DNA from: Cokeromyces recurvatus
Taxonomy: Eukaryota; Mucoromycota; Mucoromycetes; Mucorales; Mucoraceae
NCBI RefSeq assembly: GCF_025118155.1
Contig: NW_026251414.1
Span: forward strand, 186,001-250,000
Length of the DNA stretch: 64,000 nt
Reading direction: 5' to 3'
Shown here: in pieces, positions 1-64,000 of the stretch
Layout: the number at the start of each line of letters is the position of its first letter
Position numbering within the stretch: the stretch's first letter is position 1
Translations under genes and position numbers: made by a program
Notes under the pieces: generated by a model
Seen by the model: only the letters and a program-made list of their open reading frames with translations
Databases searched by the model: none
Told to the model about the DNA's origin: nothing

Positions 1-1768
1 TAAATGAACATATAGCACGCTTATTTGCAGAATCTACTAACTCACATATAGCCACTTTATTCAAAGATTACGCAATACCAATAAACTATTCCTCTTCAAT
101 GATAATGGCTCGACAACAACAATTTACTACTACTAATAGTAAAGCTACTAATACTACTACTACTACTACTACAAGACCACTTATACATACACGTAAAGGA
201 GGCGGAAATTTTCATACCATTGGTTATAAACATAAACAACATCTTAATGTACTCATGAACACGTTACAAAATACACATCCTCATTTTGTACGTTGTATCC
301 TTCCTAACGATCGTAAGCGTTCTGGTGAAATTCAACCTCAACTTGTTTTAAATCAGTTAAGATGTAATGGTGTGCTTGAAGGTATTCGTATCTGTCGCAT
401 GGGTTACCCTAACCGTCTTTTATTTCAACAATTTCGTGAACAATACAAACTGTTAGCGCCAGACTTGATCTTACATGAACAAAATCATCGTATAGCATGT
501 CAGATGTTAATTGAATCTGTGAAAGGGAAAATCGAACCTAATCAATATCAACTTGGGCGTACTAAGGTTTTCTTTAAAGCAGGCGTATTAGGTAGACTAG
601 AGAAAGAACGAGATATACGTTTATCTGAAATTATCATTCAACTTCAGGCCGCCTGTCGTCGACTCATCTCTCAACGTAAGGCCTCACAACGTCAAAATCA
701 AGATAAATTCATCCGTATCATTCAACGCAATGCTCGAATCTACATTGATATCAAGCAATCTAAGCTATGGAAGGCATATCACCGTCGAAGGGAGCTTCAG
801 TACTCGTATGGTGAAGAAAATGCAATCCATAAAAAGATGGAAGACCTTGAGCAAGTCTTGACTGTCTCTCAGGATCAGATGAAAGAACTTTCCAAGGAGA
901 GCATGAATCAACAAAAGATAATTGAAGTTCAGGGAAAGAAATTAGAGGAACAACAGACAGAGTTAGAGAGGACTCGTTTATTGCTGGAAAAGGAAAAATC
1001 GGAATGGATGACGAAATGCAAAGATTTAGAACGAGAATTAGAAACAGTACGGAAAAGACTAGAGCAAGTAAATGAAGAACTTGACACTACGAAACAATTT
1101 AGCGAAGATCAAGCTATTATGCTTTCAAAGATGCATGAAGAAGTACAAGACGAATATGAAGAGAATGAAACCCTTATATCTCAGTTTGAAAAAATCAGTC
1201 GTGAAAATAATACTTTAAAAGAACAATTAAAGTCCTTTGAAAGTGAGAGATCAATAATTGATAATAAAATGCAATCTGATTTACATGAGCACAGCCGACT
1301 AATCCAACAATTACAGCAGAGATTAAAAGATCAAGAAACTGAACGTGAACTCTTGTGTAAAACGATTGAAATTGAAAAAAGAAAAAATGAAGAAAAGGAT
1401 CTACAAATCAATACCTTGAAAAAAGAAATATCAGAACGTGAAGATGAGATAGATACAAAAGACAAGACAAATGATCATATACAATTACAGTTTAATGATT
1501 TGGAGTCGTTACTAAAAAAGGAAATGGAAGAAAGAAAATTAGGACAAAGAAAGAATATACAGTTAGAGCAAGATATTGAAGCGCTGAAGACTATTATTCA
1601 AGATGAAGCCAAAGAGGCAAAAACAAGAGCAGAAAAGTAAAAGGAAAAAAAAAAGCTTTTATTATTATTATTTTTATTTATAACCTATCTTTTTTGTAAA
1701 TGTCTAATAGACTTGAAAATCTAATGGTGTCTCTGACGAGTAGATCTACTTTAGCCGTTGTATCATAA
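1..1768 (+). CDS. MYO2: Class II (conventional) myosin heavy chain, 5'-truncated
   Basis: The C-terminal part of an actin motor enters at the left edge; the frame is open from base 3. Visible motor motifs are HFVRCILPND, QLRCNGVLEGIRICRMGYPN and the converter QYQLGRTKVFFKAGVLG, followed by IQ-like neck segments and a heptad-rich coiled coil. QLRCNGVLEGIRI followed by a long coiled coil is typical of class II rather than class V myosins. The frame stops at 1640, but that stop overlaps a GTAAAA donor. Splicing 1637-1710 out (acceptor AATAG) keeps frame and adds 19 residues ending at 1768. Either way the tail is short for a class II myosin. It acts in contractile ring and septum formation in fungi. 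The class is certain; the 3' end is inferred. Confidence 0.85.
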
Positions 1769-1923
1769 CCTTTTATATAATACATATGTAAAATACATAT
1801 ATTAAATACATATAACAATAATATTCATATAATTTATTATGAAAAGATAGACGGTATATTTCAAATGTAGTATCTATTAAATCCCTGTAAATAAAATAGC
1901 ATTGCAATATTAGTAAGTATATT

Positions 1924-3813
1924 TTAATGATTAGCTTGATCTATTGTATTAGACGCTGAGACGACAGGGCTTGGCGATCTTGTGCTTGAAATGGAGGGAA
2001 TATCTGTGATAGTGGCTGATGAAATATCAGATACATTTTCATTTGAAGGGATATCGGGACCTAATATTTACATATACATCATTAATAAAGTTGTGTGTGT
2101 GTGTAAATAAGCCTGCTTGATAATTACCATATGTGTTTAAAAACTCATCCATATTTATCAAGTCACTTTCATGGAGTCCATCTTCTATTTTTGTTTGACC
2201 TGTGGTTTCAGACAATGATTGTGTACTAATTTTTGTAGGATCAAATCCAAGATGTTGAGCTAGAGCTTGTAAACTTAATCCTAATTCGTCAATGTCTTGA
2301 TTTAAAGCATCTGCTGAGCTTGCAATGTTAGAAATAGTATTTGTCACTTGAGTTAAAGACTTTGTGTTGTTTGTATTAGAGGTCGTATTCAGAGGGGTTG
2401 CCATATTTGGAAATGTAACAGTCGTGGGTAAATTAGTTGAAGCTACAGGAAAGTTAGGAACAGGATGATGATGATTGGATTGAGATTGCTGTGGTTGTAA
2501 AGCTGTTAAAAATGATGCTGACGAATTGTTATTAAAAAGAGTTTCATTAGTTAATTGATTAAGTAAGTCGGGATTAGTTTGTGCTAATGACACCAAGCTT
2601 TGAAGATTTTGTAGATGTGGTACATTAGAAATACTCGAAAAATCACTTGAGGATGACAAAGATGTATCTTTTATAGATCATAACAAATGTTAATTAAATA
2701 TGAATACGATTTAAGAATTTAAATAACACATTACCATGTTTGGATTGATCATTCAAAGCAATCGCATCTTCTAAATCGGATGAAGGTGTAGTTGTAGCAG
2801 AATTTTTCAAGTGAGCAGGTAAAGTTGTGCTTAATCCTATTAAATCGTTATTTTCATTAACATAATCTTCTATATTGAAGGTTGCAGGATTTAAACTGTT
2901 TGATGAATCTTGTTGACGTGCCATCTTCTTAGGTCGTTCATTATTTTTTATATTCGTTTTATTATTCATATCATTATTACGCTGTCCATCTTCAATTTCA
3001 GCTTCATGATCATCTCCTTCAGCAGGCCCCAACAAAAATCTTCTCTTTCTTGATATTGCAGGCCTTTTTTCACCATTCGAAAATACAGATGCCAAAAATC
3101 GTAAAATTTTATCAATAGTTTCCTGATGACGAAGATGTCTTTCTCTAGCTTGTACGGTTTCTTGCCATAATGCTTGATTATCCCTTTGAATTGCTTGTAA
3201 TTGTGTTGAAATGTTCATTTGATGTTTTTTAATAGATTGAATTTCTTCCAGAATGTGTTGCAGATCAATATTAGAGATTTCTTTCTCATCTGAAGCAGGA
3301 CCCTTTTTACGAGTAACAAGTAATAAAAGGTCTGGTTGATTACGTTGAAAGTGAGGATTACTAAATTCCCAACGTTCTGATTCACTATCTGTTTCTAGCA
3401 CACCTTGTTGTAAGTGAGGTACTTTATGGAATCCATACATATTAAGCTGTCGAACAAAAGATGAAAATTTATTATGTTTAAAGAACCTTGGCAATACTTT
3501 GCGAGCAAATTCCTCTTGACGATTTACGAAAAAAGAGGCACCATCTTCTGCCCAACATATGAGATCATCCGATTCGGGATCATTGACCATACTAATTTAA
3601 AGAAACTATAAATAATGTATTCTTGTTTCTATTTAATTAAATTTACCTATAAAGTTTGTTAAGAAATGCAGGAACATTTTTTTGTAGTGGTTGTGTATTA
3701 GAAGAATTGTAACTTCTATTTGTTGTAGCAACTGTTGTTGGAGCAATAGATTTATACACCTTAGCTGGTTCTTTCTTCTCTCCATCTTTCATTGCTATAG
3801 GAGTCTTGTTCAT
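1924..3813 (-). CDS. hsf1: Heat shock transcription factor (HSF family)
   Basis: Four exons, read on the minus strand: 3813-3647, 3591-2735, 2667-2128, 2060-1924; all phases close (566 residues). The winged-helix DNA-binding domain begins across intron 1 (AFLNKLYS|MVNDPESDDLICW) and contains FFKHNKFSSFVRQLNMYGFHK, whose core is the family signature. A heptad-repeat oligomerisation region follows (LQHILEEIQSIKKHQMNIST), then an Asn/Ser/Thr-rich C-terminal activation region. The last exon was found by splicing 2127-2061 out, which avoids the stop seen in the unspliced frame. HSFs bind nGAAn arrays as trimers in the nucleus. It converges on the myosin gene, with about 155 bp between stops. The assignment to HSF is firm; which paralogue it is cannot be told. 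Confidence 0.93.
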
Positions 3814-3838
3814 TTTTATATAATTATAATTGCTTGGA

Positions 3839-4030
3839 AAAAAAAAAAAAAAAAGATAAAATTAAACTAACTTTTATTTTTTATTGGATTTTGCACAAAA
3901 GCAGCTGTCCTACATACGCCCCTATTAGGTTTTTTTTTTTTTTTAACTTGAAAACATAAATAAAGCATTATTTAGAGTTTATCTGTGTTTCAAAATAATT
4001 AGTAGTCATCTTTTGAAATGATGCTTAATA
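3839..4030. other. Upstream region of the HSF gene
   Basis: AT-rich spacer with poly(A) and poly(T) tracts between the HSF start codon and the LINE copy at 4031. No coding signal seen. It would contain the HSF promoter. Confidence 0.4.
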
Positions 4031-4958
4031 CGATTAGACATTTTTTTTTATTATTTTTATAAATTAAAATTTATAAAGCGACCTCTGGGCACACAGTATC
4101 TTTATTATATTGGATTGCCCAGGTCAGTTCAAATTATGTGAAAAAAAGTATCTAAAAACCCTCTTATGGGACAAGAGGTAAAAAGGTAAAGGAAAGGAAG
4201 AATAGAAGGTGAGAAAGAAAGGGGAATATTGCTAACAAGTTTAAAGAGACAACCAGTTGAGTCATTTCCTGCATGGATCAAGAAGTGGAGAGGGTAGTTT
4301 ATTGTGCATTAAGTAATCCATTTCCTGTAGAATGGTGCACATAACTGGCCAACAATAGAGCCAGGCAGAAACATCCTGAGAATTTCGGTGCTTATGCTGA
4401 GGGAGATGATTTAAAAGAAAGGAAAGGGGATCTGTAATTGATCGTGGCAAGAATAAACGAGTGTGCATGTGCAAGCATTCAGTGGCGTATGACCGACTAA
4501 AAGTGTACATGAGGATGATATGGGCAGGCTTTAGGTATTCCTCCGGGTAACCAACCAAGACGCCATCGAATAGTTCGACTACGCTCACTGTGTGTCATGG
4601 GTAACCAGAGTTTCGGGTCAATAATCAGATTAGGGCGGCAAGAGGAAAGCAAAACAGAATGTGTCTCGTCACGTAGTTGTTGAAAACTCTCTTCATAAAT
4701 TATTGACGATGTTTTCGAAAGGAGCGTTGGTCTAATGGAATGGAATTGGCGGTATAGAGTCTCCAGCATGGTGTTTGAATGAGTTTATACCATTGAGTGT
4801 TGAAAGCGGAGGCGTGAAGTTCGGGAAGTAATTTAGCGAGCAAGGTATCATCCGGTAAATCAATAGCACGGAAAACGAATTGGGCCTGCAGAATGGACAC
4901 CCTAACCTTCATTGATGGTTGGTTTACCATATGAAGCATCACCTTTACTGACGATCGA
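4031..4958 (-). mobile_element. 5'-truncated LINE copy 1 (ORF2 C-terminus and 3' UTR)
   Basis: Minus-strand remnant of the LINE family whose full copy lies at 57756-63282. Coding matches begin near 4955 (KVMLHMVNQPSMK..ILQAQF) and continue through WLPMTHSERSRTIRWRLGWL, CPYHP and CLHMHTRL, but in three different frames, so it is frameshifted. The 3' end reads ..GTCTAATCG in element orientation, like the other copies. The 5' junction abuts the Fanzor element's left inverted repeat at 4960. I found no convincing target duplication. Confidence 0.85.
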
Positions 4959-4959
4959 A

Positions 4960-4991
4960 GACAATTTGCTTACCTTTTTTAGACAAAATAA
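4960..4991 (+). repeat. Left terminal inverted repeat of the Fanzor-bearing transposon
   Basis: Its reverse complement is identical over 32 bases to 7902-7933. Imperfect similarity extends about 25 bases further inward. Confidence 0.8.
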
Positions 4992-5034
4992 AATTAATAT
5001 TCAGACGAATAATAGAGATTTATGCTTAGGCTTT

Positions 5035-5480
5035 TTACCTATGCTGACTGATAATTGTCAAATAATAACTTAGACGACTTTTGTGACAGTCATCTGGGAT
5101 AATTGTTTTACAAGCAGTTACAATCCTTGGTGTTAATTGATCTGTCTCTATCAAAAAATGACATTTTGTGTGAGACTTGACCTTTGACCAACATTCTTCG
5201 ATAGGGTTTAAGGTGAATAGGGCAGCATAAATAATGCTTTGTAACCGCCTTTTTTTTTTTGATACAATCTGTAACAAATTCAGAATGAAGAATCCTGCAT
5301 TTGTCCATAACAATGTAGGCTCCATGTTTTCCTTGCTTATCTAAAATATCCATATTTTGTTTGATAAATTTTAATACACGGTAGGCGAGAGAATGATTAT
5401 GGAAAATTGAAGTCTAGAATACGACATAGAACAGTACTTTTGTATGTGCTCTACTACTTTCAAACCATTTTACATATTTA
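5035..5480 (-). pseudogene. DDE_3 (IS630/Tc1-mariner superfamily) transposase remnant
   Basis: Minus-strand fragments in two frames. The first carries NMDILDKQGKHGAYIVMDK, equivalent to the second catalytic Asp block (usually IVMDNAxIH). After a shift, the second carries FTLNPIEECWSKVK, the block with the catalytic Glu (SPxLNPIEQxWSxVK). The N-terminal half, including the helix-turn-helix and first Asp, is not recognisable. It points away from the Fanzor gene and shares the same inverted repeats, so it was probably the mobilising enzyme. It is clearly dead. Confidence 0.75.
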
Positions 5481-5725
5481 GCGACCTTATAATTCGATTA
5501 TTGCTTCCAAAATGATGGGTGATATATCTTCAGGTATTGTTTCGTACCCAGTGCTGTTGTCCTCGCCAGTTTATCACATTTTATACTTACATATCATGAT
5601 GAAGTCACACATGATCGTGGAAATTTATAAACTTTCAACGAAAATGTTGTTATTCACTTCTTTACTCTTTTTTATATTTTGCCTTTTTCTTCCTAAATGA
5701 TCTTTATTTTTTATATTGGCCTTAA

Positions 5726-7803
5726 ATAAATCACTTAAAAGTAATAACTTTAAAGACATCTGTTTCCGGTATACAGTGGAGACACGAACTTATACCAAGG
5801 CTAAAAGATCTTGTATCAACCGTTAACATACTTGTTACCCATACTTTTGCATTGACAAAATTTATATTCATCAATGAGTTGGAAAGAATCGAGTTTTTTG
5901 ATCTGGAAAAACACGCTGAAAAGGACTTTTACGTTGAAGTGTTCCTAGAGCTCACCAAACAAAATCGTAAACCTTCTAAATCAACGAAAACTAAAGACTA
6001 TAGAGATTTAATACGAAAGTATAAAAACGAGTATTGTATCTTAACCAAGTATGATCCCATCGAGTTGAAATACGCGCAACAAATAGCAGCATATGAGTGC
6101 GCGAAGATCGACACAGCGTACAAAAATTCAGTCATATTACAATTTGGAAATCGTTTCCGGATGTTCATTAACCACCTTACACAACAAAAGGCCAAGATAA
6201 CCAAGAGGAAACAAGAATTAAAGAAATCCAAGAAAAGCGAGAATGATATCAAGAAAATCATTTCTGACGAAATCACAAAGCCGTTAACCCAATTGAAGCT
6301 TTCCCTTGCCTCCGGGAATACACAGAGTATGCCAGTAACCCTTTTGGACGACAAGGGCGTCAAACTTCTTAAAGAATTTTTTGGTACTTATGGGCCGCGT
6401 TGCGAGTTTATGAAAGCAAGTATATATTATGACTGTAAGACACAGCCTTTGAAGCACCTTAAAGCATATTACAAGACAGCAAAGTACTGTGAAGAATTAG
6501 GCTACAAATCATTCATGTGTTTTCCGCTCCGTCGAACGTATGTGCCATGCTATATGACGATTGATACGTTGATCGTGAACAATCATATTCTGCGTAATAC
6601 AAATAGATCTAATTTAGACAAAGGCTTCATTTGGAGCCAAATAGTCAACCACTCATCGAAGGGCATGAAGGATCAAGGTGCTTCAAAATCTTTGAAATTT
6701 CGCGGAATGATTCAGTCTGATGGTGTAGGTGTGTCGGTGTTGAAGCAAAATAAAGAGAGTACAAAGGGTGGTACGCGTGGTACCAGATTAGAAGAAGACG
6801 ACAACTTTCGATACATACATCTGTTGTCCAAAACTGAACTCGAGGAAACTACCGGAAGATGTGTCCTTATTGATCCTGGACGAAGAGATATGCTCTATTG
6901 CATGCAGGAGAATAGTGAATCTGGAAAAGACAAACACACCTACAGATACACCAGCAACCAGTGTGCGGTCGAGACGAAAAAAAGAAAATTTACGAAACTA
7001 CGCGACATAAAAAAAAACTACGTCAGTAAAGGAGCATGAAAACTATCTATCAAAATTTTCAGCATCAGCAATCAAAGTAGACAAGTTCTCTGACTATCTC
7101 AAAGCACGTTCCATAGTCGAAGATCCACTTCGAGAGTACTACTCAAACGAAAACATACCCCACAAAAATGCCAATCTGCTTCCCTTTCGCAAGTTGAAAT
7201 TATCATCTATCATAAATAAACAACAATCCGATCATCGCTTAGCACAGACTTTGAAGCAACAATTTAGAGACGATGCTATTCTCATCCTTGGGGACTAGAA
7301 TGCCGGAAATACAAAGTACCAAGAGCCAATTCGTGGGAAAGGCGTAAGAAGGATGCTCAAGAAGCATGGTTTCTCTGTTTTACTTATAGATGAACATAAA
7401 ACGTCTTCACTGTGCCCTACTTGTAAGGTCAGTAAACTGGAAACTTTCAAAAAAGTTCAAAACCCACGACCTTTTCGTCGCTCGAAATATCACAAGGTGG
7501 AATGCCACGGACTCTTACGGTAAGCTTCATTTCTTTCTTTTTTTTTAAAAAAAAAATACGTATTAATGAGGTCTTTATAGATGCCTCAATCATCAATGTT
7601 TGGAGTCCCTCCGCCTTTGGAACCGAGATCTTGCTGCGGTCTTAAACTTTCGCGATATTTTGAAGTCTCACCGAGAAGGGCTTGGCCGCCCAACTCGATT
7701 CAAGAGACAATCTTTGAAACGCCCTTTACGCAACAATCAACAAGCTTCTTCCAGAAAACTTTTCCGCCATATGCCATCCAATGAAGGCCGCGAATCTGCC
7801 TGA
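5726..7803 (+). pseudogene. Fanzor (TnpB-like RNA-guided DNA nuclease), recently inactivated
   Basis: Fanzors are eukaryotic OMEGA nucleases: RuvC-fold enzymes guided by an RNA from their own 3' end. Visible in order: a long N-terminal part (open from 5726, no convincing ATG); RuvC-I block CVLIDPGRRDMLYC (Asp codon 6872); RuvC-II block ILILGD-stop-NAG with the stop at 7296, then LLIDEHKTSSLCPTC; a zinc finger CPTC..CHGLLRCLNHQC; and RuvC-III LWNRDLAAVLNFRDIL (Asp codon 7627). A GTAAGC..TATAG intron (7520-7580) joins CHGLLR to CLNHQC in exact phase. Breaks: a one-base indel in the nine-A run at 7009-7017 and TAG where this block normally has Trp. Blocks remain well conserved, so loss looks recent. 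The C-terminal GLGRPTRFKRQ is echoed in the second Fanzor relic. Confidence 0.88.
7520..7580 (+). other. Spliceosomal intron inside the Fanzor zinc finger
   Basis: Donor GTAAGC and acceptor TTATAG, 61 nt. Removal fuses the CHGLLR half to CLNHQC in frame, which is the arrangement expected for the Fanzor/TnpB zinc finger next to RuvC-III. It shows the gene was expressed as a eukaryotic transcript. Confidence 0.8.
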
Positions 7804-7933
7804 GGGGTGGATATTGATATGATAAACCTTGATACAGGTGAGTTCTATTTTTTTTTTTCTATTCTTCTGAATACTAATTTTCTTTTGTCTGATTTCCATT
7901 CTTATTTTGTCTAAAAAAGGTAAGCAAATTGTC
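7804..7933 (+). ncRNA. Candidate Fanzor guide RNA (omega RNA) scaffold region
   Basis: Inference only. In TnpB/Fanzor systems the guide RNA overlaps the 3' end of the nuclease gene and runs to the right end of the element, with the guide just outside. Here that would be roughly 7700-7933, with guide bases from 7934. The stretch contains a duplicated TTTTGTCT motif and the right inverted repeat. No structure was computed. Confidence 0.3.
7902..7933 (-). repeat. Right terminal inverted repeat of the Fanzor-bearing transposon
   Basis: Perfect 32-base inverted match to 4960-4991. The inner continuation at about 7870-7882 also matches the left inner flank after a roughly 20-base insertion. Confidence 0.8.
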
Positions 7934-7991
7934 CAGAAAAAAACTAACATCGTCTAAATTTAAAATGTAAAAACTGTAGAAAGGATCTTCT

Positions 7992-8933
7992 CGGTCCTCA
8001 ACTAAAGTTATGTTGCACTTGGTCAACCTGCCCATAATGAAGGAATGTATTCACCTCCTGCAAGCTAAATTCTTAATTCGGTCTATCTACTCTCCGGACG
8101 ATACTCTTGTTTCCAAGTTTTTACCACATATACGCCCCTCTTCAAGCCATTCTCAATGGTATAAGCTTTCGAAAACACCTATTTGGCAACGGTATACTGC
8201 TTCCTTTGACGATAATATTTATGATCCTCGCGCTTTTGCTGGTATCTGTAAAGCATATCTGAAAGATAATCTTGGTGATCAACGAAACAGTAAGAATGCC
8301 GTTCTCTTGTCTGCCTGCCGTCCTACCCTAGGTATCGATCCTATCCTCTGGTTACCTATGTCAAATGCAGAACGCAGCCGAATAGTCCGCTGGCGTCTAG
8401 GTTGGTTACCTGGTGGTGCCCCTAAACCGTGCATATATCATCCTAATGCATTGTTCACAAGATCCCATGCTATATGGTGTCTACATATGCATCGACGATT
8501 GCAAATGCCTTTGACCGAACCCGACCCTTTGTCCTTCCTCTTAAATAAGCTACCAAATAAACAAAAACGCATGCCACCAATCTCATCAGCTTTGAACTCA
8601 TCTGTCTTTCCCGCCTGGACGATTCGTTGGCCTACTATATGCCTTATACTTTTTGAACTTGACTATCTCCATCATGGTAAACTTCCTCCAAAAACTGCCC
8701 CCCTTGGTACAAAACTTGTAAACTGGATACGTAACTCTGAATCTAGTATTTATTGATATATCTTGCTTTTCCTTTTCCCTTCTCTTTCTTTTTTACCCTT
8801 TTGCCTATCAAAAGGTTTTTTAGTACACTTTTATCCTTTCTCGAACTGACCCGGGCAATCCAATACGCCAGTATTATGTGCTCACATGGGTTGTTTAAAT
8901 TTTTGTTATAAATAAAATAATTCTTCTTAATCG
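7992..8933 (+). mobile_element. 5'-truncated LINE copy 2, with 15-bp target duplication
   Basis: Plus-strand copy of the LINE 3' end, flanked by identical 15-bp direct repeats at 7977-7991 and 8934-8948 (TAGAAAGGATCTTCT). It keeps an uninterrupted C-terminal ORF2 segment from 8010 to 8756: MLHLVNLPIMKE, then RIVRWRLGWLPGGAPKPCIY, FTRSHAIWCLHMHRRLQMP. The 3' UTR ends ..TTCTTAATCG. It was inserted 43 bp outside the right inverted repeat of the Fanzor element. Confidence 0.9.
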
Positions 8934-8948
8934 TAGAAAGGATCTTCT

Positions 8949-9227
8949 TTATTCTTATTACTGTCATCATCTTTTTTTAATGAGTTGGCTGGATGCATTT
9001 ATTTATTTTTTTATTTTATTTTTCTTATTAGTATGAAGTGATACTTTTTAAATAGTCTTCTTTATATAAAATGCGTCTACATTCTACACAATGTTCACAT
9101 GCATAATTTGGTATAACACCTTCAAGTGTAAAATTTTGTACATGGATAATTAAGAGGGAAATAATTATATTTACATGTATAGTAATTATGAACTAGGTTA
9201 GTTCAAAGAAGGGAACAAATATCTATG

Positions 9228-9265
<38 letters not shown>

Positions 9266-9716
9266 TAAAAAAGATAAAAAAGATAAAAAGATAAAAAAGA
9301 GTTAAAAGCAAAAGATTTTATTTATTGCACAATTAGTAGGAGAGGAGAATGGAATCTGTCTAGGGATATTTCTTAGGATATGGATGTGTTAATGAAACTC
9401 TTGAATTCACATTATTATTTTATAAGAAGTTTAATGCTTTTTTAAGGCGTATTTATACTGCTGATATTGTGTAAGGGAGGAAAAAAATATGATTAATACT
9501 GGGTATAATGGACAATTATTTTTTATATAGCCTTTCTCTAACGTTTAGTAATTGTATCATCATTTATGTCTTCTGACCTATTTCCCTTTTGCAATATCTC
9601 ATCCAATGTTCCCAGAAATACTATATGTGTATTTATTCTCACACTGTTCAATTTATCTCTCTCTCTCTCTCTTTCTCTCTTTATACATATACATATATTA
9701 TTTATTTGTGGATACT
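8949..9716. other. Intergenic region upstream of the F-box gene
   Basis: AT-rich spacer. It holds a poly(A) run of over 30 bases (about 9229-9262) followed by tandem GATAAAAAA units to about 9298, and a CT-rich tract at 9659-9680 just before the start codon. No gene seen. Confidence 0.6.
9229..9298 (+). repeat. Poly(A) tract with GATAAAAAA tandem units
   Basis: A long A homopolymer followed by about four units of GATAAAAA(A). Simple low-complexity DNA; its exact length in an assembly is unreliable. Confidence 0.8.
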
Positions 9717-11726
9717 ATGCTATTTTTTGACTTACCTGTAGAGATATTTCAGTTAATAGTAAGTTGTTTATCTGATAAAGATATAGCTACTTGTCAGAGT
9801 ATTTGTAGCCTATGGTATAAGAAATGGGTTAGGTATCGTTATAGTAATGTTTACATAAGGGGGGAACATCAGTTTCGTTCATTTTTTTATTACAACCTAG
9901 AGACATCATTGTATGGCCATGAAACAATGTATTCAATTGGCTACCAGGTTCAAAAACTGGTTATTGAAAGAGTAAGTATAGTACCAGCAACTTTAGGTCA
10001 ATTGCCATTACTATGTCCTTATTTGAAGGTGTTTATGCATGATGGTGTTATTGCAAGTAAAGGGACTTACCGCATGCCCTTTGAATATTACCAACAATAT
10101 CAAAAACGCAAGGAATTAGACAAAGTAAAAAATAATTTTCTGTTATGGAAAGATATGCAAACCTTGGTGGAGTTCAATGGCATCACAGTTACCTGCTTTC
10201 TTCTTCAACAGCAACCAACCCAGTTAACATCCTTATTCATTCAATTCAATAATCAAAACGACCTTACCAACCAAAAGATATCCTTAATCAATTTACTACA
10301 TCATGCTCCTCAACTCAAGTCACTTACATTTGAAAAAATTTATTTATCAATAACAGAGTTAGAAAAGATACATGAAAATTGTCCGCAGCTTATGTTATTG
10401 AATATATTAGATACAATACTGTTAACTGCAGAGTTATCACTTTTATCTAAAATTAGTCCTGCAATCAATCTACATTCATTTCGTTTTGTGAATAGTAAAA
10501 TTAGTGATGATGTATTTGGATACATGAATTATATTGCTCAAAAATATACTCGTATCAAAACACTTGAAATAGAAAACTCCTGTTTACCTTTTAAACAAGA
10601 AGAATCAAAGGGCTGCGACTCCATAAGGTATCAGATCGAGTTATTAAAAATTGCTAAGCAATGTAAAAAATTAAGGGCTCTCAAGATCCAACCCTTTGTT
10701 TTGAATGACATCTTTCTTCGTTTGTTAGACGAGAATGATGTTTGCTTAAGTCAATTGTCATTTGGCGATAGCTTTGATGTTAATAGTTTAATATATGAAC
10801 TTGATAGTTTAGTAAAATCAAATCAAAGGCATTATATTAATCACTTGACAATTGACTGTCGTCGGCTGCTTATGAGAGGAAGTGATGGTCTAGGTATTTT
10901 AATGCATACTTTAAAACAATGCTATCATATTACGTCCCTTTATCTTTCTTTTGGTACATGTATAGATCAGAATATGACTGTAAGTCAGAATGATACTACG
11001 CAAGTGATTAGTAAGAATGATGAAGGGAAGATATGCCTTGAGAATATATTAAACTATTGTCCAAACCTAATCTCATTGGTCATCACACATGCTAAAATAA
11101 TAATTGCTTCCAAGTCATGTTCTACACCAACATCTACATCTACATTTACATCCACTACTATTATTAGTAACAATAGCAATTTTGGCTATGGATTGCAAAC
11201 TTTAAAACTAGAGCATGTATCACTAGATAATGATAATCCCGTGTTTCCCTTTATTTCCACTTATTGTAAGGCCCTACGTTATTTATCATGCATATCTATT
11301 ATTCCAACTTCATCATTACATGAGTCATCTAATAACAATCATACATTTGATATCTATTTACCTAATCATCATCTAAATATTCTGGTATTGGAACAAATCC
11401 GTGTATCAAGCAAATGTAACGCTCGACTAGGAACATCTAGGTTTAAGATCATATTAGGTAACACTTGTGAAGCCTATTGGTATGATCTTACAGGATATAC
11501 AAATCCCTCTTTCTTCCCTAATCATCATGACCTATTATCATCTGAGTTGGGGTTAAACTCAAGGGAAAATCGCTCAGAGACACAACATACTTTCAGTAGT
11601 AGTAGAATGCATGCAACCAAGTTTAAGAAAACTAAAGACGCAATATACAAAAATGAGAATGAATACATATCAATTACCTGCAAAAGTATTCGAGCATTAT
11701 ATTTAAATGGTCTCCGTATTTTTTGA
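9717..11726 (+). CDS. F-box protein with leucine-rich-repeat-like body
   Basis: Single exon, 669 residues. The ATG at 9717 is chosen because it directly precedes the F-box (MLFFDLPVEIFQLIVSCLSD..CQSICSLWYK); the upstream frame is a CT-microsatellite translation. The rest is rich in regularly spaced Leu segments (LKSLTFEKIYLS, LRALKIQPFVLN, LISLVITHAK), resembling the horseshoe repeats of FBXL proteins. Such proteins recruit substrates to SCF ubiquitin ligases through Skp1. Single-exon F-box/LRR genes are numerous in Mucorales. The substrate is unknown. Confidence 0.85.
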   Translation: MLFFDLPVEIFQLIVSCLSDKDIATCQSICSLWYKKWVRYRYSNVYIRGEHQFRSFFYYNLETSLYGHETMYSIGYQVQKLVIERVSIVPATLGQLPLLCPYLKVFMHDGVIASKGTYRMPFEYYQQYQKRKELDKVKNNFLLWKDMQTLVEFNGITVTCFLLQQQPTQLTSLFIQFNNQNDLTNQKISLINLLHHAPQLKSLTFEKIYLSITELEKIHENCPQLMLLNILDTILLTAELSLLSKISPAINLHSFRFVNSKISDDVFGYMNYIAQKYTRIKTLEIENSCLPFKQEESKGCDSIRYQIELLKIAKQCKKLRALKIQPFVLNDIFLRLLDENDVCLSQLSFGDSFDVNSLIYELDSLVKSNQRHYINHLTIDCRRLLMRGSDGLGILMHTLKQCYHITSLYLSFGTCIDQNMTVSQNDTTQVISKNDEGKICLENILNYCPNLISLVITHAKIIIASKSCSTPTSTSTFTSTTIISNNSNFGYGLQTLKLEHVSLDNDNPVFPFISTYCKALRYLSCISIIPTSSLHESSNNNHTFDIYLPNHHLNILVLEQIRVSSKCNARLGTSRFKIILGNTCEAYWYDLTGYTNPSFFPNHHDLLSSELGLNSRENRSETQHTFSSSRMHATKFKKTKDAIYKNENEYISITCKSIRALYLNGLRIF

Positions 11727-11998
11727 TCAATGATAATAGTAGTATGTATGTTATTATTATTATTATTTTTATCATTTATTTATTAAAAAGAGAAAATAAC
11801 TGTAAGTATTCTATTTCCAAATAAGTTTAAGGACATGACTAGAGGAGGAGACTATTATTAATATATAATTGTGTTAAGGGAAGGAATAGATGTATTTAGT
11901 AGCAGTTTTTTCCGGTAAATAAATCAGAATAAAACCTACAATAAAAAAAAATGAATAAATAAATAAATAAATGATTCAAACATTAAAACTTTATATAT

Positions 11999-14900
11999 TT
12001 ACTGTGATAAAGGCAATTTAGTACGATGTCTATGAGCCAAATCTTCTATATATGCTTTTCTTATAGCATAAGGCCTTGTATACGTGTCTGTGACAACTCT
12101 GCAGGCTTGGTGTGCAGAAATTGCAGTACTTCTTACCATTGCGCCTAAGGCATGACGACTAACAACTATACCGTCTACTAATGGACCAAAAATCTAAGGA
12201 GGGAGGGGGTGGGGGAAAAAATTAGGATCATAGGTTAAATAAAAACTCTCCAGTTACAAATTATGATCTTTTTTTTCTTTTTTTTTTTTTTTACCAAAGC
12301 ATTTTCATTTAATCGTTGGCTAGCCAAGATACTAGAAGGTGTATTTCCTACTGACGGAATTAAGATTTTAATTAAATACAGTCCATTAGCACCATTCTTT
12401 AAAGGATTAATGAAGATATAAACCATTGCTTTCGAATTAGATGGGTTAGAGGTTTTTATCAGATTAGCTAAGGATTTATAATTTGACAGATCTTCAATCC
12501 AAATAACGCATACATGATCGTCAGAGGAGACATCTTGATAAAGGCTTGAAAAAGAATCTACTTTACCCCATTTGGTATCATTATCAGGGGGCATTCGGAT
12601 AAAGTATGGAACATGAACTAAAAATTCAGTAGTTCGATCAGAAAAGTAGGGAATAGTATCAGAAATAGACGCATCAAGCCTTCCTTTATATCCCTTATGA
12701 TAAGATGTTTTAATCTATTAATTAAGACAAATTATTATTATTTTTTTTTTCCTTTTTTACTTCTATATATATTTATATACTTACTGGCCAGCCAAGACAA
12801 TGGATAAACTGAATAAATTCTTGACTTAATGGTGGAGGTTTCTCAATTAACTCTAATAATGTAATGTTGCCGGATTTAGCATAATATGCAGATATCGAAA
12901 TACAATCACGCCTTATTAACGTAAAGTTATTAAAATGAACACTTTAAATCATATATGAATATGGAGAATACCTACTCATTTAGTTCATCTAACTTTTCTA
13001 TTTCATGAATAGTTGTGTCGTTCAAACATAATGAAGTAATATGTTTTCTGTTCTCAGGCAACAAATAACCAATATGTGAGAGTAAGAGTCTAGATCCCCT
13101 TGGTTCTTTACAATCGACATTAGAAAGAAGAGAAGAATTCTGATATTTACTTGATGTTTCTTCATTTTTATATTGATTTATAATCAACTTTTTCGATTCT
13201 TCTTGTCGACTCATTAAGCTCTTTATCGTCTCCCACTGTTTCCATTCGTCCGAATTTTCAACAAATATTTTATCCATATCCGGTATGCCATCTTCATTAA
13301 CAGCGGTAACAGTAGGAATAATTATTTTTTGTGCTGGAGTTTCTTTAGGGCCTTTACATTCTGATTTCTTTTCACTATCCATACTTGATGAAGAAAGCTT
13401 TAATTCTGGTGAACCTGCTGGTATCTTGTTTTCCTTGTAATGTATTTCCATGGACCAAATATATTTACCAGTTGTATCTCGTATAATAGCCACAATGTGT
13501 GGAGCATTGTTTGGCTCCCCATCTTTATGCATTTGATTTGTAATATCAATAATGGTGAGTAATGAGCGCTTATCGATTAAAAAACATCGAATGGATGACA
13601 TTTCAGATAAATCTTTATCCTGAGATTTCAATTCTTTTAATTGCTGTAGGTCGTCTACTATCGCTGGTCTAAATCCTCCTAATGAATGTTCATAGGGTAT
13701 CATAAATCGGCCAAGTTGATTGACAAATTGTGACATACAATACTCAGCAGCCATTCTCACAGCAGCTTCTTCCTTTTTACGTACTGATGGACTGTTATGT
13801 GTATTCATTGCCTGGTTTAGATTATTATTATTATTATCGTAATGATGATTACTATGATGGTTTCCTTTATTAACTCGAGGAGGTAATTGAAAAAGCTGCT
13901 TTGTTTGTGGGAAGGCAGCATCTCTTTTCTTTTTCTTTTCAGCATTTACCGGATCAATATGATTATTACTTGTTGTGGGACTAGCAACAGGTTCTCGTTC
14001 AAAAATCGTAATGCCTTTACTTAATGTATCAATAACTGCTTTATAACAATCATAATCATCTATAATCCATTGACTGACCAGAATCCATTTTATCATACAA
14101 TCATATGCTTGAACAATTAATGGATACGTTTGAGATAAGTTTCCTGTAGTAATTAGTTTGTCAACATATCTACTAAGAGCTAATACGAGTTCCCTTGCTA
14201 CATTCTGTAAGTTTTTTTTTTTTTTTTGATATTAATAATGTCAATAAATAAATAAATGTATATATGTGTATATAGTATTTATACCTTGCTGTCTCTTTTT
14301 ACAAAATCATATAAATTTACAAAATCCATAAGTACATCAAAAGCTACAAGTGTTACATCAGCTGGCAACTGCATTGTTAAAATCTTTATATTCATATATA
14401 TATATATATATATAAATATAAATAATTAAATAATTAAATAATTAAATAATTAAATAATTAAATAATTAAATAATTAAATGAAGTCTATACTAATATGGAT
14501 TGAATTCAATTTACCTTATCTTGAATTAATTTTACCACAGTACCAACAAGGCCTGGACAGAATGGCACATCTTCAATGACATATACGTTTATTAGATGAA
14601 GGATGTATCTCATATTGTATGAAGATGTTTCCGTTTTAAGCGACATAAGAAGAACTTCAAGTATATAGTATTTTAACTAGCATAATAATAAAGCATATAC
14701 ATAATTAAAGATAGTTGAAGGTATGTTTAAATTAAATTATTTACCGACAAGAATAAATTTTTTGAATCTTCAGGATTTGATGTATCATAAAGGACACGAA
14801 TCTATTGAAATACAAGAATCAAGTTAAACAAGATCAAGCATGGGCTTTGCTAAATTTCATGATATACCAATTCAGTAATCAATTGTTCTTGCTCTCCGAT

Positions 14901-16968
14901 TAAAGATGAGCTTTCATTTTGATTGTTTATCTCACAATCCCAACCTGACTTGAATTCTACTTTATCGAAATGATTAGGCATACACATAATGGTACTCAAT
15001 ACTTTAATAGCTGCTAATCTTAAGTTATCAATCGATACATTGGTCTTACAAACGAACCTTAATTTAGGTAATACCATTCTAATAGCTGAAATAAAATTAG
15101 GTACTAGCATACGAATACCTTCTAGATCTGTAGTAAATAAGTCTGTGCATGATAATAAAATAGTGGGTAAACAGGCATCTGATTTGAGTCCGATGATTAA
15201 AGCAGCATAAAATCGTTCAATATAGGTGCGTAAGAAGGGTTCACGCCTTTGTGGTTTACAGAATATTTTACATAATGTAGCAAATGCCTCAGCACAACCA
15301 CATTGTTGTTCTTGGTTTGCATTTAAGGCTTTAGAGGCAGCATCAAATAAATAAGTGCCAAACATGTGTAATATCGTATTCCCATCAGGAGTATTAGGAT
15401 TATCTCTTTTGCCATCTGCATTACTACTGTTACTTGAATTTAATGCATCTACTAGATTACCTATACCAAGTATAGAAAGAGTAAAATTGGTAGAAGGCAA
15501 CTTCAATGGATGTGGAATGAAATAAATAACACGATGCCATGCATAATAAACAAACTCGTTGGGAAGATCAAGCTTAATATTTAGACCATTAATATAAACT
15601 CCATCTGTTCCTTCCTTTTCTCCATAAATAAGATTTTGTATTCTTCTAGTTAGTGCAAGGGAAGTTGAGCTCCATTGTTGAATAGCCTTTGAGCGATGTG
15701 TCCATCTAGCAAAGCAATTCTGGATAGAGCGATATAAGCGAAATTCATGTATATATGTATGTATGTATGTATGTGTATATGTATATACCTTTAATATATC
15801 CCACATTTCAACATTCATTGTAGCTGATCTTAACCATAATTCAAATAAAACCTACTCCATTCACAAATTAAAATAAGTATACGTGTATGTGTGATCTTTT
15901 TTTTTTCTATCAGCTACTCATTAATACCTGCAGTAAATTATCACATAATTCATCTGCCATATTCATAACACCTAAACTAGAAGTCTCACCAACGGGTTCC
16001 TTTAATAGATAGTCCGTAATACCCAACATGACTTTCAATAAGACTAACCATGTCTCTTCTGAAAATCTTAACGTCCTACCAGCCATCACTATCACTTTTA
16101 AAGTCTTTTTACAAAGCTCAATATGTCTTTGTACAAGTTGTGAAAGTGTTTCTTTTATAGCGCTTGTTTGAGGATTAGATGGATTAGTTTGTGTGGAATT
16201 ATTAGATGAAGTATTAAATGCTAATGGTATAATGCCGTTATGAGCTCCAACAGGAATCATATTAATATGAAAAGATGAAGAAGTGCTTTTTGATGTAGAA
16301 TTATTAAGATTTGTAGGTGTATTATCGTGAACAGGTGATGCTGCCTGTGCTCGAGCAATACGTGGTTGGAATAAAAATGAGAAATGGTGAAAAATAATTT
16401 GATAAAATTCTTGTTCTAAACCATCTTGAACAATAGCTTGTGGTCGAACATTTTGCTCCAATAACCATCTTGCATAAATTTCAATATCATCGTTTGTAAT
16501 AGCCATATCTTCAAGTGGTAAATTGAATCCCTGACCAATGATTTCCATGAACCATTTCACATGTGCTGGTGATGAAAATATACTTGGGCTAGGTGGTTGT
16601 TTACCTGATGCTGGATGAAGATATCCTGTAATTTCTGATATAAGTACTCTCCGAATAGATAATGGAAGAGAACTAAGAATATTTGTTTCTAGTTTTTGAC
16701 AAAAAAAAAAGAAAAGAAAGGAAAAGAAAGGAAAAGAAAAGAAATCAATTGACAAAGTTACACGATTAAAAAGTTGGCAATTCTAAATTACGTGAGTCAT
16801 GCTGTAACAATCGAAGCTGAGATATCCAATCTAGAAACATAGGATGTAATCGCTTCTTTGTTCCTTCTTCTGGAATAACCGACAAAGGGAAAAATAATGT
16901 ACGAACTGAAAAAAGGAGAAAGATAATTTTATGCTATTAATGAAAGTGCTAATCACGTGACACGCCAT
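11999..16968 (-). CDS. RALGAPB: Ral GTPase-activating protein beta subunit homologue
   Basis: Minus-strand gene. Exons: 16905-16792, 16688-15928, 15851-15789, 15719-14868, 14801-14745, 14676-14515, 14368-14285, 14204-12976, 12911-12785, 12714-12295, 12193-11999; every phase closes (about 1355 residues). N-terminal matches to animal RALGAPB include VLFELWL, the FGTYLFDAASKAL block and GCAEAFATLCKIFCKP. The C-terminus holds a Rap/Ran-GAP-type domain: FIQFIHCLGWPV, EFLVHVPYF, HVCVIWIED, INPLKNGANGLYLIKIL, FGPLVDGIVVSRHALGAM. The beta subunit partners a catalytic alpha subunit in a tuberin-like complex that acts on Ral/Rheb-type GTPases. The first exon is not resolved; ATGs at 16968 or slightly upstream are candidates. 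Confidence 0.88.
14421..14479 (+). repeat. AATTAAAT tandem array in a RALGAPB intron
   Basis: About seven copies of an 8-base unit (AATTAAAT) directly after a TA dinucleotide tract. It lies within the intron between 14368 and 14515. Confidence 0.85.
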
Positions 16969-17255
16969 CTTTTAAATGATTTTTTTTTTTGTTTGCATGA
17001 GGATTGACTGCTTATTATTTGCTAGTTTAAATAACAACTGAAAGATAGTTGAATTACCAGACAGATAAATTGTGCATGTTTATATAATATCAATACGATA
17101 TTTATATGAATGTATATTATGTGATTTTGATATTTTTCTTCTTTTTTAAAAGAAAAATTAATCTATTATTTATTACGTATAAACCTTTTTTTTTTAATAT
17201 ATGCATAAAATATGTGTTCATACAAACTTTCAAATATGACAGTCTAAAACTTTTG

Positions 17256-17288
<33 letters not shown>

Positions 17289-17301
17289 GGAGTAAACACC
17301 C

Positions 17302-17346
17302 AATTTTTGACGGGCTTTGAAATTAAATTAGTATCCTTTGGCCTTA
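17302..17346 (+). repeat. Left inverted repeat flanking the second Fanzor relic (candidate)
   Basis: Matches the reverse complement of 21661-21705 at about 37 of 45 positions by hand alignment, with a shared TTTTGACGGGCTTT core. It may be the terminal repeat of the element that carried the Fanzor relic at 18.2-19.5 kb. Confidence 0.45.
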
Positions 17347-17348
17347 CA

Positions 17349-17467
17349 ATTAAACATTTTTTATTTTTATAATTTTTATAAATTAAAATTTATAAAGTGA
17401 CCTATAAGCACATAATATCTTTGTTATGTTGGATTGCCCAGGTCAGTTCAAATTATGTGAAAAAACT
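17349..17467 (-). mobile_element. LINE copy 3: minimal 3' UTR fragment with 12-bp target duplication
   Basis: Only the last ~119 bp of the LINE 3' UTR are present (minus strand; the GATTGCCCAGGTCAG block matches the 3' UTR of copy 1). It is flanked by TTTGGCCTTACA at 17337-17348 and 17468-17479. This is extreme 5' truncation. Confidence 0.85.
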
Positions 17468-17479
17468 TTGGCCTTACAG

Positions 17480-18246
17480 TTTTTACACTTTAAATTTGGA
17501 CGAAGTTAGTTCTTTTCTAGATGAATCAAAATTAGTTTTCAGATATTTAGTTTACCTTTTTTGGAAGAAGCGAACATGGAAATCAAACAAAAGAACTCGA
17601 GAAATTAAATTGAGACAAAATATTAGACGAGCTAAAATGCAACTGTAGGCTAACAGGTTAGCTATTTTTTTTTTTTTTTTGCCTCTTACATGGATGCTAC
17701 TTGCGAACAACTTTAAGAAGGTTTAGCTAGCGTATTTATAAAAAAAAATCCATCTTTTGGTGTTGATTTAATTGTACAATGGGAAACCAATTCACGACTG
17801 CGTTGAGTAAATTTAAGGATTTTTTTTTCTTCGATTTAGGGGTGGATTCTTAAAAAAAAACAGTCAGCTTTTCGAGCATTCGTACCATTATAGCACTACA
17901 CGATGTAAGACTGGGACTCAAAAACTCATTTTTTAATCATAACCTATATCAAACCTTGGGAGCCAAAAAAAAAAGGATCTGAGATCTCTTTGTCTCTTTA
18001 AATTGACAAGTTCATATCTGTATTCAGCCGGTCTAAGAGAAATACAAATAAGTAGTTAGTCTGCGCTTCATTATATAACTAATAAGCAAGACATCTTTAG
18101 TGATTAATCTTGTGGTGTGATCTTCAATATATCATATCTTAATCCTATTGTATTGGATCCCAGATCGATAATTATGAACTGAATTTTTGCTATACTATTT
18201 CTTCCTCTCTCTTCTTCTGTTTGTCTTTTATTTTTTTATCTTTCTT
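17480..18246 (+). other. Decayed sequence between LINE copy 3 and the Fanzor-2 relic
   Basis: A short open frame ending at 17648 encodes SSFLDESKLVFRYLVYLFWK and a basic tail (WKSNKRTREIKLRQNIRRAK). It could be a remnant of the Fanzor-2 N-terminal half, but I cannot prove this. The rest to 18246 shows stops in all frames. Confidence 0.35.
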
Positions 18247-19489
18247 TTATTAATGACACGTACACTCATATATACTGAAGCCGAAACACTTATTGCAGCA
18301 AAAAAGCTTGCAAAACGAGAAAGCATTTTGAAGCTTTGGAAAATTTACTGCAAAAGAACAGACTATTTTTGAACTCTATATACACAGATGGATACACTTG
18401 CAAAGTCTCATTTTGTCGAAAGACAAGTGAAACTTCTGAGAGTGCTTCTCTTCAATTAAATGATTTTAATCAAGAAGAGATTAATACATATTTCAGACCG
18501 TGAACCGTAGACCCCGGCCGTAAAGATGTATTTGTATCTTATCATGGGAACAATGATATTCGAAGTCTTTCTAGTGCAGAGTATTATAATATGATGGGAA
18601 ATACGAATAGACTTAAAAAAGAACAAAAAAGGAAGCAAGAATTAGGCTTAACTAAAATTGAAACTGATACCCCAACACCAAAAACAGTATCATCAGAAGA
18701 TTACCTTCAACATGTGTTATACATGATGGAGCATATGAGTCGCTTATTTGAATTTTATGGGTTTAACACTGCAAGATACGGATGGAAAAACTACGTTGGC
18801 TCTCAAATCGCTATAGAAACAAGCGTCAATATTTTGTTAAATGGAGGTAATAAGTATAACAAGAATAGAAGAAAGAATATGAAGAGAAACAGAAGAAGAA
18901 AAAGAAAGGTCAGAAGGACTGAAGACAAATCAAGAGGAACGAGCGGCTGCCAATTCACAATTGAGAAGGTGTAGGAAGAACAAGAGCCGTTTCGAAGAAG
19001 GCGATCGCAAGAAAATGCCTCTTGTAATCTTTGGTGATGGTCTTCAAAACAAGGATCACATCAAATTCAAAGGTCTTCGACACGGCGTTTCAAACAAGAT
19101 GTATAGGCAATTAAAGCATAGAGAGAGATTTGGAGAGTTGTTACTTTTAGATATTAATGAGTATAAAACCTCCAAGGTTAGTACAACGATGTCCATATAT
19201 CACATGTCCTAAACAGTATCATTATAGAACTGTAACTCTTGCTTGAATCAAGACCTCAAGGATCTGAAATGTGGGGAAGGTGACGATGTCAAACGAATCC
19301 ATCAAGTATTGAAGTGCAACATTTGCAATATATTTTTTTTTTTGGAATCGTGATGTTATGGCATCCAAGAATATGTTTCTGATTGCTTCTTCAATTTGGA
19401 ATGGGAACGATTGCCCTACTGTCTTCACGCGACAAAGCGCCACCTCCAATGTGGTTGCCACATCTCATTCCGGTGAGGTGCTGGTTTAA
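18247..19489 (+). pseudogene. Second Fanzor relic, distinct subfamily
   Basis: Coding remnants in shifting frames. RuvC-I is TVDPGRKDVFVSYHGN (Asp codon 18510), preceded in frame by a TGA at 18501. An insert with FYGFNTARYGWKNYVGSQ and an Arg/Lys-rich stretch follows. RuvC-II is PLVIFGDGLQNKDHIKFKG (Asp codon 19036), then LLLLDINEYKTSKV. The zinc finger is half lost: the first CxxC is gone, while VLKCNIC survives. RuvC-III is FWNRDVMASKNMFLIASSIW (Asp codon 19352). Frameshifts fall near 18.85-18.90 kb and in the zinc-finger region. Spacing and residues differ clearly from the 5.7-7.8 kb gene, so this is another lineage, not a recent duplicate. Non-functional. Confidence 0.82.
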
Positions 19490-19603
19490 AGATTTTACAG
19501 GTAAGAAGTCTTTACGAAAAAAAATAGCAATTTTTTTTTTCTGAATCTCATCTAACGTTTTGTTTCTGAATTTGAAGTAGAAATACTGTATAAAGTGCAA
19601 CCT

Positions 19604-20115
19604 GGATGGCGACTTGGTTGGTTACCTCTTGGTAAACCCCAAGCCTGGCCCCTTCCATCCAATCCAAATGAACTCTTCACACGCTCACATAGTTTTTCTT
19701 GTTTGCATATGCATAACCGCCTTCAGATGCCCAAATCTATTGAAGATCCACTCTCTTATCTCTTGAACCTATTACCATCAACATTTCTTGCTAAGGAAGT
19801 GAGAAAATCAATCGATGCCTGGCTCATACGCTGGCCTTCCATATGTGCAATTCTGCTTAAGATGGACTATCTAGCTCACTCCCAAATCCCTGAACCCTCT
19901 GACCATCATCTTCTTTCAATACAAAAACGAATTTCTGATAGTTAATTATCATCACTTATATATACACTTCAATATTTTCCCTTTTATATCCAAAAAGGGG
20001 TTTTTCTTTCCTTTTCTTTTTTCCATAGCGATCTGACCAGGGCAAAACAGCATATAAATGCTATGTGCTCATTGGTCATTTTTTAATTTTTTTTAAATAA
20101 AATTCTTTAATCGCG
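19604..20115 (+). mobile_element. 5'-truncated LINE copy 4, with 13-bp target duplication
   Basis: Flanked by TAAAGTGCAACCT at 19591-19603 and 20116-20128. It encodes the ORF2 C-terminal part from 19604 to 19945 (WRLGWLPLGKP, FTRSHSFSCLHMHNRLQMPK), very close to the full copy at 57.9-58.6 kb. The CPxHP part of the motif is altered by a small insertion. The 3' UTR contains CTGACCAGGGCAAAACAGC and ends ..CTTTAATCGCG. Confidence 0.9.
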
Positions 20116-21090
20116 TAAAGTGCAACCTCTGATAACAAATAATCTACAGAGTTAGACGTATGCTCCAAAAAAAAAAAAAAAATAAAATAAAATAAAACCT
20201 CGATTTTGACATTATGAATGCACTCATTGGAGCGTTTCATATAATTGACGTCAGTATTCAGCTGATGCTTAGAAAGTTTGCTTGAGCATTTCTCAGTTAC
20301 ATCCAGTAACTTGAGTTAAAACAGCACAAATTATGACAGTGTGCTTATCTAAAAGGAAAAAAAAATAAAAAAGAAAAAAAAAAAAGGACGCAAATTTCTA
20401 TCTATCTAATGGAAATGTAAGGAAAGCCTTATTTTCAAACATTAGTTTACTTTTTTCTTTTTTGATACGTAATAGACATTTGAATATATTTCTAACTTTA
20501 GGGTTTCAGCAAATCTTCTAACTGTAAGCTGGTGCTGATGGTACTTTCACCTTTTAACTAAGACATGTTCCTTCTAAAAAAGGCACTCTTACTGTCTCAC
20601 TTATAGTAAATTGATTAGAGCAATATACATGGGAATATAGTATAAATTTTGGTCTGGATTTGGTTGCTGTTTGTTTCTGTCTGATTTCTCTCCTCTAATC
20701 CAACTATAAAAAAAAAAAAAAATCTTGCAACCATCAATATCAGTAGCCCTTTTTACCTCTTACTCTGTGTGCATTTTTTTTTCAAAAAGAGTTAATATTT
20801 ACTGGATTTTCCCATCCAATGCAAACCTTAAAAAAAAAAAAAAATGTTTGCCTTTATGTGAATTGAGTTAACATGATTTTTTTTTAATCATTTTTTTTTT
20901 ACCTGATTTTTTTTTTATTTTTGCCTTAATAGACGATAACAATTAACATTGAGTCACACTTCAGCAACAACCAGACTCAGACATTAATTATGTATAACTT
21001 TGAGTGAATGCGATTATAGCAGCAAGGCCAGGATTTTGTTTGGAATTTTTTTTTTTTTTTGAAGCATATGTCCAACTTGTTACAGATATG

Positions 21091-21137
<47 letters not shown>

Positions 21138-21660
21138 TAAATTACATAATACAGAATAAACTATAAAGTTGAATTGAATAGAGAGTAAAACATTATAGTG
21201 CATACTACAATTAACATTTTGTAAACATCAAACACTTATTAACATCCAATCATCTGAAGGCGTCAATTATAAGACATCCTATCTATTAGTTCTAAATATT
21301 TATTTTTATAAAGGGTTCATATCGTCTTTAATCCAATGTAAAAGGCGTCAGGAACTTATACTCAGATCAAATAATTTTAAAACTTAAACCAGATCGTTAA
21401 AACACCTTAACTAATAGGGCAGTTCCTTGAATCAATAGGGCGTACTTTTTTTCTTCTTTAAATACTAACATTCTTTTATGGCTCATATCCTTTGATTCAG
21501 GATTCATGTCATATAATTACAGGCAAGTGTATGAAGATACGTGACATCCTTCCCTTTAACTCTTATTCCTCTCTTTTTGCTTTTTTTTTTTTTTTTTGAA
21601 TGTAACCCATAATATTACACAAAGCTATAGATTATATTTGTCAAACGTCTCATATTATAA

Positions 21661-21705
21661 TAAAGTTAAACGGTACTAATTTACTTTGAAAGCCCGTCAA
21701 AATTT
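21661..21705 (-). repeat. Right inverted repeat flanking the second Fanzor relic (candidate)
   Basis: Imperfect inverted partner of 17302-17346 (about 37/45 identical by eye). The span between them, about 4.4 kb, contains the Fanzor relic and two LINE insertions. Confidence 0.45.
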
Positions 21706-22146
21706 AGAAAAAATAAAATAAAGTTATTATTATTTGATCGCTCTACCAGTGATAATCAATAGCATTAATTGATTACATATTGTCTCTTGTTTTATATGAT
21801 AATAATTATATACTATTGCATCTCTCATATATTAAAAAAAAAAAAAAAAAAAAAGTAGTGTATATATCTCGAAGTTTCTTTTTTTTTAACTATAAAGATA
21901 AACAAAAAAAAAAAAAGAAATATATACTATAGTACGTTATTAAATAGAATATAGAAATGATATACATGTATCACAACTTGCGAAGAGTGAGAATGATCTT
22001 TATAAGGCTGTCTATCACACTTTTTTTTTTATATCTGTGTAAACATAGACAATTAGGTATCCTAATCTGGAACTCAATTTGACACAAATGTCATTTAACA
22101 TCATCATACAATATTATTAGGTAACATTAATCATAAAAGACAAATC

Positions 22147-22156
22147 TATATAAAAG
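22147..22156 (+). promoter_or_regulatory. TATA box of the CAP-domain gene
   Basis: TATATAAAAG lies 80 bp before the ATG at 22227. It makes the in-frame ATG at 22167 an unlikely start, because that one would sit at or before the expected transcription start. Confidence 0.5.
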
Positions 22157-22226
22157 AGAGGATAATATGGATCGTATCAACGGTTTTTTAATATTATTAT
22201 TATTTTTTTTAAGAAATCCTTATCAA

Positions 22227-22819
22227 ATGCTCCATTTTACTACAGTTATTGCTTTGAAAATCGCCCTTTTCGTTGCTCTCATCCAAATGGCATATGCTGC
22301 TCCTGCGGACTCGGCTAAAGAAGAACTCGAAGATATGGCTTTAGCAATGACAAACTGTTATCGTGAAGTACATCATGTTCCTCCAGTTGTTTGGAGTAAA
22401 GAATTAGAGGCACATGCTCAAAAAGTCACTGATACATGTGTGTGGGGGCATAGTGTGGTAAGATAACAAAAAAAAAAGTTTATATGTATATATTATACAT
22501 CAAGAATCTGTAATAATAATAATAATAATAATAATAATAGATGCCAGGCACCGGTCAGAACATTGGTCTTGGCTATTCCGACATAGGAGATGCTATCAAT
22601 GGATTTTATGAAGAAAATGTCGACTATGATTATAAGACTGGTAGCTCTAAGAATGGTAAGGTAACAGGCCATTTTACTCAACTTGTCTGGAACTCAACTA
22701 CTGAAATTGGTTGTGCCGCTACATACTGTAAAAATTATAAAGCTACCTTTTATGTTTGCGATTACAAACCTCCTGGAAATGTTATTGGCCTCTATACCAA
22801 GAACGTTTTCCCTATGTAA
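22227..22819 (+). CDS. Secreted CAP/SCP (PR-1-like) protein
   Basis: Two exons, 22227-22457 and 22541-22819 (intron with a TAA microsatellite before its acceptor), 169 residues. A hydrophobic signal peptide (IALKIALFVALIQMAYA) is followed by the CAP fold: NCYREVHHVPPVVWSKELEA, HAQKVTDTCVWGHSV, GQNIGLGY, the HFTQLVWNSTTEIGCA signature and FYVCDYKPPGNVIG. Cysteines are placed as in PR-1/Pry proteins, which bind sterols and are secreted. No extra domain is present. Confidence 0.92.
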
Positions 22820-23250
22820 GAACCGAGAACCCTTTTATATATTTATATATACATATACACATATATCCATAGATACATCTATAAAAATAAAAATTGTAAA
22901 ATAGTATCATCTCTATAAAAGAGAATCACTCTATGAATAAACTTCATCACTGACATTGTTTAATCTTAAATATGCCTTTTTTTTTTTTGTCTTTTATACA
23001 AGACCAAGATGTATTGTATAGATAAGACTCTATAAAATAAATAGAATGATTTGACAGCTGCTTTATAGTATGTGTTAATACTTATTCTCTTGGTCATATT
23101 AAGTAACAAACATGAAAAAAAGTGACACTTATATAAGTTATATTATACTTCTTATAAACGATCCATATACTCTCCTTCTTTTTTTCTTATAAACTTATAT
23201 ACATATTGAAAAGAATAAAGTATTATATTTACAAGATTATTTAATCTATA
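22820..23250. other. Convergent intergenic region
   Basis: 3' flanks of the CAP gene (+) and the ABC transporter (-). AT-rich; no gene recognised. Confidence 0.6.
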
Positions 23251-24958
23251 TTATAACTGATTTTCATCGTTAACTAATTGATTATGGAGCTTGAAATAAA
23301 CAGATTGCTTTTCCATCAACTCGGCATGTGTGCCTACGCAACGAATATGTTAATATGAGTGTACCTTTTTTTTTTCTTTTTTTTTTTTTACCTTTTTCTA
23401 AAATATTGCCTCGTGTTTTGCCCATAACAACAATCATATTTGCTTTTCTAATAGTTGAAAGTCTATGAGCAATCACAATCACTGTTCTTCCATGCATTAA
23501 TCTATCAAGGGCATCTTGAACCATTTTTTCACTTTGAGCTATTTGTAAGAATAATAAATAAATAAAATGATTTCTATGTAAATCCATTTTAAGAATACAT
23601 ACTGTCTAAAGCAGAAGTGGCTTCATCTAAAATAAGAATCTAAAAAGAAAAGAAAAAAAAAACACAATAGTTAGTAAATATAAAATAAAACACACACACG
23701 CACACACATACAGTGGAAGGGAAGGAAGGGGAAACATTCAATAAGAATGATTTGGGTGGGTATATATATATATATATTATCTTACCTTTGGGTTCTTCAA
23801 GATAGCACGAGCAATAGCAATTCGTTGTTTTTGACCTCCTGAAAGAGCAGCACCACGTTCACCAACAATGGTATTGTAGCCATCAGGAAATCCTTCGATA
23901 AATGATTCAGCATTGGCTTGTCGTGCAGCTTCTTTAACCTCATCTAGTGTAGCATCAGGACATCCATAGCGAATATTTTCTAAAATAGAGGTTGCAAACA
24001 AGACAGGTTCTTGGTTGATAAATCCAATATGATGTCGTAACCAAGAGGGATCCAAGGTCTTTAGATCATGACCGTCTAGAAGGATATCACCCTCTGTGGG
24101 TTCATAAAATCGTTCAAGTAATGAGGCAACCGTTGATTTCCCAGAACCTGAAGCCCCACAAAGGGCTACAGTCGTGCCTCTAGGTACAGTTAGACTAAAC
24201 TGATCCAATACCTTTTGATCTGGACGTGTTGGGTAACTGAATTCAAGATGACGAAATACGACATCACCTTGGACATGATCAAGTACAATTCCTCCTTTAA
24301 GTGGTACATGAGGATATAAATAAATAAATTCAAACACACGCGTAGCGGAAGCAGCGGCCTTAATTGTTTGACCAAATAAAACACCTAATGAAACTAAAGA
24401 ATGTTGTGCGGTTTGTGTCGAGAGCATGTATGACATAAGATCACCACTAGTCAGTTTATCTTCAACAACCAGGGACCCGCCATAATAAAGAACAGTTAAT
24501 ACCATACAGCCTATTGATATGTTGGTCAGTCCCTGAAAGAGACCGATATGAAGGCCCATATGTTGATTAGCGCGAGCTACCTGTGCACATGCATCCTGAT
24601 AATGTTCCATCTCACGATCTTCTGACGCAAAGGCACGTACAGTTCTTATGTTTGTAATCACTTCTCCAGCAACACCCCCTGAATACCCGTCTAATTCTTT
24701 ATTTAGTTTACTCAATTTACGCAAGTAAGCACCATATATATTTAATAAAATATATAGAATAGGCATTGTAGCAAGCATAGTCATTGTCAATGGAGTAGAA
24801 ATACGAAAAAGCTGAATAGTTGATCCAACAGTCTGAGTTATAGATTTAAGTCCTTGAGTTACGAGTTGCTTAAAGGTACTCTAATCAATTGTAGATATGT
24901 ATATATATAAATGTGTGTGTTAAATTATATCATTCAACATGACATAGGATAGGTAGTC

Positions 24959-24996
<38 letters not shown>

Positions 24997-25859
24997 TTTA
25001 TATACCTTGAATTCAGATACATCAGCTGTTAAACGGCTTATAAGTTCACCACTTCGATGACAATCAAAAAATGAAATATCTTGTCGAATAATAGCAGAAA
25101 ACAATTTAGCACGTAATCGTTTTGCAACATTTTCACCAAAGGCAGAAACTAAAGATATATGAGCAAACGTAAAAATCCCCTGAGCTGTCAAGAGCCCAAA
25201 CAATTTCAGTGCAGGTGCATTCAGGTCCCGAATAGTCAGTGCGCCTAAGCCATCAGCAGCTGCCTGGACACTAGAAGATAATACATTAATTAATTCACCA
25301 GTCACTAACGGTGTCTGCAATTGTACAATAGCTGCACCTACAGCAGTCAAGACGATAAGTCCAAGTAAAACGATATCAGGTTTAACTAGCTCCCAAATAT
25401 CATGTATGATTGATTTTCTTTCTTGTTGATTAGCTGGTAATATTTGTTTGAACACTTTATCTTTTGTGACAGCTTCTTTCATAAACATTGTTCGCTGAAT
25501 CAGTTGTGCATCGCAATAAGCTGTATTTATTTTAAAAGGTGAAAATGAAGAAGAAGAATGCAAAAGACCTAAACTGACTGTTATAGACATGAATGGTACA
25601 CCATGTGTTTTCATTTTATTAATGGTAGTTAAAGTTTGGGATGAAGTGCTCTTTAAAAGATTCCATTCTTGTTTCAGACTACTACTACTTTTTTTTTTTT
25701 TATGCATAAATAAGAACACTTTCATCGTTGCTATTATTTTAAACAATTGAAGCTTACCTCCATTGAACGGTAGATGCTTGATTAGATAATTGTCTTGTAA
25801 TTGTAGTAAATTTTTTAAAGTTTATTTGATTATTGAAGGACGACCGAATAGTAGCCTAA

Positions 25860-25899
<40 letters not shown>

Positions 25900-25998
25900 T
25901 AAAGATATTACTTTTCTTAATAATATCTTTAGATTATTAGTGAAATATACCACATTAAAATAGGGCCGAATAATGAACCTTGCCACTAATAGCGGCAT
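23251..25998 (-). CDS. ABCB8: Mitochondrial half-size ABC transporter (ABCB8-like)
   Basis: Seven exons: 25998-25951, 25855-25758, 25678-25006, 24880-23786, 23639-23603, 23538-23392, 23333-23251; phases close (726 residues, typical for ABCB8/MDL-type half transporters). The N-terminus ([14 protein letters not shown], then Ser/Thr/Arg-rich with no acids) fits a mitochondrial presequence. A transmembrane domain follows, with [20 protein letters not shown] and [20 protein letters not shown]. The nucleotide-binding domain has Walker [10 protein letters not shown], signature [14 protein letters not shown], Walker [13 protein letters not shown] and the switch [12 protein letters not shown]. Family members export substrates across the inner membrane. 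Two small exons split Walker B from the signature. The exact ABCB subfamily is inferred. Confidence 0.92.
25859..25897 (+). repeat. Poly(A) tract in ABC transporter intron 1
   Basis: A homopolymer of about 38 A on the plus strand, forming the polypyrimidine tract before the exon 2 acceptor of the minus-strand gene. Confidence 0.8.
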
Positions 25999-26436
25999 AG
26001 AATAATATTTATTTAATTGAAATAAGTAAATAAATAAATAAAAAAAGAAAAGACAAGACGGGGAGGAGAAATAGAAGGTTACTACCAAGAATTCCAATTG
26101 TAAAATTTTATTGGTTGATAAAAGGCATTTGTTACTAACTTTTGTGTTTATAGAATAGTGTTGTTTAAAGTAAGCACATTTATTTGAAACAATCACTTTA
26201 CATGACTTTAGCTCCTCCCCCCCTTTTTTCTTTAATAAGATTGTCATAATAATAATAATAATAATGTTTGTATGTATATGTTTATATGTATGTATAAAAA
26301 AAAAGAAAAGAAACAATATTGGGTATTATTTTTTTAATAAGTTTTTCTGTCTTTTTTTTTAAGGGATTCTACTGTGAATGGCACAAGTCTTATATTAAAA
26401 ACATATAAAAGGATTGAAAGCTGATGTTACGCGCAT
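25999..26436. other. Intergenic region between ABC transporter and VMA9
   Basis: AT-rich with poly(T), TAA and GTAT repeats. Probably holds the ABC transporter promoter; no gene recognised. Confidence 0.55.
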
Positions 26437-26801
26437 TTAAAACTTCTCCTGATGATGAGGTCGAAGTCCAACTTTTTTAGGATAAATTAAAGGGTGCAAT
26501 TGAGCAAGGTAAGTGATGGTCCACCTAATTGGGAATTAATATATAACAAGTAGTGAGTTTTCTGCTAACTACAAAATAAATGAATAGAATTTACATTAAA
26601 TAACAACAAACCAAAGACATGATAATAACTGTACGAATTACACTAGACAAGACATTAGATTTTAATTTTATATCATTATTTTTTTTAGAAAATAATAATA
26701 ATACTATACGTTTGCTCATTTCCTTTAGGAGTCAAAAAGTAAGCTAAAGCACAAGCAATTGAAACACCAAAAAATGCCCAAATAATAGTGTATCCTGACA
26801 T
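26437..26801 (-). CDS. VMA9: V-type ATPase subunit e (Vma9)
   Basis: Three exons (26801-26710, 26642-26595, 26524-26437), 75 residues, too small for a length-filtered search. The protein starts MSGYTIIWAFFGVSIACALA, continues through LTPKGNEQT|VIRTVIIMSLVCCYLM|WTITYLAQLHPL and ends YPKKVGLRPHHQEKF. This matches the two-helix V-ATPase e subunit throughout, with introns between conserved blocks in correct phase. It sits in the Vo membrane sector of the proton pump. It is transcribed divergently from NC2-alpha. Confidence 0.93.
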
Positions 26802-27491
26802 TTCTCTAATCTACAAAAAAAAAAATAAAATAAAAGAAAAAGTAGTTTCATTTATTATTGTTTTCTAATTTCTATTCAAGTTGAACAGCAGCATTGAAGG
26901 GTGTATGTAGCAAAATACTAAGTACACTACTTTTTTTTTTTTTCTTATAGAAAGCAGACCTTCCAACATAATATCATTTATACATTTTCGTATGCTGATA
27001 ATAAACGGTGTAATTTTCATTTTCAAAGTAATATCATCTAGACATGTATGTATATATTGATAAAGTATACATCTTTCTTAAACTTGACATAATAAGCTAT
27101 TATTTTGATAGTTAAAAAATATCAGTTGAATTATACAGTGTAGATGATTCAATTGAATTCAGCCCTATAGACTCTACTATCATTATTAGTAATGATAACT
27201 TATTGATAGTGTTATTATTTCGACATACATCGTGCAAATCCTCTTCTTTATTGTTTCCTATTTCCTCTTGAGTTGTTATTTACTTTTATTATAGAGTAGA
27301 TAGAATACAACTTTCTTATTTATCAAATCCTTTAAAATCGCATAAAATCTAACAGCACAATTCAACCTAAAGGAAACGATTTTGTGACTTTTTTAATTGT
27401 TTAAAGGAAAAAAAAAAATAAAGTATAAAAAAGTAAGTCTGTGTTTTTTTTTTCATCTTCAATCATCAAGAAAAAAAAAAAAATAATAATA
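26802..27491. promoter_or_regulatory. Divergent promoter region, VMA9 / NC2-alpha
   Basis: 690 bp between two divergent start codons. AT-rich with several poly(A/T) tracts; no individual site can be assigned safely. Confidence 0.4.
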
Positions 27492-28092
27492 ATGAAAAAG
27501 AAATACAAGACTAAATTTCCAGTCGTAAATATATAAAAAAGACGAACAAGTCTCTTTAATGGTATTAATTATAAATATGATTTTTTTTTTAAAAAAAAAA
27601 AAAAAAAAATGTTTATTTTCTTAGGCCCGCATCAAAAAGATTATGCAATTAGATGAAGATGTAGGGAAAGTTGCTCAAGCTACACCAATTTTAATTTGTA
27701 AATATATATACATGTATAAAATTGACAATGAAGATTATAAAAACTAATAATTTATATTTTTTCTTTAAATAAAAACTAAAATGGGATGCTGAAATTAGCT
27801 AAGGCATTAGAATTATTTATGCAATCTTTGATTGACCAAGCTTGTCAAGAATCTCGTGACAGAAATGCAAAGCGTTTAACTGTAGCTCATTTGTAAAGGT
27901 TTAATGTTAATAAAAGTTGACACACATGTATTAATATAATTGATTAGGAAAAAAACGATTGAAACAGTAGACAAGTTTGATTTCTTGAAAGACATTGTTT
28001 CTAGCATTCCAGATCCTTTAGAATCACAATCTTTAGATGGTATGGATAAACCAATTCGTTCAAGTAGAAAACCAAAGGTTAAAGAAGAGTAA
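27492..28092 (+). CDS. DRAP1: NC2-alpha (DRAP1/Bur6) histone-fold corepressor
   Basis: Four exons (27492-27524, 27625-27697, 27799-27892, 27948-28092), 114 residues. The first exon gives [11 protein letters not shown], which continues in phase into [39 protein letters not shown] and [20 protein letters not shown]. This is the histone fold of DRAP1, followed by [14 protein letters not shown] and a basic tail. NC2-alpha pairs with NC2-beta/Dr1 on TBP-TATA complexes and blocks or redirects preinitiation assembly. Length agrees with the short fungal versions. Confidence 0.95.
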
Positions 28093-28900
28093 TAAATTAT
28101 TATAAAACGACGATGATTGCGTACTTTTATGAAGATAGATGCATTCATAGCTTAGTATTACATTGAATTTTTTTTTGAATAAAACAAAACATATATGTTT
28201 GTATATATGATTTATCATTATAGAAACAAACTTAAATTCAAGACCATCATTACAGAAGAAGATTTGTTGATTTCACTTGGCAAAACTATCAGCTTTTTAT
28301 TAAGTTAATATTTTTCATTAGAAAAAAAAAATCCATGATGTTTATTCAATCATTTCTTAAAACCAACATCCACGAATTGATTCATGATATTGGGATATAT
28401 AGAATTGCAACATTCTTTATAAATCATTATTTATTATCTTGCTGTCTATTGACATGTATCTCGAATCGTAAATACCAGCACAGTACAGAGAATGAGTTAG
28501 CAAGGAAGCAAGGAAGCAAGCATACTTTCTATTTTTATTTACCAATCATGTAGTTCAAAGGATAGAAGGCCATAACCTCTTAGATTACCACACATCTTTC
28601 AGTCATTTGTTAGTGCTATTCAAGAGCGATTTAATGTATATCTATATCTGATCTTGTCAAGATATACATATATGCTATCTATCTGAATGTTCTTCTTCCA
28701 CAAGTATCTATAATACGCAAGTTTATAGAATTTAGTCTATTTATCTTTTTTAATGCAGGAAGTGACTATAAATACTTGAATAAAACTTGTCATAAAATGT
28801 CTTGAATTTGTGTGAAACAATGATTTGTATATATCCAAGCCTTTTATTTTATGCTATCATAAATTTATCTCTTCTTTTAGTCTTTTTTTCTTTTTTTTTA
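28093..28900. other. Intergenic region upstream of the b561 gene
   Basis: About 800 bp, AT-rich. Short open frames have no recognisable content. An in-frame ATG exists at 28820, but the ATG at 28901 starts the hydrophilic leader expected for this family. Confidence 0.5.
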
Positions 28901-29680
28901 ATGTCTTCTTCTCCACCAGTAACAAATGAAGAAACACCACTTGTATTGAATCAACAAAATATAATAATTAGTAACAAGCCAGATTTGTATGCTAAATATA
29001 CTTTAATTGCTGGTCTTGGCTTATTTGTCGCATTAATCATGTCTGTTCTCGTCCGTATACCTTTCACTATCTTTACATATCATCCATTCTTTATGACTCT
29101 CTTTGTTGTATTCGTAACAGAAGGTATATCTATTTTACAGCCTGCAAATACAGCACAAGAAAAGAAAAAGAGATTTCAATATCATGTTACTATTCAATTG
29201 ACAAGTTCTATCTTTGCTATCTTGGGCTTTTCTTTCATTTTCTATAACAAGATTATTTCCAAGAAATCACATTTTGAGTCGTAAAAGTCATTGCATTCTA
29301 TTATACTATGTTATGTTATTAATCTTATATAATATAGTCTTCACAGTAAATTAGGTCTATTCGTCTTTATTTGCTTATTTATTCAAGTTCTCTTTGGTAT
29401 CTCTATAACGTTCTTGGCTCGTCCATTATTAGGTTCAGTAGATAAAGGTAAACGTGTATGGAGGTATCATCGTATATATGGCTATGTATTACTATTACCT
29501 TTGGTTTGGATAACAGCTCAATTAGGTGTACGTACAGACTATATCTATAATCATCTTTATAGTTCCTATTTAATCTACTTTCACTGGCTGGCGGTAATAC
29601 TGATTTTTTGTGGTGTTTACTATCGTGTTCGATTCTATAAACTAAAAGCTATTACTACCATCAATGTCACACAACAGTAA
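28901..29680 (+). CDS. Cytochrome b561-domain membrane protein
   Basis: Two exons (28901-29280 and 29338-29680), 240 residues. A short polar N-terminus precedes about six transmembrane helices. Haem-ligand histidines expected for the b561 core are seen in FTYHPFFMTLFVVF, RFQYHVTIQLTSS, HFESSLHSKLGLFVF (formed only after splicing) and WRYHRIYGYVLLL. The LHSKLG match fixes the acceptor at 29337. b561 proteins move electrons across membranes, often between ascorbate or ferric substrates. No DOMON or other partner domain is attached; the donor is unknown. Confidence 0.9.
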
Positions 29681-29966
29681 CATTATCTCCTTCTTTTCCT
29701 TCTCGTACCCAGTATCGAATTATTATTATTATTTAAAAGTCCACTTCTTCTGGTGGCATTCATATTATTCTCTCTCTCTCTCTTTTTTTTTTTTTTTTTT
29801 TTTTTTCCTTTTTTTTTTATTTATATTTATTTATTTATCTATTAGTAAAGTAAATAAAAAGGTGAATTGTCGTTTACCTTTTCTGTTTTTTTTTTTTACA
29901 TCTTTAACAACAACAACAATTATCTACAGCGTATTTTATCTATTTTTTCTCCTTTGGAAAATCTTT

Positions 29967-30773
29967 ATGGGCTGTCTAAAGTCTTTCTTTAGCTTCCATA
30001 AAGTTTCTGAAAAGGAACAAAAAACGACGGTCATACTTTTATGGGACAATAAAAGGATACATGTTAATTTTAAAGAATTTCCTGGTGGTTTCAATGAGGC
30101 TACTGTGAAAGACTTGAAAGAAAAATGTAAAGCATTGACAGATGTGCCGATTGCATTGATGAAACTTCAAATATCAGGAGGTAGAAGACTATATAATTGA
30201 AACGTTTTTTTTTTTTTTCATCATCATGTTTTAACTTGATTGGTATTTTAGCAAATATGAAAGATGATGCAGCCACATTAACTAGTTTGGGTGTCCGTAC
30301 AAATTCGATTATTACCTTAAACGGGGAAAAAGCTGATGTAAGTTGGTTTGTATATTATATATACATGTAGGACAACAGTTCCATTTATATTTTTTATAAT
30401 ACAGGAGGTTGTTGTAAAACAAACTGCATCTGGTAATCCAGAAGAATATGGATTAATGTTACGGATCGAAAAGATTGTAGTCGGTTTATCAGAAGGAATT
30501 ATAGAGCAAATCACTGAATTTGAAAATATGATTACAGATCATACTTCAAAGAATAAGAAATTAGATGACATTGAAAAGAAAAAATTACAAGATCGAGGAA
30601 TCTATCTATCTGAAAGGATTATGCAAGGATTGATTGGTTTAGATGGAGTAGAATGTCCAAGTGGTTTTGAGACTGCTAGACAACGTAGAAGAGAAGGTGT
30701 TAGATTATCACAACAATTATTAGACCGTGTCGATAAATCAAGAGCTATTGTAAAAGAGCTATGTAAAAAATGA
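29967..30773 (+). CDS. Ubiquitin-like / BAG-domain co-chaperone (BAG1-like)
   Basis: Three exons (29967-30180, 30252-30337, 30405-30773), 222 residues. An N-terminal ubiquitin-like fold (KTTVILLWDNKRIHVNF..ATVKDLKEKCKALTDVPIAL..LTSLGVRTNSIITL) is followed by a helical BAG-type domain (RIEKIVVGLSEGIIEQITEF.. LDGVECPSGFETARQRRREG, SQQLLDRVDKSRAIVKELCK). BAG proteins bind the Hsp70 ATPase domain as nucleotide-exchange factors; the ubiquitin-like part can link to the proteasome. The ATG at 29967 was chosen because the upstream frame is a poly(T) translation. Confidence 0.85.
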
Positions 30774-30922
30774 ATAAATTAGAAAATTATTTGTCTTTTT
30801 TTTTTTTTTTTTTTTTTATATCTCCTCTTTTCTTTTTACCCTCCTCTTTTTCTTTAAAAAAAAAATAAAAATAAAAAAAATACACACATAAAGGAAAAAG
30901 AAAAAGAGAAAGAAAGAGGGAA

Positions 30923-31399
30923 ATGACTTTCTTACTCAAACGAAAGAATGTTGCTTTCGTTCAGTCTTTGTTTTATACTATACATTCTCAATGTCGTAGG
31001 AATTCAACTGCAATTACATTCAACATGCTGCGGCATTATCAAAAGGAATGTATTGAAACAACCTTGAAAGAATTTGAAAATGGTTGCAATAAACAGATTG
31101 TCTCCTTACCAGTTGGTAAAATAAATAATAGAAAAAGTTAAATTTGAATTATTCCTTTTAATATGACTTAATAGGTAGTGGAAAGACGGTAGAGATCAAT
31201 AAAAAAATGTATATATAAAATAATGATTTATTTGTATATATAAAATCCTATTTTGTATTTTAGGTAATTATGTCAAATCTTATTCCAAGAATCCCTTCTC
31301 CTACACCAGAAGCAACTAAAGTATTACTATTAGCTCATAGAACTGAGTTATTAGATCAAGCACATAATCAGATTTTAAGATATAATCCTGATTTGGTAA

Positions 31400-31444
<45 letters not shown>

Positions 31445-33301
31445 AAAAAAGCTTATTCTAATAGGATATAATGAAAGGTAGTTGAAATAGAACAAGGAAA
31501 TAGAAAAGTGAATATGGATAAAGCAGATGTTATTATTGCCTCTGTACCGACCTTGGGAAGAATAGGCTCTGAGCGTATTACGAAATTTAATCCTGATCTT
31601 TTCAAGGCTATTTTGATAGATGAAGCACATCATTCAGTTGCAGAATCGTATATCAATATTCTTAATTATTTTGGTGTCAATAACGAGGATAATAATAATA
31701 AGAAGAAGAAGCTATTATGGGGTTGTACAGCCACTGCTAAACGCCATGATGGATTAGCCCTCAACCAAGTATTTGATAAAATCACATATCATTTTGACTT
31801 TATGGACATGATCGAACAAGGTTATCTTAGTCAAATGAATGTTACCACTATTAAAACAGAAGTTGATCTTGATGCTGTGCGGCGTACAAAGGCTGATTTT
31901 GTATTAAGGGACTTGTCTGATGCAGTGAATACAGATGCAAGAAACCAAGTGATTGTATCTAGTTGGCAAAAATATTCAGAGGAACAAGATCGAAAATCAA
32001 CTTTAGTCTTTGCTGTTGATATTGCTCATACAATTACATTATGCAATGCATTTATTGATGCTGGTGTCGATGCTAAATGTATTACTAGTAAATCAAATCC
32101 AATTGAAAGACTTCAAATTTTAAGGGACTTTCGTGCTCGTAAATTTCCCGTTTTAGTCAATTGTGGTAAGTTAAAAATAAAAGAAGAAAGGAGAGAGAGA
32201 GAGCGAGAGAGCAAATCTTGTTTTATTTATTTATAAACGTTATTATCTTTTCTTTTTTTTTTATATAGCTATTTTAACAGAAGGTACGGATATACCATGT
32301 GTAGATTGTATTTTATTAGCAAGACCTACGCGATCTGCAACATTATTTCAACAAATGTTTGGAAGAGGGTTGAGATTATATCCAGAAAAAGAATATTGTT
32401 TAGTCATTGATTTTGTAGATAATTTCAACCGAACAAGTACATCAGGTCTTATTACTATTCCTACTTTATTAGGTTTAAATGCTGAAGGAATGATAACGAG
32501 TAAGTTTTTTCTTTAGCAATACAAACTAGAACATACTAAATCTCTCTTTTAGATAAAGACATTTTAATGTTAGAAAAAGAAGCAAAAGAGCAAGAGGAAG
32601 CAATAGAAAATGAAGAACAGGAAGGGAACAACGAATTGGATCCTGATCATATCAGAATTCAAATTACAGAATATGATACTTTACAAGAGCTTATAGCTGA
32701 TATATCCGTTTCATCTGAGTTACGACATATAACATACAATAGTTGGGTGAACATTGGTAAAGATAAATATGTCTTGAATGTTTTAAATAAAGGCTATTTA
32801 ATGGTAAAAAGATCAAAAGGTAGGTATATATAGATATTAATATTATTTAAACATGATCTAAAAGTATCTTGTATAGATAACTCTTCTATTTGGTCTGCTA
32901 GTTTTAGATATCAAAGTGTAGACACAAATTTCTTTGGAAGATCATTTGATGTGCCCTTAGAATCAAAGGATTTATCTTCAGCTATTCGAGGAGCTGATAC
33001 ATGGCTTCAAAAGAAATTTTCAGATACCATGGGTAAAAGCTTTTTTTATAAACTCACAAGATCAGCTCGCTTTCGAAAAGAGCCGATAACAGAATCACAG
33101 ATAAAGGCTTTACGACGTTATAATATTACGATTCCTATAGACATGACAAAAGGTCAAGCGATGGATTTATTAACCAAATTAAAATTTGGACAATTAAGTT
33201 TATGGAAAAAGGAAGTTAAATTGGCTTCTTTGAAACAGAAAGAAATGAAAAAGAAAGGTGAACCCATCTTGTCACGAAAAAAGGAAATTACATCTTTTTA
33301 A
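30923..33301 (+). CDS. IRC3: Mitochondrial SF2 helicase, IRC3-like
   Basis: Seven exons: 30923-31115, 31175-31188, 31264-31395, 31478-32165, 32269-32499, 32553-32819, 32877-33301; phases all close (649 residues). Motifs: [10 protein letters not shown] (Q-like), Walker [34 protein letters not shown] box [63 protein letters not shown]-terminal extension with a basic end follows. The N-terminus is rich in Arg/Lys/Ser without acids, suggesting mitochondrial import. IRC3 is a branched-DNA helicase maintaining mtDNA. The GSGKT motif is built across a 14-nt micro-exon. Confidence 0.9.
31175..31188 (+). other. 14-nt micro-exon encoding the Walker A core
   Basis: Between AATAG and GTAGAG splice sites; with the last base of exon 1 it reads GSGKT. 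Leaving it out would delete the ATP-binding loop and shift the frame. Confidence 0.75.
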
Positions 33302-34603
33302 GAAAAAAAAAAGGGAGGGGAGGGAGTGGAAGCAGAATTCATTATTGCTGGGTTTTTTTTTTTTTTCTATTTTTTTTGCTACCAAGTGAATGATAAATAA
33401 AATTAAACTAGACTTTTGTTTCCATTGATTGTAGTAAAATAGGCGAGATGGTATTTGCCACTGTTTTCTTAATTGTCTCTGCCGAATAGACCATATTGAA
33501 TATCGATTAAATGTTAATACAAAAAGTAAAATAGAAGAAAAGAAGATGGCTTGATATTTTATAAAGCGTGATAAGGATGATGGTGTTTTAGTATATGCTA
33601 CTAATACTTGTTGTTGTTGATGATAATGATGAAGTAAATTCTTCGATAATAATTGATCCAAGGCATAATTTAAAAAAAATTTGATTGAAGATGAAGAAAT
33701 GAAATGATCGTAAGTCGTTGTTGACGAATTGATTTGCTGAACATGTTTATTAATGTAATAATATTGATGTATATTGATATCGTCTTCTTCCTCAGTCGTT
33801 ATGCTTTCCACTGTTTCATTAAGCTGCTGCATAGCCATCATTAACTTCCATTGGCTATAGGCATATTTTTTCTTTTGTTGTAAAAAGAGTCGATGTTGAT
33901 GATGCGTAGAAGTCGATAACGAAAAATCATCATAACAAGGTAGTAGTGGTGATGTACTACTACTACTCGTTATTCTCCTTTTTGAGATATTTTTCTTTAT
34001 GATTTGAGGGCAAGAAGGGTTTGATGGTGAATATGCATAAAAAAGGGATAAGCTTTGCTTAGCTTCGTCTATTAATTTCTCTATAGATTGATTTATACGA
34101 ATTAAGCTGTCATTATTATCCTCTTCTTGTTGTTGTAGCTGCTGCTGAAACTGTTCTAATGATATTGAATCACTAAAGAATAGTCAAATTAAAAAATAAT
34201 AATAATAGTAATAGTAATAATAAAAAATAAAATGTATATATATATGTGTGTGTATATAAAGAGTTACAATTATATGCCTTTTATTATTATCATTATTATC
34301 ATCATTATTATTATTATTATTATTATTAGGAAATGCAAAACTAAATTGTGAATATTAACCTTACATATTAAATACTGAATCTATCTCTTTTTTAAGTCTT
34401 GTTAAAAGGTAATTATGTTTTATTATGAGCCTATAAAGAAAAGAGAGAGAGAGAGAGAGATACGTTAAAACAAATAAAAATGTAAATACAAGTTGTTTAT
34501 GGATTACTTTTGACAGCTACATTGGTATATGTCGATCATAAATTGTATATCTTGAATAGATTTTTTCATATAGTTTAATAATTTATTCGCTTCCTTTGTC
34601 AGC

Positions 34604-34645
<42 letters not shown>

Positions 34646-34916
34646 AAAAGAAAAATTAATTTTATAAAAGTGTCTTGAATATGGTTTCGTCTACCTCTTT
34701 ATCCCATGCTTGTTGATATTTTTCTGCCAAAACAGCAGTATATGAAGGTGGTGATGACGGAAAAGGATTCTTATTATGAATCTTTTCATTTTTTAAAAAT
34801 TGTAACACGGTGAAAGTAGTAGTTGGACGATAAAAATTATCTTTTATTAATGTACAATCTTGGTTGCTATACTGTCTATACTCTAATGAATCCTGTTCAC
34901 CATAGAATAAAGACAT
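33272..34916 (-). CDS. Unrecognised protein with coiled-coil segments and one C-terminal membrane helix
   Basis: Four exons (34916-34695, 34602-34508, 34430-34365, 34172-33272), 427 residues, phases consistent. I do not recognise the family. The middle exons give coiled-coil-like stretches (LTKEANKLLNYMKKSIQDIQ, YLLTRLKKEIDSVFNI, EQFQQQLQQQQEED). The C-terminal third contains a hydrophobic span (AIFFSSILLFVLTF) followed by basic residues, so it is probably tail-anchored or single-pass. The stop lies 30 bp inside the end of the convergent helicase gene on the other strand. The gene is probably real, because three introns restore one long frame. Function unknown. Confidence 0.6.
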
Positions 34917-35876
34917 ATAATATTTTGAACGTTTTTAAAATAAAATAAAAGGTATTAATAAGAAATTTACATAAAAAAAAGGAAGAAACGCAAGTTCAGT
35001 AAATTATTTTTTATTGTAATAAAATAATTTGAAATGTGTGTAACAAAGCCAAAAATCCATGAATTTATACAAGTGCTACGTTTGTGCATGTGATACCAAA
35101 GGTCATTAAAGAAGTTAATAAATGCTTTTTTTATTATTATTATTATTACTCTATGTTTTCTCCCTCTCTCTATCTCTCTCTCTCTCTCTCTCTACCCCTA
35201 TAAATAAGCTTTTAAATAAATTTTTAGGGATAAGGAAAGAGGAAGAAGCTATATTATTAAGGAATTACGTGTACTCAAACACTTTTTATTATTATTATTA
35301 CCTATATAAGAATAAATTATGTCTAGCTTGACAGATATTTTATTTCATTTTTTGGTTTGAATAAGAGAGAAAAAAGCAACACACATGTACACATAAAGTA
35401 CAAGACCCTTTCTTTTTTTTTTTTTTTAGAAGATTAAAAGAAAAAACAGAATAATGATTGCATTATAAGAAAGAAGCCAAGGGTATTATGCTCGTTGTAA
35501 GCTAATACCAAATAATAATGCAATGCAGTAATATTTAAGAATGATAACCTTTTAATTCTGCTTATTCATTGATAATAGAATAAATAAGGAAAATTATGCT
35601 TCTTTGAATAGCCTTTGTTCAAGGACAAAAAAAGGGGTGGATTTATGTAGCACATTTATTGGGAAATACGCCCATTGTTATAGATGTTCATAATAACTAT
35701 AAGGATTCCTTTATAATACTAATTTCCAAGACCCTATATAGAAAGAAAGAAAGAAAGAAAGATGTATCAATAATAATGTAATATAAAATGTTAGATATAT
35801 ATTTCTTTTATTATTATTATTATTTTATTTTATTTTATTCATTTATTTTTATTTATAGTGTATATTCTATTATATT
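34917..35876. promoter_or_regulatory. Divergent intergenic region, low complexity
   Basis: 960 bp between divergent starts. Contains a TATTAT array, a long CT microsatellite (about 35161-35194) and GAAA repeats (about 35742-35760). No gene seen. Confidence 0.5.
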
Positions 35877-37624
35877 ATGCAAACATTTAATAAAATCAAA
35901 AGATGGACAAGCCTCAGACTGAAAAATAAAAAAGTAAAGGCTGAGAGATTAGACTTGATTCATTTTTATGACTCTGACGTAGATGAGCATTGGTATGCTG
36001 AAGAGGATTTAAAGCAATGTCTTCCACAAGACTTTTTTCACAAAACAAATCACGATTTAATGCAGAAAGCCTTTTGGGGTGTTTATGCAGGAAATTATTG
36101 TCGTAGAGAAAATACTTCTTTTGGAGTCCCTAGTATTGAATTTCCCTCTACAGAACTGCCATTTGTGTATGAATTTGCTGCTAGATGTGGTGTTAAAGAA
36201 CCTATTATTAAGTAAACATATATATATATATATATACTAAGAATCATCTTTTTATACTCTTTCCATTACTATTAGTATTTATCCAGATTATTCCTATCAA
36301 GGCTCAAAAGTAAAAGCTGGACATCATGGCTATGTAAAATGGCAGTTTAGGACAAACAATGATTTTTTAAATGATTATAACTTTGCTTACAGCAATATTG
36401 GAAGAGATGAAGAGCAAATGCATTTAAATAGTGTTCTTATAGGAATGTTTAATGATAGAGAGTCTTTTATGGCCTTCTTTTTAGGGTGGTTTCTAACAGA
36501 AGGTGTTATTTGTTGGGATCATGTTGATATAGATGAAAAAAGAATGAATATTCTTGTTTATCATGGTGCTGAACTTGCTTCACCTAGAGATCAACACTTA
36601 CTATGCTTGTTTGCAAATAAAATGAGGAATGACCTCGGTATTCCTGTAGATCTCTATAGGGACCAGTTTAGTAAATCAAAGCAGATTGTACTAAGGCTTT
36701 TAAATTGTCAAGAAATGAATATGTTCGTGCTTGAAGCTATTGAGCTATTCAAGGCTCGAAGCATACCACTGAATGGTAAACTCTTATGGTGGGAAAAGTT
36801 ATTAATGTATAACCACAAAGGCTACATTTTTGATGGAACAGCACCTCCTTTAAGACTTACATTTTTAGACTATTTGGGTCCAAAAACAGTGCTACTTGCA
36901 GATCATTTTACTTTTTTAATAGGACAGTAAGTTTACTTTTGAATTCTAGATCATATTATTTTTCCATTTATACATTTATTTGTTGTTGTTTTTTTTAGAG
37001 ATTTTTACCCATTGAATTTGTATCAATTAAACAAATTACTTGAATTCTGTGGCTACTCTAAAGTAAAATCAACTTATGATTTCAATGTTCGAGAATTTTC
37101 TCAATGGGTACTTACTCTTTACGAAGAAAAAAAATTGACAAAACAACAAAGGGTTCTTTTGAAATACATCGATTGTTGTCGAACAAGATTATTTAAAGAA
37201 TTACGTGTAGCAAACTATCAATACCTGGTATGATTGTTTTTTTTTCTTTTTTTTCTTTCTTTTGTATCCTCATTTAACTTAAAATGCTAACTGTTGCTGC
37301 TTAGCCTCCAAGACCAGAAACAATTGCTTGTGATAATGCTGATGAACGTGAAATAATTTATTACAATAATTCTGTAAGTATTTGACTACCACTATTTTTT
37401 TTTTTTCTTTTTTGAGTATATAATAGTTAATATTTTCTTAGCTACACGTAGATTATTACCAATGCAGAAGATGTAATATAAGATATGATTCCGAAGATTT
37501 AATATGGTCCCATTTTATTAATGATCATAATTATAAGGTATATATACATATATATATGTATATATATAAGGCACTAATTATTATTCTACTTATTTTGTAG
37601 AAGTATATAGAAATTGATGACTAA
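35877..37624 (+). CDS. Spliced LAGLIDADG-like protein with C-terminal C2H2 finger
   Basis: Six exons (35877-36211, 36276-36926, 36999-37227, 37305-37373, 37442-37537, 37601-37624), 467 residues, all phases consistent. The central part reads FMAFFLGWFLTEGVICWDH, then RMNILVYHGAE, DQHLLCLFANKMRNDLGIPV and QIVLRLLNCQEMNMFVLEAI. That is the pattern of a LAGLIDADG homing-endonuclease half: an FLxGFxxxEG helix, a strand, a solvent helix ending in LGI, and a strand-helix end. The C-terminus carries a C2H2 finger, YQCRRCNIRYDSEDLIWSHF..H. It could be a domesticated homing endonuclease. Family recognition is by pattern only, and catalysis is uncertain because the acidic residue sits as LTEG. Confidence 0.6.
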
Positions 37625-38411
37625 ATAAATGTATGTTAGAATTATAGGATAAAAATAAACTATTTAAACTATCGAAACGACTTTTTTTTTCTTTCTTTAA
37701 CCTCTCTGTTCTAAATAAAATATGCGGTTAAATGTTAGAAAGACATAGCACTTAAAAAAAAAAAAAAAAAAAGAGAGAGAGAGCTAAACTTGTCTTGTTT
37801 CTTCCGTTTTCAGAATTGAGTTTTGTAGATTTTTATTTAATGTTTTACTATAACACATTATCAAAACTTTGTTTCCTCATCTTTGTGTCTCTTTGATATT
37901 AAGAATAAGCTAATAATTGTATATTTTATTATTGTATAATATCAAACCCCAATAAAAGAAACGAAATATGAATTAATTAAATACAAAAAATAGGTAGATT
38001 TTAGTTCTACTTCCCTATAAAAAATTTACAGTCGTTTATTCTCTCTCTCTTTTTATTATTATTATTATTGTTACTCCATCAACGTCTTCTTCTTGTTGTT
38101 GTATGTTTTATTACTTGATTGAATCGAAGCAGCTGCACTACATTTGAATACGGTTTACATGCATGAATTTATAATTCGTTGCTTCTGACCTTATAGTAAT
38201 AATATTTACGTAAGACTTGTATGTGTTATATAAATAAATATAATATACAATTATAGTTTTTTATTGAATAGTAGAATAAAAAGATAAATACTTCAGACAC
38301 GGGTACTACAAATATCTTTATTTTAGTACGACATACAAAAAAAGGAGAAAAACAAAACTGACAAAACAGGCTTGCTTCCAACAATACGAAGAATATGCAT
38401 CCCAAAAAATG
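37625..38411. other. Intergenic region
   Basis: AT-rich 3' flank of the LAGLIDADG-like gene up to the tRNA; no gene recognised. Confidence 0.5.
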
Positions 38412-38484
38412 GGCCGACACCGGGATTTGAACCCGGGACCTCGTGAATCCGAATCACGAAAGTTAACCACTACTCCATGACGGC
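38412..38484 (-). tRNA. tRNA, anticodon CGG by my reading (Pro)
   Basis: 73-nt cloverleaf on the minus strand. Acceptor GCCGTCA / TGTCGGC with one T-T mismatch, D-arm GAGT..ACTT, anticodon stem CGTGA / TCACG with loop TTCGGAT, variable loop AGGTC, T-arm CCGGG-TTCAAAT-CCCGG, discriminator C. Loop positions 34-36 read CGG, which would be tRNA-Pro; the T-arm and discriminator also fit proline. A37 instead of the usual G37 is unusual, so identity is less certain than the tRNA call. No intron. Confidence 0.85.
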
Positions 38485-38677
38485 TTGCGTAAATTTCCGA
38501 AAAATGTGACCTCTATGACCACCTGAACAGAATATTAAAACTCCGACACTAATTATTATCATCTTCATCATCCGTCATTGTGCTGTTTCTTACTCTATAA
38601 CGGTAGCTGTCTACAATTCTAAATTATTTTTTTTGATGCCATTATAGTGTTGGTAAGATTAGTTTTATGTTTGCAGT

Positions 38678-38845
38678 TGTTTTTACCACCAAGTTAATAG
38701 AAATAAATCATTATTTATTACATAATGAAGAGGTTATTCACATAGAACTAGTGTATTGCACTTCACAGCAAAATATTCATTCTACATCCAGTTTTAATAA
38801 TAGTCATTATCAATAATAATTGTATTCATCGTATTATGTAATAAT
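38678..38845 (-). repeat. Inverted end fragment of LTR family 1
   Basis: Reverse-complement match to the last ~160 bp of the LTR at 59682-60396 (shared AAGTTAATAGAAATAAA and ACTTCACAGCA.AATATTCAT). Partial copy. Confidence 0.65.
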
Positions 38846-39053
38846 TGTTGTATTTGTACATGACATCATAAAGATATAATAAAATATAAATGTGAATATT
38901 CATTACACAATAATATTGTATAAAAAATATATCATTATGTCAAACATAAATTATGTAACTATTAAATGTAAAACCTCCAAATGAAACCCTTATTGAATTA
39001 GCAATATGTGAAATATAATACCAGATCATGATTTGTATCATGACTGTTGATAA
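38846..39053 (+). repeat. Partial LTR family 2
   Basis: Begins TGTTGTATTTGTACA as at 55073 and shares CCTCCAAATGAAACCCTTAT. The 3' half is missing where family 1 begins. Confidence 0.65.
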
Positions 39054-39762
39054 TGTTTTGAGTTCAAAGATAAGGAAAGAGAAAAAAAAAGAAAAGACAA
39101 GTCTGTGAAAACTTCGTATAGTTTTATTGAAGAAAAATAATACAGAAATTGTACCAGAAGAAAATAATATGAAAAAATGACGAGGGCTATTTTTATGTTT
39201 TACGAGGTAAGTGATATTAATAGGAGTGTAATTTAGATAAGTAGAAACTGCTATAATAAAGCCTTTATGCACAAATATTGTCTCCGAATAATTCTGCATG
39301 CAGTATGCATATTTATGCCTGAGCTGTTGCTGATATTAAAAATATACACGATTATTGTCTTTGGGATAAGCAACGCGTTAGTATTAATTCACAGTAAATA
39401 TTCCCTCTATAACAATACCATTACTATAAGCTACTATTATTACCATCCTCTAAGACGTTATTACATAACAATATTCAACATTATGGATAGATATATAATA
39501 TGTATTACTAGCATAAATAATTATGTAATTCAATAGAATAGTCATAAACATATTGAATTCTTATTATTACATAATTCAATGTATATAATTATTTTTAATG
39601 CTCGAATACTCTAACAATGACTATTATCAAAACAGAGTGTAGAATAAATATTATGCTGTGAAGTAGAATACACTAGTTTTATTTGAATAAACTCTTTATT
39701 ATTTAAATAAATGATAGTTTATTCCTATTAATTTAATTGTAAATACGACTACAATAGTAACA
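39054..39762 (+). mobile_element. Solo LTR, family 1
   Basis: About 709 bp from TGTTTTGAG to AGTAACA, collinear with the 715-bp LTR at 59682-60396 (shared GACAAGTCTGTGAAAACTTC, GCCTGAGCTGT, ATAATTATGTAATT, TATTATGCTGTGAAG). No internal coding region is attached and no clear target duplication was found. Confidence 0.75.
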
Positions 39763-41499
39763 ATTAGCATCAAAATGATGACGAGGAGATTCCTATATTA
39801 AAATAGTTATGTTATAAACATTTACATTTGTGGATTGTTTTTAGTAAAATTACTTGAGGTCAAAATTTGATTCAAAAAAGTTTTATATAGCAACCGATTA
39901 GAATATTTATAATATTAAAAGAATGTGAGATGATTTATGTTATGATATTTTATAATCTATAAGGTAGATGTAATTTTATTCAATATATGAAGGAGAAAGA
40001 TAAAATATGATAACCTCACCGACAAATTTATTTCACACTTTTATAAAATATAATTATTTAAAATGATGAATACATTTCATCTTTAAATACTCTATAAGTT
40101 TGAGTCGTTTTACCTGTAGAATGCTTTTTAAGAAACAAATATATAAAGATATCTTTTTTATGCAATAGAGATCAAGTAATTCCATACAAGATTAAAAGAT
40201 AAAAAAAATTAGATGCTTTATTCTTTTCTTAACTAATAATATATAAATTGCCCTTACTTTTTTACAATCATAGAGCATAAACTTATGATACTAAAATGTA
40301 GAACATCAATATTCTATAATTTTATTATTATGTTGTTTTGTAGGCTCATAGCAAGTTATATATATTTTCTAACTTTATTTTAGTCAATTTAGAGTTATTA
40401 TTTTTTTTACTTGGTATAGTTTAAATGGCAGGTTAGATTGTGTTGTATATGTTTTAATAAGGAATGGAATATAATAGAGGAATATTTAAATAAGCTATTT
40501 GCCCATTTGATATGCTTGAGTTATTTCGCCTTAAGTTTTTGTTAATTTTCTGATTTGTCTAATATCAAGTAGCTGAAATAACTATAAGTATACTAAGATT
40601 GCATTTTGAATAATAATTGTTATATATAATAAAATTCTCATCTATACTATCTTTAATGATATATCTTGTAAGTTTTTGATTTCTTGAATTTAATTTAGAT
40701 ATATAAAATAAATTGCTTTATCCCATCCATCATTATTAATCCTTTAATAAATTCGTGATTTGGTTTTCTCCAATATAAAAATAAATTCATTAGATACGAA
40801 GGCTTTAATTTTTTTTTTTTTTTTTTTTTTTTGCTAAATCCATTTTGGTAAATATCTATAATTAAAACAAAGAAATAAATGCGACATAAAACGAAGATAA
40901 ACGCCATATTTTTCTAGTAATCTATTTAACTCCTTTCTTCAATATTCGTGTATGTAAAAGCCTACAAAATAATATAAAGCACTTTTTTTTTCTTCTTATC
41001 ATATAAAATATAGCCATTGTTTACCTTATCTATTTAACTAATAAGTCAAGCATATTTCATAATGAGGTTTTTTTTTTATTCTAGCTGTATAATGTAGTCT
41101 TATCATATTTGATATAAAAATAAAAAAAAAAAGAATCAAAATAAAATATTTATTTAAAGTAGTAAAAATGAGATGCATATAAAAATATTTTCTTTTTTTG
41201 GCTCCTACACCATATGAACATCTCATAGTGTTATTAGGAGATCTTTCTTATGAAAAATAAAGATGGAAATAGATGAGGGGAGAGAATTTGAGGCAGAGAG
41301 AGAAGGAAAAAAAAGGGGGGAGGGAAAGAGTAAAGAAAGCATAATTTTTGATCTATAATATATTCCGTTATGTACGCCTTGTCATTAATGTATATCTAAA
41401 AAAAGAGTATTATATATTCTTTTTCTTTAAATAAGTTATGTAAATAGAAGGTAAGTTATATATTGAGAGATTTTTTTTCATAATTTGTATAGCTTTAAT

Positions 41500-41538
<39 letters not shown>

Positions 41539-42375
41539 CTTTATAAATATATCCTTTATTCAAGTTTTGATAGATAGAACAAAATTTATTTGATAGAATA
41601 CAGAAACAGATAAATTATAATAAATAAATTAGCATGTATAAGTAAATGTGGCAAAATATTACAACTTTTATTCAAAAAACAAAAGAAAGTAAACGCCTCC
41701 TTGTCAAATATCCAACACAAAGAATATTACATGCGTGTTTCCTATTAATAGCTATAACTTGCAGTTTAAAATAGATATAGTTTTTCTATCTTTGTTCTTA
41801 TAGACACAAAATATATATGCATATATAAATATATTATGATTTGTATACTCGTATTTATATACAAATAGGTATAATAAATTGAAAAAAATAGTTATTAATT
41901 TAGTGTATTCATTCTAATATCTATTATATGCATTTTATCTTTTAATTCGTTGTGTTTTTAATGTAAGATTAAAGTAATAATAGACAGTATTTATCTAAAG
42001 TGCCTTTCAATACAATAGTAAAAAAAAAATTCAATGTACAGTGATAATTTATTAACTTTTGAAGTTATTAAATAATTTTTTATACTTTATTTAAAGACTG
42101 ATAGAAAGGAGGAGATGGGTGTGAGAAGAGAAAGTCTATATATGAGTGTTAAATTAAGTTCTATTTCTCCTTGTAGAAGTCCCCTATATAGCATTCCCCT
42201 ATATACAATTTTATCGTTGTTCTATTGCCCCTAAGTTTTTAAAAACCAACCAAGTAATGAAAAAAATCAAAAAAAAAAATCTTCTTTAATCATTTTTATC
42301 TCTTTCCCTTTTGATTATCTATCCTAATATTATTCATTCTTCCTTTTACTTTATTTTCTTTACACTCTTTTTTTT

Positions 42376-42449
<74 letters not shown>

Positions 42450-42600
42450 CTTTTTTTTTCTTTTTTTTTCTTAAAATTATTATTATTGTTTTCTTGTTTA
42501 ATAACTGTATAAAATAATAATACTATAGACTATATTTTTATTTAAAGGTAAAGTTATTACTTTTTCTTTTTGACGAAAAACTAAATATTTTCAATACAGG
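39763..42600. other. Large AT-rich intergenic region
   Basis: No gene recognised in about 2.8 kb. T runs at 40809-40832 and 41501-41537. The last part is the leader of the CAF120-like gene, with a (T)7-9C array at about 42369-42471 and a probable 5'-UTR intron (GTAAAG donor near 42548, ATACAG acceptor at about 42599). Confidence 0.55.
42369..42471 (+). repeat. Period 8-10 pyrimidine array (T-run plus C)
   Basis: Roughly ten units of TTTTTTTC to TTTTTTTTTC directly upstream of the CAF120-like gene. A pyrimidine-rich tract of this kind often lies in fungal promoters. Confidence 0.8.
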
Positions 42601-45600
42601 ATGCCTAGACAAAACCCATTCACTCGTCGTATATCGTCAACCGAGAATATGAATAAAATTGAAAACAACTTCCTATCAGTACCTCAACTTTCAACACAGC
42701 ATCCAGCCAAACTTTCGCAAGGATCTTTATCTGATTCGGCCTTAAAAGTGCCTATTCGGCCATTAACGTATAAAAATGTACAGTCTCGTACAATCAGCGT
42801 ACGACCATCTCGTTTCATTAAAGCTTCAGCGCCTACCTTTTCCACTTCTTCACCAATGATTTTAAATGAATCCAATAATAATGTCTCAATTCATTCAACC
42901 GAGATGACTTCTTTTATTCGACTATTTGATACATATACTCAAAAAATGTATATGGAAGGCTATTTAATGAAACATAATAATTCAATAAACTTACTAAACG
43001 ATCATAGCGAAGACAGTGATAAAAAGTCTCGTACAAAAATGTATGTCGAATTATCGGGATCTACTTTGACTTTATGGGATACTGAAATACCTGGATCCAA
43101 CGTTATGCCAAATTATTTTCAGATAGTAGACACCATAACTGTACATCATCCTGATTTAATGACGGGTAGTATAAAAAGAAGAAAATATATTTTCATAATT
43201 CAAAACAAAAAAAATACCTTGATATTTGAAGCCTCAGATGAACTATCTATGACGCGTTGGATAAGCGCCATTAGACTTTCTTGTTTTGAAAAACAAAAGC
43301 TTCATCAACTCTTCACTTTTCGGCTTTTATCAGGTAGTAATGCTGTCACTATGAATAAGCCATTCGAGAGTGTATTATCTCCTAGTGCATCAACATTGTC
43401 TATCTTGGATGGGACATTGACTAAAAACACTTTCCTTCAGGTGAGAATCCCAGGAACATCAATATGGCAAAAGTATTGGGTTGTTATTGTAGATAAAAGA
43501 AAAGATGAAAGTCGCAGTAAGCGGTTTGGGAAAAAGTCAAATACAGTGATAGAGGAACAAATTTTACTCTATGAAACAAAGAAATCAAAGTGGCCATCAT
43601 GGACTCTCTCTTGTATAAAGCAGGCATACGCTATTTATCCTGAATCCCCTCAATTAATCGAAAGAGGGTCCATGATTCGTTTAGAGTGTCAAATAAAGCC
43701 TGGGAAGCAAAATGACATTCAGTTAGGTAGAAAAGCGTCAATATCTTCAAAGATTCTATCTGATCATCATGATGAAAACTTTTGTTGGTTTATGGCTGAT
43801 AGAAGTCAGTTAACAATTCAATGGCTTTTAGCAGTATATGATACTTTCAAGCTATACGGAGGTCCTGAAGGTTTATTTAATGACCCCTTGAATGAACGAG
43901 CCCTAAATTTTGGTGAACCAGTACAAGACATCAACAAGGTTGTTTATCCAAAACTTTTTTTGGAGACAGATGATGTGTTGCAGGTTATGAATACTTCTCA
44001 TATCTCGCGGCAAGAGATTGAAGACGTTTTGTATAGCCTCATTTCTAAAAGACAAACTGACCCAATAGTTGCTACAAGGAGGCCTACAGGAATACGAGCA
44101 AATAGTTTACCTTTGATCACTGTAATAACTACTGGTGCCCTTGAAGATGAACAACAAGAAAAGAAGTCAGAAATATTAAATACTGATAATAAATCTCTGG
44201 ACGTTGAAGATCAATATTCAACACAATTTAAATTTTCTCAACGAGTAGCTGATTCAAGTGATGAAAGCGACAATGACGAAGAAGATGAAGAAGATGATGA
44301 AATAGATAGTGATGATGAACCTATTGGCAAAAAATCAGTAGTAAATGAGATAACAACAACACCCGAAGCTATATCTACAAAGAAGAAAATATTTACAGAA
44401 AGTTTTATTCCTGATTTCGATTTTGGTAATGGATTTGATGTACCTAAAGGTCTAACAGAGGTCACAGCTTCATCAGCTGTATGTCAAAAGAGCAAGAGAA
44501 AAGGATCACATCGTAGCAACTCGATTTCCACTCTTCTAGATTTAGATAATAAGTATACAAAAGATGATGACATATTCCTATCAAGCCTTTCATTACACAC
44601 ACGTAAGGTTTCAGTGCCAATAACTACTAAACTATCAAAAGAGCATTTACAGCAAAGACGTTCATCGTTATCATTAGATAATCGTAATTTTGCTGAAACC
44701 CGTTCTACATTATCATCACCATCACCATCACCATCACCATCACCACCACCTGCATCTGCATCTGCTGCTGCTGCCGCTTCTACATTATTTGGTGACTTTA
44801 ATTTAGATATGGACTTCAAAAAAATCTTAGACGAGCCTTCAGATCATCGAAAATATTCACATTTAACAACTAGCGTAAAATTATCTTCTATGGAATCAAG
44901 TCGTTCAACATTATCAAGCAATCATCGATGGGATAATGATTGGAGCGAACAGGATTATTTTGAAGAGGAAGAACAAGAAGAGAAAAGTCAATACGATGAT
45001 GATTATCAAACATATAATTCTGATTTTGATGGACCTCTAATTCCCTCTTTAGGTGATCATTTTGCGCCTCAGAATAGCTTATTAGATAATTATTTGGGGG
45101 AACAATTAAGTGCTAAGGAACAAATAGAATATTGTAAGGCTACTGGGCAACCACTAATTCAAGTTTCTACTAAAAAACACAGTACTCCTCAAGGAGGCTT
45201 AGTAGGTATGATTTCACAACGAGAAAAGGATCGAAAGAATGGCAATGGTGCTCGAGTTACCGAAAGAGTTAATCAACATCATGCACAGTTAGGCCAAGAT
45301 CGTCTTGAAAGAGAAAGGGAAAGAAAGTTATTTGAACAAAGACAACAACAATTTTTAAAGCATCAAGTAAGCTAAAGTTTATTTTTTGAATAGTTATAAT
45401 TCTTGTTTTTCTTATCTTATTTATTTACTATTTAATATTACTAGATAATTATGTATAACAATGGTTATGGTATTACTCCTATACCAGCATTGTATCCTCA
45501 TCCCTTTATGGGGCCTATACCACCAATGACTTCGATGGGTCTAATACCTCCTTTAAATCAAATGAATATGACCTTATTACAGCAACAGCAACAGCAGCAG

Positions 45601-45942
45601 ATGCAGTATAACCTATCTTCACCATTATTATCCTTGCCACCGCAGCAGTTCCATTCTTCTCCTATAAATAGTCCATCCTCCAGTCCTAACAACTCTAATT
45701 ATGAAGGCTATATTAGACCTATACATAGTCCTCATCCTTATCATTCTCCAATGGGATATTATTATCCACAAGGGCGACAGAGTCCTAGCTTGTCAGCACC
45801 CATTGTATCTCATCGTCGATTTTCTCGCACGCTTTTAGACGAATCTGAAGAAAGTGGAAGTAGTAGTAGAACTATATCACCTATATTTAGAAAAAGTCCA
45901 ATATCATCAACTTCTTCTGGAGTAAGTAGCGTTAGATCATAG
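42601..45942 (+). CDS. CAF120: PH-domain protein related to yeast Caf120/Skg3
   Basis: Two exons (42601-45366 and 45445-45942), 1087 residues. A PH domain at roughly residues 110-220 (MYMEGYLMKHNN..TKMYVELSGSTLTLWD..KYIFIIQNKK.TLIFEASDELSMTRWISAIR) is followed by a second PH-like region (FLQVRIPGTSIWQKYWVVIV.. FMADRSQLTIQWLLAVYDTF). This layout and GGPEGLFNDP resemble fungal Caf120/Skg3 proteins linked to the CCR4-NOT complex and bud sites. The C-terminal half is acidic and low-complexity (DDEIDSDDEP, SPSPSPSPPP); the last exon is Pro/Gln/Ser-rich with a poly-Gln run. Orthology is by architecture. Confidence 0.75.
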
Positions 45943-46035
45943 TTGGATTTTATTGTCATTATTACTATACATGAATAAACTATATATAAGATGAATAAAA
46001 GAAAAAATAAAGCCCTCTTTTGTTCTCTCTCTCTC

Positions 46036-46076
<41 letters not shown>

Positions 46077-46275
46077 TAATTTATTATTAAGAATATACAG
46101 TTTTATCCTTGACTATATTTATCTTCATATAAATCAAAGAATAAAAATAGGAAAAACTATTTTGACAGAAAGGGTGATAAAAAACAAATTTAAAAGATGT
46201 AATAATAATTAGGAACATTTGATATAAATGAGCTCGTTGTGTTAAATAGTTAATTTCAAAAATAATATATATTAA

Positions 46276-48192
46276 TTATTCGCTAAGAAGAAAAAAGCAA
46301 AGTAATTAGAACGTTTTTTTTTTAAAAAAAAAAAGAAAAGTAAAGAAAAAAAATACTTACGTAAAGATGAATAAATTATTGGTAGCTGCAACAGCAATTG
46401 TATTTTCTTTAGGATGCCATGATGCATGTAAAATCTTTTTATTATAATCCATGTAATCACTATCATCTCTCATTCTTCTACCCATTGCAGCACGATTACC
46501 CTGACTCATTGTAATTTTACTCTTAGCTGCTCCTAACTTCTTTGCTTTAAATGCGCTCTTGTCAGCTTGTAAAGTAATTTCATTTTCATCCTCTCGACTA
46601 TATATATGTATATCATTACTATAAGAGCCGGTCATCATACGACTATAATAATACAAGTCAGTCCAAGTTATTATAATAGGAAATACTTCTCATAATACCT
46701 TCCATCACCACTAAATGTACATTCAAATTTATCAAAAATACAATCATTTTCATATAAATCGCATAATTTTGATCTAAGATTATTATGTATGTTAATCGTA
46801 CGAAGAGGTTTCTTCTCCATATTAATATCCCAAATTTTTAAGGTAAGATAATCGCGAGATAAGATATATCGACCGTCTTTACTGAACTTTACATTAGAAA
46901 TAGACGAAATAATCTCTGAAAAAAAAGATCTATTTGCTGGATCTTCAGGCTCCTCAAATACTATAAATATGCGTATTAAAAATATGATTCTACTTGTATA
47001 TTCTCTTTATAGCTTACTCTTTGCATTCTGATCACATAAGGCGGATTCTCTCATATCAGCCAGTTTAATTGTTCCTTTACTACTGCTGTACATAAATAAA
47101 TTACATTGAATAGGATGAAACTCTGCAGATGTAATTACTTCAGTTAATTCTTCCATATTAGCAGGCTTAATATCCACAATATCTACAGATGTATATATAT
47201 ATATTGATTAACAAAGTTATTAAAAAAATACATAAAATCTCGCTTACTAAAACTTTGATCTGAAATGTCCAAATTCCATAAATTAATACGAAGATCATCA
47301 GCTGAAATATAAGTTTCACAATCAGAATTAATTGAAATTGAATTAATATGATATGCATGTGCTTTTCAAAAGAAAAGAAAAAAAAAAAGTTAGGGTCTTT
47401 ATACACATATACATATTTCATTCTCCGTAAAAACTTACCATTTGCATAAATGCGTCGTGGAATGGCAGCTACAATTGTATCTTGATGGCTAATCTTGGGC
47501 ATCATGATAGATGATTGAAGCGATGCACCAAAATTTCCAGGTGCAGCAATTGGCATATCATTATCTGTCATCATAGAACATTCACTTACTGTCTTCAAAC
47601 TTCTTTCAAATACTTTCCAAAGTTTGATTGTTTTATCTATTGTAGTTTGTTTGGTTAATTAGCTTTTTTTTTAATTGAAAAAAATATTTATGATTACCAT
47701 TTGTTGAAAGTAAAAAATGAGCCGAATTAGTTCTCTTACACCATTTAATTTGATTGATCTTCTCTTCAATTTCCAAACTTTTTAAATAATCAAATTCAGG
47801 CTCATGTGACTGAAATTCAGTATAAAAACGATATTCGCAAGATTTTTTCTAAATGTCAAAAAAAAAACAAAAAACAAAATAAAAAGTTAAATAACTTTTC
47901 ATTTTTTATGTATATGCTAAACATACGCTTTCATTTCTTTCAAACAAAACTACTCTTCCACCTTTATCACCTGTTGCCAAGTAGTCACCTGTATGATCGA
48001 ATTCCACAGCCGAGATAATATCAGCTAAATAAAGCAAAAAGTTCATATAGTAAATAAATAATAAATGCATGTACATCTGTTTATAATGAAGTAATACTTA
48101 CCTTCTGAAATGTCATCCGATTCACCTTTATCACCGAAACATTGAGCAAATTTCCATTTATTTTCGTTTTCTAGTGAAGCTGTTGCTTGCAT
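46276..48192 (-). CDS. CDC55: PP2A regulatory subunit B (B55/CDC55), WD40
   Basis: Minus-strand gene with many short exons. Starts [20 protein letters not shown] at 48192 (exon 1 ends 48102), then [118 protein letters not shown] and [19 protein letters not shown]. These are diagnostic of the B55 seven-bladed propeller. A last intron (GTAAGT..TTCTTAG, 46358-46283) gives ..FIFTE ending at 46276; without it the protein stops after FIFT. B55 directs PP2A to mitotic and morphogenesis substrates. Confidence 0.95.
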
Positions 48193-50594
48193 TACTAACG
48201 AATTTCGGGAAAAAAAAACTTACGCGTTAATTAAACCGTTATTATAAAAAAAAATAAGTGTATTTTATCAACTAATTTCACACATGTACTCTTTTTCGTA
48301 TATGAATATAATATAGTTTACACTTTTTACCTTTAGTTATATATTCTTTTTATTATTATTATTATTAAAATTGGTTAGTTGTTTATTATATCTTAATGTA
48401 AGAAGAAAATTAATTCATGACGCTTATTTGTTTCTCAAAAAAAAAAAAAAAAAAAAAAAACTCTTTATCATGGCTTTTTTATTTTAAACTCCACATGTAG
48501 TGCATATAATTTTGCACTTTTGATATTGATTGATCTTTTATTTTCAGGATAGCTAGTTTATAGATATAGATACATATTATGTTGAATAGCTACACTATAT
48601 TGACCTCTAAAGAAGCAACCTGGATTGAGTGCGCACTAGTATTGCTGCTCAAATTATGTATTTTTGTCATGAAGTAAATGATTGTAAGCAACATAATGAT
48701 CTGATAAATCAACGTCAAAAGAGTGTTACACTAAATCCTTTTATGGCTGTGAATAGAAGATTGATATTTACAAAAAGTGAAAAATCAAGCATTTTACATT
48801 TTTTTTTCTTTTTGCACTGAATTAGAATGCATACGGATATTATATGAATATGTATAAACATTTTAAAGTTCCTTACTATAATATGTTAACAAATATTTAT
48901 TATATCTTTTATCCTTGCTCTTCTTATAATCATTAAAGATATAATATGTAGATTGTGAAATATTTAATCATTAAAGCAAAGCATGTTACAGATTTAAAAC
49001 TTATAAGTCTAAAACAGGTAGTAAATGATAGTTATTTGTTTATTCACAAGTTATTATCAATAGAACATAGTTTTTTTTCCAGTTGATGTAAGTTGGAACG
49101 GAAAACTAAAAAGAAAGACTATTCTACTATTTGTAAAAGATGTATACAAATTAGTTACAATACATTACATAACCTTAAATGTAAGAGTTGTATACCTTCA
49201 AAACAAGGAATATTATTAGAAAATATGGATTCTGATTAATTAACTTGTATTAAAAAGATATTCTATAATCTATATATTTGTGAAAAAATATGGTACTTTA
49301 TCAAAAATAATATTATATTAGCAAGTTATTCCATTCCTGTAACTCTTATCTAGAGTGCTTTCTCTCTCTCTCTCTCTCTCTTTGCAGTTCTAAAACCTAT
49401 GTAAATTTCTTATAATAACTATTATCCCTAGATATGTAGCACTTATCATCATTCAACCATTACCTTTCTTCCAATAAATATTTATAGTCATATAAATGTG
49501 AATTTATTATTATGCATTATTTGAGAAACTCTCTCAAGAGGATATGTTGATTGGCTATTAATAGTTCATAGCATAATGCAGATTTTGTTCTGATAAGATT
49601 AAAGTCCATTTATTATTTTGAACCCCTAAATTTAAATAGAGTCTTAATTTTATATAAAATGAATGATAAAGGGCTGTTAAATATATAGAGAATATTCTTT
49701 TAAATGGTGTTCCAAATTATAACCAAATAGAGGTAAGAAAAAGCAACATAGATACGTTTCAAGCTTCAATATAGCTCAATGATAGTTATAATATTTTGAT
49801 ACTATTTTTTGAACAAAAAAAAAAAAAAGACTTTATAAGCAATTTTCCTATGTCAGCAAGTTCTACTCAACAATCTAAAACATATTCATGGTAACTTTAT
49901 TATGGTCTGTAAAATTAATGATTGTGTAATGTCTTGATAGAGAAACAGCAGCAGAAAGGGTATATACTATCTATATATCTGTCCGTTTAAAAGTAGAGTG
50001 ATCAGTGTTATTGCGATGGTATGGATTATATAATGAAAATAAAAGAAACAGAAGATAAAAAGAGAAAGAAGATGACAAAAGAGAAGCATAGTTTTAAACT
50101 GTTTATTTCATGTAAAGAGAGTCAGAATTTAAGAGAAGGATTCCTCATAACTGCTTATATTTATACGAGTAGATCCTGAATCAAAGAAATAAAAAATAGC
50201 TATGAAAGAACAAGAGTCATGAAACAATGTTAGTATTCAGATATATATCTTGTTGATTCAAGAGACTGATATATAGACTATCTATTGGGCGTTATAATTG
50301 TATAATAATTTGATTGAGGTCTAAAATAAAAATTTTGTCGTTTGATCTGAGTATAGGTTCCTGATGTCTTTTATATTTTTATTTAATTGGATCAAAGACG
50401 ACCTGAATACTTTATCAAGGTTATAAAAATTAAATATTTAGAAATGATACGATGTCAATAAGTTTTATATTATTTACAAGATGTTATATACAGAGTTTTA
50501 TTTCATATTCAGGCTTATATTTTATCCTGTATTATGTAATTCATCTATTACAATATTACTTATGATTATATCCAGAGCTTGTTCTATAACATCA
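48193..50594. other. Large AT-rich intergenic region
   Basis: No confident gene. Around 49110-49240 an open stretch encodes a CxxC..CxxC pattern (TICKRCIQIS..KCKSCIPS) without a supported start; it may be a gene relic. The right end should contain the 3' LTR of the chromovirus (minus strand, starting TGATGTTATAG next to a purine tract), but no second copy of that LTR was seen. Confidence 0.45.
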
Positions 50595-50603
50595 CCCCCT
50601 CTC
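50595..50603 (-). other. Candidate polypurine tract of the chromovirus
   Basis: GAGAGGGGG on the minus strand, directly followed by TG, 19 bp after the last codon of the chromodomain frame. Such tracts prime plus-strand DNA synthesis next to the 3' LTR. Confidence 0.4.
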
Positions 50604-50621
50604 AGGTGTGATCAATACCGT

Positions 50622-51152
50622 TTAGTTTCTGTTATTAATTGTTCTTTTACGCCTTTTAGTATTACTCTTTGTTATAGGACAAGAACTGTTATTATCAGAT
50701 ACTAAAGATATCTCTCGCTTCCTGGATGAGTTAGAGTTACAGGACTTATGCTTATTTTGCTTATTATTATTAGAGTCTTCAGGAATTACTCCTAATCTTT
50801 TCCAGTATTCACTAATTATTCTTTGATCAACAAAATTTTCAGGAGGTTCCCAAGTGTCGTCTTTTTCTGTATAACCCTTCCATCTAACATTGTAAAGGTA
50901 TTTATCATTGACCTTTTTATGAGCTACAATTGCCTCTACATCATAATACTCATTTGTAGAAACAACTTGATCTTGTGATACCATTTTTAAACGAGAAGGT
51001 GGATAGTTTTTCGGTTCAAGTTGTCCTTTATCATTTTCTAATACATAAGAACCACCAGCTGTAATTCTCTTTACTTTATAATAACCAATATATGTGGGGT
51101 CTAGTTTATTTTGTTTATCAGGAACTTGAATCATTACAATTGCTCCCAGCAA
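50622..51152 (-). pseudogene. Chromovirus integrase C-terminus with chromodomain
   Basis: Continues the integrase after a frameshift near 51147. KLDPTYIGYYKVKRITAGGS and YPPSRLKMV form the GPF/Y-like module, then a chromodomain NEYYDVEAIVAHKKV..YLYNVRWKGYTEKDDTWEPP..IISEYWKRLG. The aromatic-cage positions (Y, W, W) are present. In chromoviruses this module directs integration to methylated-histone chromatin. The tail is basic. Confidence 0.85.
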
Positions 51153-52245
51153 TTAATTTAGTTCGTTCATAAATTGCGGGGAAAATTATCTCCGTCATCA
51201 TTTTTATATTTCCTAGTAGCTGACGATTAATTTCTGCTTCGGTTGCTTTATCTTTTATTTTACTAAAATTTTCAAAGTCATTAGCATTACGACCAAACAT
51301 TAATGTAAAAGGAGGTGTTTTTGTCCTTTCATTTACTTTACAATTTAAAAATAATTGTGTAGAAGGAACATAAATATCCCAGTCAGCTTTAGCACCACTA
51401 ACACGTTTTTTCATTGCTTTAACAGCGCTTTGAACCCATCTTTCACTCACTCCATTAGCTCTTGGGTGATAACTAGAAATTACTCGATGTTCAAAACCAG
51501 CCTGTTCAGAAAGTAAAGAAATCATTTCATTCACAAATTCTGCGCCATTGTCAATTTGAATTACTCTCATGGGACCAAATGTGCAAATTACATCAACAAG
51601 TTCAGTCATAACTGATAAAGCTGTTTTATCTCTTATAGGCCTTAAAATACAGAAGCGAGTCGTAATATCTACTATAATTAATAGATAATTGTTACCACGA
51701 ACTGATGTTGTGAAAGGACCAGCCAAATCCAAACCCCAACTATCACCAGGTAGTTTAGATGTAATAGGTCTTAACGGATTATAGCCTTTTTTAATTATAT
51801 TAAATTGTTGACACGGTACACAGCTTTTTACTAATTCAATTGCATCATTTTTTATATTAGACCAATAGATTCCTTTTCTACGTAAGCCAATACATATAGC
51901 ACCAGAACCAAAATGACCTTTTAAATGTTGATCCATTAGTAATTCTTTTCTTTCTTTAGGATCTGCAGGTGTCATATATTCACCACTGTCCAAGCTGGGT
52001 AAAACCACTTCTTCTTTTTTAGAAGCAATACGGTTGATGATGCGAGGTTTACCCCCTCCCAGTTCATTTGAACAGTCATCAGATTCAAAAAGACGTGAAA
52101 GAGTATCAGGCAGAATATTATCAATTTCTGGCAAATGAACGATGGTAAAATCATACTGGAGAATGGTATCTAACCAGTTTATCATCATCGCATTAACAAC
52201 CTTTTGAGTATGTAAGTAAGTTAATGCCTTATGATCTGTATACAA
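51118..52245 (-). pseudogene. Chromovirus RNase H end and integrase
   Basis: Begins with the end of RNase H (LYTDHKALTYL..DNILPDTLSRLF). The integrase has an HHCC finger (HLKGHFGSG..KSCVPCQQF) and a DDE core: WGLDLAGPFTTS, VIQIDNGAEFVNEM, and SYHPRANGVSERWVQS with the Glu. The core looks intact. It is joined upstream in the same frame through a TAG at 52261-52263. Confidence 0.88.
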
Positions 52246-52260
52246 TGTAAAATGGTTACC

Positions 52261-53202
52261 CTAAAGATATTTATGGAATTTCTTTAAACTAAATACTAAA
52301 GCTAGGAGTTTACGTTTCGTAGCTGAATAGTTACGTTCACTTTTAGACAAACTTTTGGATATCATGGAGATGTATTTTATTTCACCATTAATATTTTGAT
52401 GAAGAACTGCACCAATACCAGTTTGAGACGCATCTGTTGACACCATAAAAGGATGATTTATGTCAGGATACGAAAGTACAGTATCATTTAAGAGAGCTTT
52501 TTTCAAGTTTTCAAAAGCCATTTGGTGTTTATTTGTCCAAACCTTCTTGAGTGATTTCTCATTTCGTAAAGCATCAAGAGGAGACATTATAGATGATACA
52601 TTTGGAATTAAGAATCGAAAATAATTGATTAATCCTGTATATCTTTGAATATCCTTACCAGTTTGAGGTTGGGGAAATTCCATTACATTAACTAACTTAC
52701 GACGATCCATGGAAATACCACAGGGTGAGATACGAAAGCCAAGAAGATATATCTCTTTTTGAAAAAATTTACACTTATCTGGATTGAGCTTGAGATTAAC
52801 TTCAGTTAATCTATTAATTATTTGACTTAAGTGCAATTTATGTTCTTCTAAGGTTGAAGAACCCAAGACAATGTCATCAACAAAACATCTTGCAAATGGC
52901 ATGTCTTCTAATACAATGCTCATAGTGCATTGCATATGAGAACTTATATGCTTAAGACCAAAGACACATCCGATGGGTGTATATTGCTTATTATCAAAGG
53001 TAAAACTCAATTTATGTGCATGTTTAGGATTTAATTTTAAACTATTAAACGTAGATCTCAGATCCAAGGTACTATAAACATATTTTCCTTTTAGATCTTC
53101 AAATATCTCACTAATCAAAGGAAGAGGCATACGATCAATAGATTGAAGGAGAGCATTAACATGACGAGGATCATGACAGACTCTATAACCTGTAATTTCC
53201 AA
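52261..53202 (-). pseudogene. Chromovirus reverse transcriptase, N-terminally deleted
   Basis: Starts in the RT fingers at YRVCHDPRHVNALLQSIDRM and continues with YSTLDLRSTFNSLKL, GCVFGLKHISSHMQ and the catalytic box CFVDDIVLGSS, then RNase H start FMVSTDASQTGIGAVLHQ. The frame ends KKFHKYL-stop-GNHFTLYTDHKAL; the position is normally Trp, so TGG became TAG. Confidence 0.88.
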
Positions 53203-54977
53203 TTTTTTGATTCAAGAGAATCACTGATTTCTTGATAATTTGTAGGTAAAGCCATTATACCAATTCCAATATTACTCATATAATCAATACCAATACTCAT
53301 ATCATAATTATTAGTTAAATTCATTACTTCAAATTTACGACTTATGGTTTTATTGTTACAAGAAATAGAAATTAAAGCTGTTCCAACTATCTTGACATTA
53401 CTTTTAGAATCAGCTAATTCAATAAATTTATTATCATCACTAGAAATGGGACTTATAGGTATATTATGGTTTAAACAAAAATCTTTATTAATAGAACTAA
53501 AATTTGCGCCTGTATCTAATATACTAATTGCTTTTATTGATTTAATTTCTTTATTTTCTTTTCTAACATGAATTATAATAGGAAAAGAAATAGAATTAGG
53601 ATCAATATGTTTAAAATCTTTAGTTACAACAGAATTTTGATACTTACAATTCAAAGACATTCTATTTAATTGTACGATATTATCATCTTCATCATTATCG
53701 TTTTGGATTGATCTTCTAGCCATTCTATTTATTTTATTATTTTTATTGTTACTAATCTTGTCATTATTGTTTTGTTTATTAGCTTTTTTAGCATCTACAA
53801 ATTCTTGACAACGGTGACCCTTTATCCAAGGTTTATTACAAAAAGTGCAAGGCTTATTAGATAATGCCAAGTTACGAGAGGTAGAAGAATCCAATACTTT
53901 ATTAGGTTTAATGTGACCTTTATTAGTATTACGACTGGAATTTTTGTAGGACTCATGAGGACCTTTATGACGTGGACGTTTAACAGGAGGAGCAGCAAAG
54001 GAACTATCTTCACCGGAAGCAACAACAAGATCAATAATTTGATTTATAGAAGTAGGTAAGTTAGTGCTAAAGTGAGAGGCTATAGCAACTTGTGAATGGG
54101 CACGAACAGATTCTCGAAGTGAGACAAAAAATGAGACAGCCAACTGAGTTCCATCTTCTATTCCTGCTTCACGACGAAGTTTTTGATACCTACTTTCGTA
54201 TTCTCTGTTTGTTTCATACCTGTCTTGCTTCAAGGATCCAACTTCCACCATCAATAAAAACTTTCTATATGGTGTATCAAAACAATCTAAGATACGTGCT
54301 TTAGCTTCAGACCACGCCAAATTCCGACCAACCAAGACTTCTTCGAACCAAGACATTTGCTCAGTATTCATACACATTGGTAAGAGTCTTTCCCAATTTA
54401 AATTGAAATCTTGTAAGTGGGCACGAAAAACCTTCTCAAAAGAAACACAAAAGTCATGGGCACTGTCGAAAGCTTCTTCGTCCTTTTTCCAAATATTTTC
54501 TCCTTTCAATTGTAACTTTGGAAGACCAGGGGGAACAACAGCACGAATGGTAGGCATAGTACTAATAGCAACAGGAGAACCAGTAGACATTTTATGTGAA
54601 TTATGAGCTTGTTGGAAACGAGTTAATTTTTCCAAAAATTGATAATAGGCTTCTGAAGCTCTTGATGATTCTGGGGAATCAGGAGCTTTTCTACATAAGG
54701 CAGTATAATTGGCGAAAAGAATAGTACTTTTCTTTTTCATTGCTTCTAATACGGCTTCAGCATTGGAAGCAGCTTCTTCGGGAGTTGTATTAACAATTGG
54801 AAGATTATCTAGATCTTGATCCTTTTGAAGGTCCGTAGTCTCTTCAGAAAAGGAGTTACCAGTAGACTTAGAATTAGAATTGACTTCTTCACCAGCCACA
54901 GTAGAGTCTATTTCCATTTCTGAGGGCTTGTTCTCAGGAGCATCTGAAGAGGTAAGTTCAGGATTCATAGTAGCCAT
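53115..54977 (-). pseudogene. Chromovirus Gag-protease
   Basis: Gag with a long acidic N-terminus, a capsid-like core (FCVSFEKVFRAHLQDFNLNW, LKQDRYETNREYESRYQKLR), a zinc knuckle CTFCNKPWIKGHRC and an aspartic protease active site AISILDTGANFSSI. The frame runs on only a few codons into the RT region before shifting; the linker and RT N-terminus seem deleted near 53210. Confidence 0.88.
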
Positions 54978-55072
54978 TGAATAAAATAAGAATTCAAACT
55001 ATAAAAATGTGATGGGACGTAATATTTAAAAGAGAAATAAAAGAGAAAGAAAAAGAAAACAAAAGGAACTAT

Positions 55073-55495
55073 TGTTGTATTTGTACAGAACATAAAGATA
55101 TAATAAAATAAAAATGTTGCATTTTCATTACAGAATAATGTTGTATAAACAATACCATCATGTGAAACATACAGAAATTATGTAATTATTAAATGTAGAA
55201 CCTCCAAATGAAACCCTTATTGAATTAGTGATATGTGAAATATAATACCAGATCATGATCTGTATAATTGCTGTTGATAATATCATAAAGAGGTCAATAT
55301 TTAACACAACACCAATGAAATATCATCTATAAATATCATCTAGAATTACCAAGGAAAGTATAAATAGCTAGATAGTTTGTATAAGAAAAATAGTTAGTTT
55401 TTATTTACATACAATTTTTTCTAATAAAATTATTCTCATCTGTGCTTGTGTCTCACGATTTATTTTGTCTTCTTAAATTCTTAAACCCTACAACA
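55073..55495 (+). mobile_element. LTR, family 2
   Basis: 423 bp with inverted termini TGTTGTA..TACAACA. Inside are TATAAATA (promoter-like) and AATAAA about 65 bp later, fitting U3-R-U5 in plus orientation, opposite to the neighbouring chromovirus. A partial copy lies at 38846. No target duplication seen; it seems nested in family 1. Confidence 0.65.
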
Positions 55496-55605
55496 TGTGA
55501 AGTACGATATACTAGTTTTATTTGAATAACCTCTCTAATATCTAATCAATGATGATGGTTTATTTCTATTAACTTAGTTGTAAAGATGACTATAATCATA
55601 ACACT
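55496..55605 (+). repeat. 3' end fragment of LTR family 1
   Basis: Matches the last ~110 bp of the 59682-60396 LTR (TGTGAAG..ATATACTAGTTTTATTTGAAT, ending ATAATCATAACA). Confidence 0.7.
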
Positions 55606-55729
55606 TATAGTCACAAATCGTACTCTTTTTGATACCTGGAATAGATTTCATGATTTCAGAGTATGAATAACGTAATTCCAATAAAGGTTTGATGTTATTT
55701 TGCTTATCTTGTGGATATGGACGAGCCAT
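55606..55729 (-). pseudogene. N-terminal HTH fragment of a Tc1-type transposase
   Basis: Minus-strand frame MARPYPQDKQNNIKPLLELR, then SYSEIMKSIPGIKKSTICDY. This is the homeodomain-like helix-turn-helix start common in Tc1/IS630 transposases. The frame is cut by the LTR fragment ending at 55605. Confidence 0.55.
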
Positions 55730-56210
55730 AATAATGTAATGACGTAATATAAACTGTAATTATAATAATCTAAAAAGAAGCAGGCAATATTGACGATAAA
55801 AAATGACTTTTTTTTTTAGAAAATTAAGTTGCCAGGTATTCATTAATTCTGATTGGATATTATAAATGATAATTTATGATTATTATAGGTCGTTAGACTA
55901 CAGATCCCCATTTTTTGAATGTACTCTGAAAAATGGTTCGGATGTACATTATTACTTTAACCCCTGGTTTAAATATTTTTCAGCCAATCATATTTCTTGA
56001 AATTTATATCAATGAAGCTAGACAATCTCCCTTATTAAACACATTTTGTCTTATGCTATTTGCGTTATCTGTTCTGTAATAATAAGTGATTCTGCTATTT
56101 TAGCCAAAACATTCGGACCATTTACTAGTCTCCTGTTTATCTAGTGCTATAAATTCTTTCAATTACGCTTTAGATCAACATCATATCTTTAGGGAATCAC
56201 GAAGTATAAC
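55730..56210. other. Spacer, possibly the end of a Tc1-type element
   Basis: Upstream side of the transposase fragment. No coding signal or inverted end could be identified. Confidence 0.4.
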
Positions 56211-56943
56211 TATTATGATTGTAGTCGTATTTACTACTAAGTTGATAGAAATAAACTATCATTTATTTAAATAATAAAGATTTTATTTGAATAGAACTAG
56301 TGTATTGTACTTCACAGCATAATATTCATTCTACATTCAGTTTTAATAATAGCCATTGTTAGAATGTTCGAGCAGTAATAATAATTATATACATAATTCA
56401 AACAGGATTATGACTGATGTATTCAATTACATAATTATTTATGAGTTATACATATCATATATACATTGATAATATTGAATATTGTTATGGAATAAAATCG
56501 TATACAATGATAATGATAGTAACTCATAAATAATTGGTATTATTGCAGCCAGACATATTCACTGAGAATTAATATTAACAAGATGCTTACCCCAGATCCC
56601 AGACCCCAAAAATAACGATTTATTATATTTCATATTTTTAGCAACAGTGACAGCTCAGGGAGAATAAAGATAAAAATACATCCTATTACAAGCAGAATTA
56701 ATCGAAGACAATATTCACACATAATGCTTTATTGTAGTAGTATTCACTTGTCCAAATCATACTTCTATTGATATCACTTGCCTTGCAAAAACATATAAAT
56801 AATCCTTGTTATTTTGTCATATTATTTTTTCTTGATACAAGTTTTGTATTATTTTTCTCTTAATCTCTTAATAAAGAATACAGAGTTTTCACAGACTTGT
56901 CTTTTGTTGATTTTTCCTTCTTTATCTTTTGCTAATCAAAACA
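56211..56943 (-). mobile_element. LTR family 1, inverted copy
   Basis: About 733 bp, collinear in reverse complement with 59682-60396, from TATTATGATTGTAGTCG to GCTAATCAAAACA; shares GTTTTCACAGACTTGTCTTTT and CATATTCACTGAGAATTAAT. Confidence 0.7.
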
Positions 56944-57420
56944 CACTCAGATTCTTGAGTTAATTGTCTTTTTAATGAGGTAGCATCAGTAGATTTTTGC
57001 AAAGAATCTATATACTCATTAACTTTAGGAGGTAATTCAACTAGTTGTTTCATCAAAAAAATTTTAATCTCATCAACTTCTTCAACGATTAAGTTCTTCC
57101 TCCAATTGAAATCGCTTAAGTCTACTATCATTGAATGGACTAAACTAGAAAAAATACTCGTTAGTATACATCTTTAGACATAATGCACAGTGCTTACTGT
57201 GTATGGGTACAGCTAAGAGCAAATTCTTCCCTCTTTTTCCCTACAATAGTGCTGGTCAATAACTTCGACATCTTGCTCTCATTTAAGTTTTTGAACATAT
57301 GTTTGACTTTTTCTTTATCATCTGGAAGTAACTTTAACCGTTCCGTTGTAGTACTAGAAAAAGAATTAAAACCAGTTGTTCTTAATGAGAAGAGTTCGCT
57401 ACCGACGTTTCCGCGAGCTT
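56922..57420 (-). pseudogene. Fragment of an intron-containing gene of unknown function
   Basis: Two minus-strand exon pieces joined by an intron with GTAAGC donor, TACTAAC branch site and TTCTAG acceptor (57199-57149 region). They read LKLLPDDKEKVKHMFKNLNE, KREEFALSCTHTH, then LVHSMIVDLSDFNWRKNLIV and ending ECVLISKR. I do not recognise the family. The left end overlaps the LTR end by about 20 bp, and no start codon is visible, so it is probably a truncated copy. Confidence 0.4.
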
Positions 57421-57741
57421 AGGGTACGTAATGACTTAGACAAAGTCTTTTGTGATTAATTGTTATGGCAACATGCTCCCAATTAGGTCTCGTTTTGCCG
57501 TAAAGAAGGGAAATTGATTGATTAGAAAGTTTTTACTGAAAACAAACTTACGTACAGTGACTCACAAAACTGTTCACGTTTTCCGAAATTTTACAGATAT
57601 GCAAAAATTAACATTGAAATTTAAAACAGTAAATTCACATATAATACACCAATCGAAAGCTTCACATCTGCTTAATTTGTATATAATCATACTATTTTAA
57701 CTGGAGGACTACGGAGTTTAGAATCTGGCTTTCAAATTAAC
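57421..57741. other. Remnant of a Tc1-type non-autonomous element (candidate)
   Basis: TACAGTGACTCACAAAACTG near 57554 resembles a Tc1 inverted end. An inverted partner (AACAGTTTTGTGGACGTA) lies at about 63295-63312, beyond the LINE. The two would be ends of one small element into which the LINE inserted. Confidence 0.4.
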
Positions 57742-57920
57742 ATGTCCGTGTAAACGATTAAGAAAAGAATTTTATTTAAAAAATTAAAAAATGACCAATG
57801 AGCACATAGCATTTATATATGCTGTTTTGCCCTGGTCAGATCGCTATGGAAAAAAAAGGAAAGAAAAACCCTTTTGGGATAAAAGGGAAAATGTTAAAGT
57901 ATATGTATAAGTGATGATAA

Positions 57921-60900
57921 TTAATTATCAGAGATTCGTTTTTGTATTGAAAGAAGATGATTGACAAAGGGTTCACCAAGATGGTCAGAGGGTTCAGGGA
58001 TTTGGGAGTGAGCTAGATAGTCCATCTCAAATAGAATTGCACATATAGAAGGCCAGCGTATGAGCCAGGCATCAATTGATTTTTTCACTTTCTTCGTATG
58101 GAATGTTGATGGTAATAGATTCAAGAGATAAGAGAGTGGATCTTCAATAGATTTGGGCATCTGAAGGCGGTTGTGCATATGTAAACAAGAAAAACTATGT
58201 GAGCGTGTGAAGAGTTCGTTTGGATGGAAGGGGCAGGCTTGGGGTTTACCAAGAGGTAACCAACCAAGTCGCCATCGCACGCAACGAAACCGTTCTCTTC
58301 TTGTCATTGGTATCGTAAGAATAGGGTCGACAATCAGATTATTACGGCAATGGGATAAAAGTTTCGAATGTTTTTCTTGTAGTTTTGATTGGTAGCTGTC
58401 AAGTAGGAATTGTCTTCGTTTCCTACTAAAATCAAAATCCTTATGAGACGTAGTGTTAAGATTTTCATTGCAAACTGATATCCATAGAGGAGATTTGGAT
58501 AGTTGGGACCATTTTGATTTAGTTTGAGACTGTATGTATGGTAGCAATTTCGTCAATAATGCATCATTTGGTAGAAAGGAGGATCTAAAAAGAAATTATG
58601 CTTGGAGTATTGAAATACGATCTTTCATGTTAGGTAAATTTGTTAGGTGTAACATTACTTTGGTTGAGGTGAAAGGTCGTCCACCGAAGATTTGACGCAT
58701 ACATTGATTTTGGCAGTTTTCTAGAGAGCGGATTTCTCGTAGGTTGAAGGTTGTGATTGCTAATCCATATTCTAATTGTGATCGAACTATTTGAGCGTAA
58801 AAACGAGCTGAAAGAAGGTGGTCAAAGCCATTTTTATTTACACCAAGGGTAGTAAGCTGTCTCATCGTTCCAAGTGCTTTATTGATGTTTTGTTGTAAAA
58901 GTGCTGATTTATGTACGACACCACCAGATTTAATAGGAACACCGAGGTACGGGAAGAAATCTTCATTGGGTAATTCATTATTGTAGAGGTAGTATTTTTG
59001 AGGTGTAAGATTGGAATTCACAATAACGCACTTTTTAGGGTTCCATCTGTAACCTAAAGAAAGGCTGTGTTCTTCGCATTTGGTAAGGAGGGACTGCATG
59101 GAATCAGCATCAGAAATGAGAACCACATCATCTGCATATAATAGGCAATTTAACTTTGGCGCCACAAGGGAAGGATCATTAAAGTCTGTTTCAAGGAGAG
59201 GTGCTGGTCGTAAGAAATTTGGAAGACTATTAATATATACTGAATATAAGTAAGGTGATAAGACAGAGCCTTGTAGAACGCCTGTTTTTGGATGGAAACG
59301 GGAGGATGTATGGTTGCTAAGAATCACCTCGACAGAAACTTCTTCAAACATGTTGTATAGGAGGGCTAAAAGAGGTGTTGAGACACTTGAAGAAAGCTCG
59401 TCCCAAATGATACTTCGATCAACCGTATCATAAGCTGATTTTATATCGAGAAAGGCTAGTACTGGATTGTAATGTAAGTGTTTACGATGATATAATTGGC
59501 ATAATTCGGTTAGACAAAGTACTTGGTTAAGCGACCCTCTAGCTTCACGGAAGCCTCCCTGAGCTACATCCAGCGTGGGACTGGTGTTAATTAGTTCATA
59601 TTGCATGCATTTTTCTAAAATTTTACGGAATACTGAGGTCAAACTAATTGGTCGATAATTGCCCGGGTCAGAAGTATCACTGTTTTGACAGCAAAAAGTT
59701 AAAGAAAGAGAAAAAACAAAAGACAAGTCTGTGAAAACTTCGCGTAGTTTTTTTATTAAGAAAAAAAAACAAAAATTGTACAAGGAAAAATTATGTGAAA
59801 ATGTAAAGGGTTATTTATATGTTTTTGCAAGGTAAGTGATATTAATAGAACTATGATTTGGATAAGCAAATATTGCTATAATAAAGCATTAGTCATAAAT
59901 ATTTTCTCTGAATAATTCTGCCTACAATAAAATCTATTTTTATTCTTTTCTGCCTGAGCTGTCGCTGTTACTAAAAATATTAAATTATTATTTCTGGGGT
60001 AAGCGACGCGTCAATATTAATTCACAGTGAATATGTCAGCTATAGCAACACCAATTATTTATATGCTACTATTATTATTATCCTATAAGATATTATTACA
60101 TAACAATATTTATCTTTATAGCTATCTATATATAATATGTATGACTTATAAATAATTATGTAATTGAATATAACGGTCATAATCCTATTGAATTATTATT
60201 ATTACATAATGTAATGTATATAATTATTTTTAATGCTCGAATACTCAAACAATGACTATTATCAAAACTGAGAGTAGAATGAATATTATGCTGTGAAGCG
60301 CGATATATTAGTTTAATTTGAATAACCTCTTTATTATGTAATAAATGATGGTTTATTTCTATTAACTTAATTATAAAGGCTACTACAATCACAACAATCA
60401 CCTTTTTTATGGGTTAGGACTATCTGGCTAATGCGCCATAGTTGGGGTGTGTATGACCATTGCCAGCATAACTGGAAAAGATAAAGGAGAATTGGAGAAA
60501 TAATATTTACAAGTGGTTGAATCATTTCGCTAGTAATATGATCAACACCAGGTGCTTTATTTTGTGGAAGATCTAAGATTACTGATTTAATTTCATCTAA
60601 GTTAAACGGACAGTCAGTTGAAATAAAAGACGTTTGAGATGTTTGATGAGTAGATATATAGTGAGAAATCGATATACATTCATGTCGTGGATCATTGAGT
60701 AAAAAGGTGCCTGATAATATCCGCTTTAGATAATCTGCCATTAATTCAGCGGCTTTTTTCGGTCCATCTATGGCAGAGAAAACAGGTTTAATTAAACGAT
60801 TTTTTCGTATTCGTGAAAATTTAGCTATGGCCTTTGTGTATTCGCCTTTCTTCATTTTGTCACAGAAAAGTCGCCAAGTTTCCCTTCTCCGCTGGATAAT

Positions 60901-62021
60901 CATTCTTCGTAGTTTCGCCTTGGCTTCTTGATGAAGTAACCAGTATTTAAGACAGTTAAGACCATTCGCCTTTCTCCATTTTCGATAGTAAAACTCTTTT
61001 GTTTTAAATATTTCCGTCATTTCTGATGTCCAGAATTCTTTTGAATGTGATTTGGACGAATATGTCTTTTGTTTACCACAGACAGTATTAAGAGATATAT
61101 ATAGAGTGTCCAGTAATGTGATGTTAATATGTTCAATATACTTCTGAGCATCATTTCTTTGAAGTGAAAAAGAGGGCAATGGTGGTAGAATAAGGTTCAA
61201 GTGTTCTTTAAAAACGCTTTGATATGTTTCTCTCGTCTTCTCTTTTTTAAGCTTTTTGGTGTTCCAAAGTTTCCGTAAGTCTGGTATTGAGTCTATATTA
61301 TTAGGAATATATGATGGTGTTTGAAAAGAGAAGGTTAAGAGTTTATGGGTTGATTCTAGTGAAAGATCATCTCTAACTACTATCGTCGGAGAAGCCAGAT
61401 CCATTGTACTCAGAAAGTAGTCAACAATACTATTTCCGGAGTAGCTATATGAAGTGGGTACACCATACGCAATTCGTTGATTCCAATTTATAAGTTCGTT
61501 AGATTGAATCCAGTTATATATGAGTCGACCTTTATGATTTTCTCTAGTGTCACCGGTGTAACTGCCCATTCTAGCATTGAAGTCTCCACAGATGATAGTT
61601 GCAGTTGTATTATTATAATTAAGAGGTAGTAGTTCCAGAATTTCTGATAGTTCATTATCATTTAGATTGGGAGGAATGTAAAGACAGTGTATTAAAATTT
61701 TAGCAGATATAATTACGGATAACGTATACTTTACTTAGCTAATATAGGATTTTCATGTTGGATATGGTAAATGTGTTGTTTAAAAATAGGATTTATTAGA
61801 AGGGAAATACCAAGATGGCCACGGTTTCTGTGATACGTTGAATTAATCGGTTGGCCGTAAGTATGAAACTGTTTCCATGTTGTGGGATATTTGTTTGGTG
61901 GTAAGAGCCAGGTTTCTGTAATAAAAAGGAGTGATGAGTTTTCAGCGATTTTTAATATAGGGTGTATAGCTTGTTTTGGAAGTCCAGTAGCATTAAATAA
62001 TGTTATTGACATGTTGGTCAT
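57921..62021 (-). pseudogene. LINE ORF2: endonuclease, reverse transcriptase, C-terminal His/Cys domain
   Basis: APE-type endonuclease (LFITETWLLPPN, CGDFNARMGSYTGDT) and RT (NYRPISLTSVFRKILEKCMQ, FLDIKSAYDTVDRSI, GVLQGSVLSPYLYS, catalytic LLYADDVVLIS). A C-terminal domain follows: RWRLGWLPLGKPQACPFHP and FTRSHSFSCLHMHNRLQM, with Cys/His spacing suggesting metal binding. Three lesions: a 5-base duplication near 61733 shifts frame; the LTR insertion splits KKGD from TSDPGNYRP; and a TAA after SILQA, where copy 2 has Lys. It starts at the ATG inside TAATG. Confidence 0.9.
59682..60396 (+). mobile_element. LTR family 1 inserted in the LINE reverse transcriptase, 5-bp duplication
   Basis: 715 bp starting TGTTTTGAC and ending ATCACAACA, flanked by ATCAC at 59677-59681 and 60397-60401. 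TG..CA ends and a 5-bp duplication define an LTR. Removing it with one repeat joins HKKGD to TSDPGNYRPIS in frame. Confidence 0.9.
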
Positions 62022-62023
62022 TA
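62019..62023 (-). promoter_or_regulatory. TAATG stop-start overlap coupling ORF1 and ORF2
   Basis: The ORF1 stop TAA and ORF2 start ATG share one base. Overlaps of this type serve translation termination-reinitiation in several LINE families. Confidence 0.65.
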
Positions 62024-63193
62024 ATGTTGAGTGTTGTCAAGGCTGGTTTCTTTGGCTGGAGTATCTTCAGGGGTAGTATTCATGATATCCTCATCCATAT
62101 CAAAAATATCCTCTGGTCGTTTATAGCGAGAGTTGTTAAGTTGGTCAATAAATGATTTAGATAACCACTTTTGTTGGTAGAAGTAATATGCTACTGCAAA
62201 CTTCACTGGTTCGCGGATATGTATAACTGCACGCTCAAGGCGTTGTAGTTGGATTTCACATGCTTTAAAAGTTCGTTCTTGTTCTGTAAGATCTTTATAT
62301 TGTGAGTCTTTGAGAGTAGAACCGTCCCAGGGATCAAAGTTGTTAACAAAGTGGACACGTTTAGTTTCAAGTAGTTGTTTAAATTCAGCAGCATAATCAT
62401 TATGGATAAGAAGCGCAACAATGTTACGGTCGGGATAATGGATATCTAGTACACGTGCATTATTTACACCCATTTGGCGTAAATAAGATCGAAGTTTACC
62501 GACAGGGATGCGAGCTTTAGTAGAAATGTATAGGTATTGAAAGCCTTGATTATTGGAAGGTGGTTGGAAGAAACGTGCTGCTGCTTCTTCCTTGCGAATT
62601 CGATTTTTTTGACGGTTGAGATACATAGACTGCTTTAATGCAGCTACCTTGTTGGGATTGCGCCAGGGGGCCTGGGAGTTTGAATTATCAATATTTTGAG
62701 AAACTGGTCCATTAAGTGGAGGAAACTCAGCATTAACAATGGTTTGTGAGTTGTTGTTTTCAGTGGTGGCTGTATGAATAGCCATAAGTTTAGCGATTTG
62801 TTCGCGGGCCAAGTTCAATTCAGATGTAAGTTGTTCAATTTGTTTGCTAAGTTTAGTGATTAATTCATCACGGGGATCACGAGAGTTGGTTTCTTGGAGA
62901 TTTATAGACAAGTCTACATTTTGCTGGGAGTTCTCATTTATATTACTAATACCACAAAGTACTTGGTAGATTTCATAAGCTGTAGATTGCCTTTTGCATG
63001 ACTTACATACAAAAATTGGTTGAGTAGGATCATGTGTGGAGTAACCATGTCGGAGGAAATGGCTTATAGTTTTGCATAAGGGACATTCGAAATGTCGATT
63101 GACATTTTCAAATGTGGACTGAAGTTCCTCAAGTTGCTCAGAACTTAAGGAAGGTTGATATTTTTTCCTATAAGGACTACGATTCTTTGTCAT
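62021..63193 (-). CDS. LINE ORF1 protein, intact
   Basis: 390 residues, uninterrupted. N-terminal zinc ribbon (FECPLCKTISHFLRHGYSTH then FVCKSCKR), coiled coil (LITKLSKQIEQLTSELNLAR), a basic stretch (MYLNRQKNRIRKEEAAARFF) and an RRM-like region (YLYISTKARIPVGKLRSYLR, NIVALLIHND). ORF1 proteins of LINEs bind the element RNA as chaperones. Intactness, compared with the three breaks in ORF2, suggests the element died recently. Confidence 0.85.
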   Translation of the reverse strand: MTKNRSPYRKKYQPSLSSEQLEELQSTFENVNRHFECPLCKTISHFLRHGYSTHDPTQPIFVCKSCKRQSTAYEIYQVLCGISNINENSQQNVDLSINLQETNSRDPRDELITKLSKQIEQLTSELNLAREQIAKLMAIHTATTENNNSQTIVNAEFPPLNGPVSQNIDNSNSQAPWRNPNKVAALKQSMYLNRQKNRIRKEEAAARFFQPPSNNQGFQYLYISTKARIPVGKLRSYLRQMGVNNARVLDIHYPDRNIVALLIHNDYAAEFKQLLETKRVHFVNNFDPWDGSTLKDSQYKDLTEQERTFKACEIQLQRLERAVIHIREPVKFAVAYYFYQQKWLSKSFIDQLNNSRYKRPEDIFDMDEDIMNTTPEDTPAKETSLDNTQH

Positions 63194-63296
63194 TCTCCTT
63201 AGTTTTTATGCTTCAAAAATAAGAGACTTCAACTATTGCGCTTTCCAAATATAGTAATAGATTGAGAAGCGGAAGAAAAGCTATGTCCGTGTAAAC

Positions 63297-63415
63297 AGTT
63301 TTGTGGACGTACAGTGAACGCAGCATCAAATTGCGGGTTTAGAAAAATTAAAGTGGGGGAAATAATTATTCAAAGTGCGACTTTTTCAAAAATCAAATCG
63401 CGGTTTTTTGTGAAA
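63297..63415. repeat. Short direct repeats around AAATTGCGG
   Basis: AAATTGCGG, AAATCGCGG and two TTTTTTGTGAAAT units recur between 63330 and 63450, next to the CAGTGAACGC end of a Tc1-type element. Probably its terminal/subterminal repeats. Confidence 0.5.
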
Positions 63416-63900
63416 TCACTTTGCAGTTTTTTGTGAAATTAAATTGCGGTAAAGCGAAAAGGATTTATATGAATATAAGGGTTCTTTATTTCTACACTTT
63501 TCGAATTGATTACATGAGTGTTGTATAAAAGCTTTCACATGTTGAATAGGAACATTGTTGCATGCATCTGCAATTCTTGTATTGAGATCTTCATCATCAG
63601 AAAACGTGCCCCTCCTGACCTTGTTCCTTACAACAGACCAAAATTGCTCAATTGCGTTTTGCTCGGGTGAATATGAGGGAAGATATATGCTTCTATAGCC
63701 TCTTAAAGTGATCAATTCGTCAATATCATTATGTGTATGAATAGATGCATTGTTCATAACAATATAAAAGCCGTTCATAAGAGGGGTTTTATCCATTTCA
63801 TTTAGGGTTTTTAGAATAAAATTTAAATAGAGGCCGATTGTGGTACCTTTTAATTTTTTGCAGTCCAAATAGCAATATTCAAAAAAGAATACTTTTTTGC
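63416..63900 (-). pseudogene. DDE_3 (Tc1/IS630-type) transposase, C-terminal part
   Basis: Minus-strand frame: FFFEYCYLDCKKL, NGFYIVMNNASIHTHNDID, RGYRSIYLPSYSPEQNAIEQ, FWSVVRNKVRRGTF, then the C-terminal helix region to LISQKTAK. The catalytic Glu (AIEQFW) is present, but the second catalytic Asp, normally IVMDNAxIH, is Asn here (IVMNNASIH). The N-terminal half is missing or lies beyond the right edge. Probably inactive. Confidence 0.8.
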
Positions 63901-64000
63901 GATAAAAAAAAACTTAGTTGTACTCTTTTTTTTTCATAAAGCTGTTCGAAACGTGAGTTCTTTTGTAGTTGTACGATATTATATTTCAACGGATACGTAT

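Follow-up and report, generated by a model that had tools for sequence, protein, structure and literature searches.

A decayed Fanzor1-carrying Tc1/mariner-type transposon of Cokeromyces recurvatus with ends that appear to be landing sites for LINEs

A 64-kb stretch of the 28-Mb, 64-contig genome of the fungus Cokeromyces recurvatus (C21:186001–250000; hereafter, the window) contains what is very probably a dead DNA transposon of the Tc1/mariner type, which carried an accessory Fanzor1 nuclease gene and whose ends were apparently used by LINEs as landing sites. The original prediction, made from the letters of the window, had placed at 4960–7933 an element in which 32-bp perfect inverted repeats enclose a transposase remnant and a Fanzor gene. 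The 32-bp sequence indeed occurs exactly twice in the window, in inverted orientation and with no mismatch, and it found 0 matches in 100 shuffles. Both genes are now relics; in none of the five copies of the subfamily that we call FzA (the window copy, L009, L010, L011 and L012) are the two of them whole.

Judged by its sequence, the plus-strand relic is a Fanzor1, and the nearest among solved proteins is PpFz1 (Parasitella parasitica Fanzor 1; PDB 9cf0–9cf3; PMC11423790), which has the same catalytic motifs. The main open frame (5726–7036), which extends up to RuvC-I, matches the characterised Fanzors PpFz1 (E 7.1e-105) and SpuFz1 (E 2.5e-26), and a later segment that includes the zinc finger (7299–7520) matches the same two proteins with E values of 2.9e-23 and 5.5e-8, as well as Pfam TNB with an E of 1.8e-4, which is under the cut-off. 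The RuvC-I, RuvC-II, zinc-finger and RuvC-III blocks that had been predicted are readable in this order as DPGRRD (the RuvC D, in a DPG), DEHKTS (the alternative E), CPTC..CHGLLRC..C and RDLAAVL (the RuvC-III D), with the DPG and alternative-glutamate signatures taken from the part of PMC10711439 that describes them. Failure of the protein to match Fanzor or TnpB profiles had been named in advance as grounds for giving up the prediction, and the PpFz1 and SpuFz1 matches remove those grounds.

The Fanzor gene is broken by a frame shift near 7011–7036 and by a stop at 7296–7298. Unlike PpFz1 and the copies of a second group, FzB, the window subfamily lacks ~100 residues, which are missing from the frame at 7011–7295 when it is compared with PpFz1 and the FzB copy L033; these residues are possibly the insertion called FRI in PMC11423790. 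After the segment with the alternative glutamate and zinc finger (7299–7519) comes a putative intron (7520–7580, GTAAGC..TATAG), placed from the reading frames and the public gene model of this Fanzor (P0039, 620 residues, which reads CHGLLRCLNHQC across it), and then an exon with RuvC-III (RDLAAVLNF) and the stop (7581–7803); all of these parts are on the plus strand. The TDG motif of the WED domain reads as SDG in the window relic, as TDG in its relatives P0043 and P0045 and, by eye, as TDG in the second Fanzor element of the window. Between subfamilies, the differences in the Fanzor exon numbered 100/84/207 (L023) and 109/72/202 (L025) at codon positions 1/2/3, whereas against the four close copies the third-position excess was small or absent (L009, 14/9/15; L010, 10/10/16; L011, 15/20/28; L012, 26/25/38). 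Because of this contrast we conclude that the Fanzor protein was, to judge by its codons, under selection and kept working while the subfamilies diverged, and that the present copies have decayed.

The predicted opposed transposase is present on the minus strand as two overlapping frames (5111–5413 and 5038–5340; 5038–5413 overall), which include the region of the second catalytic D (VMDK) and the motif NPIEECW. In the window it matches the DDE_3 profile only weakly (E 0.035 and 0.13), and in L009 the match is under the cut-off (E 3.5e-4), but it is clear in L011, in which a 111-residue frame passed the cut-off with an E of 1.2e-9 and the second D and the E of the triad can be read; a 65-residue piece of L011 had no DDE_3 match, and we did not find the first catalytic D. 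These results support the assignment of the relic as the end of a DDE_3 (Tc1/mariner/IS630-like) transposase.

The predicted limits proved wrong, as each 32-bp block is the inward portion of a terminal repeat that extends further out. Beyond 32 bp the inverted arms reach 50 nt at 86% identity, and comparison with the sister copies yielded a full repeat that opens TA-CAGTTTTTAC (in longer form, TACAGTTTTTACAC), the outward continuation in these copies running to TACAGTTTTTAC. At the left, only the inner part is left (4960–5009, plus strand, about repeat positions 67–117, with 4960–4991 corresponding to the earlier 32-bp block); the outer ~66 positions are gone, and a minus-strand LINE fragment joins directly. 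The right repeat (7860–7976) is nearly complete, with an internal gap of ~22 nt relative to L016 when aligned by eye, and it carries the true end of the element to 7976, next to a TA that can be read from the letters (7977–7978). This TA is seen on the right side only, a TA on both sides being readable only where both ends survive. The 3′ region together with the right repeat (7804–7976, plus strand) is the expected location of any right-end RNA. In each of 10 repeats we counted 3–5 occurrences of (T/C)NGACGA, compared with 0.35 expected per 150 bp, mostly spaced by 21–23 bp with some wider gaps; we take them to be likely transposase sites.

Four further copies of the element lie at C45 (L009), C15, C12 and C24 and are 97, 97, 93 and 91% identical to it over the main match (76% for an extra piece of the C24 copy). 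In all five copies, which occupy different genomic places, the transposase and Fanzor relics are collinear, and because L009 and L011 carry both between terminal repeats, we conclude that the two genes moved as one unit, as had been predicted. Copies with both genes between the repeats were what the prediction had proposed to look for, their absence counting against it, and these two are found within the C. recurvatus genome. L010 and L012 have part of the transposase only and have lost the left repeat; their left limits, near the equivalents of window positions 5244–5251, are cut at nearly the same poly-T tract, and on the right side both copies run through to the end of the repeat.

That the transposase was the element's own is correct in part. 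A DDE_3 relic does lie in the unit, but a whole transposase was found in none of the five FzA copies. Over the transposase region the differences from the window copy at codon positions 1/2/3 (L009, 2/8/5; L010, 7/6/7; L011, 9/12/12; L012, 14/11/12) include no third-position excess. Because the differences are spread evenly over codon positions and the relic is whole in 0 of 5 copies, these sequences indicate that in its latest rounds of transposition the element probably relied on a transposase supplied from elsewhere.

The Fanzors fall into three groups: FzA, which comprises the window copy and its relatives; FzB, which comprises L033 and others; and FzC, which includes L016 and a second element of the window (17477–19588, plus strand). 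FzA and FzC elements have one common terminal repeat. The second element, an FzC-lineage relic, has this repeat in inverted orientation at its two ends, with a TA on both sides (17475–17476 and 19589–19590), as befits a TA duplication. Beside FzB, no terminal repeat was seen in L033, L037, L040 or L042–L046, and L036 and L039 had only sub-threshold fragments of it. When we scored 40 copies of the repeat (from 98 first-look candidates, with duplicated regions counted as they stand), a Fanzor match lay within 4.6 kb on the inner side of 29 and on the outer side of 1, compared with ~0.027 per side expected by chance; 11 of the 40 had no inner Fanzor match. The 29 copies offer naturally occurring material for studying how a Fanzor serves its transposon. 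In FzB, L033:3141–5102 (C56) has a stop-free frame of 653 residues that matches PpFz1 with an E of 1e-193, the terminal part of the protein lying outside the frame. One repeat-bounded unit (L017:1995–3645 and L018:1747–3403) has an FzC relic by one end and an FzA C-terminal piece by the other, as if two right halves had been joined. Genome-wide, there are at least 159 FzC-type and at least 184 DDE_3 matches (matches rather than loci, with 150 candidates scored for each).

The FzC elements bear on an alternative that we regard as unlikely but still worth weighing, namely that a Fanzor element moved by an unrelated transposase once received the DDE_3 transposase as an independent insertion. Consistent with this scenario, relatives of the transposase are present elsewhere in the genome, and among the matches listed (150 of 268 candidates scored) none fell inside the paired-repeat FzC elements at C9, C12, C25, C20 and C18, a separate search adding only the weak match in C18. 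However, that match (E 9e-4) occurs in an element of the other Fanzor lineage, C18:80837–85365, which is laid out like the reported element: the transposase piece has the same relative place and orientation, and the Fanzor is an FzC. Moreover, the terminal repeat starts with CAGT beside a TA, which is what is expected of Tc1/mariner, the kind of transposon to which DDE_3 transposases belong. We therefore prefer the reading in which the transposase and the Fanzor belong to one element. The DDE transposase would have acted at the long terminal repeats (TA-CAGTTTTTAC..., with their GACGA-type motifs) and moved the unit into TA sites; by analogy with TnpB and other Fanzors, the Fanzor, guided by a right-end RNA, would probably have cut the emptied site, whose repair restored the element; and the last copies, which have decayed, probably owed their movement to a transposase supplied from elsewhere.

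The association of Fanzor1 with a mariner transposase has been in print since 2013, and the reported element is a new fungal member of that class. In the parts of Bao and Jurka (2013; PMC3627910) that concern them, the Tc/mariner elements PGv-1, PUl-1 and PUl-4 resemble the C. recurvatus element in having Fanzor1 with a mariner-like transposase (or Fanzor1 alone), terminal inverted repeats and TA duplications. The examples named in section 7 of that paper differ in host (PGv, from a virus, PUl and HMa), and here, unlike there, two Fanzor lineages use one terminal repeat. The Fanzor1 proteins of Rhizopus, Phycomyces and Mucor are assigned in its section 12 to MuDr or unclassified elements; a table lists further Mucorales families, among which there may be a mariner case. 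The accessible parts of the literature on Fanzors in Mucorales and other fungi and on transposable elements of C. recurvatus yielded no report of a Fanzor1–mariner element in Cokeromyces. The C. recurvatus element shows a Fanzor1 of the Parasitella type residing in a fungal transposon that inserts at TA and whose ends are defined.

LINEs lie against the ends of both elements of the window and point outward from them. At the right end of the reported element, a 5′-truncated LINE (7992–8932, plus strand) is flanked by an exact 16-nt duplication (7976–7991 and 8933–8948), and at its left end, a 5′-truncated LINE (4032–4959, minus strand), shared with the C45 copy, is fused to the remaining part of the repeat. 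The second element has a LINE 3′ fragment at its left end (17349–17465, minus strand; 13-nt duplication 17336–17348 and 17466–17478) and a LINE at its right end (19604–20115, plus strand; 13-nt duplication 19591–19603 and 20116–20128). The LINE reverse transcriptase matches RVT_1 with an E of 3.5e-28. We tested 21 transposon ends, with L015 and L018 dropped as duplicates and L013, L027 and the left end of L011 not entered; because the loci had been chosen by Fanzor or repeat matches, these ends do not sample LINE sites at random. Exact 13–16-nt duplications surrounded outward LINEs at 5 of the 21 (window 7976, 17478 and 19591, one in L016 and one in L034), each starting no more than 3 nt from the transposon end, which is the recurrent, position-specific insertion with duplication that marks a target-specific LINE. 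At 5 more ends (L009, L010, L022, the left end of L023, and L035, whose repeat is damaged) LINE letters begin ~0–14 nt outside and no duplication was found, and the remaining 11 of the 21 had no LINE. Six LINE insertions in all had an exact duplication of at least 13 nt, the sixth (L037, 15 nt) being beside no recognised repeat.

The arrangement might simply reflect chance, with LINEs and Fanzors accumulating together wherever repeats are dense. Both kinds of element are abundant in this genome, Fanzor or repeat matches guided the choice of the 21 ends, and for 48 of 80 LINE tails scored genome-wide (40 of 109 plus 40 of 83 candidates) no Fanzor or repeat mark lay within 3 kb on either side. 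This explanation is nonetheless largely contradicted, and we consider it very improbable. The marks were lopsided, lying within 3 kb on the 5′ side of 30 of the 80 tails and on the 3′ side of 2, where chance would give 1.6 per side; at a distance of up to 1 kb the counts were 15 and 1, compared with 0.55. The five duplications, moreover, exceeded every one of the shuffled controls (20 per end), in which no match was longer than 12. Lying side by side does not by itself reveal which element arrived first, and the transposon might instead have inserted preferentially just upstream of LINE 5′ ends. The 5′ truncation points of the LINEs vary from case to case, however, the duplications bracket the LINE and start where the transposon ends, and the second element of the window has such a LINE at both ends, all of which leaves this reversed order with hardly any credibility. 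LINE insertion at pre-existing transposon ends is the reading that we retain.

Some of these LINEs have become part of larger units. The window and C45 copies share the same LINE–repeat join and are 96% identical over 4025–7982, and in eight other units (L020, L021, L022, L024, L025, L034, L035 and L041) the left limit common to all is a LINE 3′ end, as it is, with another LINE type, in the window and C45 copies. Such limits, falling exactly at the LINE 3′ end in eight copies and again with a second LINE type, are what would be seen if the composites had been propagated through read-through RNA copied by the LINE reverse transcriptase, rather than as a TA-inserting transposon. In four composites examined by eye (window, L009, L034 and L041), though, no second copy of the letters that follow the LINE tail is present next to the right end, and in 6 of 10 (window, L009, L021, L024, L034 and L041, but not L020, L022 or L035, and with none found for L025) the right end is transposon-like and then followed by TA. 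We therefore do not favour LINE retrotransposition as the spreading route, and rate it improbable.

The junctions also suggest how the LINEs may have entered the transposon ends. In 17 of 21 LINE 3′ junctions, AATC is followed by GTA, the exceptions being L023, window 57759 and both LINEs of the second element; the eight composites included in this count represent one common LINE insertion and are not independent. The position of the LINEs and the GTA suggest that the first nick was made in the terminal repeat at TAC^AGT and that the exposed TAC paired with a GUA that the LINE RNA apparently carries at its end, insertion there resulting in the 13–16-nt duplication. While the junctions themselves are observed, the fuller proposal is one that we hold about evenly with its negation: that a fungal LINE lineage became specialised for insertion at the outer ends of Tc1/mariner transposons that carry a Fanzor, nicking at TAC^AGT, priming with GUA and creating an outward duplication of 13–16 nt (about the reach of Fanzor1 right-end RNA beyond the duplication), and that the LINE 3′ end then became the new outer limit of units that multiplied. 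Such a specialisation would amount to a three-layer nested mobile system, with a LINE on a transposon on an RNA-guided nuclease.

The Xenopus non-LTR retrotransposon Tx1L has its insertion site within a DNA transposon. A LINE at the ends described here would add another example of retrotransposons that take DNA transposons as their address; it differs from Tx1L in its host and in having its site at the outer end of a TA-inserting Fanzor transposon. Within the literature searched, mostly as titles and abstracts together with PMC8869645 and PMC6895275, no description was found of a LINE inserting at the ends of such transposons, and the outward LINEs with exact duplications at Fanzor transposon ends appear to be the new part of our results.

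Fanzor cutting was considered as a cause of the LINE insertions and set aside, because LINEs also occur at left ends, where no guide is expected, as in the second element and L023. At the right end, the nearest point of comparison is the SfAV Fanzor1, which likewise resides in a DNA transposon with terminal repeats and whose right-end RNA, in the portion of PMC10711439 that reports it, extends ~15 nt beyond the duplication. The SfAV element encodes a Fanzor only and its RNA was seen, whereas the C. recurvatus element is known from its sequence. The right LINE of the reported element starts 13 nt past the TA, close to that ~15-nt reach, and thereby breaks into the presumed guide region beyond the right end; such LINEs at right ends, interrupting the presumed guide at a nearly fixed distance, would provide a natural experiment on guide length.
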